This document shows positions 1 through 64,000 of a DNA stretch of 64,000 bases, one piece after another (the first letter of the stretch is position 1; each line of letters begins with the position of its first letter). Under the pieces are notes generated by a model. The model saw only the letters and a program-made list of their open reading frames with translations. It did no database searches and was not told the DNA's origin. The DNA is from Sphingomonas carotinifaciens. Its GTDB lineage: Bacteria > Pseudomonadota > Alphaproteobacteria > Sphingomonadales > Sphingomonadaceae. Location: positions 2,293,501-2,357,500 of the forward strand of contig NZ_WSUT01000005.1 in NCBI RefSeq assembly GCF_009789535.1, given 5' to 3'. The translations under genes were made by a program, and so were the position numbers.

Positions 1-853
1 CCGCGACCTGGGCCGGGGGCAGGGGGACGCGACCCGGTGTCGCCAGCATCGTGTCCAGCGCGCCCGGCGCCTCGCCGACCAGGATCGCCAGCGCGTTCAG
101 ATAGGCATCGCGCTCCGCGGTCAGCGGCACCAGCGTGGCATCGGTCTGCTCCAGCTGCGTGCGCAGCCGCTCCACCTCCAGCGCAGAGGTGGTGCCCGCG
201 CCGTAGCGTTCCTGCGTCAGGGCCAGCATCCGCCGCTGGCGCTCCGCCGTCGCCTGTCCCAGTGCCAGCCGCTGCTGCCGGTCGCGCAATGCGACATAGG
301 CCTGCGCCACCTCCGCGGTCAGCGACACCTGCACGTCCGCCACGCCGGCCTCGGCCCGGCCCAGCGAGGCGCGCGCCGCCTCCACCCCGCGGCGACGCAG
401 GCCGAACAAGTCGACCTCCCAACTCGCATCGAAGCCGAGATTGTAGAATTGCAGCGACTCGCTGTCGCCGCCGCCACCCTGCGCCCCCGCTTCCGCACCG
501 CCCAGGTCGATGCCGGGCAGGCGCGCAAAGACGCCCATCGCCTGCGCGTTCGCGCTCGGCAACTGGTTCGCCCGCTCCAGCCGCAGCCCGGCCCGCGCCT
601 GACGCAGCCGCGCCTCGGCCACCGCGATGTTGGGGTTACCCGCCAGCGCGCGCGCCTCCAGATGGTCGAGCATCGGATCGCCCAAGCCGGTCCACCATGA
701 CGCCACCACCGGCTGCGCCGCCACCGTTTCGGGCTGCGCACGGACGAATTTGGCGGTCGGCGCCACCGCGCCGGCGCTTTCGGGCCCCTGATAGTTCGGC
801 CCCACCGTGCAGGCGGAGACGAGGACGAGGGAGGGAAGGATCAGCGTGCGCAT
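1..853 (-). CDS. Outer-membrane efflux lipoprotein (NodT/OprM type), cut by the window edge
   Basis: Outer-membrane channel of a tripartite drug efflux pump; it would dock onto the membrane-fusion protein and release substrate outside. The frame is open from the ATG at 853 to the window edge, about 284 residues. Residues 1-15 are a lipoprotein signal ending in the lipobox VSAC (Cys15), followed by TVGPNY, the usual beginning of NodT-family channels, then Ala/Glu/Arg-rich helical stretches (about residues 80-105 and 180-250) as in the OEP repeats. A GAGGA lies about 10 nt before the start. It follows the inner-membrane transporter gene by 13 bp, so the three pump genes form one operon. The C-terminal part lies outside the window, so completeness of the channel cannot be judged. 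Confidence 0.9.
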   Translation of the reverse strand, partial: MRTLILPSLVLVSACTVGPNYQGPESAGAVAPTAKFVRAQPETVAAQPVVASWWTGLGDPMLDHLEARALAGNPNIAVAEARLRQARAGLRLERANQLPSANAQAMGVFARLPGIDLGGAEAGAQGGGGDSESLQFYNLGFDASWEVDLFGLRRRGVEAARASLGRAEAGVADVQVSLTAEVAQAYVALRDRQQRLALGQATAERQRRMLALTQERYGAGTTSALEVERLRTQLEQTDATLVPLTAERDAYLNALAILVGEAPGALDTMLATPGRVPLPPAQVA

Positions 854-866
854 CGAACTGCGTTCC

Positions 867-2444
867 TCAATGCATGGCGATCGCCTGCCCCTGCGGCAAC
901 GGCCGGAGGAACAGCACGAGCGGCGTGACGAGCGTGATCCCGATCGCCAGCAGCCAGAAAATGTCGTTGAAGGTCATGACCAGCGCATCGCGCTGGATCT
1001 GGCCGGCCAGCGTGCGGAACGCGCCCTCCTGCCCGAACTGGGCGGTCAGCCCGCCCAGATAATCCTGCACGCGCACCGAATTGGCGTTCAGCGTTTCCTC
1101 GATCCGGCGGCTGTGGAACCACATGCGCTGGTCCTGCACCGTCGAGATCCCCGCCAGCGCGAACGACCCGCCCAGGTTGCGGGCCGCGTTGAACAGTCCG
1201 GCCGCGTCGCCCGCGTCGGACGGCGGGACGGACGAGATCGCCGCCTGGTTCAGGAACAGGAAGCTCAGGATCGTGCCGACGCCGCGCAGCAATTGCGAGT
1301 CGACGAAGTCGCCGCCCGCCGACTGCGCGGTCAGCGTGGTATCGATCCAGCAGCTCGACGCCATGATCAGCAGGCCCGCGCCGACCGCGAACCGGATGTC
1401 GAGGTGCCGGATCATCAGCGGGGTGAACCCCATCAGGATGATGCTGGGAATACCCGACAGCAGCACCACCTTGCCCGATTGCAGCGCGTTGTAATCGGCG
1501 ATCGTCGCCAGGAACTGGGGAATGACGTAGGAGGTGCCGTACAGCACCGCACCCACCAATATGCCCATCACCACCACCGACCCGAACTGCCGGTCCAGTA
1601 CCAGCGACAGCTTGATCACCGGCCGCTTCGCCAGGAACTGCCCGGCCAGCAGCAGCACGAAGCCGAGCGCCGCGATGAGCGACAGGATGATGATCGTCTC
1701 GCTCTCGAACCACTGCTCGCGCTGGCCCTCCTCCAGCACCACGGTCAGCCCGCCCAGCCCCAGGATCAACCCGGCAATGCCCAGCCAGTCGGCGCGGAAC
1801 AGCTCCTCCGGGTGCGCCTTGCGGTGCGGCAGGCCGACCAGCAGCAGCACGATCAGCAGGATGCCGATCGGCAGGTTGATGAAGAAGGCATAATGCCAGG
1901 AGATATTCTCGGTCAGCCAGCCGCCGATCAGCGGCCCGACCAGCGGCCCCAGGATCGCGGTGACGCCGAACAGCGCATTGCCGATCGGCTGTTGCGAGCG
2001 CGGCAACCGCGTCGCGATGATCGTCATCGCGGTGGGGATCAGCGCGCCGCCGGTAAAGCCCTGGCCGACGCGCCCGATGATCATCATCGTCAGGTTGGTC
2101 GATATGCCGCACAGCATCGAGAAGAGCGTGAACAGCGTCGTCGCGATCAGCAGAAAGGTGCGCAGGCCGAACAACCGCTCCAGCCACGCCGCCAGCGGGA
2201 TGATGATGATCTCCGCCACCAGATAGGCGGTGGCGATCCATGTCCCCTCGGTGCCGCTCGCACCGATCTCGCCCTGGATGGTGGGCAGCGACGAATTGAC
2301 GATGGAGATGTCCAGCGTCGCCATCAGCGCACCTAGGCTGCCCGCCGCCACCGCCAGCCAGGCGGCGGCATCAGCGCGCTCGGGCGTACCGGCGGATGCC
2401 TTGCCGGAGGATGCGCGAACACCGTCCGCGGTGGCCGCGCTCAC
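867..2444 (-). CDS. emrB: EmrB/QacA-type multidrug MFS transporter (DHA2 family)
   Basis: Inner-membrane drug:proton antiporter of a tripartite EmrAB-type pump. The 525-residue length fits the 14-helix DHA2 family. An acidic residue sits in the first membrane helix (Asp45 in LMATLDISIVN), the motif GRVGQGFTGG at about 124-133 matches family motif B, and GVTAILGPLVGPLIGG at about 160-175 is the antiporter motif C. FFINLPIG near 187-194 is also typical of EmrB. Its ATG overlaps the stop of the membrane-fusion gene in an ATGA (2441-2444), which implies translational coupling. The substrate cannot be read from the sequence. Confidence 0.95.
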   Translation of the reverse strand: MSAATADGVRASSGKASAGTPERADAAAWLAVAAGSLGALMATLDISIVNSSLPTIQGEIGASGTEGTWIATAYLVAEIIIIPLAAWLERLFGLRTFLLIATTLFTLFSMLCGISTNLTMMIIGRVGQGFTGGALIPTAMTIIATRLPRSQQPIGNALFGVTAILGPLVGPLIGGWLTENISWHYAFFINLPIGILLIVLLLVGLPHRKAHPEELFRADWLGIAGLILGLGGLTVVLEEGQREQWFESETIIILSLIAALGFVLLLAGQFLAKRPVIKLSLVLDRQFGSVVVMGILVGAVLYGTSYVIPQFLATIADYNALQSGKVVLLSGIPSIILMGFTPLMIRHLDIRFAVGAGLLIMASSCWIDTTLTAQSAGGDFVDSQLLRGVGTILSFLFLNQAAISSVPPSDAGDAAGLFNAARNLGGSFALAGISTVQDQRMWFHSRRIEETLNANSVRVQDYLGGLTAQFGQEGAFRTLAGQIQRDALVMTFNDIFWLLAIGITLVTPLVLFLRPLPQGQAIAMH

Positions 2445-3625
2445 CGGCGGATGCTCTCGTTATGCTTTTCCTGTTCGCGGGCGATGCGGTCCCTGGCGCC
2501 CTTGGCCGACCGGGTGTCGACGCTGACCTCGACCGACATGCCCGGCACCATCAGCTTGCGCGTTTCCGGATCGGCATGGATCGCGATGCGCACCGGCACG
2601 CGCTGCACGATCTTGGTGAAGTTGCCCGTCGCATTCTGCGGCGGCAGCACCGAGAATTGCGCCCCGGTACCCGGCGAGATGCTCTCGATCCGGCCGGGAA
2701 TATCGACGCCCGGCAGCGCATCGACCTCGATCGTAACCGGCTGGCCGATGCGCATCAGGCCGAGCTGCGTTTCCTTGAAATTCGCCTCGATATAAAGCTG
2801 GTCGACCGGCACCACGGTCATCAGCCGGGTCGCGGCCTGCACATATTGGCCGACGCGCACCGTCTTGTCGCCGATCCGGCCGTCGATCGCCGCGCGCAGC
2901 AGGGTCGCGCCCACATCGCTTTGCGCCGCGGCAAGCTGCGCCTGTGCGCCCTCGGCCTGCGCCTCGGCCTGCCGGATCTGGGCGCGCAGCGTGCCGACGC
3001 GGCGCTGGGCACTGGTCAACGCCGCCTGTGCCGCGGTGACGCGGGCATCGGCCTGCGTCGCCTGGTTGCGCAACTGCGACAGGCGCTCGCGCGGCTCGGC
3101 CCCCGATGCCGCCAGCGGCACATAGCGTGCCACCTCGGACCGGGCGAACGCCGCATCCGCCCGCGCGGAGGCAAGGTCGGCGGCGGCACGCGTGATCGCC
3201 GCCTGCTGCTCGCGAATCTGTGCCTCTACACCCTGGGCGGTGGCGGCGGCGACGCCGATCTGTGCCTGCGACTGGGCGGCGCGCGCGGTATAATCGCGCG
3301 AATCGATCTGGGCGAGGGGTGTGCCGGCGCGGACATACTGGTTGTCGCGCACGAACACCTTGTCGACATAGCCGCCGACCTTGGGCGACACGATCACGCT
3401 GTCCGCCTGGACATAGGCATCATTGGTCGATTGCTGGAACTTGCCGAAGCTCTGATACCGCGTGAACCAGATCGCACCGACCACCAGCAGCACGACCACG
3501 ACCACCAGCAGGATCGCGCGGATACGGCGCTTCTTGGCCGGGGACGCCGCCTTGGCGGGCGTCTCGTCATGCTCGTCCCCGGACGTATCCGTGCCACCAT
3601 TTTGCTGATCGGACAGGTCGGCCAT
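2441..3625 (-). CDS. emrA: EmrA/HlyD-family membrane-fusion protein
   Basis: Periplasmic adaptor that links the inner-membrane EmrB transporter to the outer-membrane channel. About 394 residues from the chosen ATG at 3625: a GAGGA lies 5 nt upstream, while the ATG at 3628 has almost no spacing and a start at 3685 would run into the regulator promoter. Residues 1-33 are cytoplasmic and charged, about 35-53 form one membrane anchor, then comes a biotinyl-lipoyl-like segment (VSPKVGGYVDKVFVRDNQYV), a long Ala/Gln/Arg-rich coiled-coil hairpin (about 105-235), and a beta-barrel part containing YIEANFKETQL. First gene of the emrA-emrB-channel operon, divergent from marR. Confidence 0.93.
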   Translation of the reverse strand: MADLSDQQNGGTDTSGDEHDETPAKAASPAKKRRIRAILLVVVVVLLVVGAIWFTRYQSFGKFQQSTNDAYVQADSVIVSPKVGGYVDKVFVRDNQYVRAGTPLAQIDSRDYTARAAQSQAQIGVAAATAQGVEAQIREQQAAITRAAADLASARADAAFARSEVARYVPLAASGAEPRERLSQLRNQATQADARVTAAQAALTSAQRRVGTLRAQIRQAEAQAEGAQAQLAAAQSDVGATLLRAAIDGRIGDKTVRVGQYVQAATRLMTVVPVDQLYIEANFKETQLGLMRIGQPVTIEVDALPGVDIPGRIESISPGTGAQFSVLPPQNATGNFTKIVQRVPVRIAIHADPETRKLMVPGMSVEVSVDTRSAKGARDRIAREQEKHNESIRR

Positions 3626-3662
3626 CATCTTCCTCGCATCTGCAGCATGCCTTCTGCGCCGG

Positions 3663-3680
3663 CTTGCCGAACTAGGCAAG
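3663..3680. promoter_or_regulatory. Perfect inverted repeat between emrA and marR, candidate MarR operator
   Basis: CTTGCC-gaacta-GGCAAG is a perfect 6-6-6 inverted repeat in the 75-bp gap between the divergent emrA (start 3625) and marR (start 3701) genes. MarR proteins bind palindromes in such shared promoters and typically repress both directions. A second signal nearby is the direct repeat agtgaggttc at 3688-3697 and 3710-3719, 22 bp apart and overlapping the marR start. Binding is inferred, not shown. Confidence 0.5.
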
Positions 3681-3700
3681 GCCATTTAGTGAGGTTCCTC

Positions 3701-4192
3701 ATGAAGTCCAGTGAGGTTCTGCTCCGCGACCTGGCCCGCGTCTATCTGATGGCCCATCGCCTGACCGACCGGGCAATGACCGCCCAAGGCGCGTCCTTTG
3801 CCCGCACGCGTCTGCTCCTGCTCATCCAGGCCGGGAACGGGCGTGCGCGCGCCGCCGACATTGCGGAGGTATTCACCATGGCGCCGCGCAGCGTCACCGA
3901 CGCGGTCGACGCGCTGGAGCGCGACGGCCTCGTCCGGCGCGAACCCGACCCGCAGGATCGCCGGGTCAAGCGCCTGCACATCACGCCTGCCGGCCAGCGC
4001 GCCATCGATGCCAGCGAGCCGATGCGCGTCGCCTTGACCAAAAGGCTGTTTGTCGCCTTCGACGACGATGACCGCGCGCAACTCGATACGCTGCTCCAGA
4101 AGCTGCTCGCCGCGCTGATCGCCGAAATGCCCGATCATCTCGGTGCGGATGCGTGCACTTCGATTGCGCCCACTCCCGAGCGCGGAGCGTAA
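3701..4192 (+). CDS. MarR-family transcriptional regulator of the efflux operon
   Basis: Winged-helix DNA-binding regulator, 163 residues, a normal MarR length. The helix-turn-helix lies at about residues 51-78 (ADIAEVFTMAPRSVTDAVDALERDGL) and the wing at about 79-95 carries the family DxRRVKRLHIT motif. The ATG at 3701 was chosen over upstream in-frame starts because the longer frame runs antisense through emrA. The gene is divergent from emrA across 75 bp, the classic arrangement for a local repressor of a drug pump that is released by the pump's substrates. The ligand is unknown. Confidence 0.93.
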   Translation: MKSSEVLLRDLARVYLMAHRLTDRAMTAQGASFARTRLLLLIQAGNGRARAADIAEVFTMAPRSVTDAVDALERDGLVRREPDPQDRRVKRLHITPAGQRAIDASEPMRVALTKRLFVAFDDDDRAQLDTLLQKLLAALIAEMPDHLGADACTSIAPTPERGA

Positions 4193-4206
4193 CCCCCGTT
4201 GGCGAG

Positions 4207-4230
4207 TTAACGCGGTATGACATACGTTAA
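4207..4230. promoter_or_regulatory. Nested inverted repeats upstream of the GH15 gene
   Basis: In the 50-bp gap between marR and the GH15 gene, TTAACG (4207-4212) is mirrored by CGTTAA (4225-4230), and inside lies the 11-bp palindrome GTATGACATAC (4215-4225). The two centres differ by 1.5 bp, so they are separate symmetries. They sit 12 bp before the GH15 start. This could be an operator; no regulator can be assigned. Confidence 0.3.
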
Positions 4231-4242
4231 TCGCACGCGCGC

Positions 4243-6102
4243 ATGTTGAACCCGTTCCGGCGGGGCGAGGGGGATGGCCCGACGCTGGGCGACGGCGCCG
4301 AACCCGCCACCGCCCTGTCGCAACAGGGCCTTCGCCATGCCGACGGCTATCTGCCGCTCGAACGCTATGGCACGCTCGGTGACGGGCGCAGCGTGGTGTT
4401 CAGCGGCGCGGACGGGGCGGTCGACTGGTGGTGCGTCCCGAACATGGACTCGCCGCCCCTGTTCGACCGTCTGCTCGATGCGGAGCAGGGGGGCTATTTC
4501 GCGCTCAGCCCGGATGCGCCCTTTACCGTCGAGCGGCGCTACCGCGCCGACAGCAACGTGCTGGAGACGATCTTCACCACCGACACCGGCCGGGCCAAGC
4601 TGACCGAGTCGATGAACAGCGGCACCGCCGGTCGCCTGCCCTGGGCGGAGTTCGCACGCCGGCTCGACGGGCTGGACGGCCATGTCCGCTTTGCCGTGTC
4701 GCTGCGCTTCGGCCGCCGCGCCGACACGGTCAGCCCCTATTTCTCCAAGGCCGGCGGGCATGACGTGTTCCATGCCGGCCACGTCCTCGGCGTCTTCCGC
4801 CACTCCGACAATGTGCTGCTCGATCCGCTGGTCGACGGGCAGATCACCGGCACCGTCTCGGTCGGGCCGGGCGAGCGTGCGGTGGTGGCGATCGTCGCGG
4901 GGGAGGACGAACCGCTCGTCTGCCCCGAAATCGAGGAAATCGATGCCCGTATCGACCTGTCCGACGCTGAATGGCGGCAATGGACGGAGCGGCTGCGCTG
5001 CCACGATCGGTTTCGCGCGCTGACCATGCGCAGTGCCCTGGCGCTGAAGCTGCTCCTCTACTCGCCCACCGGCGCGATCGCCGCCGCCGCGACGACCTCG
5101 CTGCCCGAGGGGATCGGTGGCGAGAAGAATTACGATTATCGCTACGCCTGGATCCGGGACGCGGGCTACACGATCAAGGCGTTCCTGCGCATCGGCGCGC
5201 TTGCCGAGGCCAAGGCGGCCTTTACCTGGCTGCTCAAGCGGTTGGGCGAGAGTGAGCCGCAGGTCTGCTACACGCTGCAGGGCGACATGGTGCCGGCGGA
5301 AAAGATCATCGACGTGCCCGGCTATCGCGGCTCGGGGCCGGTCCGCACCGGCAACCTCGCCGGGTCGCAGCATCAGCATGGTATTTACGGCGACATCTTC
5401 GAGACGGCGAGCCGCTTCGTCGCCTGTGGCAACATCCTCGATGCCGCCAGCGCGGAAACCCTGTCGCATCTCGCCGACGACTGCGCGGACCGCTGGCGCC
5501 TGCCCGACGCCGGGCTATGGGAACTGCCCGAAAGCCGGCATTACACCATGTCCAAGATCAGTTGCTGGCAGGCGCTGGCCCGCGCGGTCGAGCTGGCCGA
5601 CGACGGGCAGATCCCGACCACCTGCCGCGACCGATGGCTGCGCGAGCGCGACCGGATCGCCGCCTGGATCGACGAGCATTGCTGGTCGGAGGAACGCGGC
5701 GCCTATCTCTTCTATCCGGGCAGCGACATGCTCGATGCCAGCCTGGCGCTCGCCGTCCGCTTCCGCTTCGACGGACAGGACCGGCTGCGTCGTACCCTGG
5801 ACGCGATCGACCGCGAACTCGGCAAGGGCGCGTTCCATTATCGCTACACCGATGTCGACCGGGAGGAGGGGTGTTTCCTCGCCTGCACCTTCTGGATGAT
5901 CGAGGCGCGCGCGATGCTCGGCCAGAAGGCCGAAGCGGAGGCCGCCTTTGAGGCCGCCATCGAAAAGCTGGACAGTGGCGTCGGCGTCTATGCCGAGATG
6001 ATCGACCCCGACACGGGCGCCTATCTCGGCAACATGCCGCAGGGGCTGACCCATCTCGCCCTGATCCAGGCCGCCGCGACCTTGTGCGGGGCCGAACTCT
6101 GA
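4243..6102 (+). CDS. Glycoside hydrolase family 15 protein (glucoamylase or trehalase-like)
   Basis: Inverting alpha-glucosidase of the (alpha/alpha)6-barrel GH15 family, 619 residues. The N-terminus GYLPLERYGTLGDGRSVVFSGADGAVDWWC (about 35-64) is the conserved start of the bacterial subgroup. NYDYRYAWIRDA begins near residue 296. The first catalytic Glu lies in GLWELPESRHYTMSKISCW (about 423-441), and the second active-site region is YAEMIDPDTGAYLGNMPQGLTHLAL (about 583-607). No signal peptide, so a cytoplasmic enzyme is expected; family members act on maltodextrins, trehalose or isomalto-type sugars, and the sequence alone does not decide. No clear Shine-Dalgarno precedes the ATG. The ATG overlaps nothing and stands 50 bp after marR. 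Confidence 0.93.
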   Translation: MLNPFRRGEGDGPTLGDGAEPATALSQQGLRHADGYLPLERYGTLGDGRSVVFSGADGAVDWWCVPNMDSPPLFDRLLDAEQGGYFALSPDAPFTVERRYRADSNVLETIFTTDTGRAKLTESMNSGTAGRLPWAEFARRLDGLDGHVRFAVSLRFGRRADTVSPYFSKAGGHDVFHAGHVLGVFRHSDNVLLDPLVDGQITGTVSVGPGERAVVAIVAGEDEPLVCPEIEEIDARIDLSDAEWRQWTERLRCHDRFRALTMRSALALKLLLYSPTGAIAAAATTSLPEGIGGEKNYDYRYAWIRDAGYTIKAFLRIGALAEAKAAFTWLLKRLGESEPQVCYTLQGDMVPAEKIIDVPGYRGSGPVRTGNLAGSQHQHGIYGDIFETASRFVACGNILDAASAETLSHLADDCADRWRLPDAGLWELPESRHYTMSKISCWQALARAVELADDGQIPTTCRDRWLRERDRIAAWIDEHCWSEERGAYLFYPGSDMLDASLALAVRFRFDGQDRLRRTLDAIDRELGKGAFHYRYTDVDREEGCFLACTFWMIEARAMLGQKAEAEAAFEAAIEKLDSGVGVYAEMIDPDTGAYLGNMPQGLTHLALIQAAATLCGAEL

Positions 6103-6106
6103 TACG

Positions 6107-7405
6107 CTATCCCGCCCGCGCCAGCCGGTATCCCACCCGCCCGAACAGGATCAGTGCGACGGCCGACCCGACCAGCGTGGCCCCCGCCGCGCCCGTCGCG
6201 CCGTAGGCGGGCATCAGCACCGCCATCGCCGCGAACAGCGCGACGACCGATGCGACGCGGATGCGCAGCGCGGTCGCCGCCCGCCCGATCGCCAGCAGCA
6301 CCGGCTCGAACGCCACGCCCATGACCTCCAGCCCCGCCGCAAGCCCCAGCAGCACCAGCACCGGATACGCCCCCAGATAGGTCTTGCCCGCGATCAGCCG
6401 CAGCGCCGGCTCTCCCAGCAGGGGCACCAGCAGACAGATCGACCCACCCGCCACCAGCGCCAGCCGCGTCGATTGCCGGAACAGGGTCGTCATGTCCCGC
6501 TTGTCCCCTTCCGCCCCCGCCCGCGTGAACTCGGGTAGCACCCCGCGCGAAAACATGTCGGACACGCGCGTCAAAGCCTGGCTCAACTGATAGGCCAGCC
6601 GGTACGCGCCCGCCGCCGCCGGGCCCGTCGCAAAGCCGACCAGCACCACCACCACCTGCTTGCTCGCGGCGTTCAGCGAGGCGTTCATGTTGGTCACCAC
6701 TGCGAAATGCCACAGCCCCGCATTTTCGCGCGGCGCGGCCTGTGCCCCGCGCCACCATCCCAGCAGGCCCGGCGCCGCCCGGTGGGCCGCCGTCCAGTAG
6801 ACGATGGCGGTCAGCACCTCGGCCCCCGCCCAGGCGAGCAGGAACCCCTGCACCGTCGCATGCATCAGCACCGCGGTGACCGCGCCGGCACAGCGCGCGA
6901 AGGGGGTCACCGCATCCGCCATCGCGCCCACCGCGAACCGGTCGTGCAGCCTCAGGATGCCGACCGCGGTCGATCGAAAGGTCAGCAGCAGCACGAAGCA
7001 GAACAGCAGGGCCTCGGTCGCGAAGGTCGCATCCCATCCCAGCCGCACGCGCAACACGGCGACCGCGACGCTCGCCACCAGGCACCCGAACAGCGCCGCG
7101 CCCAGGTCGAGCGCGGTGCACCAGCGCACCAGCCGCCCCAGCATCGCCCCGTCACCCGCCTTCAGCGGCGCCATGCCGTAGCGCACCACCACCTGCCATG
7201 TCTGGAAACCGACCAGCGCGGCGACCGCCTGGCCGGTCGACAGGATCAGCGTGAACTCGCCGAACCGCACGACGCCCAGCGAGCGCGTGGCGAGCGCCAG
7301 ATAGACGAGGCTGAGTACCGCGCCGACGCCTTTGCCGGTCAGCAGCCAGCCGACATTGCGCAGCGCACGGCCGAATGGGGTCGGCGCGGACTTGGACACG
7401 TTCAA
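6107..7405 (-). CDS. Polysaccharide/lipid flippase (Wzx/MATE-like)
   Basis: Multi-pass inner-membrane protein of 432 residues resembling oligosaccharide flippases, which move lipid-linked glycans across the inner membrane. The N-terminus FGRALRNVGWLLTGKGVGAVLSLVYLALATRSLG (about 12-45) matches the usual first helix of that superfamily, including the charged amphipathic lead and an ATRSLG turn; about twelve hydrophobic segments follow. It is divergent, over 45 bp, from the two CDP-glycerol-transferase-like genes, which supports a role in exporting a surface glycan. It converges on the GH15 gene with a 4-bp gap. The precise substrate is unknown. Confidence 0.85.
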   Translation of the reverse strand: MNVSKSAPTPFGRALRNVGWLLTGKGVGAVLSLVYLALATRSLGVVRFGEFTLILSTGQAVAALVGFQTWQVVVRYGMAPLKAGDGAMLGRLVRWCTALDLGAALFGCLVASVAVAVLRVRLGWDATFATEALLFCFVLLLTFRSTAVGILRLHDRFAVGAMADAVTPFARCAGAVTAVLMHATVQGFLLAWAGAEVLTAIVYWTAAHRAAPGLLGWWRGAQAAPRENAGLWHFAVVTNMNASLNAASKQVVVVLVGFATGPAAAGAYRLAYQLSQALTRVSDMFSRGVLPEFTRAGAEGDKRDMTTLFRQSTRLALVAGGSICLLVPLLGEPALRLIAGKTYLGAYPVLVLLGLAAGLEVMGVAFEPVLLAIGRAATALRIRVASVVALFAAMAVLMPAYGATGAAGATLVGSAVALILFGRVGYRLARAG

Positions 7406-7450
7406 CGGCTTTCTTCCGAGGGCGATCAGAGGCTAAGGGGGTGACGGATC

Positions 7451-8563
7451 ATGCGCATCGCCTTCCTCTATATCGCCGAAGCCTATCAGTGCTACCATGG
7501 CGCGGCCATCGCGTTCGAATTGGCGCGCCGCCCCGGCTGGACGGTGGTCAACTACCATAACGATCCCGAAACGCCGCATCACCTGGAGCGGATACGTGCC
7601 GCTTACGGCGTGCCGCCGATCGAAACCCGCCGCCTGCACCGGTCGCCGCTCACCGTCGCGCTTCAGCGGCTGAAGCGGCTGGGCATGTTCAAGGATCTGG
7701 TGATGCGTGACAATGCCGCCGAACTGGACGGCTATGACGCGATCTTTGCGGTGGAGGATACGGCGGCGGCGCTGCGCCGCCTCGGCGTCCGGCGCCCCCG
7801 GCTGATCTACCATCCCCACGGCGTCGGCGACCGGGCGCGCGGCTTCGTGCGCGACATCGCGGTCTTCGACCATGTCTTGCTCGCCGGGCCCAAGACCGCC
7901 GAGCGCATGCTGCGCGAGGGGCTGATCCGCCCCGACGCCTATACGCTCACCGGATCGGTGAAGCTGGAAACCGGCTTCCGCGTCGGGGAGGTCGCAGCGC
8001 CGCTTTTCTCGCAAGCCGCGCCCACCGTCTTCTACAACGCCCACAAGGAACCGCGCCTGACCTCCTGGCATCGCTTCATCGAACCGATGCTCGCCGGCTT
8101 CGCGGCCGATCCCTCCCTCAACCTGATCGTCGCCCCCCACGTCAAACTCTTCCGCCGACACCCCGAACGCCACCGCACACACTGGCGCGCGCGCAGTACC
8201 CACAACGTCCTCATCGACCCCGGCTCCGACCGCTCCGTCGACATGACCTACGCCGTCGCCTCCGACATCTATGTCGGCGACGTCAGCAGCCAGGTGTACG
8301 AATTCCTGATGCGCCCGCGCCCTTGCGTCTTCCTGAACGCCCACCGCATCGACTGGCGCGACGACCCCAGCTTCGCCCACTGGCACCTCGGCGACGTCGT
8401 CGACGACCCCGCCGACCTGATGGCAGCGATCCATGCTGCGCCCGCGCGTCACGCCTTTTACCGCGCCCGGCAGGAGGCGATGGCCGATGCCTCGCTCGGC
8501 GATCGGTCGCCCGGTGCCGCTGCCCGGGCGGCACAGGCCGTCGCGGCGGTGCTGGCGCGGTGA
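7451..8563 (+). CDS. CDP-glycerol glycerophosphotransferase-like GT-B enzyme, copy 1
   Basis: 370 residues with a GT-B-like layout. RLIYHPHGVGDRARGF (about 117-132) and the C-terminal segment SVDMTYAVASDIYVGDVSSQVYEFLMRPRPCVFLN resemble the nucleotide-sugar/CDP-polyol binding half of the TagF/capsule phosphotransferase family (PF04464-like). Such enzymes add glycerol-phosphate or a similar phospho-polyol to a glycan. No signal peptide or membrane span is evident, so it would work on the cytoplasmic face. Its TGA overlaps the GTG start of a paralogue (8560-8563), showing coupling. The donor substrate is not determinable; a plain glycosyltransferase is the alternative. Confidence 0.75.
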   Translation: MRIAFLYIAEAYQCYHGAAIAFELARRPGWTVVNYHNDPETPHHLERIRAAYGVPPIETRRLHRSPLTVALQRLKRLGMFKDLVMRDNAAELDGYDAIFAVEDTAAALRRLGVRRPRLIYHPHGVGDRARGFVRDIAVFDHVLLAGPKTAERMLREGLIRPDAYTLTGSVKLETGFRVGEVAAPLFSQAAPTVFYNAHKEPRLTSWHRFIEPMLAGFAADPSLNLIVAPHVKLFRRHPERHRTHWRARSTHNVLIDPGSDRSVDMTYAVASDIYVGDVSSQVYEFLMRPRPCVFLNAHRIDWRDDPSFAHWHLGDVVDDPADLMAAIHAAPARHAFYRARQEAMADASLGDRSPGAAARAAQAVAAVLAR

Positions 8564-9735
8564 AGGTCGGCTTCCTCTTCAACCACGATGCGCTTCATCA
8601 GATCGGCCATACCGCGCCGATCATCGCGCAGATCGCGACTTTCCCGGATGTTCAAGTCCACGTCCTGACCAGCTCGCCCGAGCAGCAGGCGCGGGTTCGC
8701 GCCGTAATCGGCACGGAGGTGGCCGCCCGCGTCACCTTTGTTTCGCTCGATATCGGCGCGCTTGCCCGTGCATTCGATGCCGGGCTGCGCTGGATCGCAC
8801 CCTTCCGCCGGGTTGCGGTTTTACGCGACAACCTGCCGGCCTTTGCAGCGCTCGATGTTCTGGTGGTGCCCGAGACGACATCGCTGCTGCTGCGCGACCG
8901 TTTCGGCCTGCGGGATCTCCGCTATGTCTGGCTTCCCCACGGCGCCGGCGATCGATCGGTGGGGTACCGGAGCGTCATGCGTGGCTTCGACCTCGTATTG
9001 CTGTCCGGGCAGAAGGTGCATGACCGGATGCAGGCGATGGGCCTGATCGCGCCGGGCCAAGCACGGATCATCGGCTATCCCAAGTTCGACACGATCGATT
9101 TCACTACGCCGCCCAAGCCGTTGTTCGACAATGGCCGCCCGACCGTCCTCTACAATCCGCATTTCGAACCCCGTCTGTCGTCCTGGTACGGGATGGGGGA
9201 GGGGGTGATGGACTGGTTCGCCGGACAGGATCGCTTCAACCTGATGGTCGCGCCCCACGTCATGCTGTTCCGCAGGCGCATCCATGCCTCCGTCGAACAC
9301 GCCCGGCTGCGCTGGCGCCGCGACCTTGCCCATCGCTACCGCGCTTGCCCGAACATCCGCTTCGACCCCGGCAGCACCGCCTCTGTCGACATGACCTATA
9401 CCCGCGCCGCCGACATCTACCTCGGCGACGTCAGCAGCCAGATCTACGAATGGATCGCCCGCCCACGCCCCGCCGTCTTCCTCAACCCGGCCAGGGTCGA
9501 ATGGACATCCGACCCCAATTTTGGCCACTGGCATCTGGGGCGCGTGGTGGATGATATCTCCGCCCTCGGCCCCGCCATCGAAAGTGCGCAGGCGGAGTTC
9601 GCCGGCTACCGTGCGGCCCAGGAAGCGGCCTTCCGCCACACCTTCGATCAAGGCGCCGAACCCGCCGCCCTGCGCGCCGCGCATGCGATCGTGGAGCGGT
9701 TCGGCAAAGACGCCAAGGGGAGGGGAAAACCATGA
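8560..9735 (+). CDS. CDP-glycerol glycerophosphotransferase-like GT-B enzyme, copy 2
   Basis: 391 residues from a GTG start at 8560, chosen because the protein then begins VKVGFLFNHDALHQIGH, aligned with the MRIAFLYIAEAYQCYHG start of copy 1, and because GTGA couples it to that gene. Shared landmarks are VWLPHGAGDRSVGYRSVM, VLYNPHFEPRLSSWY, NLMVAPHVMLFRR and SVDMTYTRAADIYLGDVSSQIYEW, all with counterparts in copy 1. The two are thus an old tandem duplication, possibly acting in successive or alternating transfer steps on a phosphoglycan. Its own stop overlaps the downstream kinase gene in ATGA (9732-9735). Confidence 0.75.
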   Translation: MKVGFLFNHDALHQIGHTAPIIAQIATFPDVQVHVLTSSPEQQARVRAVIGTEVAARVTFVSLDIGALARAFDAGLRWIAPFRRVAVLRDNLPAFAALDVLVVPETTSLLLRDRFGLRDLRYVWLPHGAGDRSVGYRSVMRGFDLVLLSGQKVHDRMQAMGLIAPGQARIIGYPKFDTIDFTTPPKPLFDNGRPTVLYNPHFEPRLSSWYGMGEGVMDWFAGQDRFNLMVAPHVMLFRRRIHASVEHARLRWRRDLAHRYRACPNIRFDPGSTASVDMTYTRAADIYLGDVSSQIYEWIARPRPAVFLNPARVEWTSDPNFGHWHLGRVVDDISALGPAIESAQAEFAGYRAAQEAAFRHTFDQGAEPAALRAAHAIVERFGKDAKGRGKP

Positions 9736-10544
9736 CCTACGGTCGCGAAGAAGCGTGTGCGGCGATAGCAATGCCGCCGGGGCTCGCAACCGTAACGATG
9801 GGCTACCGGTGGATGCACAACATGATCGGCGAATCCGGTGGCGGCGTGTATCGCTTGCACGGCAGACAGGATGCACCCGACCTCTTCCTGAAACATGGTC
9901 GGGGCATGGTGGCCGATGACATAGCCGACGAAATGGTCCGCCTGCGCTGGCTGAGCGATCATATAGCCGTGCCGACCATTCGGCGTTTCGTCCATACGGG
10001 GGACGAGGCTTGGTTGTTGATGACGGCCATACCCGGCCAGACGGCATATCAGCATCTGACAGCTCGCCCGCATGATCGCCTCGCCGTGGTAGATGCATTG
10101 GCCACATTCCTCCGGCAGCTTCACGCCATTCCGGTCGACACATGCCCCTTCATCAGCGACCATCATCACCGCCTGATGCAAGCCAGAGCGCGCATCGACC
10201 AGGGCCTCGTCGCGGAAGATGAATTTGATGAGGAACGTGAGGGCTGGCTGGCCGAGGAGGTATGGCAAGCCATGCAGGACCTGATGCCGTTCACCCCCGA
10301 CCGCGTCGTGACCCATGGCGACTTCTCGCTCGACAACATCTTGCTGGAAGATGGCCAGGTCGTCGGGCTGATCGATGCCGGACGGATCGGTATTGCCGAC
10401 CGCTACCAGGACATTGCGATCCTGTGGAACTGTCTGGGCGAGTTCGACGATGCGCTTCGTTCACACTTCCTGAGGCGCTACGGAGTTGCGGACGTGGACA
10501 ATCGCAAACTGCAATTTCACCTCATGCTGGATGAAATGTTCTAA
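9732..10544 (+). CDS. Aminoglycoside 3'-phosphotransferase, APH(3')-I-like
   Basis: 270-residue kinase that closely follows the APH(3') family from end to end, most strikingly the class I enzymes of Tn903 type (271 residues, from memory). Conserved blocks: ELFLKHGKG-like DLFLKHGRG near 50, ADEMVRLRWLS, DEAWLLMTAIPGQTAYQ, the catalytic loop VVTHGDFSLDNILLEDGQ, the metal-binding segment GLIDAGRIGIADRYQDIAILW, and the C-terminal KLQFHLMLDEMF. The catalytic Asp (HGD), the Asn of SLDN and the metal Asp of IDAGR are intact, so activity is plausible. Family chemistry is ATP-dependent 3'-phosphorylation of kanamycin/neomycin. Here it is translationally coupled to two glycan-type genes and has no mobile element beside it, so it may be a resident gene with another natural sugar substrate. 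Codon use looks slightly less G+C-rich than its neighbours. Confidence 0.9.
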   Translation: MTYGREEACAAIAMPPGLATVTMGYRWMHNMIGESGGGVYRLHGRQDAPDLFLKHGRGMVADDIADEMVRLRWLSDHIAVPTIRRFVHTGDEAWLLMTAIPGQTAYQHLTARPHDRLAVVDALATFLRQLHAIPVDTCPFISDHHHRLMQARARIDQGLVAEDEFDEEREGWLAEEVWQAMQDLMPFTPDRVVTHGDFSLDNILLEDGQVVGLIDAGRIGIADRYQDIAILWNCLGEFDDALRSHFLRRYGVADVDNRKLQFHLMLDEMF

Positions 10545-10579
10545 GCTGCGGCATCGCCCCGATATCGCGCATATCCTTT

Positions 10580-11245
10580 TCACCACCGCTCGATCGGCCA
10601 CCCGCGCTCGACCGCCAGTACGGTCATCCTTTTACCCGGGCTGACTACCACCGGCTCGTCAGCCCAGGCGAAGGTCGGGGCATCGGACGCATGATCCGAA
10701 TAAAAGCGCACATGCGCCTCCTCGCGTTTAACACCCTGAGCGGCCAGCCAATCCCGGATCATCGCCAGCTTGGCCGGGCCGTAACAGTTGGCGCCCGACA
10801 GCGACGGCACGATCCGCCCGGTGGTATCCCGCATCGCCTCCGTCGCGATCAGGTCCTCCACGCCCAGCCGACTGGCAATCGCCTGTGCATAGAAGCGATG
10901 TGCAGCCGTCGCGATCACGATGCGATAGCCCACCGCCCGGTCCGCCGCCATCCGTTCTCTTGCGCCCGGCCGGATGTTGCCGTCGTCCGTCATGGCGGCG
11001 AATGCCTCCGCCAGCGCGGTCGACCTGGCTTCATCCAGCGCCGCACCCAGCATCAACCGGTGCATGATCGGCTTCAACCGGTCACGGTCGTACAGCTTCA
11101 GCGCGTGCAGCAATGCGGCACCCGCGGCCACCGGCGCCATCGCGATGCGCCAACTGCCGCGCGCGGCATGAAGCAGAAAGGGGGTCCAGGTCGGCGCGCG
11201 TGTGATCGTGCGGTCCAGATCGTAGATTGCGATGCGCTGCATCAA
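10580..11245 (-). CDS. HAD-IB family phosphatase (PgpC/SerB-like)
   Basis: 221-residue haloacid-dehalogenase-type phosphatase. Motif I is IYDLDRTIT with Asp9 as nucleophile and Asp11 as acid/base; Thr in VIATAAH marks motif II; FYSDHASDAPTF is the acidic metal-binding motif IV. The family includes phosphoserine phosphatases and the phosphatidylglycerophosphate phosphatase PgpC. The ATG at 11245 gives a 4-nt overlap with the upstream gene's stop; ATG 11242 is also possible. Last gene of an operon with lipid-kinase-like and nucleotidyltransferase genes, so removal of a phosphate from a lipid or polyol-phosphate intermediate is the best guess. Confidence 0.83.
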   Translation of the reverse strand: MMQRIAIYDLDRTITRAPTWTPFLLHAARGSWRIAMAPVAAGAALLHALKLYDRDRLKPIMHRLMLGAALDEARSTALAEAFAAMTDDGNIRPGARERMAADRAVGYRIVIATAAHRFYAQAIASRLGVEDLIATEAMRDTTGRIVPSLSGANCYGPAKLAMIRDWLAAQGVKREEAHVRFYSDHASDAPTFAWADEPVVVSPGKRMTVLAVERGWPIERW

Positions 11246-11988
11246 CCGGCGTCCAGTGTCCGCGCCAGTGCCAGATCTTCCGGCTTGTCGACATCAACCG
11301 CCGCGCGTCCGAACCGGCTGGCGACCATCGCGGCGCGCACCCGCGCAGTTTCTCCGATCCGTTGCAATGCCATGTCCAGCGTCAGCCGCCCGGCCAGGTA
11401 GCGCAGCAGCAGTCCCGGCCCCAGCCGACGCACGATCCGCCAGGGCCGCTTGCGATCCCGCTCCATCCGCTGCCAGAGCGCCACCGCGTCGGCCGCCGCG
11501 GCAGTCTGCAACAGGAACAGGTTGCAACCCGACCAGGCGCCATCGGCAAAGCGCAGATAGGTACGCTGCGTACCGGGCACGTCGCGCTCGATCACGTCAC
11601 GCCGTGCCAGCAGCACCGCAACATCGGCGTCCGTCGGCACGTCGGCGATGAACCGGGTGATCCATCCGGCCTCCAGCAGGGCATGGTCCGCAGTAGTCAC
11701 GAGCAACGGCGCGCCAAGCTGTTCCAATCCTGCGGCCGTACTCGCGCTCGGGCCCGCCGCTGCCTGCAGCACTTCGGCGCCCAATGCCGTCGCCGCCTGG
11801 GCCACAGCGGGGGAGGATGCCGCCACCATGATGCGATCCGCCCCGGCCGCGCGCACCGCCTCCACAACCCTGGCCAGCATCGTGCGACCACCGACCACGG
11901 CCAGCGCCTTGTCGCTCACCCCGGCGTGTAGCGCGACCGGGTCTGGGCCGCCGCGGGAGCCGGCCAGGATCAGCGCGTGGAAGCTCAT
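11242..11988 (-). CDS. MobA-like NTP transferase domain protein
   Basis: About 248 residues with the NTP_transf_3 (MobA/CofC/IspD-like) fold. ALILAGSRGGPDP at residues 5-17 is the nucleotide-binding loop, with the following Lys in DKALAVVGG; LLVTTADHALL holds the metal-binding Asp, and SGCNLFLL plus VDVDKPEDLALA are later family signatures. Such enzymes join a nucleoside monophosphate to a phosphorylated small molecule, for example phosphocholine, inositol-phosphate or a molybdopterin. The ATG at 11988 overlaps the stop of the preceding gene. Neighbours point to making an activated head group rather than a cofactor, but this is inference. Confidence 0.8.
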   Translation of the reverse strand: MSFHALILAGSRGGPDPVALHAGVSDKALAVVGGRTMLARVVEAVRAAGADRIMVAASSPAVAQAATALGAEVLQAAAGPSASTAAGLEQLGAPLLVTTADHALLEAGWITRFIADVPTDADVAVLLARRDVIERDVPGTQRTYLRFADGAWSGCNLFLLQTAAAADAVALWQRMERDRKRPWRIVRRLGPGLLLRYLAGRLTLDMALQRIGETARVRAAMVASRFGRAAVDVDKPEDLALARTLDAG

Positions 11989-12896
11989 CGTGGCGCCTCC
12001 GCCGACCGCGCGCGCATCACCCGCCACAACACTGCCGGTGCCGCCAGCACCGGGTGCCGTTCGCGCCACGGGGTCAGGGGAATGTGGATGCCGGTATGCC
12101 GCTCGATCTTCCATAGCCCGTATCGGGCCGCCCCGTCGAAGGTGAAGGCCGCCTTCACCAGCCGCGCCACGTTCAACGGCCTGCCCGCACGCCGCCGAGC
12201 CTGCCACCGCCGCAGTGGGCGCGCGCGGTCGCCCGAGGGTGTCAGCAACTCACCGTGCGTGTCGTACCCGATGCCGCCTGCGTTCCAGGCCAGCGGCAAC
12301 AGACGCTGCCACCGCGCCGGATCGTAGCGCAGGATCTGGTCCTCGCGACCGGGCTTCTCCACGCGCAGTTCGGCCCGGTAGGTCTGACGGAACAGTGCCC
12401 GCCAATAGCTGTCGGCGGTGCCGTTCTCAGGGCCCAGCGCCGCGGCATATCCCGCCGCCGTCACCGTCGCTGCCGCCACACTCGCGCGAACCCGGGCTGC
12501 GGCGTCCGCATCCCGAACCCAGGCCAGCGCCGCCGGCTGCACGAAGCGCGTCCAGATCGTCGTATCCAGCATCCGCCCCGATGCGGCATCCTGAAAGGTC
12601 TGCAGCGGCATCGTCGCCACCTTCGCCCGCAGCACGGCATCACCGATCGCCATTTCGTGAAAGCTCACATCGGGCCACAGCCACCGCGTTGCCGTCCGGT
12701 GCAGCACGCCGCCACGACGCGCATCGGTCAGGACGTAGAAATCCAGCACGCCGTCCAGATCGCCGGTCCGCAGTACCGATCCATAGAACAGGACGGCGGC
12801 GACATCCACATCGCCCGCCAGGCGTTCCGCCACCATCGCGATGGGCGGGGGCAGGGGCGTCGCCAGCTCCGCCGCGACGAAGTCGTCCAGCGTCAT
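11985..12896 (-). CDS. Nucleotidyltransferase-domain protein of unknown function
   Basis: 303 residues. VAAVLFYGSVLRTGDLDGVLDFYVLTDARR (about 33-62) resembles the GS...D-x-D active site of the polymerase-beta-like nucleotidyltransferase superfamily, although the second Asp is offset. The rest has no signature I recognise; the middle contains many aromatic and Arg residues (YWRALFRQTYRAELRVEKPGRE). Start ATG 12896 lies 8 bp after the stop of the diacylglycerol-kinase-like gene and its own stop overlaps the NTP-transferase start, so it is locked into this operon. A function in modifying a lipid or glycan precursor is a guess from context. Confidence 0.65.
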   Translation of the reverse strand: MTLDDFVAAELATPLPPPIAMVAERLAGDVDVAAVLFYGSVLRTGDLDGVLDFYVLTDARRGGVLHRTATRWLWPDVSFHEMAIGDAVLRAKVATMPLQTFQDAASGRMLDTTIWTRFVQPAALAWVRDADAAARVRASVAAATVTAAGYAAALGPENGTADSYWRALFRQTYRAELRVEKPGREDQILRYDPARWQRLLPLAWNAGGIGYDTHGELLTPSGDRARPLRRWQARRRAGRPLNVARLVKAAFTFDGAARYGLWKIERHTGIHIPLTPWRERHPVLAAPAVLWRVMRARSAEAPR

Positions 12897-12904
12897 CGTA
12901 CGGC

Positions 12905-14014
12905 TCAGGGCACCACGAAGTTGAGCGCGCGGCCCTGGGCAACGATCAACTCGCCACCGGCATAGGTCTCGCCATCCAGCACGAAGCCGGTGTCCAGCGT
13001 CAGGCCGACGCGGTTCGCATCCAGCCGATGATAGCCGGCGCGCGCCAGCCATCCCGCCTCCGACCCCGCCACCAGGATCGGTGCGGAGACGAACAGCGCC
13101 TTGGGAGGCGCATCAACCCCCAGCAGCTTCATGCCGGGCCGCGGCCGACCGAACGGCTTCAATCCGAGCGGCAGGCGCTCCAGCGTCGATGCCAGAAGCA
13201 GGTAGAAGGGCCGTTCCACGCTGCGCCCGTCATCCAGTTCAACCCGGATCGGATCGCCGCGCCGCCAGACATTGTCTCGCCCGCCGAACAGCGTCTGCGC
13301 GATCCCGCCTGCCAGAGACAGGCCGACCGCCAGACCGTTGAAGGCGCCGATCCGGTGGGTTTCCTGGGCCAGCGCCGTGGCACGCACGAACGCGCCGGCG
13401 CCGAACAGAAAGCCGACCCGCATCGGCTCACGACCGTCCACCCGGCGGATTTCCACGGGCGAACGCTGCGTGCGGGACGGACCATGGATCGCCTCGATCG
13501 CCGCCTTGATCGTCCAGTTGGTGGGTATGCCCAGGTCGATGGCCAGAGCATTGGTCTTGCCCGCCGGCACGACCGCGATATCCGGCATCGCATCGCCGAA
13601 ATGCTGTGTCGCCGCGGTAATGACATCGCGGATCGTGCCGTCGCCGCCGTCGATCAGCAGCGCGTCGATCCCCCGCGAGGCGAAGCGGGCGAGAACCGCG
13701 TGCAATTCCTCCTGCGTGCGCGGTGCGGCAAAGTCGATGCCCGACGCACTGGTGAACGGCGAGAGCTCACGGGACAGGTTGCGGTGCGCGCGGGCGTTGC
13801 AGATCACGCCGATCCGCTGCACGCCGCCCAGTCGCCGCCCATCCAGACGCACGGTCTGGGCCGGGCGCCGGACGCGGAACTCCGCCGAGGTGAGCCGCGC
13901 CAGCCCGCCGTCGATCCGGCCGATCAACCCATCACTTCCGTCGATCGGCATCCTGATCGGCATCGACCACTTCATCCTTCGCTGGCCGCACACGGCATGA
14001 ACATCTTCAGCCAT
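12905..14014 (-). CDS. Diacylglycerol kinase-like lipid kinase (DAGK/YegS family)
   Basis: Up to 369 residues. The ATP-binding signature IDALLIDGGDGTIRDVITA (near 115-133), preceded by VICNARAHRN and followed by DIAVVPAGKTNALAIDLG, is diagnostic for the DAGK catalytic domain (PF00781). These enzymes phosphorylate diacylglycerol, sphingosine or related lipids at the cytoplasmic membrane face; sphingomonads contain sphingolipids, so a ceramide/sphingoid substrate is worth considering. Start is uncertain: ATG 14014 gives the longest form, ATG 13975 or 13963 are alternatives and none has a strong Shine-Dalgarno. First gene of the four-gene operon running to 10580. Confidence 0.85.
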   Translation of the reverse strand: MAEDVHAVCGQRRMKWSMPIRMPIDGSDGLIGRIDGGLARLTSAEFRVRRPAQTVRLDGRRLGGVQRIGVICNARAHRNLSRELSPFTSASGIDFAAPRTQEELHAVLARFASRGIDALLIDGGDGTIRDVITAATQHFGDAMPDIAVVPAGKTNALAIDLGIPTNWTIKAAIEAIHGPSRTQRSPVEIRRVDGREPMRVGFLFGAGAFVRATALAQETHRIGAFNGLAVGLSLAGGIAQTLFGGRDNVWRRGDPIRVELDDGRSVERPFYLLLASTLERLPLGLKPFGRPRPGMKLLGVDAPPKALFVSAPILVAGSEAGWLARAGYHRLDANRVGLTLDTGFVLDGETYAGGELIVAQGRALNFVVP

Positions 14015-14105
14015 GTTCGTGGAATAAGGCCATTTTCAGGCGAGTTGTTACAAAAGCGTCATATTCTCCCTCAGCGCAATGGATACAAGGGGTTGGCGGC
14101 CTTTA

Positions 14106-14378
14106 TCACTCCAGATCATTCTCGCTGACGATCACCACCGGCTGCTCCATGTCACGGCCCAGCGCGGTCAGGGACGCCTCCAGGATGTCGTCGCTGTAGC
14201 GTTCGAAAATCTCGATGGCGTCGCCATCCGGCGCGTCGCCGCCAAGCGCTTCCAGCAGGTCATATTGGACGGCGAACTGATATTCCTCGCCGTCGATCTC
14301 GCCCACGAACTCGACCTGCCGGTCCCCGGCATTGTCCTCCAGCGTGCCCTTCACGATGGTCAGCGCGTCATCGGCCAT
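14106..14378 (-). CDS. Small acidic DUF1488-like protein
   Basis: 90-residue acidic protein beginning MADDALTIVKG and containing EFVGEIDGEEYQFAVQYDLLEAL, a pattern resembling DUF1488 proteins (a YqF/FAV core followed by an acidic helix with F-x-x-x-x-x-x-I). No signal peptide or membrane segment. Function unknown. ATG 14378 was chosen because a longer in-frame extension would cross the terminator of the neighbouring transporter. It stands alone between that terminator and the DAGK-like operon on the same strand; read-through from it into the operon cannot be excluded. Confidence 0.7.
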   Translation of the reverse strand: MADDALTIVKGTLEDNAGDRQVEFVGEIDGEEYQFAVQYDLLEALGGDAPDGDAIEIFERYSDDILEASLTALGRDMEQPVVIVSENDLE

Positions 14379-14466
14379 TGTCACTCTCGTCCCTTCCAGT
14401 GGCATGTGGGGGAGGGGACGCAACATCGCCGCAAAGGGTTCCATGCTGCCCCGCTGAACGCGCACG

Positions 14467-14499
14467 AAAAAAGCCGGGCAGCATGAACTGCCCGGCTTT
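14467..14499 (-). terminator. Rho-independent terminator of the MHS transporter gene
   Basis: A 12-bp perfect stem (aaagccgggcag at 14470-14481 with ctgcccggcttt at 14488-14499), a 6-nt loop, and on the minus strand a run of six T (14467-14472). It lies 29 bp after the transporter stop at 14528, in the right orientation for it. Confidence 0.9.
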
Positions 14500-14527
14500 C
14501 CGAGAGGCCGGCGAAAAACCGGATCGA

Positions 14528-15859
14528 TCATTCGATCCGCTTGGCCAGCTCCTTGTTGATGCCCAGCGCCGCCAGCGTGCAGATCGCACCCGACAGCAGG
14601 TAGAAACCAACCGACAGCAACCCGAAATGCGCCGCCAGCAACAGCGCGGCCAGCGGCGCGAAGCCCGCGCCGATCAGCCACGCCAGATCCGACGTGATCG
14701 CCGCACCGGTATAACGGCGCATGGCCGAGAAGCCCGAATTCACCGCGCCCGACGACTGGCCGAACGCCAGGCCCAGCAGCACGAAGCCCAGGATCATGTA
14801 GGCCAGCTCGCCCCAGCCACCATTGTCGAGCAGCTGCGGCGCAAAGCCGCTATAGGCCGCGATCAGCGCGGCCGAAGTGCCGAGCAGCGTGCGCCGCCCG
14901 ACCCGATCGGCGATCATGCCCGAGGCGAGGATGGCGAGCACGCCGAACACGGCACCCAGCATCTCGATCAACAGGAAGTCGGTCGGCTGCTCCCGGTTGA
15001 ACAGCACCACCCAGGACAGCGGAAATACGGTGACGAGGTGGAACAGCGCAAAGCTGGCAAGCGGTGCGAACGCGCCCAGCACCACGGTGCGGCCCTCTTC
15101 GCGCAGCGTCTCGCCCACCGGTGCCGGCTGCAGGTCGCGGGTTTCGAACAGCCGCTGGAATTCCGGCGTCGCCACGATGCGCAGCCGTGCGAACAGCGCC
15201 ACCACGTTGATCGCGAAGGCGACGAAGAAGGGGTAGCGCCATCCCCAGTCGAGGAAGTCGGCGCGGCTCAGCGTCGCCATGAAGAAGGCGAACAGGCCGC
15301 TGGCGACCAGCAGGCCCAGCGGCGCCCCCAGCTGCGGGACCATCGCATACCAGCCGCGCTTGTTCTCCGGCGCGTTCAGCGACAGGAGCGAGGGCAGGCC
15401 GTCCCATGCGCCGCCAAGCGCGATGCCCTGCGCCGCGCGGAAGATCGCCAGCAACACGGCAGCGGCCGTGCCGATCTGGGCGTAACCGGGCAGGAAGGCG
15501 ATCGCCATCGTCGACCCGCCGAGCAGGAACAAAGCGATGGTCAGCTTCACGCCGCGCCCATGCCGGCGATCGATCGCCATGAAGCCGAAGGTGCCGATCG
15601 GCCGGGCGATGAACGCCAGCGCGAACAGCGCAAAGGAATACATCGTACCCGTCAGCGCATCGACATACGGAAAGATCAGCGACGGGAAGACCAGCACCGA
15701 TGCGATCGCATAAACGAAGAAGTCGAAGAATTCGGAGGTACGGCCGATGATGACGCCGATTGCGATCTCGCCCGGTGCGATGCGATGCTCGCGCGCGTTG
15801 ACGAGGCGGGCGTCCCGCTCGAGGGGCGTCGAGCTCGACGCGGTTAGTTCTGCGCTCAT
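14528..15859 (-). CDS. MHS-family MFS transporter (metabolite:proton symporter)
   Basis: About 443 residues, 12 hydrophobic segments. GVIIGRTSEFFDFFVYAIASVLVFPSLIFP (about 31-60) is the characteristic first helix of the MHS family (ShiA, ProP, citrate and aromatic-acid permeases), and FIARPIGTFGFMAIDRRHGR matches the loop 2-3 motif. The substrate is not evident. I chose ATG 15859, which has an AGGA 9 nt upstream; starts at 15880 and 15931 are also open. A strong terminator follows. It is divergent from cyoA over about 160 bp, and that gap also contains the inverted repeat described separately. Confidence 0.87.
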   Translation of the reverse strand: MSAELTASSSTPLERDARLVNAREHRIAPGEIAIGVIIGRTSEFFDFFVYAIASVLVFPSLIFPYVDALTGTMYSFALFALAFIARPIGTFGFMAIDRRHGRGVKLTIALFLLGGSTMAIAFLPGYAQIGTAAAVLLAIFRAAQGIALGGAWDGLPSLLSLNAPENKRGWYAMVPQLGAPLGLLVASGLFAFFMATLSRADFLDWGWRYPFFVAFAINVVALFARLRIVATPEFQRLFETRDLQPAPVGETLREEGRTVVLGAFAPLASFALFHLVTVFPLSWVVLFNREQPTDFLLIEMLGAVFGVLAILASGMIADRVGRRTLLGTSAALIAAYSGFAPQLLDNGGWGELAYMILGFVLLGLAFGQSSGAVNSGFSAMRRYTGAAITSDLAWLIGAGFAPLAALLLAAHFGLLSVGFYLLSGAICTLAALGINKELAKRIE

Positions 15860-15962
15860 GGCTGCCGGTCCTGACTGCATATCACGTTCCGGGTTCCCGC
15901 GGTGCAACGCGCGCAAACCCTCTGATTGCATGGCCCTATGCGCCTTTCCGCTACCTGGGGGG

Positions 15963-15981
15963 ATTGGACAAACTGTCCAAT
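15963..15981. promoter_or_regulatory. Perfect inverted repeat before cyoA
   Basis: ATTGGACA-aac-TGTCCAAT is a perfect 8-bp inverted repeat with a 3-nt spacer, centred 48 bp before the cyoA ATG (16020) in the divergent gap with the MHS transporter gene. It fits a dimeric repressor or activator site. Slightly downstream, GCGGC-gcg-GTCGa (16006-16018) loosely resembles RegA-type boxes. Which protein binds is unknown. Confidence 0.45.
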
Positions 15982-16019
15982 GTGCGCAGGTGCAGCAAAG
16001 GCGTAGCGGCGCGGTCGAT

Positions 16020-17207
16020 ATGCTTCATTCCTCGAGCCTTGCGCGCGTGCGCTCCCTTCGCCGGGCCGCCCCGCCCCTCCTTGCCTTGCCGATCCTGGCC
16101 GTGCTGGGTGGATGCGACGCGGTTGTGATGAACCCGGCCGGCGATGTTGCCGTGCAGCAGCGCGATCTCGTGCTGATCTCGACCGGGCTGATGCTGCTCA
16201 TCATCATCCCCGTCATGATCCTGACCTGCCTGTTCGCGTGGAAGTACCGGGCCGCGAACAAGGAGGCGGATTATGATCCGCATTTCGACCATTCGACCCC
16301 GCTCGAACTCGTCATCTGGGCCGCCCCGCTGCTGATCATCATCTGCCTGGGCGCGGTCACCTGGACCAGCACCCATCTGCTCGATCCCTATCGCCCGATC
16401 GAGCGCACCGCGCCGGGCAAGAAGGTAGCGCAGGACGTCCGCCCGCTGGAGGTGCAGGTCGTCTCGATGGACTGGAAGTGGCTGTTCATCTACCCGGAAC
16501 AGGGCATCGCGACCGTCAACCAGCTTGCGCTGCCCGTTGATCGCCCGGTCCGTTTCCGCCTGACCGGCACCAGCGTGATGAACGCCTTCTACGTGCCCAC
16601 CATGGCCGGCATGATCTACACCATGCCGGGCATGGAAACCGCGCTGCATGCGGTGATCAACAAGCCGGGCACGTTTGACGGCTTCTCGTCGCACTATAGC
16701 GGCGCCGGCTTCTCCGACATGAACTTCAAGGTCTATGCCATGCAGGACGGCGCCTTCGACCAGTGGGTCGCGGGTGTGAAGGGCGAGCAGGGCAGCCTCA
16801 GCCGCGCGACCTTCGTGCAGCTTGAAAAGCCCAGCGAGAAGGTGCCGCCGATGCGCTTCTCGGCGGTGGCACCCGGACTGTTCGATCTGGTCGTCAATCG
16901 CTGCGTCGAGCCCGGCAAGCCGTGCATGAGCGACGTCATGATGCACGATCGCAAGGCCGGCGGCGACCCGCACAAGATCGAGGCCGGGGAGGGCAATCCG
17001 CCCGTCAACAACACCGGCCCGATGCATGGCGACGCCACCAAGGGCGCGCTCCAGAAGTCGCCCGACGAGATCGAGACGGCGCCGCACCAGAGCAAGGAAC
17101 CCCTGCCGGCGCCGGGCAACACCGATCCCGGTAACGCAAAGAACCGCCGCATGAGCTTCACCACCACCCCGCGCATCCCCGGCACTGCCGGTGTGGATCG
17201 CGGCTGA
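16020..17207 (+). CDS. cyoA: Cytochrome bo3-type quinol oxidase subunit II
   Basis: Subunit II of the terminal ubiquinol oxidase. 395 residues: a lipoprotein signal (lipobox LGGC, Cys near 32), two membrane helices (about 47-70 and 92-115) and a periplasmic cupredoxin domain with [21 protein letters not shown] and [18 protein letters not shown]. The CuA ligands of cytochrome c oxidases are absent, as expected for a quinol oxidase. Compared with the E. coli protein (about 315 residues) there is a C-terminal extension of roughly 80 residues rich in Pro, Asn, Gly and Lys. No good ribosome-binding site is seen before the ATG; GTG 15990 is an alternative. First gene of cyoABCD. Confidence 0.95.
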
Positions 17208-17218
17208 GGTATTCGATC

Positions 17219-19216
17219 ATGGATCAAACACTCATCAAGACCATCTTCGGGCGGCTATCGTTCGAATCCTTCCCCATCCATGAGCCGATCCTCGTGGCGA
17301 CCTTTGCCGGCGTGCTGGTGGGCGGCCTTGCCGTGCTCGGCCTGCTGACCAAGTACAAGCTGTGGGGCTATCTCTGGAAGGAGTGGTTCACCAGCGTCGA
17401 CCACAAGAAGATCGGCATCATGTACATGGTGCTGGGCGTCATCATGCTGCTGCGCGGCTTTGCCGACGCACTGATGATGCGCGGCCAGCAAGCCATCTCG
17501 TTCGGCGCGAACGAGGGCTACCTGAACGCTCATCACTATGATCAGGTGTTCACCGCCCACGGCGTCATCATGATCTTTTTCGTCGCCATGCCGATGGTGA
17601 CCGGTCTGATGAACTACGTCCTGCCGCTCCAGATCGGCGCGCGGGACGTGTCGTTCCCGTACCTGAACAATCTTAGCTTCTGGATGACGGTCGGCGGCGC
17701 TGTCCTCATCATGATGTCGCTGTTCATTGGCGAATTCGCGCGGACTGGCTGGCTGGCCTTCCCGCCGCTGTCGGGGCTCGATTACAGCCCGGATGTCGGC
17801 GTCGATTACTATCTATGGGCCTTGCAGGTGGCCGGTGTCGGCACGACGCTGTCCGGCATCAACCTGGTCGCGACCATCATCAAGATGCGCGCGCCCGGCA
17901 TGACCATGATGAAGCTGCCGGTCTTCACCTGGACTGCTCTGTGCACCAACGTGCTGATCGTCGCCAGCTTCCCCGTCCTCACCGCCACGCTGACCCTGCT
18001 GACGCTCGACCGCTATGTCGGTACGAACTTCTTCACCAACGATGCCGGCGGCAATCCGATGATGTATTTCAACCTCATCTGGATCTGGGGCCATCCGGAG
18101 GTCTACATCCTCATCCTGCCGGCGTTCGGCATCTTCTCGGAAGTCACCTCGACCTTCTCGGGCAAGCGCCTGTTCGGCTACACCTCGATGGTCTACGCCA
18201 CGATCGTCATCACGATCCTGTCGTACCTCGTCTGGCTGCACCACTTCTTCACCATGGGCTCCGGCGCCAGCGTCAATTCGTTCTTCGGCATCACCACCAT
18301 GGTGATCTCGATCCCGACGGGCGCCAAGATCTTCAACTGGCTGTTCACCATGTACAAGGGGCGCATCCGGTTCGAGCTGCCGATGATGTGGACCGTCGCG
18401 TTCATGCTGACGTTCGTGATCGGCGGCATGACGGGCGTGCTGCTGGCGGTACCCCCGGCGGACTTCGTGCTGCACAATTCGCTGTTCCTGATCGCGCACT
18501 TCCATAACGTGATCATCGGCGGCGTGCTGTTCGGCATGTTTGCGGGCATCAACTACTGGTGGCCCAAGGCGTTCGGCTTCAAGCTGGACGAGAAGTGGGG
18601 CAAGCTGTCCTTCTGGTGCTGGGTCATCGGCTTCTGGGTCGCGTTCGCACCGCTCTATGTGCTGGGCCTGATGGGCGTCACCCGTCGTCTGCGCCACTTC
18701 GAGGATCCCTCGCTCCAGATCTGGTTCATCATTGCCGCTGTCGGCGCTGCGATCATCGCGGTCGGCATTGCTGCCTTCCTGATCCAGATCGGCGTGTCGA
18801 TCCTGAACCGTGACAAGCTGCGCGACCTGACGGGCGATCCCTGGGGTGGCCGCACGCTGGAATGGTCGACCTCGTCGCCGCCGCCGCACTACAACTTCGC
18901 GTTCACGCCGATCATCCACGACCTGGATGCCTGGCACGACATGAAGGACAAGAAGTATGAGCGTCCGGTGAAGGGCTATCGCCCGATCCACATGCCCCGG
19001 AACACGGGCACCGGCGTCATCATTGCCGGGCTCAGCGTGGCCTTCGGCTTTGCGATGATCTGGTACATGTGGTGGCTCGCCGCACTCAGCCTTGTCGCCA
19101 TCCTCGGCGTCGCGATCGGCCATACCTTCAACTACGACCGCGACTATTACATCCCCGTCGACGAAGTCGCCCATGAAGAGGACGAGCGCACCAAGCTGCT
19201 CGCCCAGGGAGCCTGA
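17219..19216 (+). CDS. cyoB: Cytochrome bo3-type quinol oxidase subunit I
   Basis: Catalytic heme-copper subunit that reduces oxygen to water and pumps protons. 665 residues, the usual CyoB length. The CuB ligand and cross-linked Tyr are in [15 protein letters not shown] (His292, Tyr296), the other two CuB ligands are His341-His342 in [11 protein letters not shown], and the heme ligands lie in [14 protein letters not shown] and [11 protein letters not shown]. Starts 11 bp after cyoA and ends 2 bp before cyoC. All expected catalytic residues are present. Confidence 0.98.
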
Positions 19217-19218
19217 GC

Positions 19219-19857
19219 ATGTCCACCGACGTCCTGAGCCAGGACCCCACCAAGAACCCGACCTTCTACGTGGTCGAGGATGATGACCATCATCACGAAA
19301 CCGGCGGCAGCACCGCCATCGGTTTCTGGATGTACCTGATGAGCGACTGCCTCATTTTCGCCATCCTGTTCGCCACGTACGGCGTGCTGGGGACGAGCTA
19401 TGCGGGCGGGCCGACCCCGCGGGAGATCTTCGAGCTTCCGCTGGTCGCGCTCAACACCTCGATGCTGCTGCTGTCGTCGATCACCTATGGCTTTGCCATG
19501 ATCGCGATGGAAAAGGGGCTGAAGGGGCAGGTTCAGACCTGGCTGGCGATCACCGGGCTGTTCGGCGCGGCGTTCCTTTCGATCGAGCTCTACGAGTTCG
19601 CGAACCTCATCCATGAGGGCGCGACGCCGCAGCGCTCGGCCTTCCTGTCGTCCTTCTTCACGCTGGTCGGCACGCACGGCCTGCACGTCACCTTCGGCAT
19701 CATCTGGCTGGTGACGCTGATGGTGCAGGTCGGCCGCCTCGGTCTGACCGCGGACAACAAGCGCCGCTTGATGTGCCTGTCGATGTTCTGGCACTTCCTC
19801 GACGTCGTCTGGATCGGCGTCTTCACCTTCGTCTATCTGCTCGGAGTCCTCCGGTGA
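19219..19857 (+). CDS. cyoC: Cytochrome bo3-type quinol oxidase subunit III
   Basis: 212-residue membrane subunit with five predicted helices, similar in length to E. coli Cyo[24 protein letters not shown] (about 34-56) and [20 protein letters not shown] are family signatures; [27 protein letters not shown] closes the protein. The His-rich N-terminus (DDDHHHET) is cytoplasmic. Its TGA overlaps the GTG start of cyoD (19854-19857). Confidence 0.97.
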
Positions 19858-20243
19858 GCCTCGACAACCACGCCAATCACGACGCCGACCTGCACTCGCA
19901 CGGCGACACGCACGGCCATGGCTCGATGAAGGGCTATATGATCGGCTTCGTCCTGTCGGTCATCCTGACGGCGATCCCCTTCTGGCTCGTCATGACCGGC
20001 GCCCTGGGCGACACACAGGCGACCGCCCTGACGATCATGGCCTTCGCCTTTGTGCAGATCATCGTCCACATGATCTACTTCCTCCACATGAACACCAGTT
20101 CGGAAGGGGGCTGGACGATCATGGCGCTGGCCTTCACCGTCGTACTGGTCGTCATCACACTCAGCGGATCGATTTGGGTCATGTATCACATGAACATCAA
20201 CATGATGCCGCAGATGGCTGCCGAAGCCATGGGCGCCATGTGA
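19854..20243 (+). CDS. cyoD: Cytochrome bo3-type quinol oxidase subunit IV
   Basis: 129-residue small subunit with three membrane helices, needed for assembly of the oxidase. GTG start at 19854 chosen from the GTGA overlap with cyoC and from the length. The N-terminus is His/Asp-rich ([19 protein letters not shown]), then [24 protein letters not shown] and [22 protein letters not shown], the CyoD hallmark. Its stop overlaps the GTG start of the SURF1 gene. Confidence 0.95.
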
Positions 20244-20926
20244 CCGACAAGGGCGAACCGGCGCGGGGTTCCGGCCGGTTCGTCCTGGCCGTGCTCGGGG
20301 TGGCGCTCGTTGCGCTGTTCCTCGCGCTCGGCACCTGGCAGGTGCAGCGCCGCGCATGGAAGCTGGACCTGATCGCAAAGGTAGAGGCCAGGCAGCGCGC
20401 AGCTCCCATTCCTGCACCGCGAAGTGCTGGTGCCGACGACATCTACACCCGCGTCTTCGCCACCGGGCGTTTTCTGCACGAGCGCACCGTGCTGACTCAG
20501 GCGGTAACCGTCCACGGACCCGGTTTCTGGGTCGTGACGCCGCTGCAAACCTCCAACTTCATCCTGCTGGTCAATCGCGGCTTCGTGCCCAGCCGTACCG
20601 GCTTTTCGCGCCCCGCGGGGATCGTCCGCATCACCGGTCTGATCCGCATGTCCGAACCCAAGGGGGGCTTCCTGCGCAACAACGATCCCGTCGCCGATCG
20701 GTGGTACTCGCGCGATGTCGACGCAATCGCTGCGGCAAAGGGACTGGGGGCGGTGGCGCCCTACTTCATTGACGCCTCGGGACCTGCGGCGCCCGGCGGT
20801 CCTATTCCCGGCCTGACGCAGACGACCTTTCCCAATTCGCATCTCAGCTATGCGCTGACCTGGTACACGCTGGCGCTGATGTCGGTCTTGGGGACGGTTA
20901 TCGCGATCCGCCGCGGCCGTCGATGA
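20240..20926 (+). CDS. SURF1-family oxidase assembly protein
   Basis: 228-residue inner-membrane protein with one helix at each end (about 12-30 and 203-222) and a periplasmic middle, the SURF1 layout. LFLALGTWQVQRRAWKLDLIAKVE (near 26-49), FWVVTPLQTSNFILLVNRGFVPS and FPNSHLSYALTWYTLALM are family signatures. SURF1 proteins help insert heme into heme-copper oxidases. GTG 20240 overlaps the cyoD stop; ATGA at 20923-20926 couples it to the RegB-like kinase. It is thus between the oxidase and its likely redox regulator. Confidence 0.93.
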   Translation: MTDKGEPARGSGRFVLAVLGVALVALFLALGTWQVQRRAWKLDLIAKVEARQRAAPIPAPRSAGADDIYTRVFATGRFLHERTVLTQAVTVHGPGFWVVTPLQTSNFILLVNRGFVPSRTGFSRPAGIVRITGLIRMSEPKGGFLRNNDPVADRWYSRDVDAIAAAKGLGAVAPYFIDASGPAAPGGPIPGLTQTTFPNSHLSYALTWYTLALMSVLGTVIAIRRGRR

Positions 20927-22278
20927 GCGACCGCCCCATCCTACCCTTCACGATACGGCCCCGCGACCCCGATGTCGCCGCCGGCACCGCCAACATGCGC
21001 CAACTTATCCATCTGCGCTGGCTTGCGGTCGCGGGGCAATTGCTGACCATCATCGTCGTCAGCCAGGTCATGGCCGTCCCCCTGCCGATCGCGCCGATGC
21101 TCGGCGTCGTCGCCATGGCAGCGATCGTCAACCTCGCCAATCACATCAGACTGCGCTTCGACAGGGTCACGAACACCGAACTCCTCTTCGCCCTGATGTT
21201 CGACGTCGGAACGCTCACCCTGCAACTCTTCCTCTCCGGCGGCGCCACCAACCCGTTTATCTCCCTCTATCTCGTGCAGGTGGTTCTGGGCGCGGTTCTG
21301 CTGGAGCGCTGGTCGGCATGGGCTCTGGCGGCGCTCACCATCCTGTGCTTCGGACTGTTGTCGCTTCATAACCGTCCGCTGGCATACCCGCCCTGGCTGT
21401 TCGGCGATATTGCCGGGCTTCATACCTGGGGAAACTGGCTCGGGTTCGCGTTGGTCGCGACGCTGCTGATCCTGTTCGTTACCCGGATCAGCCGTAATCA
21501 ACGCAACAGCGCCGGGCGGCTGGCCGATCTGCGCCAGCAGGCGTCCGAGGAGGAGCATATCGTTCGTATGGGCCTGCTCGCATCAGGCGCCGCGCACGAG
21601 CTTGGCACCCCCTTGGCCAGCCTGTCCGTCATCCTTGGCGATTGGCGGAGGATGCCGGGGTTGCGGGACGACCCGGTTTTGATGGGGGAGATCGCAGAGA
21701 TGCAGGGGGAGGTGCAGCGTTGCAAGGCGATCGTGACGCGCATCCTGCAGTCGGCGGGGGAGCCGAGGGGAGAGGCGGCCATGGCGTCGAATGTCGGCGA
21801 CTTCATCGGCGCGATCGTCGAAGGGTGGCGCGCGAGCCATGCCGCGATAACCCTAGAATATGAATGCGATGCGCAGGATGCCAGCATCGTGTCCGACCCC
21901 GCGATAAAACAGGCGGTGGTTAATGTTTTGGATAATGCGGGGGAGGCGTCTCCGGCGTGGGTTGGGTTGCGGGTTCGGGGGGAGGACGATGCCGTACGGC
22001 TGGTGGTGAGCGACCGTGGACCGGGTTTTACGCCGAAGACCTTGGAACAGTTCGGAAAACCGACGCAGTCGACCAAGGGCGAAGGGCATGGCGTCGGCTT
22101 GTTTCTGGCCGCCATGGTGATGCGCAAGCTTGGCGGTTCGGCCGAGGCGCGCAACAGAAACGGCCCCGATGGCGGTGCGGAGGTGACGTTGACGCTTCCC
22201 TTATCTACCATAGGCATCAACGAGCGAGACCAGGAACACGAGGCGAGAGGACAGACATGGCGGACGACCGGTCGCTGA
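20923..22278 (+). CDS. regB: RegB/PrrB/ActS-type redox sensor histidine kinase
   Basis: Membrane histidine kinase of 451 residues that senses respiratory redox state and phosphorylates RegA. Six hydrophobic segments lie before residue 190; the quinone-site motif GGATNPF is at 106-112. The H-box GAAHELGTPLAS has the phosphorylated His225, and VQRCKAIV contains Cys267, matching the redox-active cysteine known near position 265 in Rhodobacter RegB. N-, G1- and G2-boxes follow (NVLDNAGE, DRGPGF, GHGVGLF). Coupled to SURF1 upstream; its 3' end overlaps regA by 22 nt. Confidence 0.94.
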   Translation: MSDRPILPFTIRPRDPDVAAGTANMRQLIHLRWLAVAGQLLTIIVVSQVMAVPLPIAPMLGVVAMAAIVNLANHIRLRFDRVTNTELLFALMFDVGTLTLQLFLSGGATNPFISLYLVQVVLGAVLLERWSAWALAALTILCFGLLSLHNRPLAYPPWLFGDIAGLHTWGNWLGFALVATLLILFVTRISRNQRNSAGRLADLRQQASEEEHIVRMGLLASGAAHELGTPLASLSVILGDWRRMPGLRDDPVLMGEIAEMQGEVQRCKAIVTRILQSAGEPRGEAAMASNVGDFIGAIVEGWRASHAAITLEYECDAQDASIVSDPAIKQAVVNVLDNAGEASPAWVGLRVRGEDDAVRLVVSDRGPGFTPKTLEQFGKPTQSTKGEGHGVGLFLAAMVMRKLGGSAEARNRNGPDGGAEVTLTLPLSTIGINERDQEHEARGQTWRTTGR

Positions 22279-22790
22279 TCATCGTCGAGGATGACGAAAC
22301 CTTCGCACGCACGCTGCAGCGATCGTTCGAGCGACGCGGTTACCAAGTCACCGTCGCCGGGTCGCCGGATCAACTGGCGGATGTGCTGACGCGCGAGACG
22401 CCGGGCTATGCGGTGGTGGACCTGAAACTGGGGCAGGCCTCCGGGCTGACCTGCGTCAAGACGCTCCATGCGCACGACCCCGAAATGCTGATCGTCGTGC
22501 TGACCGGCTTTGCCAGCATCGCCACGGCGGTGGAGGCGATCAAGCTGGGGGCGTGCCATTATCTCGCCAAGCCGTCGAACACCGACGATATCGAGGCCGC
22601 ATTCCACAAGGCGAGCGGCGACGCCACCACCGCGATCACCGACCGGCCCAGTTCGATCAAGACGCTGGAATGGGAGCGGATCAACGAAACGCTCGCCGAC
22701 ACCGGCTTCAACATATCCGAAACCGCACGCCGCCTGGGCATGCATCGCCGTACCCTGGCACGCAAGCTGGAGAAGCGGCACGTGCCGTAA
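22257..22790 (+). CDS. regA: RegA/PrrA/ActR-type response regulator
   Basis: 177-residue partner of RegB. Receiver domain at 1-120 with acidic pair Glu11/Asp12-13, phospho-acceptor Asp55 in YAVVDLKLG and Lys in YLAKPSN; then a Pro-containing linker and a Fis-type helix-turn-helix at about 148-172 (FNISETARRLGMHRRTLARKL), near-invariant in the family. RegA proteins control oxidases, photosynthesis, nitrogen and carbon genes under low oxygen. The start ATG at 22257 gives the usual length and lies inside the end of regB. Confidence 0.95.
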   Translation: MADDRSLIIVEDDETFARTLQRSFERRGYQVTVAGSPDQLADVLTRETPGYAVVDLKLGQASGLTCVKTLHAHDPEMLIVVLTGFASIATAVEAIKLGACHYLAKPSNTDDIEAAFHKASGDATTAITDRPSSIKTLEWERINETLADTGFNISETARRLGMHRRTLARKLEKRHVP

Positions 22791-22840
22791 GGCGCCGGGC
22801 GCTTCCGCGAGGGGAAAGGCCCGGGCCTGCGGGCATGACG

Positions 22841-24658
22841 TCAGCCTGTCGGGCGCTGCCCTGCCACCCATTCGTCGATCTTGCGTTCCAGAACCGGCAT
22901 CGGCAGCGATCCGCTGTCGAGCACCGCGGCATGGAAGCCACGCGGATCGAAGCGGTCACCCAGCGCAGCCCTGGCCTTCGCCTTGGTCCGCAGGATCGTC
23001 AACTGACCCACCTTGTAGGCCAGCGCCTGACCCGGAATGGCGATGTAGCGTTCGACCTCCGCCGTGGCATCGGTCGGCGACATCGGCGAGTTGGCCAGCA
23101 TATAGTCGATCGCCTGTTGCCGGGTCCAACCCTTGGCATGGATGCCGGTATCGACGACGAGGCGCATCGCGCGCAGCATCTCGTCGCTCAACCCGCCCAT
23201 GCGCTGATAGGGATCGGTTTCGAGGCCAAGCTCCGGCCACAGCGTTTCGGCATATAGCGCCCAGCCCTCGACATAGGCGGTATTGCCCCCGAACCGCATA
23301 AAGGCGGGCAGGGCGGTATTTTCCTGGGCGAGGCTGATCTGGAAGTGGTGTCCCGGCACTGCTTCGTGCAGGTACAGCGTCTCGGTGCCCCAGGTGTAAC
23401 GCGAAGGCAGATCATAGGTGTTGTAGTAGAAGACACCCGGCCGCGATCCATCGGGCGTGCCGCCCTGGTAGGAGCCACCGGCGTCGGTCTTCTCGCGGAA
23501 CGCCGGCACCGGGCGGATTTCCAACCGGGTTTTCGGCACCAGCGAAAATTGCGTGCCGATACGGGCGTTCACCCGTGCGGCAATCGCCTCATAGGCCCGG
23601 CGGAGTTCGTCCGGTGTCTTTGGCGCAAAGCGCGGGTCGCTGCGAAGATAGGTGAAGAAGGCCGGGAGCGTGCCCTTGAAGCCCGCGGCCTGCCGCTGTG
23701 CCTCCATCTCCTTCAGAATGCGCGCGACCTCGGAAAGACCGAGCTGGTGTACCTCCTCGGCCTTGAGGGGCAGGGTGGTGTTCGACTCGATCAGATAGGC
23801 ATAGAGCCGGTCGCCACCGGGCAGCGCCGACAGGCCGATGGTCGGCCGGGCCGCGGGCAGATAGGTATCGGCCAGAAACGCACGCATCCGTCGTTCGGCC
23901 GGCAGGATCACATCGCGGACCTGTGCGGCATAGGCGGTTCGCAGGCGCGCCTGTTCGGCCGCGGGAATTGCGGCCGGGAAAGTCTTCACCGGGCCATAGA
24001 AGGACGATCCCTCGACGCCCTGTCCGATCAGATTGTCGAACTGGCCGATCATGTTCTGCACCACCAGCTTCGGCTGGACGATACCTGCGGCCATGCCTTG
24101 CCGGAAGCGGACGATCGCGGCGTCGAGCAGCCGGGCATAGTCCGCATTGCGGCGCAGATTGTTTTCGTAATCGACCACGGTGCGGAAGGGCGAGGCACCC
24201 TCGGCCGATGCGACATCGGGGTAATAGGCCTGGATGCCGCCAAAATGATCGAGTGGCAGCAGCCTGGATATCGCGACGAGATCGGGTGCCCAGCCCCGCA
24301 GCGTCAGGTCCGCCTGATGGCGAAATACGTCATAGGCCAGCTGGTCGACACGGCTGAGGCGCGAACGATCGATCCGGCCGAGGGCGGTAAGATCGTCCGC
24401 CGCCGCCTTGCGCTCGGCGGCCATGTACGCGTCGGAGAAGATATCGGCGAGGCCGGAGACATGGCGCAGATCCCCGCGATAGACGCCCGACAAGGGGTTG
24501 CGGCGCAGCGAGGCCTCGTCACTGTCGTGGAAGAGGCGCTTGAGCTTCACATCGGCGCGACTGTCGCCGGCGACCGGAGCGGGGGGCGGCACGGCCTGCG
24601 CCAATACGGGCGCGGCAGCGCCGGCGAGCAGAAGCGCGAAACAGGATCTGGGAAGCAA
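22841..24658 (-). CDS. DUF885 family secreted metallopeptidase-like protein
   Basis: 605 residues with a signal peptide (MLPRSCFALLLAGAAAPVLAQA, cleavage near 21). The family's metal-site signature HEAVPGHHFQ starts near residue 431 and EGWALYAE near 466, as in gluzincin-like DUF885 proteins, which are probable periplasmic or exported peptidases common in sphingomonads and xanthomonads. Helical throughout. It converges on regA with about 50 bp between, and is separated from the next minus-strand operon by about 180 bp. The natural substrate is unknown. Confidence 0.87.
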   Translation of the reverse strand: MLPRSCFALLLAGAAAPVLAQAVPPPAPVAGDSRADVKLKRLFHDSDEASLRRNPLSGVYRGDLRHVSGLADIFSDAYMAAERKAAADDLTALGRIDRSRLSRVDQLAYDVFRHQADLTLRGWAPDLVAISRLLPLDHFGGIQAYYPDVASAEGASPFRTVVDYENNLRRNADYARLLDAAIVRFRQGMAAGIVQPKLVVQNMIGQFDNLIGQGVEGSSFYGPVKTFPAAIPAAEQARLRTAYAAQVRDVILPAERRMRAFLADTYLPAARPTIGLSALPGGDRLYAYLIESNTTLPLKAEEVHQLGLSEVARILKEMEAQRQAAGFKGTLPAFFTYLRSDPRFAPKTPDELRRAYEAIAARVNARIGTQFSLVPKTRLEIRPVPAFREKTDAGGSYQGGTPDGSRPGVFYYNTYDLPSRYTWGTETLYLHEAVPGHHFQISLAQENTALPAFMRFGGNTAYVEGWALYAETLWPELGLETDPYQRMGGLSDEMLRAMRLVVDTGIHAKGWTRQQAIDYMLANSPMSPTDATAEVERYIAIPGQALAYKVGQLTILRTKAKARAALGDRFDPRGFHAAVLDSGSLPMPVLERKIDEWVAGQRPTG

Positions 24659-24799
24659 GGGATGATGTCTCCTGGAAGAGGAGACAGCCTAGTGGAGCGG
24701 ATCGGTTTTCCGCAAGGTCGGGTCCGCGCTGGCGGATGTGACGGCGGCGAGTGGATCGGCGCAAATCCTGCGAATCGTTCGTTCGGACGCCAAGGCTGG

Positions 24800-24829
24800 A
24801 CCGGGAACGTGGTGGAACACGTTCCCGGT
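24800..24829 (-). terminator. Strong stem-loop after the yqj-like operon
   Basis: A perfect 12-bp stem (accgggaacgtg at 24800-24811 and cacgttcccggt at 24818-24829) with a 6-nt loop begins 9 nt beyond the stop of the last operon gene (24838). There is no T-run on the minus strand, so it may protect the transcript 3' end or assist termination rather than be a classical terminator. Confidence 0.5.
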
Positions 24830-24837
24830 GCGCGCCC

Positions 24838-25230
24838 TCAGTGCTGGCGTGCCGATTGTGCGGCGGCGGTGCCGGCCGAACCGGCCGCCTTCGCGACGTC
24901 CGACAGGATCGACTTTGCGCGGTCCTTGGCCGCGTCCTTGGTCAAACCGCGCTGATCCAGTTCCTGCATGCCGGCTTCACGGGCAGCCTGAGTGGCGGTC
25001 TTCACCGTTTCCGTGAGCTTGCGGCCCAGCGGGGCGAGCAGCGCCTTTTCGCGGGTGGAGCGCGGGATCAACGCCCCGACCAGCGCGCCCACGGCAAGAC
25101 CACCCACCAGGATGCCGAGCGGGTTGGTTTCGATACGCGTCGCCGCCTGATGGGCGACATCGGCCGCCTTGTCCTTGGCCGCCTGCGTGCGGTCGGTGTG
25201 CGACGTATCGGCGTTAGAGGTGTCGGTCAT
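24838..25230 (-). CDS. Glycine-zipper membrane protein, YqjD/ElaB-like
   Basis: 130-residue protein: polar Asp/Thr/Ala/Lys-rich helix (1-35), a single glycine-rich membrane segment NPLGILVGGLAVGALVGALIP (about 36-56), then a basic Ala/Lys helix. This resembles the ElaB/YqjD/DUF883 type of inner-membrane-anchored ribosome-associated proteins, though the order of domains differs. Last of four same-strand genes with tiny gaps or overlaps. Function inferred only by analogy. Confidence 0.6.
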   Translation of the reverse strand: MTDTSNADTSHTDRTQAAKDKAADVAHQAATRIETNPLGILVGGLAVGALVGALIPRSTREKALLAPLGRKLTETVKTATQAAREAGMQELDQRGLTKDAAKDRAKSILSDVAKAAGSAGTAAAQSARQH

Positions 25231-25233
25231 GGA

Positions 25234-25566
25234 TCACTCCTTCTCGGCAGCGGACCGGCCCCGCAAGGCGGGGTGTTTCGCTGGAATGTCATTGTTCTTG
25301 GGGCGGCGGCGGATCATGCGGCAAAGCGGCTTGCGGATAAGGAACAGGCCGAGCAGGCCGGTGGCCCCGGCGACCACGCCCGGATTGCGCCGGGCGTTGT
25401 CGACCCCGGTGTGTACCGCCTGCAGGCCGGCCTCCTTAGCCTCGCGCGCGAGCAGCTTGGGGTCGAGCCGGGCCTGCAACTGGCCGACGGTGTTCGACAG
25501 CCGTTCGCGTGCGGCAGCGGCCTGCGCCTCTGCATCGGCGAGGTGACGTACGGGCTCGTCGCTCAT
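25234..25566 (-). CDS. DUF3618-like small membrane-associated protein
   Basis: 110 residues. EPVRHLADAEAQAAAARERLSNTVGQLQARLDPKLLAREA (3-42) is the coiled-coil helix typical of DUF3618, followed by a short hydrophobic segment NPGVVAGATGLLGLFLIRKPL and a basic tail. Its stop lies 3 bp before the next gene and its start overlaps the upstream holin-like gene in ATGA. Probably an accessory of the same membrane complex; compare YqjK next to YqjD/YqjE in enterobacteria. Role unknown. Confidence 0.65.
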   Translation of the reverse strand: MSDEPVRHLADAEAQAAAARERLSNTVGQLQARLDPKLLAREAKEAGLQAVHTGVDNARRNPGVVAGATGLLGLFLIRKPLCRMIRRRPKNNDIPAKHPALRGRSAAEKE

Positions 25567-25937
25567 GCGCCATGCTCCGGCAGGATGGGTTGCTTCATGC
25601 GCGACTTGCCGATCATGGCCAGGATGCCGGCAACGACCAGCACCACGACGACCACAACGACGGTGGCACCGAGAGGCCCGATCAGCGTCGCGAGCGACAA
25701 TATCAACCCGACGAGCAGCGCGATCAGCCCCGCGAGGGCGAGAACGCCCGCCGCGACGAAGAATATGGCGGCAGACTTGTACCGCGATACCCGTTCCAGG
25801 CCGCGTGCCTTGTACAGCGCGATCTCCGCGCCGACCAGGTTGCGACTGTCGTCGACGAGCCGCCCGACCAGTGTGGTCAGCGTCTCGCCCTCATCCGCGG
25901 GGGCGGGGGGCCGGATAGGCGACGACGCCTGCATCAC
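25563..25937 (-). CDS. YqjE/Holin-X-like membrane protein (DUF1469 type)
   Basis: 124 residues: an N-terminal amphipathic region TLTTLVGRLVDDSRNLVGAEIALYKARG, then two long adjacent membrane helices (about 55-80 and 86-108) with the second nearly pure Val. This matches the phage-holin-superfamily-3 / DUF1469 group to which YqjE belongs. No evidence for a lytic role. Overlaps both neighbours by 4 nt (ATGA), so the operon is tightly coupled. Confidence 0.72.
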   Translation of the reverse strand: MMQASSPIRPPAPADEGETLTTLVGRLVDDSRNLVGAEIALYKARGLERVSRYKSAAIFFVAAGVLALAGLIALLVGLILSLATLIGPLGATVVVVVVVLVVAGILAMIGKSRMKQPILPEHGA

Positions 25938-26455
25938 GCGTCGCGCGGGTCCAGACCCGACTGAACGACGCGGGCGGCGACGAAGCCGAGCGCCGCAGCC
26001 ACACCGATGGCGACCGCCGGACTGTTCCGCACGAAGGCGCGGGCATCGTCCAGAAGATCATCGATCTGCTTGTCCTTGATCTGGCCGGAGAAGCCGGTGA
26101 CGGTATCGGCGGCCGAACGGGCATATTGGCCATATTGCTCACCCAGCTTCTCATCGACCTGTGCGGCGGCATCGGTCAGCAACTGCGCGAACTGATCGAG
26201 CGCATTGCCGGCGCGGGCCTTGCCGTCGTCGGCGAGTGCATAGATCTTGTCGGTCGCCTGCTGCTGCACCTTGGCGGCACCGTCCTTGATCGCCTGCTTC
26301 GGGCTGGTCGAGGTTGCGTTATCCGTGGCATCGCTGCTCGTCCCGCTTTCGGCGGAAGCATTTGATTCCGGGTTGAAATTCACGCCGGCGGTCTTCAGCG
26401 GCGCTGCCGGTTCGAACCCGGTCGCTGCCGGCGGTGTGGTGTCGTTGTCGGCCAT
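25934..26455 (-). CDS. DUF883/YqjD-type membrane-anchored protein
   Basis: 173 residues: low-complexity Ala/Ser/Thr/Asp N-terminus (1-50), an amphipathic helix QAIKDGAAKVQQQATDKIYALADDGKARAGNALDQF, and the C-terminal anchor DDARAFVRNSPAVAIGVAAALGFVAARVV, which has the FVRNSPxxAxGxAAxxGF pattern of YqjD/ElaB proteins. E. coli YqjD binds stationary-phase ribosomes and anchors them to the inner membrane. First gene of the four-gene operon, divergent from enolase over 138 bp. Confidence 0.75.
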   Translation of the reverse strand: MADNDTTPPAATGFEPAAPLKTAGVNFNPESNASAESGTSSDATDNATSTSPKQAIKDGAAKVQQQATDKIYALADDGKARAGNALDQFAQLLTDAAAQVDEKLGEQYGQYARSAADTVTGFSGQIKDKQIDDLLDDARAFVRNSPAVAIGVAAALGFVAARVVQSGLDPRDA

Positions 26456-26526
26456 GACGGAACCCTTTCTTTTGCGGTTCGCAGCTTAACCCCGTCAGTG
26501 GAAACGAGGTTCCATCGTGGTCGCAA

Positions 26527-26555
26527 TTGCCCTGAACGCGTGTGCGAGATACAGC
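26527..26555 (+). promoter_or_regulatory. Candidate sigma-70 promoter of eno
   Basis: TTGCCC (26527-26532), a 17-nt spacer and TACAGC (26550-26555) give a plausible -35/-10 pair about 40 bp before the enolase GTG. The match is partial, and G+C-rich promoters are hard to call by eye. Confidence 0.3.
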
Positions 26556-26581
26556 CGCCCGCGACCACACGGGCATTTTAG

Positions 26582-27874
<1,293 letters not shown>

Positions 27875-27906
27875 GCCACTTGATCCGGGGCGGCGGGCGC
27901 ACGAAA

Positions 27907-28227
27907 ATGGCAGGCGTGAAGAAGCCGTCCCCTTTCCGCAAGACGATGCGCCGGGCCGCGTGGCCGGCGCTCGGGCTGACGTTGATCGCGTTTTTCGGCG
28001 CCTATGCGGTGCTGGGGCGCAACGGTCTGCTCGCCTATGGCGACTATCAGCAGCAACTGGCGAAGCGCGAACGCTATTATGCGACGCTGGACCAGAAGCG
28101 CACCGTGCTGAAGAACCGGGTGGCGCTGCTCGACCCCGATCACGCCAATCCGGACATGGTGGATGAGATGGTTCGCAAGGAGCTGAACGTCACGCACCCA
28201 GACGAGGTGATCGTTCCGCTGAAATGA
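27907..28227 (+). CDS. ftsB: Septum formation initiator FtsB
   Basis: 106-residue bitopic protein of the divisome FtsQLB complex. After a basic N-terminus there is one membrane helix (ALGLTLIAFFGAYAVLG, about 21-38) and a periplasmic coiled coil (YQQQLAKRERYYATLDQKRTVLKNRVALL), ending in the DPDHANPDMVDEMVRKELNVTHPDEVIV motif of FtsB/DivIC. Position after eno is the common proteobacterial order. A clean terminator follows the stop. Confidence 0.93.
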   Translation: MAGVKKPSPFRKTMRRAAWPALGLTLIAFFGAYAVLGRNGLLAYGDYQQQLAKRERYYATLDQKRTVLKNRVALLDPDHANPDMVDEMVRKELNVTHPDEVIVPLK

Positions 28228-28228
28228 C

Positions 28229-28259
28229 AAAGGGCCGGCAGCGATGCCGGCCCTTTTTT
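28229..28259 (+). terminator. Rho-independent terminator after eno-ftsB
   Basis: A 12-bp perfect stem (aaagggccggca with tgccggcccttt), GCGA tetraloop at 28241-28244 and a T-run (28254-28259). It starts 1 nt after the ftsB stop and ends just before the stop of the convergent hydrolase gene, so it closes the eno-ftsB unit. Confidence 0.92.
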
Positions 28260-28261
28260 CG

Positions 28262-29089
28262 TCAGCGACCGAGGAAGGTCAGCAGGTCCTGCGTCAGCCG
28301 CTTGCCATGCGTGACGTTCAGGCCGTGCGGGGCGCCGTCATATTCCACCAGCTGCGCGCCCGGAATGCCGGCCGCCGCGGCACGGCCCGACGGATCGATC
28401 GGCACCGTCTGGTCGCTGGTGCCGTGGATGATGAGGGTCGGCACGCGGAACGACGCCAGATCGGGGCGGAAATCGGTGTGACCGAACGCTTCGGCACAGG
28501 CCAGGGTCGGCTTCAACCCGCCCTGCATCGCCACCGTGGTGGCCCAGTCCAGCGCATCGTCGCTGACCGGGCTGGTCAGGTATCCGACGCCGAAGAACTG
28601 CTTGAAGAAGGTGTCGCGGAAGAAGTGCGGGCGGTCGTCCTGGATGCCCTGCGCGATCTGCTGCAGCGTCGATTCTGGCACGCCGTCGGGATTGTCGTCC
28701 GTCTTGAGCATGTAGGGCACGACCGAGGCGACCAGGGCGGCGGCCACGACACCCTTGCCCTGATGGCGGCTCATGTAGCGGGCGACCTCGCCGCCCCCCA
28801 TCGAGAAGCCGACCAGCGTCACGTCCTGTGTCGCGCCCGTCGCTTCCAGCACGTCGGCCAGATCGTCGGCCAGCGTGTCGTAGTCGTAGCCGGACCAGGG
28901 CTGGCCGGACCGCCCGAAGCCGCGCCGGTCATAGGCGATGGCGCGGAAACCGGCATCGGCCAGCGCCATCATCTGCGGGTCCCACATATCGGACGACAGC
29001 GGCCAGCCATGCAGCAGGACGACCGGGCGGCCCGATCCCCAGTCCTTGACGTAGATGTCTGTCCCGTCGCGGGTTTTGACATAGGGCAT
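28262..29089 (-). CDS. Alpha/beta hydrolase, cofactor-free haloperoxidase type
   Basis: 275 residues. The oxyanion region LLHGWPLSSDMWDPQM, the nucleophile elbow VGFSMGGGEVARY (Ser near 99), the acid in HGTSDQTVPID and the His in GAPHGLNVTHG form the triad of non-heme chloroperoxidase/arylesterase-like hydrolases. These enzymes hydrolyse esters and show perhydrolase activity; the natural substrate is unknown. No signal peptide. Monocistronic, with a DHA2 transporter on the same strand 79 bp upstream. Confidence 0.9.
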   Translation of the reverse strand: MPYVKTRDGTDIYVKDWGSGRPVVLLHGWPLSSDMWDPQMMALADAGFRAIAYDRRGFGRSGQPWSGYDYDTLADDLADVLEATGATQDVTLVGFSMGGGEVARYMSRHQGKGVVAAALVASVVPYMLKTDDNPDGVPESTLQQIAQGIQDDRPHFFRDTFFKQFFGVGYLTSPVSDDALDWATTVAMQGGLKPTLACAEAFGHTDFRPDLASFRVPTLIIHGTSDQTVPIDPSGRAAAAGIPGAQLVEYDGAPHGLNVTHGKRLTQDLLTFLGR

Positions 29090-29168
29090 GATCGTCTCCT
29101 GGCTCCAAAAGTTCGCAGCGCCAACGGATCGAGCGATGCCCCGTTCCGGTCGGGTCGGGCTTGGTCCT

Positions 29169-30566
29169 TTAGCGGACCTGTGCGCCCGGCTGGACGTCGT
29201 CGGCCTCCAGCCCTTGCGGGTTGCGGATCGAGGGGCGCAGGCGGGCGAGGCTGCACAGCCCGGCGACCAGCGCCAGTCCGGCGGCGATCAGCGCGGGGCC
29301 GCCGCCGCCCCCGATGCCCATCGCCAGAAGGGCCGCGACCAGCGTGGCGCCCGTCGTCTGCCCCACCATGCGCGTGGTGGAGATGAGCCCGCCGGCTGCC
29401 GCTGCCCGCTCCCGCGGGGTAGAGCCGATGATGAGCCGGGCGTTGGGGGACAGAAACATGCCGAACCCCGCGCCGCATAGGGCCATCCGCCATGCGACAT
29501 CACCATAGTCCGGCTGGGCGGGCAGGAAGGCGAGCAGGCAGAGCGCGCCGATGGCGATGGTCATGCCGATGCCGCCGAGCAGCCCGGCGGGATAGCGGTC
29601 CGACAGCCACCCGGCCAGCGGTGCCACGATCATGGTGGTCAGCGGCCACGGCGCAATCATCGTCCCCACCTCCGACGGCGACAGGCCATAGGCATGCTGG
29701 AGGCGGAAGGGTAGTGACAGGAGCAGCGTCATCGATGCGACGAACGCGGTGAAGGCGCCGAGCGTGGACAGCGCCAGTACCGGTCGGCCGAGCAGATCGA
29801 CCGGCAGGATCGGCGCGATCTCGCCCCGCTCGCGGCGGATGAAGATGACGCCGGTGAAGATGCCGAGTGCGACGATCGCGGCGGACACGATCGGGCTGTC
29901 GCCGTGCACGGCCGTTTCCAGGCCGCCGATGATGAGCCCGAACATCGCGGCACACAGCACGCCGCCCAGAACGTCGAACGGTTCCTCCCCGCGGGGCGGC
30001 TCAGGCAAGGCGCGGCCCAGCACCAGCGACAGGATGGCGAAGGGCACCGCGCTGGCGAACACCCAAGGCCACGGCGCGACGCCGAGGATCAGGCCGCCGA
30101 GCGTCGGCGCCAGTGCCGCGGAACTGGACACCACGACCGAATTGACGCCAAGCCCGCGGCCAAGCTGGCGGGCCGGATAGATAGACCGGACAAGCGCGGA
30201 GGACACGCTGAGCGCAGCCGCCGCCCCCGCCGCCTGCGCGACGCGCACCACCAGCAGGAATGGCAGGCTTTTGGCAAAGAAGCACAGCACGGTGGCGACG
30301 GTGAAGACGAGTTGCCCGGTCTGGTACATCCGCTTCAGCCCGATCCGGTTGCCCAGGCCCGAAAAGGGCAGGAGCAGCATGACCAGAGTCAATTGATAGA
30401 CGGTGACGACCGACACCGCCGCGCTGGAGCCGACGCCCAGGTCGCGGGCGATGGTGGGTAGCGCCACGGTGGCGATCGCGCCGTCGATCACGACCAGTGC
30501 CGTACCGGCAGAGATCGCGGCGATCGCAACGAAGCGGCGGGGAGTGGGCAGGCCATCGTGCATCAT
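29169..30566 (-). CDS. DHA2-family MFS multidrug transporter
   Basis: 465 residues with about 14 hydrophobic segments. ISAGTALVVIDGAIATVALPTIARDLG (about 17-43) has the acidic residue in helix 1; VRVAQAAGAAAALSVSSALVRSIYP corresponds to motif B and VVVSSSAALAPTLGGLILG to motif C of 14-helix drug antiporters. The start ATG at 30566 is preceded by an AAGGG; upstream in-frame starts run antisense to the divergent peptidase gene. No fusion-protein partner is adjacent, so it probably works alone. Confidence 0.87.
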   Translation of the reverse strand: MMHDGLPTPRRFVAIAAISAGTALVVIDGAIATVALPTIARDLGVGSSAAVSVVTVYQLTLVMLLLPFSGLGNRIGLKRMYQTGQLVFTVATVLCFFAKSLPFLLVVRVAQAAGAAAALSVSSALVRSIYPARQLGRGLGVNSVVVSSSAALAPTLGGLILGVAPWPWVFASAVPFAILSLVLGRALPEPPRGEEPFDVLGGVLCAAMFGLIIGGLETAVHGDSPIVSAAIVALGIFTGVIFIRRERGEIAPILPVDLLGRPVLALSTLGAFTAFVASMTLLLSLPFRLQHAYGLSPSEVGTMIAPWPLTTMIVAPLAGWLSDRYPAGLLGGIGMTIAIGALCLLAFLPAQPDYGDVAWRMALCGAGFGMFLSPNARLIIGSTPRERAAAAGGLISTTRMVGQTTGATLVAALLAMGIGGGGGPALIAAGLALVAGLCSLARLRPSIRNPQGLEADDVQPGAQVR

Positions 30567-30581
30567 GACGCCCTTAACCCA

Positions 30582-30592
30582 TTGCCGGGCAA
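30582..30592. promoter_or_regulatory. Palindrome in the DHA2/S9-peptidase divergent promoter
   Basis: TTGCCGGGCAA is an 11-bp palindrome with a single central base, in the 93-bp gap between the divergent transporter and peptidase genes. The half-site TTGCC also occurs in the emrA-marR repeat but with different spacing. A weak candidate operator. Confidence 0.25.
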
Positions 30593-30659
30593 CCGGGTGC
30601 ATTGCATCGACGGAAATACCACGCCACAACTGAACCATTGTGCCGGTAGGGAGACTTTG

Positions 30660-32792
30660 ATGCGTGGTGGGCGATTTCTGGCAGCGGCGAGCCTGATGAC
30701 GGGCATGGTGGCGGGCAACGCCGATGCGACCCAGACGGCAGCGGCAAACGATCCGTACATCTGGCTGGAAGACAAGGATGGCGGCAAGGCCCTGGCCTGG
30801 GTGGAAGCAGAGAATGCCAAGACGCTGCCCCGGTTGCAGAACGATCCGCGTTACCAGACCTTCTACGCCGAGGCGCTGGCGATCGCGTCGGCCAAGGACC
30901 GTATCCCCATGCCCGAGCAACTGGCGGGCAAGATCCTGAACTTCTGGCGCGATGCGGATCATCCGCAGGGGCTGTGGCGCTGGACGAGCGAGGCGGACTA
31001 TGCCTCGGCCACACCGCGCTGGACGACGTTGATCGACCTGGACAAGCTGAGCCAGGCGGAAGGCAAGAAGTGGGTCTGGAAGGGGGCAAGCTGCCTTCAG
31101 CCGGAGGAGCGGCTGTGCCTGATCGCCCTCTCCGAGGGTGGCGAGGACGCGATCAGCTACCGCGAGTTCGATCTTGAGGCGGGACGGTTCGTGGAGAACG
31201 GCTTTGCCTTGCCGACCTCCAAACAAGGTGCGGCATGGCTGGACAAGGACACGCTGCTGGTCAGCCGCGACTGGGGCGCCGGCAGCATGACCCAGTCCAG
31301 CTACCCGTTCGTCGTCAAGATGGTGAAGCGCGGCCAGCCGCTATCCGCGGCAACGGAACTGTACCGCGGCGCGCCGGGTGACCAGTTGGGCACCTATGCC
31401 GGGGTGATGACCGATGCCAAGGGCAACAAGCTGGTGCTGATGCAGCGGCGCCAGGCGTTTTTCGGCGGCGACACCTCGGTATGGACCCCGGAAGGGGGCA
31501 CGAAGAAGCTGGACATTCCGGCCCGGACCCATGCCGTCGGCATGATCGATGGCCGCGTGATCTTCGAGACGAGCGACCCCTGGGGATCGATCGCGCCCGG
31601 TACCGTCGCCTGGGCGCCGCTGGCCGAGGTCCAGCGCGGAACCGTGCGTCCGCAGGTGTTGTTCGCGCCAAGCGCGACGCAGGCGGTGCAGGGTGTCAGC
31701 ACGACGCAGAACCGCGTCATCGTGACCTATATCGACAACGTACAGGGCCGCGCGAGCGTCTTTGCGCCCAGCGGTACCGGCTGGACGTCGCGCGCGGTGG
31801 CGGTGCCCGAGAATGTCAGCATCGGCGTGGCGTCCACGACCGATCGCAGCGACGATGTCTTCCTGGCGGTGAACGGCTTTACCACGCCCACCACGCTGTC
31901 CGCCTTCGACGCTGCGGGCAACGCCGCGCCGCGCACGATCAAGAGCCTGCCGCCGCGCTTCGACGCGCAGGGGGTTGCCGTTCACCAATATCAGGCGACG
32001 TCGAGCGACGGCACCAAGGTGCCCTACTTCGTCGTTCTGCCCAAGGGTGTGAAGCTCGACGGCACGACGCCGACGCTGATGACCGCCTATGGCGGTTTCG
32101 AGATCGCGCGTCTGCCGACCTATCTGGGGTCGACCGGCAAGATGTGGACGGAGCGGGGCGGTGCGTTCGTGCTCGCCAATATCCGCGGCGGCGGCGAGTT
32201 CGGGCCGAAATGGCATGACGCGGGCCGCAAGACCAACCGCCAGATCATCTATGACGATTTCGTCGCGGTGGCGAACGACCTGACCGCGCGCAAAATTACC
32301 AGCCCGCAAAAGCTGGGCATCTATGGTGGCTCCAATGGCGGCCTGCTGATGGGGGTCGAGTTCACCCAGCGGCCCGATCTGTGGAAGGCGGTGACGATCC
32401 AGGTGCCGCTGCTCGATATGGTGCGCTACGAACAGATTGCTGCTGGCTCATCATGGGTCGATGAATATGGGTCGGTAGCCAATCCGGCGGAGAAGGCGTT
32501 CCTGGAGAAGATCTCGCCCTATGCGAATATCCGCAAAGGGGTCGCTTATCCGGAGCCCTATATCTGGACCACGACCAAGGACGACCGCGTCGGCCCGCAG
32601 CATGCCCGCAAGTTTGCGGCGCGGCTGGGAGAATATGGTCTTCCCTATCTGTTCTACGAGGACACGGCGGGTGGACATTCGGGCGATGCCGACATTGCGC
32701 AGGGCGCCCGGTTGCAGGCGCTGCAGACCACCTATTTCGCACAAAAGCTGATGGGGCCGTCAACTGCCGGAGCGGCCACCGCAGCCCGGTAG
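30660..32792 (+). CDS. S9 family prolyl oligopeptidase, secreted
   Basis: 710 residues: signal peptide (about 1-24), the seven-bladed propeller, and a C-terminal alpha/beta-hydrolase domain. The N-terminal block DPYIWLEDKDGGKALAWVEAENAKTL is the POP signature. Catalytic triad: Ser558 in YGGSNGGLL, Asp642 in TKDDRVGP and His673 in AGGHSGD. Family members cleave proline-containing peptides up to about 30 residues long; a periplasmic location is expected. ATG 30660 is preceded by GGGAG. Divergent from the DHA2 transporter; the IS element lies 29 bp after its stop. Confidence 0.94.
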   Translation: MRGGRFLAAASLMTGMVAGNADATQTAAANDPYIWLEDKDGGKALAWVEAENAKTLPRLQNDPRYQTFYAEALAIASAKDRIPMPEQLAGKILNFWRDADHPQGLWRWTSEADYASATPRWTTLIDLDKLSQAEGKKWVWKGASCLQPEERLCLIALSEGGEDAISYREFDLEAGRFVENGFALPTSKQGAAWLDKDTLLVSRDWGAGSMTQSSYPFVVKMVKRGQPLSAATELYRGAPGDQLGTYAGVMTDAKGNKLVLMQRRQAFFGGDTSVWTPEGGTKKLDIPARTHAVGMIDGRVIFETSDPWGSIAPGTVAWAPLAEVQRGTVRPQVLFAPSATQAVQGVSTTQNRVIVTYIDNVQGRASVFAPSGTGWTSRAVAVPENVSIGVASTTDRSDDVFLAVNGFTTPTTLSAFDAAGNAAPRTIKSLPPRFDAQGVAVHQYQATSSDGTKVPYFVVLPKGVKLDGTTPTLMTAYGGFEIARLPTYLGSTGKMWTERGGAFVLANIRGGGEFGPKWHDAGRKTNRQIIYDDFVAVANDLTARKITSPQKLGIYGGSNGGLLMGVEFTQRPDLWKAVTIQVPLLDMVRYEQIAAGSSWVDEYGSVANPAEKAFLEKISPYANIRKGVAYPEPYIWTTTKDDRVGPQHARKFAARLGEYGLPYLFYEDTAGGHSGDADIAQGARLQALQTTYFAQKLMGPSTAGAATAAR

Positions 32793-32821
32793 CCTGTTTG
32801 CGAAAGCCTTCAGCACCTTAG

Positions 32822-32839
32822 GGTCAGGACCTATTGATG
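32822..32839 (+). repeat. IS left inverted repeat
   Basis: GGGTCAGGACctaTTGAT; it pairs with the right end at 15 of 18 positions (the three-base middle differs). Confidence 0.9.
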
Positions 32840-32880
32840 TGAGTGCCGCAATCTGATTCAGGCTCCGCAAGGAGACCGGG

Positions 32881-33638
32881 ATGAGCGACCTGTTTTGGCT
32901 GACGGACGAGCAGATGGATCGGCTGCGGCCGTTCTTTCCCAAGAGCCACGGCAAGCCTCGGGTAGATGACCGGCGGGTGCTGAGCGGCATCGTGTTCGTC
33001 AACAAGAACGGTCTGCGCTGGCGTGATGCGCCGAGCGCCTACGGCCCAACCAAGACGCTCTACAATCGGTGGAAGCGCTGGGGGGCGGCAGGCGTGTTCA
33101 CGCGCATGATGGAGGGGTTGGCAACCGCAGGCGCCGAGCCAGGAACGGTCATGATCGACGCGACCTACTTGAAGGCGCACCGCACGGCATCGAGCCTGCG
33201 GGTAAAAAAGGGGATCTCGGCCGCCTGATCGGGCGCACCAAAGGCGGCATGAATACCAAGCTCCATGCCCTCGCCGATGCGAACGGACGCCCGCTGAGCT
33301 TCTTCATGACCGCAGGTCAGGTCAGCGACTACACCGGCGCGGCAGCACTGCTGGATGACCTGCCCAAGGCACAGTGGCTGCTTGGCGACCGCGGCTACGA
33401 CGCCGACTGGTTCAGGGACGCCCTGCAGGCCAAGGGCATCCAGCCCTGCATCCCGGGCCGCAAATCGCGCAACGAGCCGGTCAAATACGACAAGCGCCGC
33501 TATCGGCGCCGCAGCCGCATCGAAATCATGTTTGGCCGTCTCAAGGACTGGCGGCGCATCGCCACCCGCTACGATCGCTGCCCAACCGCCTTCTTCTCGG
33601 CCATCACCCTCGCAGCCACCGTCATCTTCTGGCTGTGA
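32881..33638 (+). CDS. IS5-family transposase with programmed -1 frameshift
   Basis: DDE transposase made by joining frame 1 (32881 to a stop near 33228) with the -1 frame through to 33638, giving about 252 residues. The shift site is A-AAA-AAG at 33204-33210, a textbook slippery heptamer; across it the two frames join as SLRV-KK-GDLGRLIGRTKGGMNTKLHALAD, the conserved IS5 reading. Catalytic residues: Asp in MIDATYLKAHRTA, Asp in LLGDRGYDADW, Glu in RRSRIEIMFGRLKDWRRIATRYD. AAGGAG lies 8 nt before the ATG. Unshifted translation would give only a 115-residue N-terminal fragment. Confidence 0.93.
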
Positions 33639-33655
33639 TCAACGAGTCCTGACCC
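33638..33655 (-). repeat. IS right inverted repeat
   Basis: Reads GGGTCAGGACtcgTTGAT on the minus strand. It overlaps the transposase stop codon by one base. Confidence 0.9.
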
Positions 33656-33782
33656 TAGGTGCGGCCGGGATATGACGATCGGGAGACTGCGCCGCAAGGT
33701 GCAGTTCTCCTGATAAAGGGGCGGGGCGCATGTCGGTGGATGCCAGACAGACGGAGCGACCTCGCCCACCGTTTCCGTGGCA

Positions 33783-34277
33783 TCAGGCGTGGAGTGCCGC
33801 CGCCAGTTGCGCCTTGGTCATCCTCGATCGGCCGGGCACGTTCCGGCGCCGGGCCTCCTGATATAGTTCCGCCTTGCTGCGATGATCGCGGAACGGCGCC
33901 GTCTTTGTGGCGATGTCCTCGGGTTGGGCGGAGAATTGCTTGCCCTTGGCGCGATCGGCCTTTTTGCGCGCGGTGGTGCGGCGATATTCCTCCTCCGATA
34001 GCGAGTCGCGTGCAGACTTGGGCAGATAGCGCTCACCCGTGTCGCCGCTCTTCTTGCCCGACTTCGTTCCCCAGTCTTCCTTCGTCCATTGGTGCAGGCT
34101 GTTGTCCGCGTCGGGCTTGCCCTTGTAGGTGCCGCCGCGCTTCTTGTACGCGGCAACCGCCATCTGCGCCTTACGGGCGGACCATTCGCCTTTCCGGCCG
34201 CCCTTGGCGCCGGCGGTGATCTCCGCCTTGACGGTTTCCCACAGATCCGGATCGGTGCGCTCGGCAGTGTCGGTCAT
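33783..34277 (-). CDS. DUF5872-like basic protein with SAP/Rho-N-like C-terminus
   Basis: 164 residues, highly charged and Lys-rich. DLWETVKAEITAGAKGGRKGEWSARKAQMAVAAYKKRGG and WTKEDWGTKSGKKSG..RYLPKSAR match what I recall of DUF5872 proteins. The C-terminus DHRSKAELYQEARRRNVPGRSRMTKAQLAAAL looks like a small nucleic-acid-binding SAP or Rho-N helix pair. No membrane segments. ATG 34277 is supported by the MTDTAERTDPDLWE start. Function unknown; a nucleic-acid association is inferred. The IS right end lies 127 bp beyond its stop. Confidence 0.68.
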   Translation of the reverse strand: MTDTAERTDPDLWETVKAEITAGAKGGRKGEWSARKAQMAVAAYKKRGGTYKGKPDADNSLHQWTKEDWGTKSGKKSGDTGERYLPKSARDSLSEEEYRRTTARKKADRAKGKQFSAQPEDIATKTAPFRDHRSKAELYQEARRRNVPGRSRMTKAQLAAALHA

Positions 34278-34381
34278 GGCGGATTGAACCCGCACGACGC
34301 TCGTGCGTTCCGCCGCCTTGATGCGGCAAATGTTACGCATTGGTCTTGCTGCATTGCAGCGATGCGGGCAGAAGCGAGGGC

Positions 34382-34732
34382 ATGACCGACATGACGACGA
34401 TCGAGCGCAGTCCGGCAGAGCCGGCGGCGGGCGCTCCTGCGATCATCTTCGAGGCGATCGTGAAGCTGCGCGCGGTGGCTGCGACCTATAATCGCGGGGA
34501 CGTGACGCTGGCGCCGCACGCCATCTACACGCGGCACGGCGAGCTTTACGTCGACGCGACCACGCTGGAGCGCGACGGGCGGCCGCCCAAGGAGGAGAAG
34601 CTGGGTACGTTCAAGCTGGCCGGGCTGGGGGCGTTGCGCCTGACGCCGCGCCGCTTCACGACCAGTTCGCTGTTTCTGGCGCATGATCCCAAATATGCCG
34701 GCGTGCTGCTGATGGCGGTCGAAGCGGGCTGA
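34382..34732 (+). CDS. Small conserved hypothetical protein
   Basis: 116 residues. FEAIVKLRAVAATYNRGDVTLAPHAIYTRHGELYVDATTLERDGRPPKEEKLGTFKLAGLGALRLTPRRF resembles the WYL-like beta fold seen in stand-alone sphingomonad proteins: a strand pattern with HGELYVDA and KLGTFKLAGL. No signal peptide or helix-turn-helix. A ligand-sensing role is only a structural guess. GAGG lies a few nt before ATG 34382; ATG 34391 is an alternative. Divergent from the DUF5872-like gene. Confidence 0.6.
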   Translation: MTDMTTIERSPAEPAAGAPAIIFEAIVKLRAVAATYNRGDVTLAPHAIYTRHGELYVDATTLERDGRPPKEEKLGTFKLAGLGALRLTPRRFTTSSLFLAHDPKYAGVLLMAVEAG

Positions 34733-34835
34733 TCACACGGCGGCAATAGTTTCAATTCGGACGTAAACCATTGCCGCAAGGCGCTTTCGGTCCTATGCCT
34801 CTTGTCGGTGCGGGGGAGCACGGGGGCAAGGGCCG

Positions 34836-35897
34836 TTGAGTGGTGACACACGCCAAGCTGTAACCGCATGGCCGGACATGGCCACGATCGCCCATATCCG
34901 GCCCGTCGAAACCGTTCTGGGGCCATTTTCTGCTTGGCCGCCCGAATTGCAGAGCGCGGCGGGCATGGTGCTGACCCTGGGTGTGCCGGCGGCGCTGGTG
35001 TGGGGCGCCGGGTTGGTCACGATCCACAATGCCGCCTTCGCGCAACTGATCGGCCTCGATGCGAACGGGCAGGCTTTCGACGCCATATGGGCCGGGCACT
35101 GGCCTGGTTGTACCGCCGTGGTGGAACAGGTGCGGCGCGGCGAGACGGTAAAGGGCGATGATCGCCCGATCGCATTGCAACGGGACGATTTGCACCGGGA
35201 CGATGCGGGCGAGGTGGCCTCCTGTTCCTATGCGTGTAGCCCGGTTCGCGATGCGAAGGGGCAGCTGGCCGGCTTCATCGACATCCTGATCGAAACATCC
35301 GAAGCCATGCGGGCACGGGCCGAAATGGTCATGCTCAATCGCGAGCTGGGGCACCGGCTGAAGAACACGATGGCGATGGTCGGGGCGATCGCGTCGCAAT
35401 CGCTGAAGGGCGTGGTCGAGCGCGAAGCCGTGGAAATCTTTCAGGCGCGCATCGTCGCGTTGGGCCATGCCCATGACGTGCTGTTGCAGGAGAATTGGGC
35501 GGCGGCACCGATCGAGACGGTGGTCGACACGGCGTTGCGGCTGCATGACGACAGCGAGCGCTTCGCCGTTACGGGCGCGCCGGTGCAACTGGGATCGCGC
35601 GCGGTATTGTCGCTGTCGCTGCTGCTCCACGAACTGGCGACAAATGCGGTGAAGCATGGCGCATTGTCCGTGGCGGGCGGCCATGTCGACCTGAGTTGGC
35701 GGGTCGATGGCGAGGATCTGTGCCTGGACTGGATCGAGCGCGACGGACCGGCGGTGGTCGCGCCGGCGCGCGGCGGCTTCGGCTCCCGCCTGATCGGCAT
35801 GGGGCTGGTGGGCACCGGGCATGTCGAGCGCCACTTCCATCCCACGGGTTTTGCGGCACATTTCCGTGCCCCTTTGGCACAGGTACAGCAGACGTAA
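34836..35897 (+). CDS. HWE-type sensor histidine kinase with PAS domain
   Basis: Up to 353 residues. The N-terminal PAS-like part has the ETVLGPFSAWPPELQSAAGMVLTLGVPAALVWGAG pattern common to HWE kinases, followed by VLNRELGHRLKNTMAMVGAIASQSL with the phosphorylated His, LLLHELATNAVKHGALS as N-box, and the C-terminal RGGFGSRLIGMGL. HWE kinases in alphaproteobacteria often feed the general stress response or light/redox signalling. No membrane segment, so cytoplasmic. A TTG start at 34836 follows AAGGG closely; ATG 34878 is an alternative. A degenerate receiver gene follows 47 bp downstream. Confidence 0.87.
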   Translation: MSGDTRQAVTAWPDMATIAHIRPVETVLGPFSAWPPELQSAAGMVLTLGVPAALVWGAGLVTIHNAAFAQLIGLDANGQAFDAIWAGHWPGCTAVVEQVRRGETVKGDDRPIALQRDDLHRDDAGEVASCSYACSPVRDAKGQLAGFIDILIETSEAMRARAEMVMLNRELGHRLKNTMAMVGAIASQSLKGVVEREAVEIFQARIVALGHAHDVLLQENWAAAPIETVVDTALRLHDDSERFAVTGAPVQLGSRAVLSLSLLLHELATNAVKHGALSVAGGHVDLSWRVDGEDLCLDWIERDGPAVVAPARGGFGSRLIGMGLVGTGHVERHFHPTGFAAHFRAPLAQVQQT

Positions 35898-35944
35898 AGC
35901 TTGAGGCGGGTAGCGGGCGGACCCTACACCGCTACCCAACCGCC

Positions 35945-36334
35945 ATGACCATGTCCGCCATCCCTCCTGTGATCCTCGTCGTGGCAGATCAGCCCTTGCT
36001 GAGCCTTGCTGCGGTGGATCTGGCGGAACAGGCGGGGTTCATGGTGGTGACGGCTGGCGATGCGCAGGATGCCGCCGCAATGCTGGGCGAGCGGAGCGAT
36101 ATCGCGATCGTGCTTGTCGATCTGGACCAGCCGGGCAGAGCGCGTGGCGCCGAACTGGCCGCGATGATCACCCGGCAATGGCCGGCGGTCCGCGTTCTTG
36201 TTCTCACCGATCGCGTCGATCAGATGCCGGGAGAGGTGGCGGCACCGACGATCATCCGGCCCTGTGCGGACCGGGTGATCGTCGCCGCGCTGACGGCGCT
36301 CAGCGGCAGCGGATCTGCCGGTTCTGATCGATAG
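35945..36334 (+). CDS. Degenerate single-domain receiver protein
   Basis: 129-residue receiver without output domain. Strand 1 reads VILVVADQPLLSL (only one acidic residue, Asp15, where an acidic pair is usual); the likely phospho-acceptor is Asp59 in IVLVDLDQPG; Thr89 in VLVLTDR is the switch residue; the conserved Lys is replaced by Arg105 in IIRPCAD. It may still accept phosphate or act as an always-on or always-off partner of the HWE kinase just upstream. ATG 35951 is an alternative start. Its 3' end overlaps the convergent glycine-zipper gene by 35 bp. Confidence 0.77.
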   Translation: MTMSAIPPVILVVADQPLLSLAAVDLAEQAGFMVVTAGDAQDAAAMLGERSDIAIVLVDLDQPGRARGAELAAMITRQWPAVRVLVLTDRVDQMPGEVAAPTIIRPCADRVIVAALTALSGSGSAGSDR

Positions 36335-36860
36335 ACCGCCCCGCCAACGCACCCGCGGCGCCGCCCAGCAACGTCCCCACCACCCGACTGCGCCCGCCAT
36401 CGATCACATTGCCCAGGATACCGCCGGCCGCACCACCGACGATCAGTCCGGTGGTGCCGTCCGAACGGCGGCAGTAATAGCGCCCGTCGGTGCCGGCATA
36501 GACACGCTCGTCGGATGATAGGGTGCGCTCCCGGTAATCGCCGCTGCGATAGTCTGGCGCCGGATCGTAAAAGGGTTCGTCCCCGTCATAGCCATCGGCC
36601 GGAATGGCCGGCGCCGCGCGGTAGCCGCCGGGCCCGGCCTGCGACTGGTATCGCCCATCGTCCCGCGCGCCGGGGAACTCCCGGTAATCGTCACTCGTGC
36701 GGCGCGACTGATACAGATCCACCTCCTGCCGGTAGCGCTGATATTCGCGGTCGAAACGCTCCTGCGCGGCGCGGAAGTGGGCTTCATCCGACGGGCTTTG
36801 GGCGGCGGCTGGCGTCACGGCAGCGACCAGGGTGATGGCGAGCAGGAGCGAGGTCTTCAT
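36300..36860 (-). CDS. Glycine-zipper 2TM envelope protein
   Basis: 186 residues with a clear signal peptide (cleavage after AAAQ near 21). The middle is hydrophilic, rich in Arg, Asp, Tyr and Gly (DREYQRYRQEVDLYQSRRTSDDYREF). The C-terminal GLIVGGAAGGILGNVIDGG and VVGTLLGGAAGALAGRSID form a two-helix glycine zipper like that of outer-membrane SlyB/Rick_17kDa-type proteins. No lipobox is seen. Probably periplasmic or outer-membrane associated; role unknown. Confidence 0.8.
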   Translation of the reverse strand: MKTSLLLAITLVAAVTPAAAQSPSDEAHFRAAQERFDREYQRYRQEVDLYQSRRTSDDYREFPGARDDGRYQSQAGPGGYRAAPAIPADGYDGDEPFYDPAPDYRSGDYRERTLSSDERVYAGTDGRYYCRRSDGTTGLIVGGAAGGILGNVIDGGRSRVVGTLLGGAAGALAGRSIDQNRQIRCR

Positions 36861-36938
36861 GGGTGCGGTCCTCTGGCGCCCGACGGCCGGGCGACCAGAA
36901 CGATACGGACGGCCATCGATACGGTTCCTGAACGACGC

Positions 36939-39218
36939 TCAGCCAGGCGTGACGAAGCTGTCCATCACCCGCTTGCGACCGGCCTGCTCGAAGTCGATCT
37001 CCAGCTTGTTGCCCTCGATCGCGGCGATCACGCCATAGCCGAATTTCTGGTGGAAGACGCGCTGGCCGAGCGAAACATCGCTACGCCCCTTGTTGCCCAG
37101 GCTGACCGCGCTCGCGCGGGCCTCCACGATTCGCTGCGGCTTGGTGGAGAAGGTCGAGTTGGTGGCGGCGGCGCGCTGCCAACCGGGTCCGCGACCGGTG
37201 CCGCGCGAAACGTCGGCAAAGGGATCGGCATGTTCGGTCCAGTTGGCACGCCACAGGCTCTCGCCACCCGACATCGTCGTTTCCGCATCGATATGCTCGG
37301 GCGGCAGTTCGGCGACGAAGCGGCTGGGCAGGCTGGATGTCCATTGCCCATAGATGCGGCGATTGGCCGCATGGAGGATCGTCGCCCGGCGCCGCGCGCG
37401 GGTGATCCCGACATAGGCGAGACGGCGTTCCTCCTCCAGGCTGCGCGTGCCACCCTCGTCCAGCGCGCGCTGTGACGGGAACAGGCCTTCCTCCCAGCCC
37501 GCCAGGAACACGGTGTCGAATTCGAGGCCCTTGGCCGCGTGCATCGTCATGATCGTGATCTGCGGCTCGCGCGCGGCGCCCTCGTTATCCATGACCAGAC
37601 TGACATGGTCGAGGAACGCGCCGAGCGATTCATAATCCTCCATCGCACGGACGAGTTCGGACAGGTTCTCCAGCCGGCCGGCGGCCTCGGCGGACTTCTC
37701 GGCCTGCCACATCGCGGTGTAGCCGCTTTCATCGAGCAGCTGGCGCGCCAGTTCCGCATGGGGCAGGTCGCGTGCCATGTCGCGCCAGCGGGCGATGTCG
37801 CCGACCAGATTGCCGAGCGAGCGACGCGCCTGCGGCGTCAGTTCGTCGGTATCGAGGATCCGCGCAGAGGCGATGGTAAGCGGCACGCGTTCGGCGCGGG
37901 CAAGCTGATGGATCTTGGCCAGCGCCTTGTCGCCCAGCCCTCGCTTGGGGACGTTGACGATGCGCTCGAAAGCCAGGTCGTCGGCCGGCTGGTTGACGAC
38001 GCGCAGATAAGCGAGCGCATCGCGGATTTCGGCACGCTCGTAAAATCGCAGGCCCCCCACGATGCGATAGGGCAGGCCGATCGCGATGAACCGGTCCTCG
38101 AACTCGCGGGTCTGGTGCTGCGCGCGGACAAGGATGGCGATATTGTCGAGCGAGGTGCCGTCCCGGCGTGCCGCCTCGATCTCCTCCCCGACCCGGCGCG
38201 CCTCCTCCGGCCCGTCCCAGACACCCAGCACCCGAACCTTCTCACCGACATCGAGTTCGGTCCACAGCGTCTTGCCGAGGCGCCCACCGTTGTTGGCGAT
38301 CACGCCGGACGCGGCGCCCAGTATGTGGGGGGTCGAGCGGTAATTCTGTTCGAGGCGGATGACCTTTGCGCCCGGGAAGTCCTTTTCGAACTTCAGGATG
38401 TTCTCGACCTGGGCACCCCGCCACGAATAGATGGATTGGTCATCGTCCCCGACGCAGGCGATGTTGCGCCGGGCCTGGGCCAGCAGGCGCAGCCACAGAT
38501 ACTGGACACTGTTGGTGTCCTGATATTCGTCCACCATGATATAGCGGAAGCGCTGCTGATAGGCTTCCAGCACCTCTCGGTTGGTGCGCAGGACGGTCAG
38601 CATGTGGAGCAGCAGATCGCCGAAGTCGCAGGCATTCACCGCGCGAAGCCGCGTCTGATATTGCTCGTACAGTTCGCCGCCGCGGCCATTGGCGTAGCGC
38701 TCGCTCTCCCCGGCATCGACGTCGCCGGGCGTAAGCCCCTTGTTTTTCCATTCGTCGATCAGGCCGGCGAGACTGCGCGCGGGGAACCGCTTCTCGTCGA
38801 TATCGGCCGCGATGATGAGCTGTTTCAGCAAGCGCAATTGATCGTCGGTGTCGAGGATGGTGAAGTTCGATTGGAGCCCGACTAGCTCGGCGTGGCGACG
38901 CAGCATCTTCGCGCCGATGGCATGAAAGGTGCCCAGCCACGGCATTCCCTCCACGGCTTCACCGACAAGACGGCCGACACGCTCGCGCATCTCTCGCGCC
39001 GCACGGTTGGTGAAGGTAACGGCCAGGATTTCCGACGGCCACGCCTTGCGCGTGTAGAGCAGGTGCGCCAGCCGCGCGGTCAGCGCCGCGGTCTTGCCGG
39101 TGCCCGCGCCGGCCAACATCAGCACCGGACCATCGGTGGTCAACACCGCCTCGCGCTGCTGATCGTTCAGGTTGCGCAGATAGGGCGGATCGGCGGGTGT
39201 CGGCTGCGGGAGACTCAT
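36939..39218 (-). CDS. uvrD: UvrD/PcrA-type ATP-dependent DNA helicase
   Basis: Superfamily 1A 3'-5' helicase for excision repair and removal of proteins from DNA. 759 residues from ATG 39218 (MSLPQPTP), chosen because the longer frame lacks family similarity before LNDQQREAV (Q-motif). Walker A is AGAGTGKTAALTARL, motif II DEYQDTN, motif III GDDDQSIYSWRGA, motif IV QNYRSTP, motif V MTMHAAKGLEFDTVFLAG and motif VI RRLAYVGITRARRR. The C-terminal QRVFHQKFGYGVIAAIEGNKLEIDFEQAGRKRVMDSFV is the Tudor-like PcrA tail that contacts RNA polymerase. Single gene; a UrcA-family gene is divergent from it. Confidence 0.95.
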   Translation of the reverse strand: MSLPQPTPADPPYLRNLNDQQREAVLTTDGPVLMLAGAGTGKTAALTARLAHLLYTRKAWPSEILAVTFTNRAAREMRERVGRLVGEAVEGMPWLGTFHAIGAKMLRRHAELVGLQSNFTILDTDDQLRLLKQLIIAADIDEKRFPARSLAGLIDEWKNKGLTPGDVDAGESERYANGRGGELYEQYQTRLRAVNACDFGDLLLHMLTVLRTNREVLEAYQQRFRYIMVDEYQDTNSVQYLWLRLLAQARRNIACVGDDDQSIYSWRGAQVENILKFEKDFPGAKVIRLEQNYRSTPHILGAASGVIANNGGRLGKTLWTELDVGEKVRVLGVWDGPEEARRVGEEIEAARRDGTSLDNIAILVRAQHQTREFEDRFIAIGLPYRIVGGLRFYERAEIRDALAYLRVVNQPADDLAFERIVNVPKRGLGDKALAKIHQLARAERVPLTIASARILDTDELTPQARRSLGNLVGDIARWRDMARDLPHAELARQLLDESGYTAMWQAEKSAEAAGRLENLSELVRAMEDYESLGAFLDHVSLVMDNEGAAREPQITIMTMHAAKGLEFDTVFLAGWEEGLFPSQRALDEGGTRSLEEERRLAYVGITRARRRATILHAANRRIYGQWTSSLPSRFVAELPPEHIDAETTMSGGESLWRANWTEHADPFADVSRGTGRGPGWQRAAATNSTFSTKPQRIVEARASAVSLGNKGRSDVSLGQRVFHQKFGYGVIAAIEGNKLEIDFEQAGRKRVMDSFVTPG

Positions 39219-39389
39219 CGGCGAACAGGTAGGGAACGACGCGCCAAGGAGCAAGCGCGACCGACACGTCACGGCGCTGACGCATGATCGTAGCGGGCGC
39301 GCAACGAATCGCATCTAATGGCGTCGCGGTGTGCCGATGACCGGGCGTGAAGGCCGGCAGAACAGGCACCATCCACAGGAGCCACCATC

Positions 39390-39701
39390 ATGAATAGCCT
39401 TATTCCGACCGCCCTTGCGGCGGCGTTGTTCGCGTGCCTGCCGTCCGCCGCCGTCGCGCAGGATCGTCAGCCCGTGCGCGTCCAGGTGCGTCACGGCGAT
39501 CTTGATCTTTCCCGTGCCGATCACCATGCCATGCTGGCCGCGCGTGTGCGCCGTGCCGCGCACGCCGCATGCGGTCAGCAGGGACGTGAGTTGAAGGTGA
39601 TCGCGGACATTCGTCGGTGCGAAGCGGAGATGCGGCGCGATGGGTCGGTTCAGATCGCTGCTCTGGTGGCACGGGCGCCCGTTGCGCTGGCCGGTCGCTG
39701 A
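39390..39701 (+). CDS. UrcA family secreted protein
   Basis: 103 residues with a signal peptide (MNSLIPTALAAALFACLPSAAVAQ). The mature part VRVQVRHGDLDLSRADHHAMLAARVRRAAHAACG..DIRRCEAEMRRDG is the UrcA pattern, with two Cys likely bonded. The family is common in sphingomonads and caulobacters; its function is unknown. It lies 75 bp before the phosphate transporter, whose Pho box is within that gap. Confidence 0.82.
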   Translation: MNSLIPTALAAALFACLPSAAVAQDRQPVRVQVRHGDLDLSRADHHAMLAARVRRAAHAACGQQGRELKVIADIRRCEAEMRRDGSVQIAALVARAPVALAGR

Positions 39702-39735
39702 CATCCCGTATCGAATCGGGACGTACCGCTAATCC

Positions 39736-39753
39736 ATGTCATCATTCTGTCAC
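39736..39753 (+). promoter_or_regulatory. Near-consensus Pho box before the Pit transporter
   Basis: aTGTCATcattCTGTCAC matches the PhoB box (CTGTCAT-N4-CTGTCAC) at every conserved base except the first. It ends 23 bp before the ATG of the phosphate transporter at 39777. A site so close to the start would overlap or lie downstream of the promoter, which fits repression of a low-affinity transporter during phosphate starvation. Confidence 0.7.
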
Positions 39754-39776
39754 CCAAGGGGCGCAGGCCGCATTCC

Positions 39777-41420
39777 ATGACAAGCATTGCGCTGGATCGT
39801 GGGGACGCGCCTGCGTCCACTCACAGGGGGCCCCGGCTGGATGGCGGATGGCATCCGGGGGGACGCTGGGCTTTTCTGGCATTGCTGATCGGCGGGCTGG
39901 CCTATGCCGGGGTGAGCGTGGCCGCCGACACGGCCGAGGTGGGCGCGCCCCTGGCGGGCGGCGTGTTCCTGTTCCTCGGATTGGCGCTGCTGATCGCGCT
40001 CGGCTTCGAATTCGTGAACGGCTTCCACGACACCGCCAACGCGGTGGCGACCGTGATCTACACGCATGCATTGCCCGCCCCCGTGGCGGTGGTGTGGTCG
40101 GGGGTGTTCAACTTCCTGGGCGTCATGGCCTCGAGCGGGGCGGTTGCCTATTCCATCATCACCCTGCTTCCCATCGACCTGATCCTGCACGTCGGCTCTC
40201 TCGGCGGCTTTGCCATGATCTTCGCGCTGCTACTCGCGGCCGTGCTGTGGAACCTGGCGACATGGTTCGTGGGATTGCCCAACTCCTCCAGTCATGCCCT
40301 GATCGGGTCGATCCTGGGTGTGGGGCTGGCCCATCAGTGGCTGACTGCTGCGCCCGGATCGGGCGTGGACGGCGCGCAGGTGCGCAAGGTGCTGTCTGCC
40401 TTGTTGTTCAGCCCGGTGGTCGGTTTCGTCGGCGCGATGTTGTTGCTGCTGGTGATGAAGCGCTTCCTGAAGAACCCGGTGCTGTACCGTGAACCCGTGG
40501 GGCAGACGCCGCCGCCAAAGGGCATTCGTGCGCTGCTGATCTTTACCTGCAGCGCGGTCAGCTTCGCGCATGGCGGCAATGACGGGCAGAAGGGCATGGG
40601 GCTCATCATGCTGATCCTGATCGGCTGTGCGCCAACCGCCTATGCGCTCAACCGAACAATGCCGGAAAGCGCCACCTCTGCCTTTGTGGCGACGGCCGAG
40701 GCCGCAGCGCGCGCCTATGCCGACAAGGCGGGCACGACGCTGCCGACCGTCGACGCGGCACGAGGGACGATCACCGAGGCCCTGCGCCTGAAACACGTGG
40801 CGAAACCGGCGGTCTATGCCGGGCTGGCAACGCTGTCCCGCGATGTCGCCGCCCGGATCGATGATTACGGCGCATTGAGCAAGGTGCCGGCGGCGGCAGT
40901 CCCGAACCTGCGCAACGACATGTATCTGGTGTTCGACGCGACCAAGCTGGTGGTGGCCGATCCCGCCGCGCAGGCACGGTTCACCGCAGCCGAAGTTGCG
41001 ACGCTGAAATCCTATGACGAGGGTCTGGAGCGTGGCACGCGCTACATTCCATTCTGGGTAAAGGTGACGGTCGCGCTTGCCCTGGGGCTGGGCACGATGG
41101 TTGGTTGGCGGCGGATCGTGGTGACGGTCGGCGAGAAGATCGGGAAGACGCACCTAACCTATGGCATGGGCGCGGCGGCCGAACTGATGGCGGCTTCCAC
41201 CATCCTGCTCGCGGAACGCTTCGGCGCCCCGGTATCGACGACCCATATCCTGTCGTCCGGCGTGGCGGGTGCATCGGTGGCGAACGGCGCCGGGCTGCAG
41301 CGGCGGACGATCCGCAACATGGCGTTGGCTTGGTTGATGACGCTGCCCGCGGCCATGCTGCTTTCCGGCTTGCTCTACTGGCTGTTGCTGGGTTTCGTGA
41401 GGGTTGTCGGCGCCGCGTGA
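39777..41420 (+). CDS. pit: Inorganic phosphate transporter, Pit family
   Basis: Low-affinity phosphate:proton symporter in the inner membrane. 547 residues, somewhat longer than E. coli PitA. Family repeats are present at both ends: ALGFEFVNGFHDTANAVATVIYTHAL (about 78-103) with GLPNSSSHALIGSILGVGLAHQW, and in the second half SFAHGGNDGQKGMGLIMLILIG and GAPVSTTHILSSGVAGASVANG. A hydrophilic stretch of about 120 residues (300-420) separates the halves. The near-consensus Pho box 23 bp upstream indicates PhoB control. Followed by an MHS transporter 38 bp downstream. Confidence 0.93.
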   Translation: MTSIALDRGDAPASTHRGPRLDGGWHPGGRWAFLALLIGGLAYAGVSVAADTAEVGAPLAGGVFLFLGLALLIALGFEFVNGFHDTANAVATVIYTHALPAPVAVVWSGVFNFLGVMASSGAVAYSIITLLPIDLILHVGSLGGFAMIFALLLAAVLWNLATWFVGLPNSSSHALIGSILGVGLAHQWLTAAPGSGVDGAQVRKVLSALLFSPVVGFVGAMLLLLVMKRFLKNPVLYREPVGQTPPPKGIRALLIFTCSAVSFAHGGNDGQKGMGLIMLILIGCAPTAYALNRTMPESATSAFVATAEAAARAYADKAGTTLPTVDAARGTITEALRLKHVAKPAVYAGLATLSRDVAARIDDYGALSKVPAAAVPNLRNDMYLVFDATKLVVADPAAQARFTAAEVATLKSYDEGLERGTRYIPFWVKVTVALALGLGTMVGWRRIVVTVGEKIGKTHLTYGMGAAAELMAASTILLAERFGAPVSTTHILSSGVAGASVANGAGLQRRTIRNMALAWLMTLPAAMLLSGLLYWLLLGFVRVVGAA

Positions 41421-41458
41421 ACGTTTGCATCGGCACGGGACTGGGCTAGGCCGGGGGC

Positions 41459-42724
41459 ATGGATAGTCCTGCCTCCCACCGCCGCATCCTGCTTGCCAGT
41501 CTGACTGGGACCGCTGTCGAATTCTACGACTTCTATATCTATGCAACGGCGGCGGCGCTGGTGTTCGGGCCGCTGTTCTTCCCGGCATCTTCCCCTGCGG
41601 CGCAGTTGATGCTGTCCTATGCCAGCTTCGGTTTGGCGTTTGTGGCGCGGCCGGTGGGGGCGGTGGCTTTCGGGCATTTCGGGGATCGGGTCGGGCGTAA
41701 GTCGACGCTGGTGGCGAGTCTGATGCTGATGGGCGGGTCGACGGTCGCGATCGCGTTCCTGCCGACCTATGCGCAAGCCGGGTGGGTCGCGCCGTTGCTG
41801 CTCTGCCTGTTGCGGCTTGGGCAGGGGCTGGGGCTTGGCGGGGAGTGGGGCGGGGCGGCACTGCTGGCGGTGGAGAATGCGCCGCCGCATCGGCGCAACA
41901 CTTGGGGCATGTTTCCGCCGCTCGGCGCGCCGGTGGGCTTTATCGCGGCCAACGGGTTCTTTTTGATCCTTGGGCTGCTGCTGACCGATGAGCAGTTCCG
42001 CGCCTGGGGATGGCGCCTGCCGTTTCTGGCAAGTTCGGTGCTGGTGGCGCTGGGCCTGTGGGTGCGCTTGCGGCTGACCGAGACGCCGGCCTTTGCCGAG
42101 GCCAAGGCGGCGGAAGCGCTGCCCAAGGTGCCGGCCGCGACCTTGTTCGCGCATCACCTGCGTCCGGTCCTTGCCGGCACCGCGGCGGTGGTGGCGTGCT
42201 TTGCGATCTTCTACCTCGCGACGGCCTTTGCGCTTGGCTACGGCACGACGGTACTGGGACATGGACGCGAAGCGTTCCTGGATGTGCAACTGGTCGCGAT
42301 CCTGTTCCTGGCGGCAGGCGTGATCGTGTCCAGCGTGATGGCGGACCGGCGCGGGCCGCCGATGATGCTGGCGCTGGGTTTTTGCGGATGTATCGTGGTC
42401 GGGCTGGCGATGGGGCCGATGCTCGGGGCGGCGTCGCTGGCGGTCGTCTTCGTCTGGCTGGCGGCGGCGCTGTTCGTGATGGGCTTCGCCTATGGCCCGC
42501 TGGGTGGGTGGTTGCCGGCGCTGTTTCCGGCGGGCGTGCGCTATACCGGCGTGTCGATGACGTTCAACCTGGGCGGGATCATCGGCGGCGCACTCGCGCC
42601 CGTCGCCGCGCAGGCGTTGAGCGAGCGCGGCGGACTGAACATGGTCGGGCTGTATCTGGTCGCGGCAGGTGTGCTGAGCCTGACCGGGCTGGCGCTGCTG
42701 CGCCGCTCACCCGTTCAGGCGTAA
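41459..42724 (+). CDS. MHS-family MFS transporter, second copy type
   Basis: 421 residues, 12 hydrophobic segments. RRILLASLTGTAVEFYDFYIYATAAALVFGPLFFP (8-42) and VARPVGAVAFGHFGDRVGRKSTLVASLMLMGGSTVAIAFLPTY are hallmark MHS sequences; LRLGQGLGLGGEWGGAALLAVENAP is the loop 4-5 motif. The substrate is probably an organic acid or osmolyte. This copy conserves the motifs better than the transporter at 14528. It converges on rsmD with an 18-bp overlap of coding ends. Confidence 0.88.
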   Translation: MDSPASHRRILLASLTGTAVEFYDFYIYATAAALVFGPLFFPASSPAAQLMLSYASFGLAFVARPVGAVAFGHFGDRVGRKSTLVASLMLMGGSTVAIAFLPTYAQAGWVAPLLLCLLRLGQGLGLGGEWGGAALLAVENAPPHRRNTWGMFPPLGAPVGFIAANGFFLILGLLLTDEQFRAWGWRLPFLASSVLVALGLWVRLRLTETPAFAEAKAAEALPKVPAATLFAHHLRPVLAGTAAVVACFAIFYLATAFALGYGTTVLGHGREAFLDVQLVAILFLAAGVIVSSVMADRRGPPMMLALGFCGCIVVGLAMGPMLGAASLAVVFVWLAAALFVMGFAYGPLGGWLPALFPAGVRYTGVSMTFNLGGIIGGALAPVAAQALSERGGLNMVGLYLVAAGVLSLTGLALLRRSPVQA

Positions 42725-43246
42725 CAGCGTCAGCCGGGCCTTGCCGTGGACGCGGGTGGCGTCGACGGTGTAGCCCGCGGCGGTGACCTCCTCCTGCTTG
42801 GCGGTTTCCAGGCTGACCCAGGTGGCGGGACCGATCCAGCCGAGCCGCGCCAGCTTGTCCAGCGCGACGTGGCCCGCACCGGTGCCGTAAGGCGGGTCCA
42901 TCAGCACCAGATCGAGCGGCGCGGGCGCCTGGCCGAGCGCCAGCACGGAGGTGGCGCGCACATCGGCACGGACCTCCAGCTTCGCCAGATTGCCGCGCAG
43001 TGCATCGAGCGCGGCGCGATCCTGTTCAACGAACAGGCAGGATGCCGCGCCGCGCGACAGCGCCTCGATCCCCAGCGCGCCCGAGCCCGCGAACAGATCG
43101 GCGACCGCCAGTCCTTCGAAGCTACCCAGCCGTGCGGTGAGCATCGAGAATAGCGCTTCACGCGTACGGTCGGCGGTCGGGCGGGTGGCATCGCCCTTGG
43201 GCGCGACGAGCGGGCGGCCGCGCCATTGTCCGGCGATGACGCGCAT
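42707..43246 (-). CDS. rsmD: 16S rRNA (guanine(966)-N2)-methyltransferase RsmD
   Basis: 179-residue SAM-dependent methyltransferase of the small ribosomal subunit. MRVIAGQWRGRPLVAPKGDATRPTADRTREALFSML is the family N-terminus, DLFAGSGALGIEALSRGA is the SAM-binding loop, and LVLMDPPYGTG is the catalytic NPPY-type motif, in the form DPPY as in other RsmD. Its ATG overlaps the stop of the upstream rluB gene by one base, a widespread pairing in alphaproteobacteria. Confidence 0.95.
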   Translation of the reverse strand: MRVIAGQWRGRPLVAPKGDATRPTADRTREALFSMLTARLGSFEGLAVADLFAGSGALGIEALSRGAASCLFVEQDRAALDALRGNLAKLEVRADVRATSVLALGQAPAPLDLVLMDPPYGTGAGHVALDKLARLGWIGPATWVSLETAKQEEVTAAGYTVDATRVHGKARLTLLRLNG

Positions 43247-44667
43247 CAGCGGCGCCCCCGCGGTGCGCCGGGACGCGTCGGGCGACCGGGCCCATGCTGC
43301 GGACGATCGCTGCGGCCGCCGGCCGAGGGATGGCGTCCGGTGCGTGCGGGGCCTTCGGACCGGGATCCGCCGGCCCGGGGTCCGCGCGCATCGTCACGCC
43401 GGGGGGAGCGATCGGGGCGCGCCGCGGCATCGTCGCGCCGGGGCGGGCGGGCATCGTCCCGACGGGGCGAACGCGCATCGTCGCGGAGTGCGCGTTGCGG
43501 GCGATCCTGTCGGCTTCCACCGGGCTGGCGGAAGGGGCGTGCGTCCTCGCGGCGTTCGGGACGCGCAGATCGGTCCGACCGCTGACCTTCCGGCCGGCGC
43601 GACGGGCGAGCTTCGTCACGCCGATCGGGGCAAGCCGATCGCTCGGTTCGCGGACCCTCCGGACGGTAGGAGGGGCGGGCACCGTCACGCGCGCCATATT
43701 CGGTTCGCGGGCTTTCCGAGCGGCGTGGGGGACGGGTGTCCTGCCCGCGTTCGGGGCGTGCGGAACGCTCGGTGCGTGCAGCCTCCGGGCGGCGCGGGGG
43801 ACGTGCGTCGTCACGAGGCGCGGGGCGGGCGGTGGGACGGGAGGGGCGATCCTGTCGCGGCGTTTCGCGGGTCCGGGCGGGGCGCGCATCCTCGCGGCGG
43901 CCGGGCGCGGGCGCGCGCGCTTCCTCGTCCTCGGGAACGCCGCCCTTCAGGGTCTTGCGGAAGGCGACCAGATCATGCTGCAAGACCTCGCCAATACCCT
44001 TGATCGGCAGGTCGCCGAGCAGGAAAGGGCCATAGCGGGTGCGGATAAGGCGGCTGACCTGAAGCCCCAGATGCTCGAGAACGCGGCGGACCTCGCGGTT
44101 CTTGCCTTCGGTCAGGGTCATCTCGATCCAGACATTGGCGCCGGTGCGGCGTTCGAGATTGGCGTCGATCGACCCGTAGCGAATGCCGTCGATCTCGATC
44201 CCTTCGCTCAATTCCTCAAGCTGGGCCTGGGTGATGTCGCCATAGGCGCGTGCGCGGTACGTGCGCTCGACGCCGGTTGCGGGCAGTTCGAGCTGACGTT
44301 TGAAGCTGCCGTCGGTGGTGAGGAGGAGGAGCCCTTCGGTATTGAGGTCGAGGCGGCCGACGGGGACGAGGCGGGGCAAGTCGGGGGCCAGCGCGTCATA
44401 GATGGTCGGGCGCCCGGCGGGATCGCGTTCGGTGACCAGCAGGCCGGTCGGCTTGTGGAACAGGAACAGGCGGGTCGCCGTGGGCGCATCGACGAAATTG
44501 CCGTCCACCGTGACGCCGGACAGATTGCGCAGCAGCGTGGCCGGCGTGTCGATCACGGTGCCGTTCAACGCGACGCGCCCTTCCGCGATCATGCGCTCCA
44601 CCTCTCGGCGGGAGGCGACGCCGGCGCGGGCCAGCAGCTTGGCGATACGATGTTCGGTGGCACTCAT
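43246..44667 (-). CDS. rluB: RsuA/RluB-family pseudouridine synthase with long Arg/Pro-rich tail
   Basis: Pseudouridine synthase for rRNA, 473 residues. An S4 domain (about 4-50, RIAKLLARAGVASRREVERMIAEGRVALNG) is followed by the catalytic domain with Asp107 in VGRLDLNTEGLLLL and the C-terminal GKNREVRRVLEHLGLQVSRLIRTRYGPFLLGDLPIKGIGEV. The fold ends near 246; residues 247-473 are a disordered, strongly basic tail built from repeated DARPPRR, RPERR and RTERSAR-like units. Such tails occur in sphingomonad and caulobacter RluB and may bind rRNA. Translationally coupled to rsmD. Confidence 0.93.
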   Translation of the reverse strand: MSATEHRIAKLLARAGVASRREVERMIAEGRVALNGTVIDTPATLLRNLSGVTVDGNFVDAPTATRLFLFHKPTGLLVTERDPAGRPTIYDALAPDLPRLVPVGRLDLNTEGLLLLTTDGSFKRQLELPATGVERTYRARAYGDITQAQLEELSEGIEIDGIRYGSIDANLERRTGANVWIEMTLTEGKNREVRRVLEHLGLQVSRLIRTRYGPFLLGDLPIKGIGEVLQHDLVAFRKTLKGGVPEDEEARAPAPGRREDARPARTRETPRQDRPSRPTARPAPRDDARPPRRPEAARTERSARPERGQDTRPPRRSESPRTEYGARDGARPSYRPEGPRTERSACPDRRDEARPSRRPEGQRSDRSARPERREDARPFRQPGGSRQDRPQRALRDDARSPRRDDARPPRRDDAAARPDRSPRRDDARGPRAGGSRSEGPARTGRHPSAGGRSDRPQHGPGRPTRPGAPRGRR

Positions 44668-44777
44668 GCGGCGGCTGATACAGAAGTCCGCGCCTGCATG
44701 GAAAATATTTGCGTCGTTTCGCCAGACCCACGCGTTAGAAACAGGAACGAAACGAGAAGCGAGTCGTCGGGCAGGAT

Positions 44778-45233
44778 ATGGTGTTCGGGCGGAAAAAGCG
44801 AAATATCGTGCGGCTTCTCGTGGTGGAGGACGAGCCCTTGGTGGCGTTCGACACCGAGCATCTGCTGTCGGATGCCGCCTATGAAATCGTGAAAACGGTG
44901 GATACGGTCGCGGGTGCGGTGGACGTGCTGCACGCCGAAGAGGCGATCGACCTCGTATTGGCCGACGTCAGGCTGGCCGATGGATCCGGGCTGGACGTGG
45001 CGCGCGCCGCCCATGCGCGGGGTGTGCCGGTGTTGTTCGTGACGGGCAGTTTTCCGGAGGAGGCGATCGCCTTTGCCGCCGGCTATCTGGCGAAGCCCTA
45101 TGCGCAGCGCGATCTGCTCAACGCGATTGCGGCGATCGACTCGTCGCTGAGCGGTGAAAGGCCGGGGCGCCTGCCGGCGGGTTTCCAGTTGTTCGCCGTG
45201 GCGGTACCGGCACCCACCAATACGTCGCTTTGA
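44778..45233 (+). CDS. Single-domain response regulator
   Basis: 151 residues, mostly a receiver domain: LLVVEDEPLVAFDTEHLL carries the acidic residues Glu17 and Asp18, Asp63 in LVLADVRLADGSGLDV accepts phosphate, VLFVTGSF holds the switch Thr, and GYLAKPYAQRD the Lys (near 110). The basic start MVFGRKKRNIV and a 30-residue tail lack any output domain. Such regulators often act with HWE kinases; one lies at 34836 but is not adjacent. Divergent from rluB over 110 bp. Confidence 0.88.
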   Translation: MVFGRKKRNIVRLLVVEDEPLVAFDTEHLLSDAAYEIVKTVDTVAGAVDVLHAEEAIDLVLADVRLADGSGLDVARAAHARGVPVLFVTGSFPEEAIAFAAGYLAKPYAQRDLLNAIAAIDSSLSGERPGRLPAGFQLFAVAVPAPTNTSL

Positions 45234-45288
45234 ATTCGCGCAAATCCCGCTAGGGTCCGCCCGGACCAGCGGCGGAGTATGTGGACGG

Positions 45289-46617
45289 ATGGAAAGCAGG
45301 ACCTGGTGGGACGGCGTGCGCCCCTATACGGAGCGGCAGCCGATCGCGGCGTTCCTGCTGGGTATGTCCTCCGGCTTTCCCTATGCGATGATCGGCGCGA
45401 CGCTGACCACGCGGCTGGCACAGGACGGGATCGACAAGAAGACGGTCACGGCGTTCAGCCTGGCGTTTCTGGTCTATAACCTGAAGTTCCTGTGGGCGTG
45501 GATCGTTGACGGCGTGCGCCTGCCGATCCTGAGCCGGTTGGGGCAGCGTGTATCCTGGCTGATCGTCGCGGGGGTGCTGGTGATCGCCGCGGTGATCAAT
45601 CTCGCCCTGGTCGATGCCCGGGCCGATATCCAGGCAACGGCGATCGCGGCGATCTTCGTGGGGCTGGCCGGGGCGACATTCGACATCGTGATCGACGCCT
45701 ATCGGATCGAGATACTGGAGCCCCGGCAACTGGGCGTCGGATCGGGGATGAGCCAATATGGCTGGCGGATCGGCTCCGCAGGCGCCGGCGCGCTGGCCCT
45801 GGTGGTGGCGGAGCGGGCCGGATGGTCATCGGCCTATCTGGCCTGTGCCATCTTTGCCCTGCCAGCGATGATCACCGGCCTGTGGCTGCGCGAACCGCAG
45901 CGCTATCGCGCGCCCGTCGAGCGGCGCGGCATGGGGGAGGCGATCCGGGCCGTCTGGGGGCCGTTCGTGCAGTTCTTCGCGCGGCCCGGCGCGATCGTCG
46001 TGCTGGTGTTCATCCTGGTGCACAAGGTCGGCGATACGCTGGCCAATCTGACGCTGAGGCTGTTGTTCGACGATCTGGGGTTCACCGGTGACGAGATCGC
46101 GTTCTACGACGTGTTCGTCGGCTTCTGGGCCTATCTGATCGGCATCTTCATCGGCGGCATTCTGTATGCGCGACTGGGCTTGAAGCGGTCCGTCCTGCTG
46201 GCGCTGGTGCTGATGGCGGTTTCGAACCTGAGCTTTGCGGCACTGGCTGCGGCGGGGCATTCCAACCTTGGCATGGCATCGGCGATCGGGTTCGAGAACA
46301 TCGCGAGCGGCTATGGCGGCGTCGTCGTGATCGCCTATTTCTCCGCATTGTGCGATCTGCGTTTCACCGCGGCGCAGTTCGCGTTGATCTCGGCGGCGGC
46401 GAGCGTCGTCGGGCGGGTGGCGACCGGCACGACCGCCGGCGCGCTGGTCGAGCGGTTCGGCTATGTCGACTTCTACCTGCTGACCACCGTGCTGGCGCTG
46501 CCGGGCGTGGCGCTGTTCTGGTGGATGAGCCGGTCGGGGCTGGTGGACCGGTCGATCGGCAGTGCGGGCACCGCCGGCGAGGGCGATGCCCGCGAGGGTG
46601 CCGCGCCGCTTACATGA
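45289..46617 (+). CDS. ampG: AmpG-like muropeptide MFS transporter
   Basis: 442 residues with about 12-14 hydrophobic segments. RQPIAAFLLGMSSGFPYAMIGATLTTRLAQDGIDKKTVTAFSLAFLVYNLKFLWAWIVDGVRLP (17-80) is the distinctive AmpG N-terminus, and ATFDIVIDAYRIEIL the loop 4-5 motif. AmpG imports anhydro-muropeptides for cell-wall recycling and so influences AmpC-type beta-lactamase induction in other bacteria. ATG 45289 is chosen for the MESRTWWDGVRPY start; GTG 45280 is close by. Coding ends overlap the convergent downstream gene by 8 bp. Confidence 0.88.
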   Translation: MESRTWWDGVRPYTERQPIAAFLLGMSSGFPYAMIGATLTTRLAQDGIDKKTVTAFSLAFLVYNLKFLWAWIVDGVRLPILSRLGQRVSWLIVAGVLVIAAVINLALVDARADIQATAIAAIFVGLAGATFDIVIDAYRIEILEPRQLGVGSGMSQYGWRIGSAGAGALALVVAERAGWSSAYLACAIFALPAMITGLWLREPQRYRAPVERRGMGEAIRAVWGPFVQFFARPGAIVVLVFILVHKVGDTLANLTLRLLFDDLGFTGDEIAFYDVFVGFWAYLIGIFIGGILYARLGLKRSVLLALVLMAVSNLSFAALAAAGHSNLGMASAIGFENIASGYGGVVVIAYFSALCDLRFTAAQFALISAAASVVGRVATGTTAGALVERFGYVDFYLLTTVLALPGVALFWWMSRSGLVDRSIGSAGTAGEGDAREGAAPLT

Positions 46618-47041
46618 CGATCGGTCGGCCGTCGTCGGCAAAGGCGGCGGCGACCGCGGCGGCGCTGGCAAGGACGGCATCGACCCGCCGGATGCCGAGC
46701 AGGTCGCTCATCAGATAATGCGCCTTTTCCGGCTCGACCTCGACACGGGCGAGAACGGTCAGGAGGGCGGATTCGGCCGGCGTCATGCGGGCGCAGCAGC
46801 ATGGTGCAATGGCGATCTGGCCGGTGGCGCTGCCGGCCAGATCGGCCATCAGCGTGCGGGTCAGGACGAGCGGGCGGCGAAAGCCCTGTCCGAAGGCGGT
46901 GAACAGCGTGTGGGCGGCACGGGCATCGGCCAGGCCATGTGCGCCCATTCGCCGCATGGCGAACAGCGCGATCCGCGCATTGGGGCAGCCGGGCAAGGCG
47001 TGCGGCAGGACGGTGGCGACGGTGGCGGTGGCTTCAGTCAT
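46610..47041 (-). CDS. DUF6628-like small protein
   Basis: 143 residues. HALPGCPNARIALFAMRRMGAHGLADARAAHTLFTAFGQGFRRPLVLTRTLMADLAGSATGQIAIAPCCCARMTPAESALLTVLARVE is highly characteristic of a protein I associate with DUF6628 in sphingomonads. It has three adjacent Cys near 98-100 and further Cys near 18, suggestive of metal binding, but this is not proven. ATG 47041 is chosen because the upstream extension reads through a non-coding gap. Function unknown. Confidence 0.7.
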   Translation of the reverse strand: MTEATATVATVLPHALPGCPNARIALFAMRRMGAHGLADARAAHTLFTAFGQGFRRPLVLTRTLMADLAGSATGQIAIAPCCCARMTPAESALLTVLARVEVEPEKAHYLMSDLLGIRRVDAVLASAAAVAAAFADDGRPIVM

Positions 47042-47108
47042 GGCACGACTCCGTGGTGTGGAGGACACCGTCGCGCGTGCGTTATTGCAAGTCAATAGCA
47101 ACTGATCG

Positions 47109-48428
47109 TCAGTCGGGCGGTTGGTCGTTTGCGGCGAGCACTTCACCGGCCAGATAGAGGGAGCCGGCGATAAGCGTGGTCACCGGCGTTCCGAAATGAA
47201 TGGCGATCCGGTCGAGGGCTATCGCCGGATTGGGGGCTGTCTCCGCGCTCAGCCCCAACATCTGGGCCTGCGCGACCAGATCGGCCGGCGGATGGTGGTC
47301 ATGGTCGGGCACCGGGATGGCCACGACATGCTGAACCTCGCCACCCAGGGTGGCGAGAACCGGGCCTGCATCCTTGTTGGCGAGCATGCCGATGACGAGC
47401 GCGGTCGGGCGACCTTCCCGACGCTGGCGCAGCGCACGAGCGACGGGAAGCGCGGCGGATGGGTTATGCGCACCGTCCAGCCAGCAGGCGGAGCCGAGCG
47501 GCAGGCGGGCGGTCAGCGGCCCATGCTCCAGCCGCTGCATGCGCGCCGGCCAATGCGCCCAGTCGGCGGCGGCGCGCATGGCGGCCTCGGGGATGTTGAG
47601 GGCGCCCTGGTGGCGCAGCATGGCGAGGGCGAGGGCGTAGTTGCGGGATTGGTGGGGGCCGGCGAGGCGCGGTCTGTTGGCGACGAGCGAGAAGCCGGGT
47701 TCGGTGTAGCGCACGGTGGTGCGGGCAGACTGGCTGGTCCAGGCGCGGCGGCGGGCGGCGACGGGGGCGCCGACGGATGTGGCGACATCGGCGACAATGC
47801 GGCGGATGGGGGCGGGATAGTCCATGGTGACGAGTGGAACGCCCGCCTTGGCAATGCCGGCCTTTTCGGCGGCGATCTGTTCGAGGCTGTCGCCCAGAAA
47901 CGCCTGGTGGTCGAGGCCGAGTGCGGCGATGCCGCAAACGGCGGGTGCGGGAATGACGTTGGTCGCGTCGAGCCGGCCGCCGAGCCCGACCTCGACGATC
48001 GTCGCGGCGGCCGGGGTGCGCGCAAAGGCGAGAAAGGCGGCGGCCGTCGTCACCTCGAAGAAGCTGGCGCCGATGCCGTCGGCGTGATCCAGAACCTCGG
48101 CAAGCAGGGCCGCGAGCGCCTCGTCCTCGATCAGGCGGCCGGCGAGGCGGATGCGTTCGTTGAAGCGGACGAGGTGCGGGCTGGCATAGACATGGACGCT
48201 ATACCCCGCCGCCTCGATCGCCGAGCGCAGGAAGGCGCAGGTCGACCCCTTGCCGTTGGTGCCCGCCACATGGAAGACGGGCGGCATGTGGTGGTGCGGA
48301 TCGCCCAGCCGCGAGAGCAGCCGGGTGATCCGGTCCAGCCCCAATATGTCCGCGCCGGGCGACAGCGACCAGAGGCGGTCGAGCTGTTCCTGCACGGCGG
48401 GATCGGTGGAGCGGGCATGGTCGGCCAT
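47109..48428 (-). CDS. folC: Bifunctional folylpolyglutamate synthase / dihydrofolate synthase
   Basis: Adds L-glutamate to dihydropteroate and polyglutamates to folates. 439 residues. The P-loop is VAGTNGKGSTCAFLRSAIEAAGYSVHVYASPHLVRFNERIRL (about 51-93), FEVTTAAAFLAFA and VEVGLGGRLDATNVI are the Mur-ligase-like motifs, and CWLDGAHNPSAALPVARAL marks the C-terminal domain. Last gene of the accD-folC end of the trp cluster, 12 bp after accD, an order widely conserved in alphaproteobacteria. Confidence 0.96.
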   Translation of the reverse strand: MADHARSTDPAVQEQLDRLWSLSPGADILGLDRITRLLSRLGDPHHHMPPVFHVAGTNGKGSTCAFLRSAIEAAGYSVHVYASPHLVRFNERIRLAGRLIEDEALAALLAEVLDHADGIGASFFEVTTAAAFLAFARTPAAATIVEVGLGGRLDATNVIPAPAVCGIAALGLDHQAFLGDSLEQIAAEKAGIAKAGVPLVTMDYPAPIRRIVADVATSVGAPVAARRRAWTSQSARTTVRYTEPGFSLVANRPRLAGPHQSRNYALALAMLRHQGALNIPEAAMRAAADWAHWPARMQRLEHGPLTARLPLGSACWLDGAHNPSAALPVARALRQRREGRPTALVIGMLANKDAGPVLATLGGEVQHVVAIPVPDHDHHPPADLVAQAQMLGLSAETAPNPAIALDRIAIHFGTPVTTLIAGSLYLAGEVLAANDQPPD

Positions 48429-48440
48429 GGGGCCCTCTGG

Positions 48441-49295
48441 TCAGGCGGCCCGGGCGGCGGGCGCGAGATAGCCGATCACGGTTGCGAGCTGCTGGCGCAG
48501 GTCGCGGCGGTGGACGACCATGTCGATCAGGCCGTGGTCGAGATAATATTCCGAGGTCTGGAAATCATCGGGCAGCTTCTCGCGGATCGTGTTTTCGATG
48601 ACGCGGCGGCCGGTAAAGGCGAGCGTCGCCTTGGGCTCGGCGATCTGGATGTCGCCCAGCATCGCATAGGCCGCCATCACGCCGCCCGAGGTGGGATCGG
48701 TCAGCACGACGATATAGGGCAGGCCGGCATCGTGCAGCATCTGGATGGCGACGGTGGTGCGCGGCATCTGCATCAGGCTGAGAATGCCCTCCTGCATGCG
48801 CGCACCGCCCGAGGCGGTGAAGATGACATAGGGGCAGGCATCGGCGATCGCCGCCTCGACCCCGCGGACGAATGCCTCGCCCACGGCCAGGCCCATCGAT
48901 CCGCCCATAAAGGCGAAGTCCTGTACGCCGACCACGGCCTTGTGGCCGTCGATCGTGCCGCGGGCATTGACCAGCGCATCGGCCTCCTGCGCGCCCGTGC
49001 GCGCGGTCTTCAGGCGATCGGTATAGCGCTTGGTGTCGCGGAACTTGAGCGGATCCTCGGGCACCTTGGGCGCGGGAAGCTCGTTGCAGCTTCCCTCGTC
49101 GAAGATGTGCTGGAAGCGCGCCTTGGGACCGATGCGTTCATGGTGATCGCATTTGGGGCAGACGTGGAGATTGTCCTCCAGCTCCTTGGTGAAGATCATC
49201 TGCCCGCACCCCTTGCACTTGTGCCAGAGATTGTCGGGCGTTTCCCGCTTGGCGACGAAGGGGATGACGTTGCGGACGCTGTTAAGCCAGCTCAT
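48441..49295 (-). CDS. accD: Acetyl-CoA carboxylase carboxyltransferase subunit beta
   Basis: First committed step of fatty-acid synthesis, with AccA. 284 residues. The N-terminal zinc ribbon is WHKCKGCGQMIFTKELEDNLHVCPKC (C-x2-C...C-x2-C, about 24-49). The carboxyltransferase core has VGVQDFAFMGGSMGLAVGEAFVRGVEAA, FTASGGARMQEGILSLMQM and LTDPTSGGVMAAYAMLGDI. The ATG overlaps the trpA stop in ATGA (49292-49295). Confidence 0.97.
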   Translation of the reverse strand: MSWLNSVRNVIPFVAKRETPDNLWHKCKGCGQMIFTKELEDNLHVCPKCDHHERIGPKARFQHIFDEGSCNELPAPKVPEDPLKFRDTKRYTDRLKTARTGAQEADALVNARGTIDGHKAVVGVQDFAFMGGSMGLAVGEAFVRGVEAAIADACPYVIFTASGGARMQEGILSLMQMPRTTVAIQMLHDAGLPYIVVLTDPTSGGVMAAYAMLGDIQIAEPKATLAFTGRRVIENTIREKLPDDFQTSEYYLDHGLIDMVVHRRDLRQQLATVIGYLAPAARAA

Positions 49296-50104
49296 GCGGA
49301 AACCTTTCGAGCGGACGCCAGGGCGTCGGCCAGAGACGTGATATAGGCGGTGACGGGCGCAGGCGCATCCGCGCCGTATTGGGCCACCAGATCGACGATC
49401 GCGGAGCCGACGACGACGCCGTCGGCGACGCGCGCGACCGCCGCCGCCTGATCGGGGGTGCGGATGCCGAAGCCGACCGCGACGGGCAGGTCGGTCTGAC
49501 CCTTCAACCGCGCGACCGCGTCCTCGATCGAGGCCTGTGCCGCCTGTTGCAGCCCGGTGATCCCGGCGACCGAGACATAATAGAGGAACCCGCCGGCCCC
49601 CTCCAGCACCGCAGGCAGGCGCCGTGCGTCGGTGGTCGGCGTGGCGAGGCGGATGGGGGCGACGCAGTGCGCGCGCAGCGAGGACCCGAGCGCCTCGTCC
49701 TCCTCGGCCGGAATGTCGACGCAGATCACCCCGTCGACGCCGGCCGCGGCGCAGGCCTGACCGAACCAGTCGGACCCGCGGCGCAGCATCGGATTGGCAT
49801 AGCCCATCAACACGAGCGGCACATGCGGGTGACGCGCGCGAAACTCGGTCGCGATGGCGAGGATATGCGCGGTGCGCGTGCCCGCGGCGAGGCTGCGGAT
49901 GTTGGCGGCCTGGATCGCCGGGCCGTCGGCCATCGGATCGGTGAAGGGCATGCCGAGTTCGATGACGTCGGCACCGCCGGCCACCAGCGCGTCGAGGATC
50001 GCGGGCGTGGCGGCGGGCGTCGGATCGCCCGCGGTGACGAAGGCGACGAGCGCGGCGCGGTTCTCGGCAGCGGCCTTGGCGAAGGTGTCGGCCAGCCGGG
50101 TCAT
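49292..50104 (-). CDS. trpA: Tryptophan synthase alpha subunit
   Basis: Cleaves indole-3-glycerol phosphate to indole. 270 residues. The catalytic Glu and Asp lie in [20 protein letters not shown] (about 46-65), [16 protein letters not shown] and [14 protein letters not shown] are conserved loops, and [16 protein letters not shown] marks the phosphate site. ATG 50104 overlaps the trpB stop in ATGA, as expected for two subunits made in equal amounts. Confidence 0.97.
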
Positions 50105-51330
50105 ATCGCCACCCCGAGCGCGTCGGCGACGGTGAAGATATCCTTGTCGCCGCGACCGCACAGATTGGCGAGGATCACCTTTTCGCGCGGCATGCTGCGC
50201 GCCGCCTTGGCCACGGCAGCGATGGCGTGGGACGGCTCCAGCGCGGGGATGATGCCCTCTGTCCGGCAGAGAAGCTGGAAGGCGTCCAGCGCCTCCTTGT
50301 CGGTGATCGCGGTATAGTCGACGCGGCCGATATCCTTCAGCCAGGCATGTTCCGGACCAATGCCGGGATAATCGAGCCCCGCCGAGATCGAATGCGCCTC
50401 GGCGATCTGGCCGTCCTCGTCCTGCAACAGATAGGTCTTGTTGCCGTGGAGGACGCCGGGGAAGCCACCGGCGAGGCTGGCGGCGTGCTTGGCCTCCAGC
50501 CCCTCGCCCGCCGCCTCGACGCCGAGCATCTTCACATCGCTGTCGTCGAGGAAGGGGTGGAACAGGCCGATCGCGTTCGACCCGCCACCGATCGCGGCGA
50601 CGAGCAGGTCGGGCAGGCGGCCGGTGCGTGCCAACATCTGTTCGCGCGCCTCGCGGCCGATCACGCTTTGAAAATCGCGAACGAGTTCGGGATAGGGATG
50701 CGGACCGGCGGCGGTGCCGATGATGTAGAAGGTGTCGTGGACGTTGGCGACCCAGTCGCGCATCGCCTCGTTCATCGCGTCCTTCAGCGTGTGCGCGCCG
50801 GACTGGACGGGCTTCACCTCGGCGCCGAGCAGCTTCATGCGGAAGACGTTGGGCTGCTGCCGCTCGACGTCCTTGGCGCCCATGTAGATGACGCAAGGGA
50901 GGCCGAAGCGCGCGCAGACGGTGGCGGTGGCGACGCCGTGCTGGCCGGCGCCGGTCTCGGCTATGATCCGGGTCTTGCCCATGCGGATCGCAAGCAGGAT
51001 CTGGCCGATGCAGTTGTTGATCTTGTGCGCGCCGGTATGGTTCAGCTCGTCGCGCTTGAACCAGACCTGTGCGCCCATGCCCTCGGCCGCGCCAGTGCGC
51101 AGCGCCTCGGTCAGGCGCTCGGCAAAGTAGAGCGGGCTGGGGCGGCCGACATAATGTTCGAGCAGGTCGTCGAACTGCGCCTGAAACGCCGGATCGGCCT
51201 TGGCTGCGCGATATTCGCGGTCGAGATCCAGGATCAGCGGCATCAACGTCTCGGCGACGTAGCGGCCACCATAGTCGCCGAAATGCCCGCGATCGTCGGG
51301 CTGGGCGCGGAAGGAGTTTGGCGCGGTCAT
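50101..51330 (-). CDS. trpB: Tryptophan synthase beta subunit
   Basis: PLP enzyme that condenses indole with serine. 409 residues from ATG 51330. [18 protein letters not shown] contains the PLP Lys (about 93), [13 protein letters not shown] and [13 protein letters not shown] (phosphate loop) are present, as is EPSHAIA near 360. An alternative start 21 nt further upstream adds MVLKRGP with no support. Separated from trpF by 64 bp. Confidence 0.97.
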
Positions 51331-51394
51331 GGGGCCGCGCTTTAGCACCATGGCGGCCGGTGTCGAGATTGCATCCTGCGCCCGCCCGGCGGGA

Positions 51395-52033
51395 TCAGAG
51401 CGATTGCACCGCCTTCAGGAAGGCGAGCACACGGCCCTTGTCCTTGACACCCGGGGCACTTTCGACGCCGGACGACACGTCGACCAGCGTCGCCGACGTG
51501 CGGCGAACGGCCTCCGTCACGTTGCCGGCATCCAGACCGCCGGACAGCGCCCAGGGCAGCGGATGGCGGAAGCCTTCCAGCAGCCGCCAGTCGAAGCGCA
51601 GGCCCATGCCGCCGGGAAGCTCGGCGGTCTCCGGCGTCTTCGCGTCGTATAGCAGGCGCGTGGCGGTACCGGCATAATGTGCGGCCTGCGCCAGATCGGC
51701 GCCGGTCTTGACCGCGACCGCGGCCCACACGTCGCGGCCGAAGGTGGCGCGGATCGCGGCAACACGGGCAGGCGGGGTCTTGTGAAGCTGGATGGCGTCG
51801 AGGCGTCCGGCCTTTACCGCGGCCTCGACCAGCGCGTCCTCCGGATCAACGAAGACACCGACCCGCTGGACATGCGTGGGTACCCGGCCGGCGAGCCCCG
51901 TCGCGGTCTCCAGCGTCAGATGGCGGGGCGAGGCGGGGAAGAAGACGAACCCGACATGCGACGCACCGCCCGACAGGGCGGCGTCCAGCGTTTCCAGCGT
52001 GGTCAGGCCGCAGATCTTCGCGGTGACGGGCAC
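51395..52033 (-). CDS. trpF: Phosphoribosylanthranilate isomerase
   Basis: Amadori rearrangement step of tryptophan synthesis. 212 residues from a GTG start at 52033, chosen because it leaves the family N-terminus [18 protein letters not shown] and lies 1 bp after the pyrF stop. The catalytic Cys is in KICGLT (about 8) and the acid in LLYDAK (about 130); [13 protein letters not shown] and [16 protein letters not shown] are conserved. Same operon as pyrF and probably trpB/trpA. Confidence 0.95.
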
Positions 52034-52034
52034 G

Positions 52035-52709
52035 TCAGAGAGTAGCCGCGATGGCGCGGGCGGCGGCATCAGGATCATCGGCCTGGGTGATCGGGCGTCC
52101 GATGACCAGGATGGAGGCGCCGGCGTCGATCGCCTGTCGCGGCGTGACGACGCGCTTCTGGTCGCCGACCGGTCCGTCGGCGGGGCGAACGCCGGGAACG
52201 ACGAAGAAGCCTTTCGGCCAGGCAGCCTTTGCCGCGGCCACCTCCGCGCCCGAACAGACGATGCCGTCAACGCCGGCATCATGGGCGAGTTCGGCAAGGC
52301 GCAGGACATGGTCGTGGGGGGCGCCGGTGACCCCGGTGTCGGACAGGTCGGTGGCGTCGAGGCTGGTCAGCATGGTGACAGCGACGACCTTCGTGCCGGT
52401 GGGCGCGGCGGCCTTGGCATCCTCCAGCATGGCGCGGCCGCCGCTGGCGTGGACGGTGAGGATCGCAGGTGCGATGGGGCCGAGGGCCTGTATCGCCTTG
52501 GCGACGGTGTTGGGGATGTCGTGGAGTTTGAGGTCGAGGAAGACCGACAGGTCGAGATGCGCCATTTCGCGCACGCCGGCAGCACCATGCGCGCAGAAGA
52601 ATTCCAGGCCCAGCTTGATCCCGCCGACATGATGGCGGACGCGTTTGGCCAGGGCGAGCGCGCGGGACAGATCGGGGGTGTCGATCGCGACATAGATGCG
52701 GTTGCTCAT
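52035..52709 (-). CDS. pyrF: Orotidine-5'-phosphate decarboxylase
   Basis: Last step of UMP synthesis. 224 residues. Substrate and catalytic residues appear in IYVAIDTPDLSRALALAK, GGIKLGLEFF (Lys) and LDLKLHDIPNTVAKAI (the D-x-K-x-x-D signature, about 58-70). VVPGVRPADGPVGDQKRVVTPRQAIDAGASILVIGRPI is the phosphate-binding end. ATG 52709 lies 5 bp after the lapA stop. Confidence 0.97.
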   Translation of the reverse strand: MSNRIYVAIDTPDLSRALALAKRVRHHVGGIKLGLEFFCAHGAAGVREMAHLDLSVFLDLKLHDIPNTVAKAIQALGPIAPAILTVHASGGRAMLEDAKAAAPTGTKVVAVTMLTSLDATDLSDTGVTGAPHDHVLRLAELAHDAGVDGIVCSGAEVAAAKAAWPKGFFVVPGVRPADGPVGDQKRVVTPRQAIDAGASILVIGRPITQADDPDAAARAIAATL

Positions 52710-52714
52710 CGCGG

Positions 52715-53047
52715 TCAGATCGCCGTGCCGGGCTTGTCGATCGACATCGCAAGCGGGGTGGTGGGATCGGCCACCGGTTCGGTCGCGGCGACGACGCTGC
52801 TGCGCAAGTCGGTCAGGTTGCGCTCGGCCGTCGCGAGGCGCTGGCGCAGGCGCCAGCGGACGGCGTGTTGCCAGATGAGGGTGGGCACGAGGCCGAGCAG
52901 AAAGGTGACGAAGAGGAGGACCGGCAGGTTCACGTCGGCGATCAGCCCGCCGACCAGCCGGATCGGCACGGTGGTCCAGTTGCCCATGGTGAACGCCGCG
53001 GCGAGAAACGCCAGCAGACACCAGAACAGGATCTTCAGGAACTGCAT
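52715..53047 (-). CDS. lapA: LapA-family (DUF1049) membrane protein
   Basis: 110 residues with two membrane helices (about 3-23 and 38-61) and a cytoplasmic helical tail. FLKILFWCLLAFLAAAFTMGNWTTVPIRL and VNLPVLLFVTFLLGLVPTLIWQ match LapA/YciS proteins, which with LapB regulate lipopolysaccharide synthesis in E. coli; the position before pyrF is also as in E. coli (yciS-lapB-pyrF) though lapB is missing here. Confidence 0.83.
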   Translation of the reverse strand: MQFLKILFWCLLAFLAAAFTMGNWTTVPIRLVGGLIADVNLPVLLFVTFLLGLVPTLIWQHAVRWRLRQRLATAERNLTDLRSSVVAATEPVADPTTPLAMSIDKPGTAI

Positions 53048-53111
53048 GCGGGTCCTCGGGTAACGATACTCATGCCGAGGTCTAGCCGCGATCGGGGGGC
53101 AAGGCCAGCCT

Positions 53112-55373
53112 TCAGCCGATCTCGCGGCGAAGCGAGGCGATAAGCGCCGCGATTGCGGTCAGCCGCGGCTCTTCCTCGTCGAGGATGGCGAGAAAGGCGG
53201 CGCGCTTGATGGCGGCCACGCGACCCGGGCGCATGCGGATGGTGGGGGGCAGGGAGGACACGGTGATGTCGATCATCCGCTCCGCGCCGTGGAGGCGCCC
53301 CCACAGGTAATCGTTCTCCCGGTAGGCCCGGCTGAAGAAAGCGCCGAAGCTGTTGAACTGGATGCCCTTCAACGTCGCCTCGGCACCACCGGGGCGGATC
53401 GCGACGGCATCGTCGGGCGAGATGCGATCGACCTTGACCGGGTCGAACTCATCCAGCCCCTCGCCCTGCAACAAGGGGAGCGTGGCGACGTCGAAATAGG
53501 GAAAGCCGAGATAGCTGAGCAGTAGCGTGCGACGCGGCTCGCGCGGGAGGGCGGCCAGCGCCTCGGCCAGCCGGGCGTCGGTTTCATCATCGAGGCGGCG
53601 GCAGTCGAGCGCGGTGGCCAGCGCACCCAGCAGCGGTTCCGCCTCGCCGCGCCACGAGCGCACTGCGGGGCGCAGCGCCGGATGGGCGGTGCCGCGCTGC
53701 CGATCGAGATGCGCGGCCAGCGTTTCATAAATGGCGCGCCGCATCGCAGTGATCGCGGGATCGGGGGGATCCGCCTCGACCTCCGCCAGCCGCCGGGCGA
53801 GCAGGCGCAGGCGGCGGATACGAAAGCCGAGGTCGAAGCTGCGCAGGAAATCGACGATCGCGGTGTCGTCGTCCGCCAGCCGCTCGTCCAGCGCGGCGGC
53901 AAGCGCCCCGCGGATGCGCGCGCGGCGTGGCGCGCCGGTGTCGCCTGCCGCCTCCGCCGCCATGGCGGCAAGGTGATCCAGGACACCCGCACGCTTCAGA
54001 TGGGCATAGGCGGCGAAACCGAAGCCCGACTTGGCGACGGCGCCGGCATGGGCACGCTGACGCCAGGCGGCGAGGCGGGCCGGCGTGGGGCGATCGAGAA
54101 AGAAGGTGCGGCCGAACAGCTGCTCCACCTCCGCCTCCACCTCGCCGCGGATCGCCGCGACGATGCCCTGCATGCGGTCGATCCGCTCCGACCGGGCGGC
54201 GATCGCCTCCAGATTGTCGCGGATTGGTTGCTGGCGGGGAAGCTCGCTGATCGCGCCGAGAATGGTCTGAAGGAAACCGGGCTCTGCGCCGCTGCCGCCC
54301 AGGCGGAACTTCGTGCCCGGCGAGGGATCGATATAGACGAAACGGCGGTCGACCTCGCGCCGGGCCGGACGCTGCTTCAAGGCATCGATCGCGGGGCGGA
54401 AGGGTGCGTTGGCCAGCACCGATCCGTCGATCAGCACAGCGCGGTCGGCAGCGTTGGCGGCATGATGGCGGGGCAGCACGCGGCGCAGAAAGGCGCGGCG
54501 GGTCGGCCAGCGGCTTCCGCGCATCTCCAGCACCCGGTCCATCTCGCCTGCGCTGAACGGCGGGAAGGCGCCGGGAAAGCTGGAGGTGGCCCGCGCCGCG
54601 AAGGCGAGTTCGGCGGCGGGGGCAAGCGTATGGACCTGTTCGCCCCCATCGCTGAAGTCGATGACGATGCGATGTTCGGTTTCGACGACTTCGGCCGGCG
54701 AATGGAGTTGCAGGCGTTCGGGGTGGCCGGTGAAGTCGGTGACGGTGACGTAGAGATCGAGTGGTTGCCCAGCGGGCAGCAATCGGGGACCGCGCGGCGC
54801 CGCCGCCATGGCGTCGAAGGCATCGAGCAGCAGGCCGGTGAAGATGGTCCCGCCAAAGGGGGGCTCGAACCAGCGCGAGCGAACGAAATGCGACAGCTTG
54901 GCGCGCACCTCCTCGCGCGTGGTGTCGTCCAGCGCCTCCACCGAATCCGCGCTGCGGCCGGCGGCCATCCAGGCAAGGGGAAGCGCCCAGACCTTGGAGA
55001 AGCGTGACGCGGGTGCGGCGGCGGAATCGATCAACGCCTCCACATCGGCGGCGGTCAGCCAGAGATCGGTGAGCGGATCGAGCGACTGGCCGGTGGCGAT
55101 GGCCTGGCCCAGGAAAATGCCGTTGATGCCGCCCGCACTGGCGCCGGCGATGATGTCGGGCAGGATGCGGATACGCCAGCCGCCCTGTTCGGCGATTTCC
55201 TCCAGCAGCGTGCGATAAACGGCGGCGCTGCCGGTGGGGGGCGGATCGCCGTCATGGAGGCCGCGGCTGGCGCGGGCGAGGTGCCAAATCTCCTTGGTGA
55301 TGCCGTGCATGTAAACGGCAAGACTGATGCCGCCATAGCAGACGAGTGCGAGGCGAAGCTCCTTTTCGCGCAT
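53112..55373 (-). CDS. Patatin-like phospholipase (DUF3376 type)
   Basis: 753-residue lipid acyl hydrolase. An N-terminal patatin domain has the glycine-rich oxyanion loop LALVCYGGISLAVYMHG (8-24), the nucleophile elbow AGASAGGINGIFLGQ with Ser79, and the Asp in LIDGSVLANAPF near 316. Residues after about 340 are helical and match the DUF3376-type extension, with aromatic, Arg-rich patches. No signal peptide. ATG 55373 is chosen because the alternative frame runs into the endonuclease gene, which ends 13 bp upstream. Family members hydrolyse membrane phospholipids; function here unknown. Confidence 0.87.
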   Translation of the reverse strand: MREKELRLALVCYGGISLAVYMHGITKEIWHLARASRGLHDGDPPPTGSAAVYRTLLEEIAEQGGWRIRILPDIIAGASAGGINGIFLGQAIATGQSLDPLTDLWLTAADVEALIDSAAAPASRFSKVWALPLAWMAAGRSADSVEALDDTTREEVRAKLSHFVRSRWFEPPFGGTIFTGLLLDAFDAMAAAPRGPRLLPAGQPLDLYVTVTDFTGHPERLQLHSPAEVVETEHRIVIDFSDGGEQVHTLAPAAELAFAARATSSFPGAFPPFSAGEMDRVLEMRGSRWPTRRAFLRRVLPRHHAANAADRAVLIDGSVLANAPFRPAIDALKQRPARREVDRRFVYIDPSPGTKFRLGGSGAEPGFLQTILGAISELPRQQPIRDNLEAIAARSERIDRMQGIVAAIRGEVEAEVEQLFGRTFFLDRPTPARLAAWRQRAHAGAVAKSGFGFAAYAHLKRAGVLDHLAAMAAEAAGDTGAPRRARIRGALAAALDERLADDDTAIVDFLRSFDLGFRIRRLRLLARRLAEVEADPPDPAITAMRRAIYETLAAHLDRQRGTAHPALRPAVRSWRGEAEPLLGALATALDCRRLDDETDARLAEALAALPREPRRTLLLSYLGFPYFDVATLPLLQGEGLDEFDPVKVDRISPDDAVAIRPGGAEATLKGIQFNSFGAFFSRAYRENDYLWGRLHGAERMIDITVSSLPPTIRMRPGRVAAIKRAAFLAILDEEEPRLTAIAALIASLRREIG

Positions 55374-55386
55374 CACCCGCGACGCA

Positions 55387-56082
55387 TCATGCGGGCACCA
55401 GATTGGCCCAGATGGGCAGGTGATCGGACGCCTTGCGCGAGGCCGGGCTGAGATGCACGCCGCATTCGGCGATGCGCAGATCGGCCGACACCATGATCCG
55501 GTCGAGCCGCCCGATCGGCCGCCGCGCGTGGAAGCTGGGGCCGGTGCCGGCAAAGGCGAAGTCGCGTCCGAAATCGCGCAGGCAGCCGGCCGCGGCCGTC
55601 CATTCGTTCAGGTCGCCCATCATGACGGTCGGCAACCGGTCCGGATAGGCATCGACATGGTTCAGGATCGCCGCGGCCTGACGACGGCGCCACAGACCGG
55701 ACAGGTCGAGATGCATGCCGATGACGCGCAGATGGGTGTCCCGACACCGGATCTCCGCCACCACCGCGCCGCGCGGTTCGAGCGCGGGCAGGTGGATCGC
55801 CTCGTGATGACGGATCTCGGCCTGTTTGCGCACAAGGATGGCGTTGCCATGCCAGCCCATCGACAGGGCACGCATGCCGAACTGGACCGGCTTCCAGTCG
55901 CTATGTTCGGCCAGAAGATGGAGCGGGAGGACGCCTTCGCGCGTGCCGAAGCGGCGATCGGCCTCCTGCAGTGCGATCACATCGGCGTCCACCTCGCGCA
56001 GGACCTCCAGGATCCGCTCAGGATTGCGCCGCCGGTCGGTGCCGATCCCCTTGCGCATATTGTAGCTGGCGACTTTTATCAT
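55387..56082 (-). CDS. Endonuclease/exonuclease/phosphatase family protein
   Basis: 231 residues of the DNase-I-like superfamily. MIKVASYNMRKGIGTDRRRNPERIL starts the fold, Glu in ALQEADRRFG binds metal, IGMHLDLSGLWRR and MMGDLNEWTAA hold the His and Asp-Asn pairs, and ASDHLPIWANL is the C-terminal S-D-H motif. Substrate could be nucleic acid or a phosphoinositide/sphingomyelin-type phosphodiester. ATG 56082 chosen because an extension would read through the tRNA-Thr gene. The tRNA lies 22 bp upstream. Confidence 0.88.
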   Translation of the reverse strand: MIKVASYNMRKGIGTDRRRNPERILEVLREVDADVIALQEADRRFGTREGVLPLHLLAEHSDWKPVQFGMRALSMGWHGNAILVRKQAEIRHHEAIHLPALEPRGAVVAEIRCRDTHLRVIGMHLDLSGLWRRRQAAAILNHVDAYPDRLPTVMMGDLNEWTAAAGCLRDFGRDFAFAGTGPSFHARRPIGRLDRIMVSADLRIAECGVHLSPASRKASDHLPIWANLVPA

Positions 56083-56104
56083 TCCGGATGGGTAACGCCG
56101 GAAT

Positions 56105-56180
56105 ATGGTGCCGGTTGCAGGGATCGAACCCGCGACCTTCGGTTTACAAAACCGCTGCTCTACCATCTGAGCTAAACCGG
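56105..56180 (-). tRNA. tRNA-Thr (anticodon TGT)
   Basis: 76-nt cloverleaf on the minus strand: acceptor GCCGGTT at 56180-56174 pairs with AACCGGC at 56115-56109, discriminator A and an encoded CCA end (56107-56105). The D-arm GCTC...GAGC, the anticodon loop TTTGTAA with TGT at positions 34-36, and the T-arm GCGGG-TTCGATC-CCTGC are all intact; only pair 27-43 is mismatched. Reads ACA (and other ACN) codons. Confidence 0.97.
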
Positions 56181-56207
56181 CACGTCCTGGTCGCGCGGGC
56201 TCTTGCC

Positions 56208-57086
56208 TTACTCCACGCCGAAAATCCAGCCTTCGGTTCGGGCAATCTCGCCGGTGAGCCCGGCCGGGTTCCAGAGCGATGGCTTGGCCGAGTCGGCGCG
56301 CAGCCATGCCGCGGTCAGCAGGGCATCGGTGCTGTGGTCGTCATAGCGGGCAAGGGCGGCGTGGGGCGCGCTTCCCATGGCCGCGAGGGCCTGATCGAGC
56401 ATGATGGCGCTGCGCAGCTTGCCGCGACCCAGTCCGGCGGCGCGGGCGGCCAGGGCCGGGTAGATTTCCACGACCAGTGCGCCAGTGGCGGGAAGGGGAT
56501 CGATCGGCCAGACGGGCACCGTGCCGTGCAACCGGTGGAGGAGGCGCATGCCGGCGAAGCTGGCCTTCGACACCTGCGCGGCCCCCACCGCGTCGAAGAT
56601 GCTGGACGGGCGGCCGCCGATGGCGGCGATGGCGGTTTCGCAGCGGCGGTAGCGGAGATACCTGGCCTTCGCACCGTCGGCGGCGGCGCCATAGACATGG
56701 ATGCCGCGACGGGCGTCGACAAAGGTGGCGGCCCCTAGATCGGCGTCGGTACTGCTCGCGTCGACCCGTTGCCATAGCGCGGGCGCGTCTTCGGTTGCCG
56801 GCTCGCCGGGCAGATGGGCGCCGCGGTCGAGGAACGGCGCGGAGAAGCTGAAGTCGAAGCCGATCAGCATCGCCGTATCGGCATGGGCGGCAACCCAGTC
56901 GTAAACCGCCTGACGCGACCAGCAGCCACCGGGCGGCGGCACGAGGGTCGGCGCGGCCATGCCCGCCTCCGCCACGGCGACCGCGATGCCGCGGTGGCGA
57001 TGACCGCACGCGCCGGACCAGTCGATCGCGGCGAAGCGGCGGAAATGGACGGGCGGGTCAGCCCTCGCGTTCATGGCGCCGTGCAT
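56208..57086 (-). CDS. DUF429-like RNase-H-fold protein
   Basis: Up to 292 residues. RFAAIDWSGACGHRHRGIAVAV (about 17-38) resembles the first strand of the DUF429 RNase H-like family, with LIGFDFSFSAPF supplying a second acidic strand, LVVEIYPALAARA a third, and DDHSTDALLTAAWLR near 262 the last acid. This arrangement suggests a metal-binding nuclease-like site, but no activity is established. The start overlaps rarA by 29 bp (or 17 bp if ATG 57074 is used), so it is translationally linked to a replication-stress gene. Confidence 0.7.
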   Translation of the reverse strand: MHGAMNARADPPVHFRRFAAIDWSGACGHRHRGIAVAVAEAGMAAPTLVPPPGGCWSRQAVYDWVAAHADTAMLIGFDFSFSAPFLDRGAHLPGEPATEDAPALWQRVDASSTDADLGAATFVDARRGIHVYGAAADGAKARYLRYRRCETAIAAIGGRPSSIFDAVGAAQVSKASFAGMRLLHRLHGTVPVWPIDPLPATGALVVEIYPALAARAAGLGRGKLRSAIMLDQALAAMGSAPHAALARYDDHSTDALLTAAWLRADSAKPSLWNPAGLTGEIARTEGWIFGVE

Positions 57087-58368
57087 CCCACCACGCCATG
57101 CGCTCGGCGATGCGCTTTTCCAGCCCGCGCCCCGTCGGCTCGTAGAAGCGTTGCGGCGTCATCGCGTCCGGCCAGTAGTTCGCGCCCGAAAAGCCGTCCT
57201 CCGCATCATGGTCATATTGGTAGCCGGCGCCATAGCCGATCTGCTTCATCAGCTTGGTGGGGGCGTTCAGGATATTGTCCGGCGGCATCAGCGATCCGGT
57301 TTCCTTCGCCGAGCGCCAAGCGGCCTTTTGCGCCATATAGGCGGCATTCGATTTGGGCGCGGTGGCCAGATAAAGGCACGCCTGCACGATCGCCAGTTCG
57401 CCCTCCGGGCTGCCGAGGAAATCATAGGCTTCCTTGGCGGCAAGGCATTGTTGCAGCGCCTGTGGGTCGGCGAGACCGATATCCTCGACCGCGGCGCGGG
57501 TCAGGCGGCGGAGCAGGAACAGCGGTTCCTCGCCGGCGGTGAGCATGCGGGCGAGATAATAGAGCGCGGCCTGCGGATCGGAGCCACGGATCGATTTGTG
57601 GAGCGCGGAGATGAGGTTGTAATGCCCCTCGCGATCCTTGTCGTACACCGCGACGCGACGCTGAAGAAAAGCGGATAGGCCGGCGGCGTCCAGCGGTTCG
57701 GCAAGGCCGACCGAAAACAGGGTCTCCGCCTGATTGAGCAGGAAGCGGCCATCGCCATCCGCGCTTGCCACCAGCGCCTCGCGCGCCTGGGGTTGCAGGG
57801 GCAGGGGGCGGCCCATCTCGACCTCGGCACGATCGAGCAGTCGACCGAGCGCCTCCCGGTCCAGACGGTGGAGGATCAGCACCTGCGCACGGCTGAGCAG
57901 TGCGGCGTTCAGTTCGAAGGACGGATTCTCGGTGGTGGCGCCGACCAATGTGACCGTGCCGTTTTCGACATAGGGCAGGAAGCCATCCTGCTGCGCGCGG
58001 TTGAAACGATGGATCTCGTCCACGAACAACAGGGTCCGGCGGCCGGTGCGGGCATGGTCGCGTGCCTCCGCGAACGCCTTTTTCAGATCGGCCACCCCGG
58101 AAAAGACGGCGGAGATGGCCACGAAGCGCAGATCGACCGCATCGGCGAGCAGGCGGGCGATCGTGGTCTTGCCGGTGCCGGGCGGGCCCCACAGGATCAT
58201 CGAGGACAGGCGGCCGGCCGCGACCATCCGCCCGATCGCGCCGTCCGGGCCGGTCAGATGTTCCTGGCCGACGACCGCGCCGAGGTCCCGGGGACGAAGA
58301 CGATCGGCGAGCGGCGCATCGGGTGCGGGAGGAGGAGCGGGGTCCAGCCCCGCGAACAGATCGGCCAT
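57058..58368 (-). CDS. rarA: Replication-associated recombination protein A (AAA ATPase)
   Basis: RarA/MgsA, a clamp-loader-related ATPase that acts at stalled replication forks. 436 residues. PLADRLRPRDLGAVVGQEHLTGPDG (20-44), Walker A WGPPGTGKTTIARLLAD, Walker B LLFVDEIHRFNRAQQDGFLP and sensor GATTENPSFELNAALLSRA are unmistakable; the C-terminal tetramerisation part includes LMKQIGYGAGYQYDHDAEDGFSGANYWPD. ATG 58368 (MADLFAGL) is chosen by family length. Divergent from the padR gene over 100 bp. Confidence 0.96.
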   Translation of the reverse strand: MADLFAGLDPAPPPAPDAPLADRLRPRDLGAVVGQEHLTGPDGAIGRMVAAGRLSSMILWGPPGTGKTTIARLLADAVDLRFVAISAVFSGVADLKKAFAEARDHARTGRRTLLFVDEIHRFNRAQQDGFLPYVENGTVTLVGATTENPSFELNAALLSRAQVLILHRLDREALGRLLDRAEVEMGRPLPLQPQAREALVASADGDGRFLLNQAETLFSVGLAEPLDAAGLSAFLQRRVAVYDKDREGHYNLISALHKSIRGSDPQAALYYLARMLTAGEEPLFLLRRLTRAAVEDIGLADPQALQQCLAAKEAYDFLGSPEGELAIVQACLYLATAPKSNAAYMAQKAAWRSAKETGSLMPPDNILNAPTKLMKQIGYGAGYQYDHDAEDGFSGANYWPDAMTPQRFYEPTGRGLEKRIAERMAWWDARRHEREG

Positions 58369-58424
58369 GCGGCAAAGATAGGCGTGACCGCGGGGCACGT
58401 CATGCCTCTTGAAATCAGATTGGC

Positions 58425-58455
58425 TCAAGATATATCTGATGCATCAAGATATATC
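58425..58455. promoter_or_regulatory. Composite repeat operator before padR
   Basis: tcaagatatatc occurs twice (58425-58436 and 58444-58455), 19 bp apart. Each copy contains the palindrome GATATATC and between them is the palindrome TGATGCATCA (58437-58446), so the whole is also nearly two-fold symmetric about 58442. It lies 13 bp before the padR start, in A/T-rich contrast to its surroundings. Best explained as the autoregulatory operator of the PadR protein. Confidence 0.65.
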
Positions 58456-58468
58456 GGAGTAGGTCGCG

Positions 58469-59035
58469 ATGCGATTTGGAATGGGATATGGCGCATGGAC
58501 GGACGGCCCGTTCGGTGGCGGCGGTCGGCATGGTAGGCCGGGGCGCGGCGAGCATGAGGGCGGACGCGGGCGGCGGCGCGTGTTCGATGGCGGCGAACTG
58601 AAGCTGGTGCTGTTGAAGCTGATCGCGGATGCACCGCGGCACGGCTATGACCTGATCCGGGAGATCGAAGGATTGTCGGGCGGTAGCTATGCCCCCAGTC
58701 CCGGCGTCGTCTATCCGACGCTGACCCTGCTCGACGAGATGGGGCTGATCGAGGAACATCGATCCGAGGGAACCAAGAAGCGCTTTGCGACGACCGAGGC
58801 GGGGCGTGGCCATCTGGCCGAGGCGGCGGCGCAGGTCGATGAACTGTTCGCCCGGCTGCGCAAACTGGCGGATCACCGCGAGCGGACCGATGGCGCGCCG
58901 ATCCGCCGCGCGATGGGCAATCTGCGTCAGGTGTTGCAGCATCGCCTGATGCGCGACGACGTCAGCGAGGACACGCTGCACGAGGTGGCGGCGCTGATCG
59001 ACGAGGCGGCCCGCAAGATCGAGAGGATGAAGTGA
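58469..59035 (+). CDS. PadR-family transcriptional regulator, YqjI-like
   Basis: 188 residues. The first 40 are Gly/Arg/His-rich (GMGYGAWTDGPFGGGGRHGR..EHEGGRGRRRVF), reminiscent of E. coli YqjI, a nickel-responsive PadR repressor with a His-rich N-terminus. The winged helix is ELKLVLLKLIADAPRHGYDLIREIEGLSGGSYAPSPGVVYPTLTLLDEMGLIEEHRSEGTKKRFATTEAG, typical of PadR. The C-terminal part is a helical dimerisation region. A metal-linked signal is possible but unproved. Its stop overlaps the DUF2218 start by one base. Confidence 0.88.
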   Translation: MRFGMGYGAWTDGPFGGGGRHGRPGRGEHEGGRGRRRVFDGGELKLVLLKLIADAPRHGYDLIREIEGLSGGSYAPSPGVVYPTLTLLDEMGLIEEHRSEGTKKRFATTEAGRGHLAEAAAQVDELFARLRKLADHRERTDGAPIRRAMGNLRQVLQHRLMRDDVSEDTLHEVAALIDEAARKIERMK

Positions 59036-59325
59036 TGAGCATATCGGTCGCCCGCGTACCCACCCATTCCGCCAGCCGCTATCTGCAGCAACTGGCCAAG
59101 CACTGGGCGCACAAGATGACGGTGGCGTTCACCGCGGAGGAAGGGACGATCGACTTCCCCAACGGATCGCGGCTGGAGATGCGCGCCGACAGCGAGACGC
59201 TGGACGTGGTGCTGAGCGTGCCGGAGGGTGAGGATCGTGACCGAATGCGCGAGGTGGTGTCCAGCCATCTGGACCGGTTCGCCTTTCGCGAGGCGCCGCT
59301 GACCTTCGACTGGCGCGAGGGCTGA
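59035..59325 (+). CDS. DUF2218 protein
   Basis: 96 residues matching DUF2218: VARVPTHSASRYLQQLAKHWAHKMTVAFTAEEGTIDFPNGSRLEMRADSETLDVVL and the end HLDRFAFREAPLTFDWREG. In other bacteria this domain is found beside, or as I recall fused to, siderophore-interacting ferric reductases and PadR/YqjI regulators, pointing to iron or nickel handling; none of those enzymes is adjacent here. Start ATG 59035 has GAGAGG 8 nt upstream; a GTG at 59032 is also open. Confidence 0.83.
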   Translation: MSISVARVPTHSASRYLQQLAKHWAHKMTVAFTAEEGTIDFPNGSRLEMRADSETLDVVLSVPEGEDRDRMREVVSSHLDRFAFREAPLTFDWREG

Positions 59326-59333
59326 GCCGGCCC

Positions 59334-59813
59334 TTAACGGTAGAAGATGTGATCGGCGATCTGCACGATGCGGATGCGCTGCTTCAACGTGGCGCGGGCC
59401 GAACGGAAGAAGAGCGCGCCGGGCGCGACCTCCTCGCCAAGGCCGTTCAGCGTTTCGGTGGCGATGCGGATCGCATTGGTCCAGCGGCTGGTGGTGCGGG
59501 AAGGATTATACGCATCCGGATCGAAGAACTGGCCGCGCTGCTTGACGACGCCGCAGGCGCTGGGGGCAAAGCGGCCGCTTTTCATGCGGGTGCGAATGAC
59601 CTGGGCGATGGCGACCTGACCGCGTTCGGGCTGGTTGCCCGCTTCGCGCACGATAGCCTTAGCCATGCATTCCACTTCCTGCGGGTCGGTCGCAGCGGCG
59701 ACGGTGATGGGCGGCGTGTCGGCTGCCGGTACGGCGGCGGTCGCGGCCTGGGCTCCGAAGACACCGGCTGCGACGATAAGGACGCGCATCACGATCGAAC
59801 GCCGCTTGGTCAT
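59334..59813 (-). CDS. SleB-type cell wall hydrolase
   Basis: 159 residues with a signal peptide (MTKRRSIVMRVLIVAAGVFGAQAATA, cleavage near 27). VECMAKAIVREAGNQPERGQVAIAQVIRTRMKSGRFAPSACGVVKQRGQF is the Hydrolase_2 (SleB/CwlJ) domain, with the catalytic Glu in REA; Cys in VECMAK and SACGVV may pair. Probably a periplasmic lytic transglycosylase-like enzyme trimming peptidoglycan. Ends 9 bp from the convergent DUF2218 gene. Upstream, 59814-60110, is a 297-bp gap that holds no gene I can support. Confidence 0.87.
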   Translation of the reverse strand: MTKRRSIVMRVLIVAAGVFGAQAATAAVPAADTPPITVAAATDPQEVECMAKAIVREAGNQPERGQVAIAQVIRTRMKSGRFAPSACGVVKQRGQFFDPDAYNPSRTTSRWTNAIRIATETLNGLGEEVAPGALFFRSARATLKQRIRIVQIADHIFYR

Positions 59814-60089
59814 TCCCGCTCACTGCACATGCGCAAGGGTGTTCGTCGCCCGCCGAGGCAATCCGGAACAATTAGCGGTCGAGGTTCCCCTACGTCTCGC
59901 CATTCGCGGCATCCTGCGTCCCTGTGGCGGAGGATGGTCGCTTCGGCTGGACCGAGGCTTTCATTCTTGAAACGCGGCGGCGGGTCAAAGGCCAGTCGAT
60001 GAAACGTGGCCGGGTCGGGACGAATTTCGGTTAACGGGGGATCCTTATGCAACCTCGCACACCATTGACGTGACCAACGACGCGGCATA

Positions 60090-60101
60090 ACCGTATACGG
60101 T
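60090..60101. promoter_or_regulatory. Palindrome in the leader of the GH127 gene
   Basis: ACCGTATACGGT is a perfect 12-bp palindrome ending 9 bp before the GH127 ATG (60111), partly overlapping the ribosome-binding site TTTAGGAG. It resembles GntR- or LacI-type half-site patterns used for sugar-responsive repression, but the regulator is unknown. Confidence 0.4.
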
Positions 60102-60110
60102 ATTTAGGAG

Positions 60111-62501
60111 ATGCCGCAGATGACGACTCTGGCCCCGAACCGCCGTATGCTAATGATCGGGGCGGCGTCGTGCGCCCTCTTGCCGGCCGCCGGCGCCCTT
60201 GCCGCCACGCCGGAAATGAAGACGAAGCGTGCCAAGCCGCTTCCGCTGGCGGCGACCCGACTGCGTCCGTCGGATTATGCGACCGCCGTGGAGCGGAACC
60301 GGGCCTATCTTCACCGCCTGCAACCCGACCGGCTGTTGCACAACTTCCGCAGATATGCCGGGCTGGAGCCCAAGGCAGAGATTTACGGCGGGTGGGAAAG
60401 CGACACGATCGCGGGCCATACGCTGGGTCATTACCTTACCGCACTGGTGCTGACCTGGCAGCAGGCCGGCGATCCGGAAATGAAGCGCCGCGCCGATTAC
60501 ATCGTCGACGAACTGGCGGAAGCGCAGGCCAAGCGCGGCACCGGTTATGTCGGGGCGCTGCAACGCAAGCGGAAGGATGGCACCGTCGTCGATGGCGAGG
60601 AGATCTTCCGCGAGGTGATGAAGGGGGAGATCAAGTCGGGCGGGTTCGACCTGAACGGATCTTGGTCGCCGCTCTATACCGTCCACAAGCTGTTCGCCGG
60701 GCTGCTGGACGTGCATGATGGCTGGGGCAACGCCAGGGCGCTGACCGTCGTCGAGGGGCTGGGCGGCTATTTCGAGCGTATGTTCGCCGCGCTGACGCCC
60801 GAGCAGGTGCAGGATGTGCTGAACTGCGAATATGGCGGACTGAATGAAAGCTATGCCGAAATGTACGCGCGGACGGGCAATCCGCGCTGGCTGAAGATGG
60901 CGCGGCTGATCTACGACAATCGCGTGCTCGATCCGCTGATGAAGGGTGAGGACCGGCTGGCCAATTTCCACGCCAACACGCAGGTGCCCAAGCTGATCGG
61001 CCTGGCGCGCATCCACGAGGTGACGGGCGGCGATCAGCTGCGGGCGCAGGCGGCACGCTTCTTCTGGGACCGGGTGACGCAGCATCACAGCTATGTGATC
61101 GGCGGAAACGCGGACCGGGAATATTTCTCCGAACCCGACACGATCGCGCAGCACATCACCGAACAGACATGCGAGCATTGCAACACCTACAACATGCTCA
61201 AGCTGACGCGGCAGCTCTGGTCCTGGCAGCCCGAGGGCGCGCTGTTCGACTTTTACGAGCGCGCGCACCTGAACCATGTGATGTCGGCGCAGGACCCGGC
61301 AACGGGTGGCTTCACCTATATGACGCCGCTGATGACCGGGGTGGAGCGCGGGTTTTCCACGGTCGATGACGATGCCTTCTGGTGCTGCGTCGGGTCGGGG
61401 ATGGAAAGCCATGCCAAGCACGGCGAGTCGATCTTCTGGGAGGGGGATGACGGCACATTCTTCGTCAATCTGTATATCCCCGCCGATGCACGATGGGATG
61501 CGCGCAAGGCGGCGGTGATGCTGGACACCCGCTATCCGTTCGAGCCGGTATCGACCCTGACCTTCAACCGGGTGAAGGGTGGCCGCTTCCCGGTGGCGCT
61601 GCGCATCCCGGGGTGGGCGAACGGCAAGGCGACCGTCACGGTCAATGGCGAGGCGACGACGCCGCGGATCGAGCGTGGCTATGCGATCGTCGACCGGCGG
61701 TGGCAGAGCGGGGACGCGGTGGCGATCACCTTGCCGCTCGACCTGCGGATCGAGGCGACGCCCGGCGACACGCAGACGGTGGCGGTGGTACGCGGTCCGC
61801 TGGTGCTGGCGGCCGATCTCGGGCCGGTCGACCAGAAGTGGGACCAGGCGGACCCGGCGCTGGTCGGCAGCGACCTGCTGGCGGCCTTCACTCCGACCGA
61901 TGCGGCGGCGGCGCACTATGCCACGCGCGGCATCGTCCGGCCGGCGGACATGAGCTTTGTGCCCTTCTATCGTCAGTATCAGCGGCGCAGTGCGGTATAT
62001 TTCAAGACGTTCAGCGATGCCGCGTGGACGGCGGAGGAAGCCGCCTTCACCGCCGAGCAGGCGCGGCTGCGCGACATCACCGCGCGCTCGGTCGACGTCA
62101 TGCATCTGGGTGAGATGCAGCCGGAGCGCGACCACAATCTCGTTTCCGAAATATCCTATCCAGTCACCTATCGCGGGCGGCAGGGCCGCGATGCGCGCTC
62201 GGGCGGGTTTATCGAGTTTTCGATGGCGGTGCGGCCGGGTCCGCTGGTCCTGCAGGCGACCTATTGGGGCAGCGAGCGTTCGCGCGACTTCGACATCCTG
62301 ATCGACAATGTGAAGGTGGCGACGCAGCGGCTGGACAATGACCGGCCGGGCAAATTCTTCGATGTGGACTATCCGCTGCCGGAGGCGCTGACCAAGGGGA
62401 AGAAGTCGGTCCGCGTCCGCTTCGTGCCGCATGACCGGAATTCGGCAGGCCCGGTGTTCGGCGTGCGCATGTACACGGCCAAGCCCGGCGCGGTGGCATG
62501 A
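60111..62501 (+). CDS. Beta-L-arabinofuranosidase, GH127 family
   Basis: 796 residues with a twin-arginine-like signal (NRRMLMIGAASCALLPAAGALAA), so exported, possibly folded. GH127 enzymes use a zinc-bound Cys nucleophile: here the adjacent Cys425-Cys426 in DAFWCCVGSGMESHAKHGESIFW, plus the Glu/Cys cluster EQTCEHCNTYNMLKLTRQLW at 351-370 (Cys354 and Cys357), correspond to the zinc ligands known from the bifidobacterial enzyme HypBA1. WTTGFWLGxL-type helices and the C-terminal beta domain follow. Substrates are beta-L-arabinofuranosyl groups such as those on plant hydroxyproline-rich glycoproteins. Coupled to an Ldh-family gene (ATGA at 62498). Confidence 0.93.
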   Translation: MPQMTTLAPNRRMLMIGAASCALLPAAGALAATPEMKTKRAKPLPLAATRLRPSDYATAVERNRAYLHRLQPDRLLHNFRRYAGLEPKAEIYGGWESDTIAGHTLGHYLTALVLTWQQAGDPEMKRRADYIVDELAEAQAKRGTGYVGALQRKRKDGTVVDGEEIFREVMKGEIKSGGFDLNGSWSPLYTVHKLFAGLLDVHDGWGNARALTVVEGLGGYFERMFAALTPEQVQDVLNCEYGGLNESYAEMYARTGNPRWLKMARLIYDNRVLDPLMKGEDRLANFHANTQVPKLIGLARIHEVTGGDQLRAQAARFFWDRVTQHHSYVIGGNADREYFSEPDTIAQHITEQTCEHCNTYNMLKLTRQLWSWQPEGALFDFYERAHLNHVMSAQDPATGGFTYMTPLMTGVERGFSTVDDDAFWCCVGSGMESHAKHGESIFWEGDDGTFFVNLYIPADARWDARKAAVMLDTRYPFEPVSTLTFNRVKGGRFPVALRIPGWANGKATVTVNGEATTPRIERGYAIVDRRWQSGDAVAITLPLDLRIEATPGDTQTVAVVRGPLVLAADLGPVDQKWDQADPALVGSDLLAAFTPTDAAAAHYATRGIVRPADMSFVPFYRQYQRRSAVYFKTFSDAAWTAEEAAFTAEQARLRDITARSVDVMHLGEMQPERDHNLVSEISYPVTYRGRQGRDARSGGFIEFSMAVRPGPLVLQATYWGSERSRDFDILIDNVKVATQRLDNDRPGKFFDVDYPLPEALTKGKKSVRVRFVPHDRNSAGPVFGVRMYTAKPGAVA

Positions 62502-63523
62502 CGCCAGTGGCGGACGGCGTGGCGATGACGCTGGACGCGTTGCGCGGTCTGGCCCGCGAAAAGCTGCGTGGCGCGGGGTTGGCGCCCGATCACGCCGATG
62601 CTGTGGCCGAGACCATGGTGGCGGGCGAGCGCGACGGGTGCGCCAGCCACGGCATCTACCGCCTGCTGATCGCGGCCAATTCGGTTGCGCGCGGGGTGGT
62701 GGTGCCGGATGCGGTGCCGGTCGTACGATCGCCCGCCTCGGCGCTGGTCAAGGTGGATGGCGGCGGCGGGTTTGCGCAACTGGCCTTCGAGCGGGGCAAG
62801 CCGCTGTTGATCGAGCGGGCGCGCACCTGCGGCATCGCCGCGATGGCGATCAACCATGTCGTGCACTTCGCCGCGCTGTGGCCGGAGGTGGAGGCGCTGG
62901 CGCAGGCGGGGCTGGTTGCGCTGGCCTTTACCCCCAGCCATGCCTGGGTCGCCCCCGCCGGCGGCACGAAGCCGGTGTTCGGCACGAACCCGATCGCCTT
63001 TGGCTGGCCGCGGCCGGGGTGCGATCCGTTCGTGTTCGATTTCGCGACAAGTGCGGTCGCGCGCGGCGAAATCGAACTTCACCGGCGTGCGGACCGCCCG
63101 GTGCCGGAGGACTGGGGATATGACCCGCAAGGCCGGTCGACCACCGATGCGGCGGCGGTGCTGAACGGCGCGATGCGCACCTTTGGCGGGCACAAGGGAT
63201 CGGCGCTGGCGGCGATGGTGGAGTTGATCGCCGGACCGCTGATCGGCGACATGACCAGCGCGGAGTCGATCAGGGCCGATGGCGGTCGCGGCGGCTCGCC
63301 GATCGGCGGCGAGCTGGTGATCGCGATCGACCCGGCGGGTTTCCTGGGCGATGCGGTGGCGGACCATCTGGCGCGCGCCGAGGCCATGTTCGCGGCGATC
63401 GAGGGGCAGGGGGCGCGCCTGCCCTCCGCGAGGCGCTACGCCGCGCGGGCAGAGAGCCTGCGCGACGGCGTGGTCATCCCGCGCGCGCTGCATGACGACA
63501 TCATGGCGCTGCGGAGCGGGTAG
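62498..63523 (+). CDS. Ldh-family NAD(P)H oxidoreductase (pyrroline-2-carboxylate reductase/ureidoglycolate dehydrogenase type)
   Basis: 341 residues of the malate/L-lactate dehydrogenase-2 family. The active-site His is in CASHGIYRLL (near 49), GVFGTNPI-like KPVFGTNPIAFGWP is the family core and RTFGGHKGSALAAMVELIAGPLIGD the NAD(P) region. Family members reduce delta-1-pyrroline-2-carboxylate, 2-oxoacids or oxidise ureidoglycolate; sequence does not decide. Sharing an operon with a beta-L-arabinofuranosidase could mean use of the hydroxyproline or the sugar acids released from plant glycoproteins. ATG 62498 overlaps the previous stop. Confidence 0.85.
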   Translation: MTPVADGVAMTLDALRGLAREKLRGAGLAPDHADAVAETMVAGERDGCASHGIYRLLIAANSVARGVVVPDAVPVVRSPASALVKVDGGGGFAQLAFERGKPLLIERARTCGIAAMAINHVVHFAALWPEVEALAQAGLVALAFTPSHAWVAPAGGTKPVFGTNPIAFGWPRPGCDPFVFDFATSAVARGEIELHRRADRPVPEDWGYDPQGRSTTDAAAVLNGAMRTFGGHKGSALAAMVELIAGPLIGDMTSAESIRADGGRGGSPIGGELVIAIDPAGFLGDAVADHLARAEAMFAAIEGQGARLPSARRYAARAESLRDGVVIPRALHDDIMALRSG

Positions 63524-63529
63524 GCACCG

Positions 63530-64000
63530 TCAGGCCATCAATTCCTGATAAGCGTCCAGCACCGCCTGATTGGCGGTGTCCCATCGATAGCCATCGACGC
63601 GCGCGCGGCTCGCCTCGCTGAAACGGCGGCGCAGATCGGGGTCGGCGACGATGCGGGCGATGGCGTCCGCATAGCCGGCGATGTCGCAAGGGTCGACCAG
63701 ATAGCCGGTCGCCCCGTCCGCCACCAGATCGACCGCCCCCGTGGCACGCGCGGCGACGACGGGCACGCCGGCCGCCATCGCCTCGGTCGTGACGTTGCCA
63801 AAGGTCTCGGTGACGCTGGGGTTGAAGAATATGTCCATCGAGGCGACGGCGCGGCCAAGGTCGTCGCCCGTCTGATAGCCGGCAAAGATCGCGCCCGGCG
63901 CCTGTTCGGCGAACCAGCCCTGCGCAGGCCCCTTGCCGACGACGAGCACCTTGTGCGGCACGCCGCGAGCGCGAAGCTGCTTCAGCACGGCGGCAAAGAC
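63530..64000 (-). CDS. Glycosyltransferase family 4 protein, C-terminal part
   Basis: About 157 residues of the C-terminal domain of a GT-B retaining glycosyltransferase; the rest lies beyond the window. GRAVASMDIFFNPSVTETFGNVTTEAMAAGVPVVAARATGAVDLVADGATGYLVDP contains the E-x7-E pair that binds the nucleotide sugar. It resembles the sphingomonad sqdX/MGDG-type and mannosyltransferase group, but the acceptor cannot be told from this part. Converges on the Ldh-family gene with 6 bp between stops. Confidence 0.88.
   Translation of the reverse strand, partial: VFAAVLKQLRARGVPHKVLVVGKGPAQGWFAEQAPGAIFAGYQTGDDLGRAVASMDIFFNPSVTETFGNVTTEAMAAGVPVVAARATGAVDLVADGATGYLVDPCDIAGYADAIARIVADPDLRRRFSEASRARVDGYRWDTANQAVLDAYQELMA

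Follow-up and report, generated by a model that had tools for sequence, protein, structure and literature searches.

The gene at the center of this analysis occupies positions 9732..10544 on the (+) strand of the window, i.e., the whole 64,000-nt stretch of DNA that was analyzed, and is predicted by family model, motifs, and fold to encode an APH(3′)-I-type aminoglycoside 3′-O-phosphotransferase of 270 aa. It lies in a surface-glycan cluster with the gene order flippase (−), T1 (+), T2 (+), kinase (+), HAD (−), NTP-transferase (−), unknown (−), and DAGK (−). Specifically, a Wzx-like polysaccharide flippase (6107..7405, − strand; Pfam Polysacc_synt), which adjoins T1-T2 in most relatives mapped, is followed by T1 (7451..8563, + strand), a CDP-glycerol glycerophosphotransferase-like protein, and by T2 (8560..9735, + strand), a second CDP-glycerol-transferase-like protein. 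An earlier sequence-only reading of this DNA had already recognized two genes of this type, and its assignment holds for T1 by Pfam (Glyphos_transf, a weak match but above threshold at 25.2 versus 22.1 bits) and for T2, which has no Pfam match, by homology to T1, of which it is a 43% paralogue; no solved-structure relative of T1 was found by sequence. On the far side of the kinase and in the same cluster lie a HAD-IB family phosphatase convergent with T2 (10580..11245, − strand), a MobA-like NTP/cytidylyl transferase (11242..12027, − strand), a conserved protein of unknown family without a Pfam match (11985..12896, − strand), and a DAGK_cat lipid-kinase-like protein (12905..13975, − strand). 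Since the genes from HAD onward are on the other strand, the kinase closes the (+) T1-T2 run and is not, as had been claimed, embedded in an operon. The claim that transposon or integron context is lacking fared better, as no transposase or integrase family was found among the Pfam-scanned ORFs of the window (20 entries between 37 and 19216, including overlaps and some wrong-strand ORFs). Only weak repeats frame the kinase, and a promoter scan of positions 8500–11400 returned 0 sites, with 0.5 expected from shuffles.

The kinase scored 446.5 bits against the NCBIfam APH(3′)-I model NF033059 (cut-off, 400), far beyond chance, and its orthologues passed similarly (443.5 bits for genome G667 and 450.3 bits for the protein cluster P0002; see below), while its score against the APH(3′)-Ia subclass model NF051474 (350.4 bits) remained below the cut-off of 625. 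A Pfam APH match of 122 bits was also obtained. The full-length likeness to the Tn903-type enzyme reported in the sequence-only reading is thus borne out, including the segments VVTHGDFSLDN, GIADRYQD, and KLQFHLMLDE that it had singled out. All three APH(3′)-I motifs given in the available part of PMC10493288, namely V--HGD----N, G--D-GR-G, and D--R/K--F/Y---LDE, are present, as VVTHGDFSLDN, GLIDAGRIG, and DNRKLQFHLMLDE, respectively. The nearest solved structures by sequence are those of APH(3′)-Ia (phmmer E-value of 9e-103 over kinase residues 5–270), and the AlphaFold2 model of the kinase (mean pLDDT, 90.8) has as its top structural matches APH(3′)-Ia with kanamycin, superimposing on the kanamycin-bound form (4fev_E) with a TM score of 0.96 and an rmsd of 1.0 Å at 55% identity. 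Among the nine kanamycin-contact residues of APH(3′)-Ia listed in PMC10493288 (available part), eight are identical in the kinase; the ninth, D165, is replaced by E, which occupies this position in 12 of 201 family proteins, the window kinase included (D in 185). Based on the family model, structure overlay, and eight of the nine kanamycin contacts, the kinase is, in sequence and predicted fold, a bona fide APH(3′)-I enzyme, and its most likely function is that of an ordinary aminoglycoside-inactivating enzyme. It is the single kinase match of the source genome, located on a 3.35-Mb contig, and a defence-gene library yielded only a weak PD-T4-6 match of 22 bits.

The stop codon of T2 and the start of the kinase share an ATGA overlap (9732..9735, + strand), which the sequence-only reading had taken as coupling. 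The overlap itself is real, but it has no counterpart in G667, where T2 stops at TAA ahead of the kinase instead of running into its start, and therefore the coupling is not conserved. We mapped the cluster in 15 other genomes with T1 relatives of at least 69% identity (genomes with T1 at 62% or below were left out), among which G667 was the only one with a kinase at this junction, i.e., 2 of 16 with the window counted. In this genome T1, T2, the kinase, and HAD are 92%, 88%, 72%, and 82% identical, respectively, to their window counterparts. All seven other cluster genes were found, with some order rearranged, in 10 of the 14 kinase-free relatives mapped (G539, G576, G615, G401, G438, G454, G482, G639, G475, and G424). 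Within the stretch fetched, the cluster of G598 was incomplete for the NTP-transferase and that of G566 for the genes beyond T2, and the HAD gene was absent from G473 and G411.

The stretch between T2 and HAD that holds the kinase in the window (9736..10579) is absent in eight of the 14 kinase-free genomes (G539, G576, G454, G482, G639, G598, G475, and G424), in which T2 and HAD adjoin. In seven of these eight, the convergent stop codons of T2 and HAD overlap by 4 bases exactly at the kinase site, and in G639 the two genes are separated by 95 bases. In G401 and G438, the junction is instead filled by a DUF2141 gene, whose product, on visual inspection, probably carries a signal peptide. No kinase remnant was detectable at the junction in the 12 of 14 kinase-free relatives tested (best E-value, 0.055), and G539 combines a kinase-free junction with a 67% kinase relative on another contig. 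The presence of the cluster in relatives without the kinase and the varied filling of the junction indicate that single genes come and go there. The sequence-only reading had counted an absence of its three-gene order from related strains against itself, and absence is largely what we found: although 12 of 294 other Sphingomonas genomes had matches to T1 as well as to the kinase, the two adjoin only in G667.

In both the window and G667, T1, T2, the kinase, and HAD form one collinear block. The two kinases (72% aa identity) differ by a dS of 0.96 with a dN/dS of 0.20, the latter pointing to purifying selection, while eight neighboring genes compared between the same genomes show dS values of 0.34 to 0.81; the kinase is the least conserved of the nine proteins compared. 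The simplest reading is one insertion inherited by the window species and G667, but because the dS of the kinase lies above that of its eight neighbors, the two lineages may also have acquired the gene separately at this site, or an allele may have been replaced there. The kinase has a GC content of 0.598 and a GC3 of 0.716, the lowest among the 51 window gene calls of at least 450 bases made with our own gene finder (mean, 0.837; sd, 0.042). It looks acquired, with its low GC3 in keeping with a foreign origin.

Next, we consider how relatives of the kinase are distributed. APH(3′)-type matches (E-value up to 1e-20) occurred in 77 of 295 Sphingomonas genomes, source genome included, a figure not to be over-read since other genomes of the same genus in the family sample gave 0 of 10; the genus set is also narrower than the name Sphingomonas, as some contigs so named fall in same-family genomes (G084 and G112). 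Full-length matches (at least 230 residues) of at least 50% identity were present in 49 of the 77 matching genomes, whereas 13 had no match reaching 45%. In nine genomes, one or more copies were interrupted by a stop or matched only in part, and some of the latter may correspond to contig ends. G511 carries a 52% copy and, on a contig of 3,219 bases, a full-length 55% match; this contig has the length of L068, the gene of which shares 99.1% identity with the mobile APH(3′)-Ia, and it looks like clinical APH(3′)-Ia. In comparison, the source genome alone matched in the class sample (1/289; others, 0/288), and the difference between 76 of 294 other Sphingomonas and 0 of 288 other class genomes is supported by Fisher's exact test (p ~1e-25). 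The phylum sample gave 10 matches among 398 genomes, the nine others being 36–39% identical to the window kinase; one Sphingomonas protein in this range, L183 (37% identity), scored 352 bits, just under the APH(3′)-II cut-off of 360. In the family sample, 12 of 397 genomes matched, source genome included. APH(3′)-I-type genes thus look common in Sphingomonas. In the open-access literature, outside which most subscription journals lie, we found no previous report that presents Sphingomonas as a reservoir of APH(3′)-I; the available portion of PMC11911422 makes no mention of the genus, and PMC9503503, as far as its text was available, mentions that strains from a single lichen population were annotated with the APH(3′) family, the isolates sequenced in that work including Sphingomonas and Pseudomonas.

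A contig survey of the best 80 of 363 candidate relatives revealed varied surroundings. Neighbor clustering across 51 loci (50 of the best 80 plus the window) showed no widely common neighbor family, the largest of the 25 clusters listed spanning six loci at scattered positions, and at least four groups of loci share flanks. The most telling of these groups, L021, L037, L051, and L053 (from Sphingomonas panni, Kaistia adipata, Paracoccus sediminis, and an Erythrobacter MAG), has seven common neighbors around a kinase that is 65–66% identical to that of the window. The annotated neighbors and flank of L051 include a relaxase (DUF3363), DUF2840, a replication initiator, an S26 peptidase, and ArdA, and judging by such gene content this lineage rides a putative ICE-like element. 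Pfam scanning of 179 neighbors (up to two on each side of 47 loci, L037, L051, and L053 being omitted because they nearly duplicate L021) was evaluated in two halves, with 121 and 110 families; the 25 most frequent families of each half included one IstB (IS21) and nothing else linked to transposition.

No close mobile copy of the window kinase was found among the plasmid matches listed. A tblastn search of 72,556 plasmids gave, among the best 5,000 records, APH(3′)-Ib at 60% aa identity and APH(3′)-Ia at ~55–57%. At the DNA level, 22 plasmid records match the kinase with 60–80% identity, but none of these matches covers 80% of the gene, and the best among the rows listed reach 66–67% over at most 73% of it. 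The Ebmeyer criteria, in the part of PMC7782503 available, tie a recent origin to high nucleotide identity with a mobile copy (at least 95%), a level well above the 66–67% of the plasmid DNA matches; with no near-identical mobile copy found, the kinase does not count as a recent origin in this framework. Among ~5.8 billion proteins, the nearest is the 95% cluster P0002 (two contigs), followed by P0003 at 72%, which is identical to the G667 protein, and then by a cloud at 61–71% (best 120 of 762).

We then turned to a tree of 81 hand-picked proteins, obtained from 96 rows by dropping 15 that were long, redundant, or artefacts, and to a reduced 67-row tree from which a further 14 rows were dropped. 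The 96-row quick tree, which includes three rows (L006, L178, and L180) taken to be antisense translations, served solely to show that the G667 protein and P0003 are identical, and L086, L005, L167, L168, and L173 had been left out before it was built (stop codons in the frame read, for some of them because of wrong orientation). In the 81-row tree, the window kinase, P0002, and G667 form one clade (support, 100/99), and an 11-row group (100/100) unites APH(3′)-Ia with Citrobacter gillenii L091 and their near relatives. Both Ia and Ib fall in a 22-row group (97/86) that also holds Sphingomonas, Microvirga, Asticcacaulis, Afifella, Janthinobacterium, Burkholderia, and environmental sequences, while the window kinase falls in a separate 35-row group whose support (91/81) is below the starred threshold. 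In the 67-row tree, Ia and Ib grouped with 18 other rows (8 Ia-like and 10 environmental) at 90/80, again not starred. Constraining the eight Ia-type rows and Ib to one clade was rejected (p-AU 0.0057), as was joining the window clade with the Ia rows (p-AU 0.0009); joining the window clade with Ib was not (p-AU 0.17). A single clade of the 39 Sphingomonadales rows was also rejected (p ~1e-103), a test that is inexact in that the Sphingomonas row P0116 was not included in the group. Apart from members of its own 99% cluster, the closest sequences listed for Ib are 72–76% identical and include Sphingomonas. The trees place mobile Ia and Ib separately within environmental diversity.

Three other explanations of the gene have to be set against these data. 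The sequence-only reading had suggested, as one of two options, a kinase recruited for a sugar of a surface polymer. Phosphorylation of a sugar or alditol for the T1/T2 polymer would fit the position of the kinase behind two CDP-glycerol-transferase-like genes, its ATGA overlap, and a neighborhood that includes a phosphatase, a lipid kinase, and a nucleotidyltransferase. We regard this as highly improbable, given that 10 of the 14 kinase-free relatives mapped have the complete set of seven cluster genes, that kinase relatives sit among many unrelated genes, that the aminoglycoside pocket is kept, and that the coupling is absent from G667; the occurrence of the cluster without the kinase was what led us to reject this role. 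Family membership and low GC3 would fit a mobile clinical resistance gene captured recently, and a near-identical, recent mobile clade, which the earlier reading had named as evidence against its own proposal, was looked for. Instead, the best plasmid hit reached 60% aa identity in the 5,000 records considered, the DNA matches listed stayed at 66–67% with none covering 80% of the gene, and the kinase grouped with its sister-species orthologue (100/99); joining it with the Ia group was rejected, though joining it with Ib was not. Recent capture, rejected for want of near-identical DNA, therefore retains almost no probability.

The third alternative is an ancestral, housekeeping-type Sphingomonas gene, inherited vertically and lost in most species, and both the matches in 77 of 295 genomes and the origin of the deep APH(3′)-I branches of the sampled tree from Sphingomonadaceae speak for it, the latter with a bias, because the deep rows were fetched from Sphingomonadaceae only. 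However, the sites differ between genomes (G539 has a kinase-free cluster and its 67% relative on another contig), no neighbor family is widely common, the 39 Sphingomonadales rows resist being placed together (with the inexactness caused by P0116), and the GC3 of the gene is atypical, so that we find vertical descent of this kind very unlikely. The description of the kinase as a resident relative of the clinical gene stands in part: it is chromosomal, diverged, and not mobile in appearance, but it is also patchy (77/295) and, from its GC3, looks acquired.

The reading that we favor, and hold to be very probable from comparison of sequences, is that of an acquired and selected accessory aminoglycoside 3′-kinase that settled in a junction of the glycan cluster and is read through from resident genes. 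As judged by its sequence, fold, and characterized relatives, the enzyme would transfer phosphate from a nucleotide triphosphate to the 3′-hydroxyl of kanamycin- and neomycin-type aminoglycosides, which would then no longer bind the ribosome. Its gene would have arrived as a lone accessory gene where two genes of an older surface-glycan cluster converge, prior to the split of the window species and G667 if the collinear block and shared site are a guide, and would have been kept since then by purifying selection. The glycan genes would give it location and transcription and no substrate. Because the kinase follows T1-T2 directly on the same strand with no gap, read-through from the T1-T2 promoter is probable, and the kinase is probably expressed as the last gene of the T1-T2 transcript. 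Against this insertion model, it should be said that gain rather than repeated loss is a reading by parsimony, made without a species tree, and that T2-kinase coupling is not conserved.

On its own the gene is unremarkable, one more uncharacterised APH(3′)-I, and the more interesting lead is the richness of the genus in such kinases, with Ia and Ib as separate environmental branches: the survey points to one environmental genus with an unusually dense and diverse APH(3′)-I set. It is conceivable, though we would put it forward only tentatively and as rather unlikely in full, that APH(3′)-I diversified as a freely roaming accessory family in environmental bacteria, Sphingomonas and its relatives among them, with Ia, Ib, and the lineage on alphaproteobacterial ICE-like elements as separate escapes and the window gene as a settled chromosomal member. 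The family sample (12/397, with 0/10 for other same-genus genomes) and the fetching of deep branches from Sphingomonadaceae only count against such a reservoir. The locus also offers a putative case of a lone kinase settling in a resident-operon junction with no visible mobile element. In Sphingomonas, an APH(3′)-I label would denote a diverged chromosomal-type gene more often than clinical APH(3′)-Ia.

Compared with known systems, the window kinase shares with APH(3′)-Ia (Tn903 type; PDB 4FEU/4FEV) full-length homology, fold, the catalytic D, and the HGD motif, but it is ~55% identical, chromosomal, and a lone gene in a glycan-cluster junction, and it lies outside the Ia group (p-AU 0.0009). 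APH(3′)-Ib, known from IncP plasmids such as R702, is closer (60% identity over 99% of the window kinase) but plasmid-borne and placed with other environmental sequences in the tree; the accessible text of PMC10493288 counts it among functionally characterised enzymes and gives its identity to APH(3′)-Id as 58.7%. According to the parts of the two reports available, APH(3′)-Id of Kluyvera intermedia (77.5% identical to Ia; PMC10493288) and APH(3′)-Ie of Citrobacter gillenii (74.9%; PMC11320999) are both chromosomal and functional, with no mobile element nearby, and such chromosomal relatives at 75–77% to Ia phosphorylate or resist kanamycin; for APH(3′)-Id, PMC10493288 reports a kcat/Km on kanamycin near 1e5 per M per s. 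The window kinase resembles these two in being a chromosomal APH(3′)-I with no mobile element found around it but differs in standing at ~55% rather than 75–77% to Ia; it is a further APH(3′)-I-family protein, more distant from Ia than the published chromosomal Id and Ie. Its closest counterparts are uncharacterised APH(3′)-I proteins of Sphingomonas, Massilia, Duganella, and others (61–72% among the best 120 listed beyond P0002), which carry the same family label where most are named but occupy other genomic places, the site of the window kinase being common only to G667 among the genomes compared.

Apart from intact genes, we found copies of the kinase gene with internal stop codons in four genomes (G443, G502, G608 and G659) and partial kinase matches in further Sphingomonas genomes, which suggests that the gene undergoes loss too. 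The junction between T2 and the HAD phosphatase gene, where the window carries the kinase, is occupied by a DUF2141 gene in the two Sphingomonas relatives G401 (L201:6547-7023) and G438 (L202:6866-7330), and its product likely bears a signal peptide.

Elsewhere in the glycan cluster, T1 (window 7451-8563) has two more paralogues in its own genome besides T2, with 53-54% identity (G000:C5:2908619-2909728 and G000:C5:1535708-1536817). A conserved 303-aa protein encoded next to the DAGK gene (window 11985-12896, [-] strand) had no Pfam match; of the 15 mapped relatives, 14 have it, the exception being the G566 stretch.

Common flanks were observed around an APH(3′)-I-like gene (aph, at about 8001-8798 in each locus) in Sphingomonas, Erythrobacter, Kaistia and Paracoccus (L021, L037, L051 and L053). 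These four genes are 65-66% identical to the window kinase and belong to protein cluster P0044 (203 member sequences on 161 contigs). In L051, the genes flanking aph encode ArdA, a replication initiator protein and a relaxase, and its surroundings are ICE-like.

Finally, for loci L056-L085 and L090, comparison with L058 (30 loci, L058 included) showed that 28 carry a gene with about 99-100% identity to APH(3′)-Ia; L069 (Caldicoprobacter) and L091 (Citrobacter gillenii) showed 76% in this comparison. Many of the 28 lie on 3-7 kb contigs from unrelated taxa (Streptomyces, Clostridiales, a cyanobacterium and a Spartobacteria MAG), and these short contigs are probably vector or contaminant.
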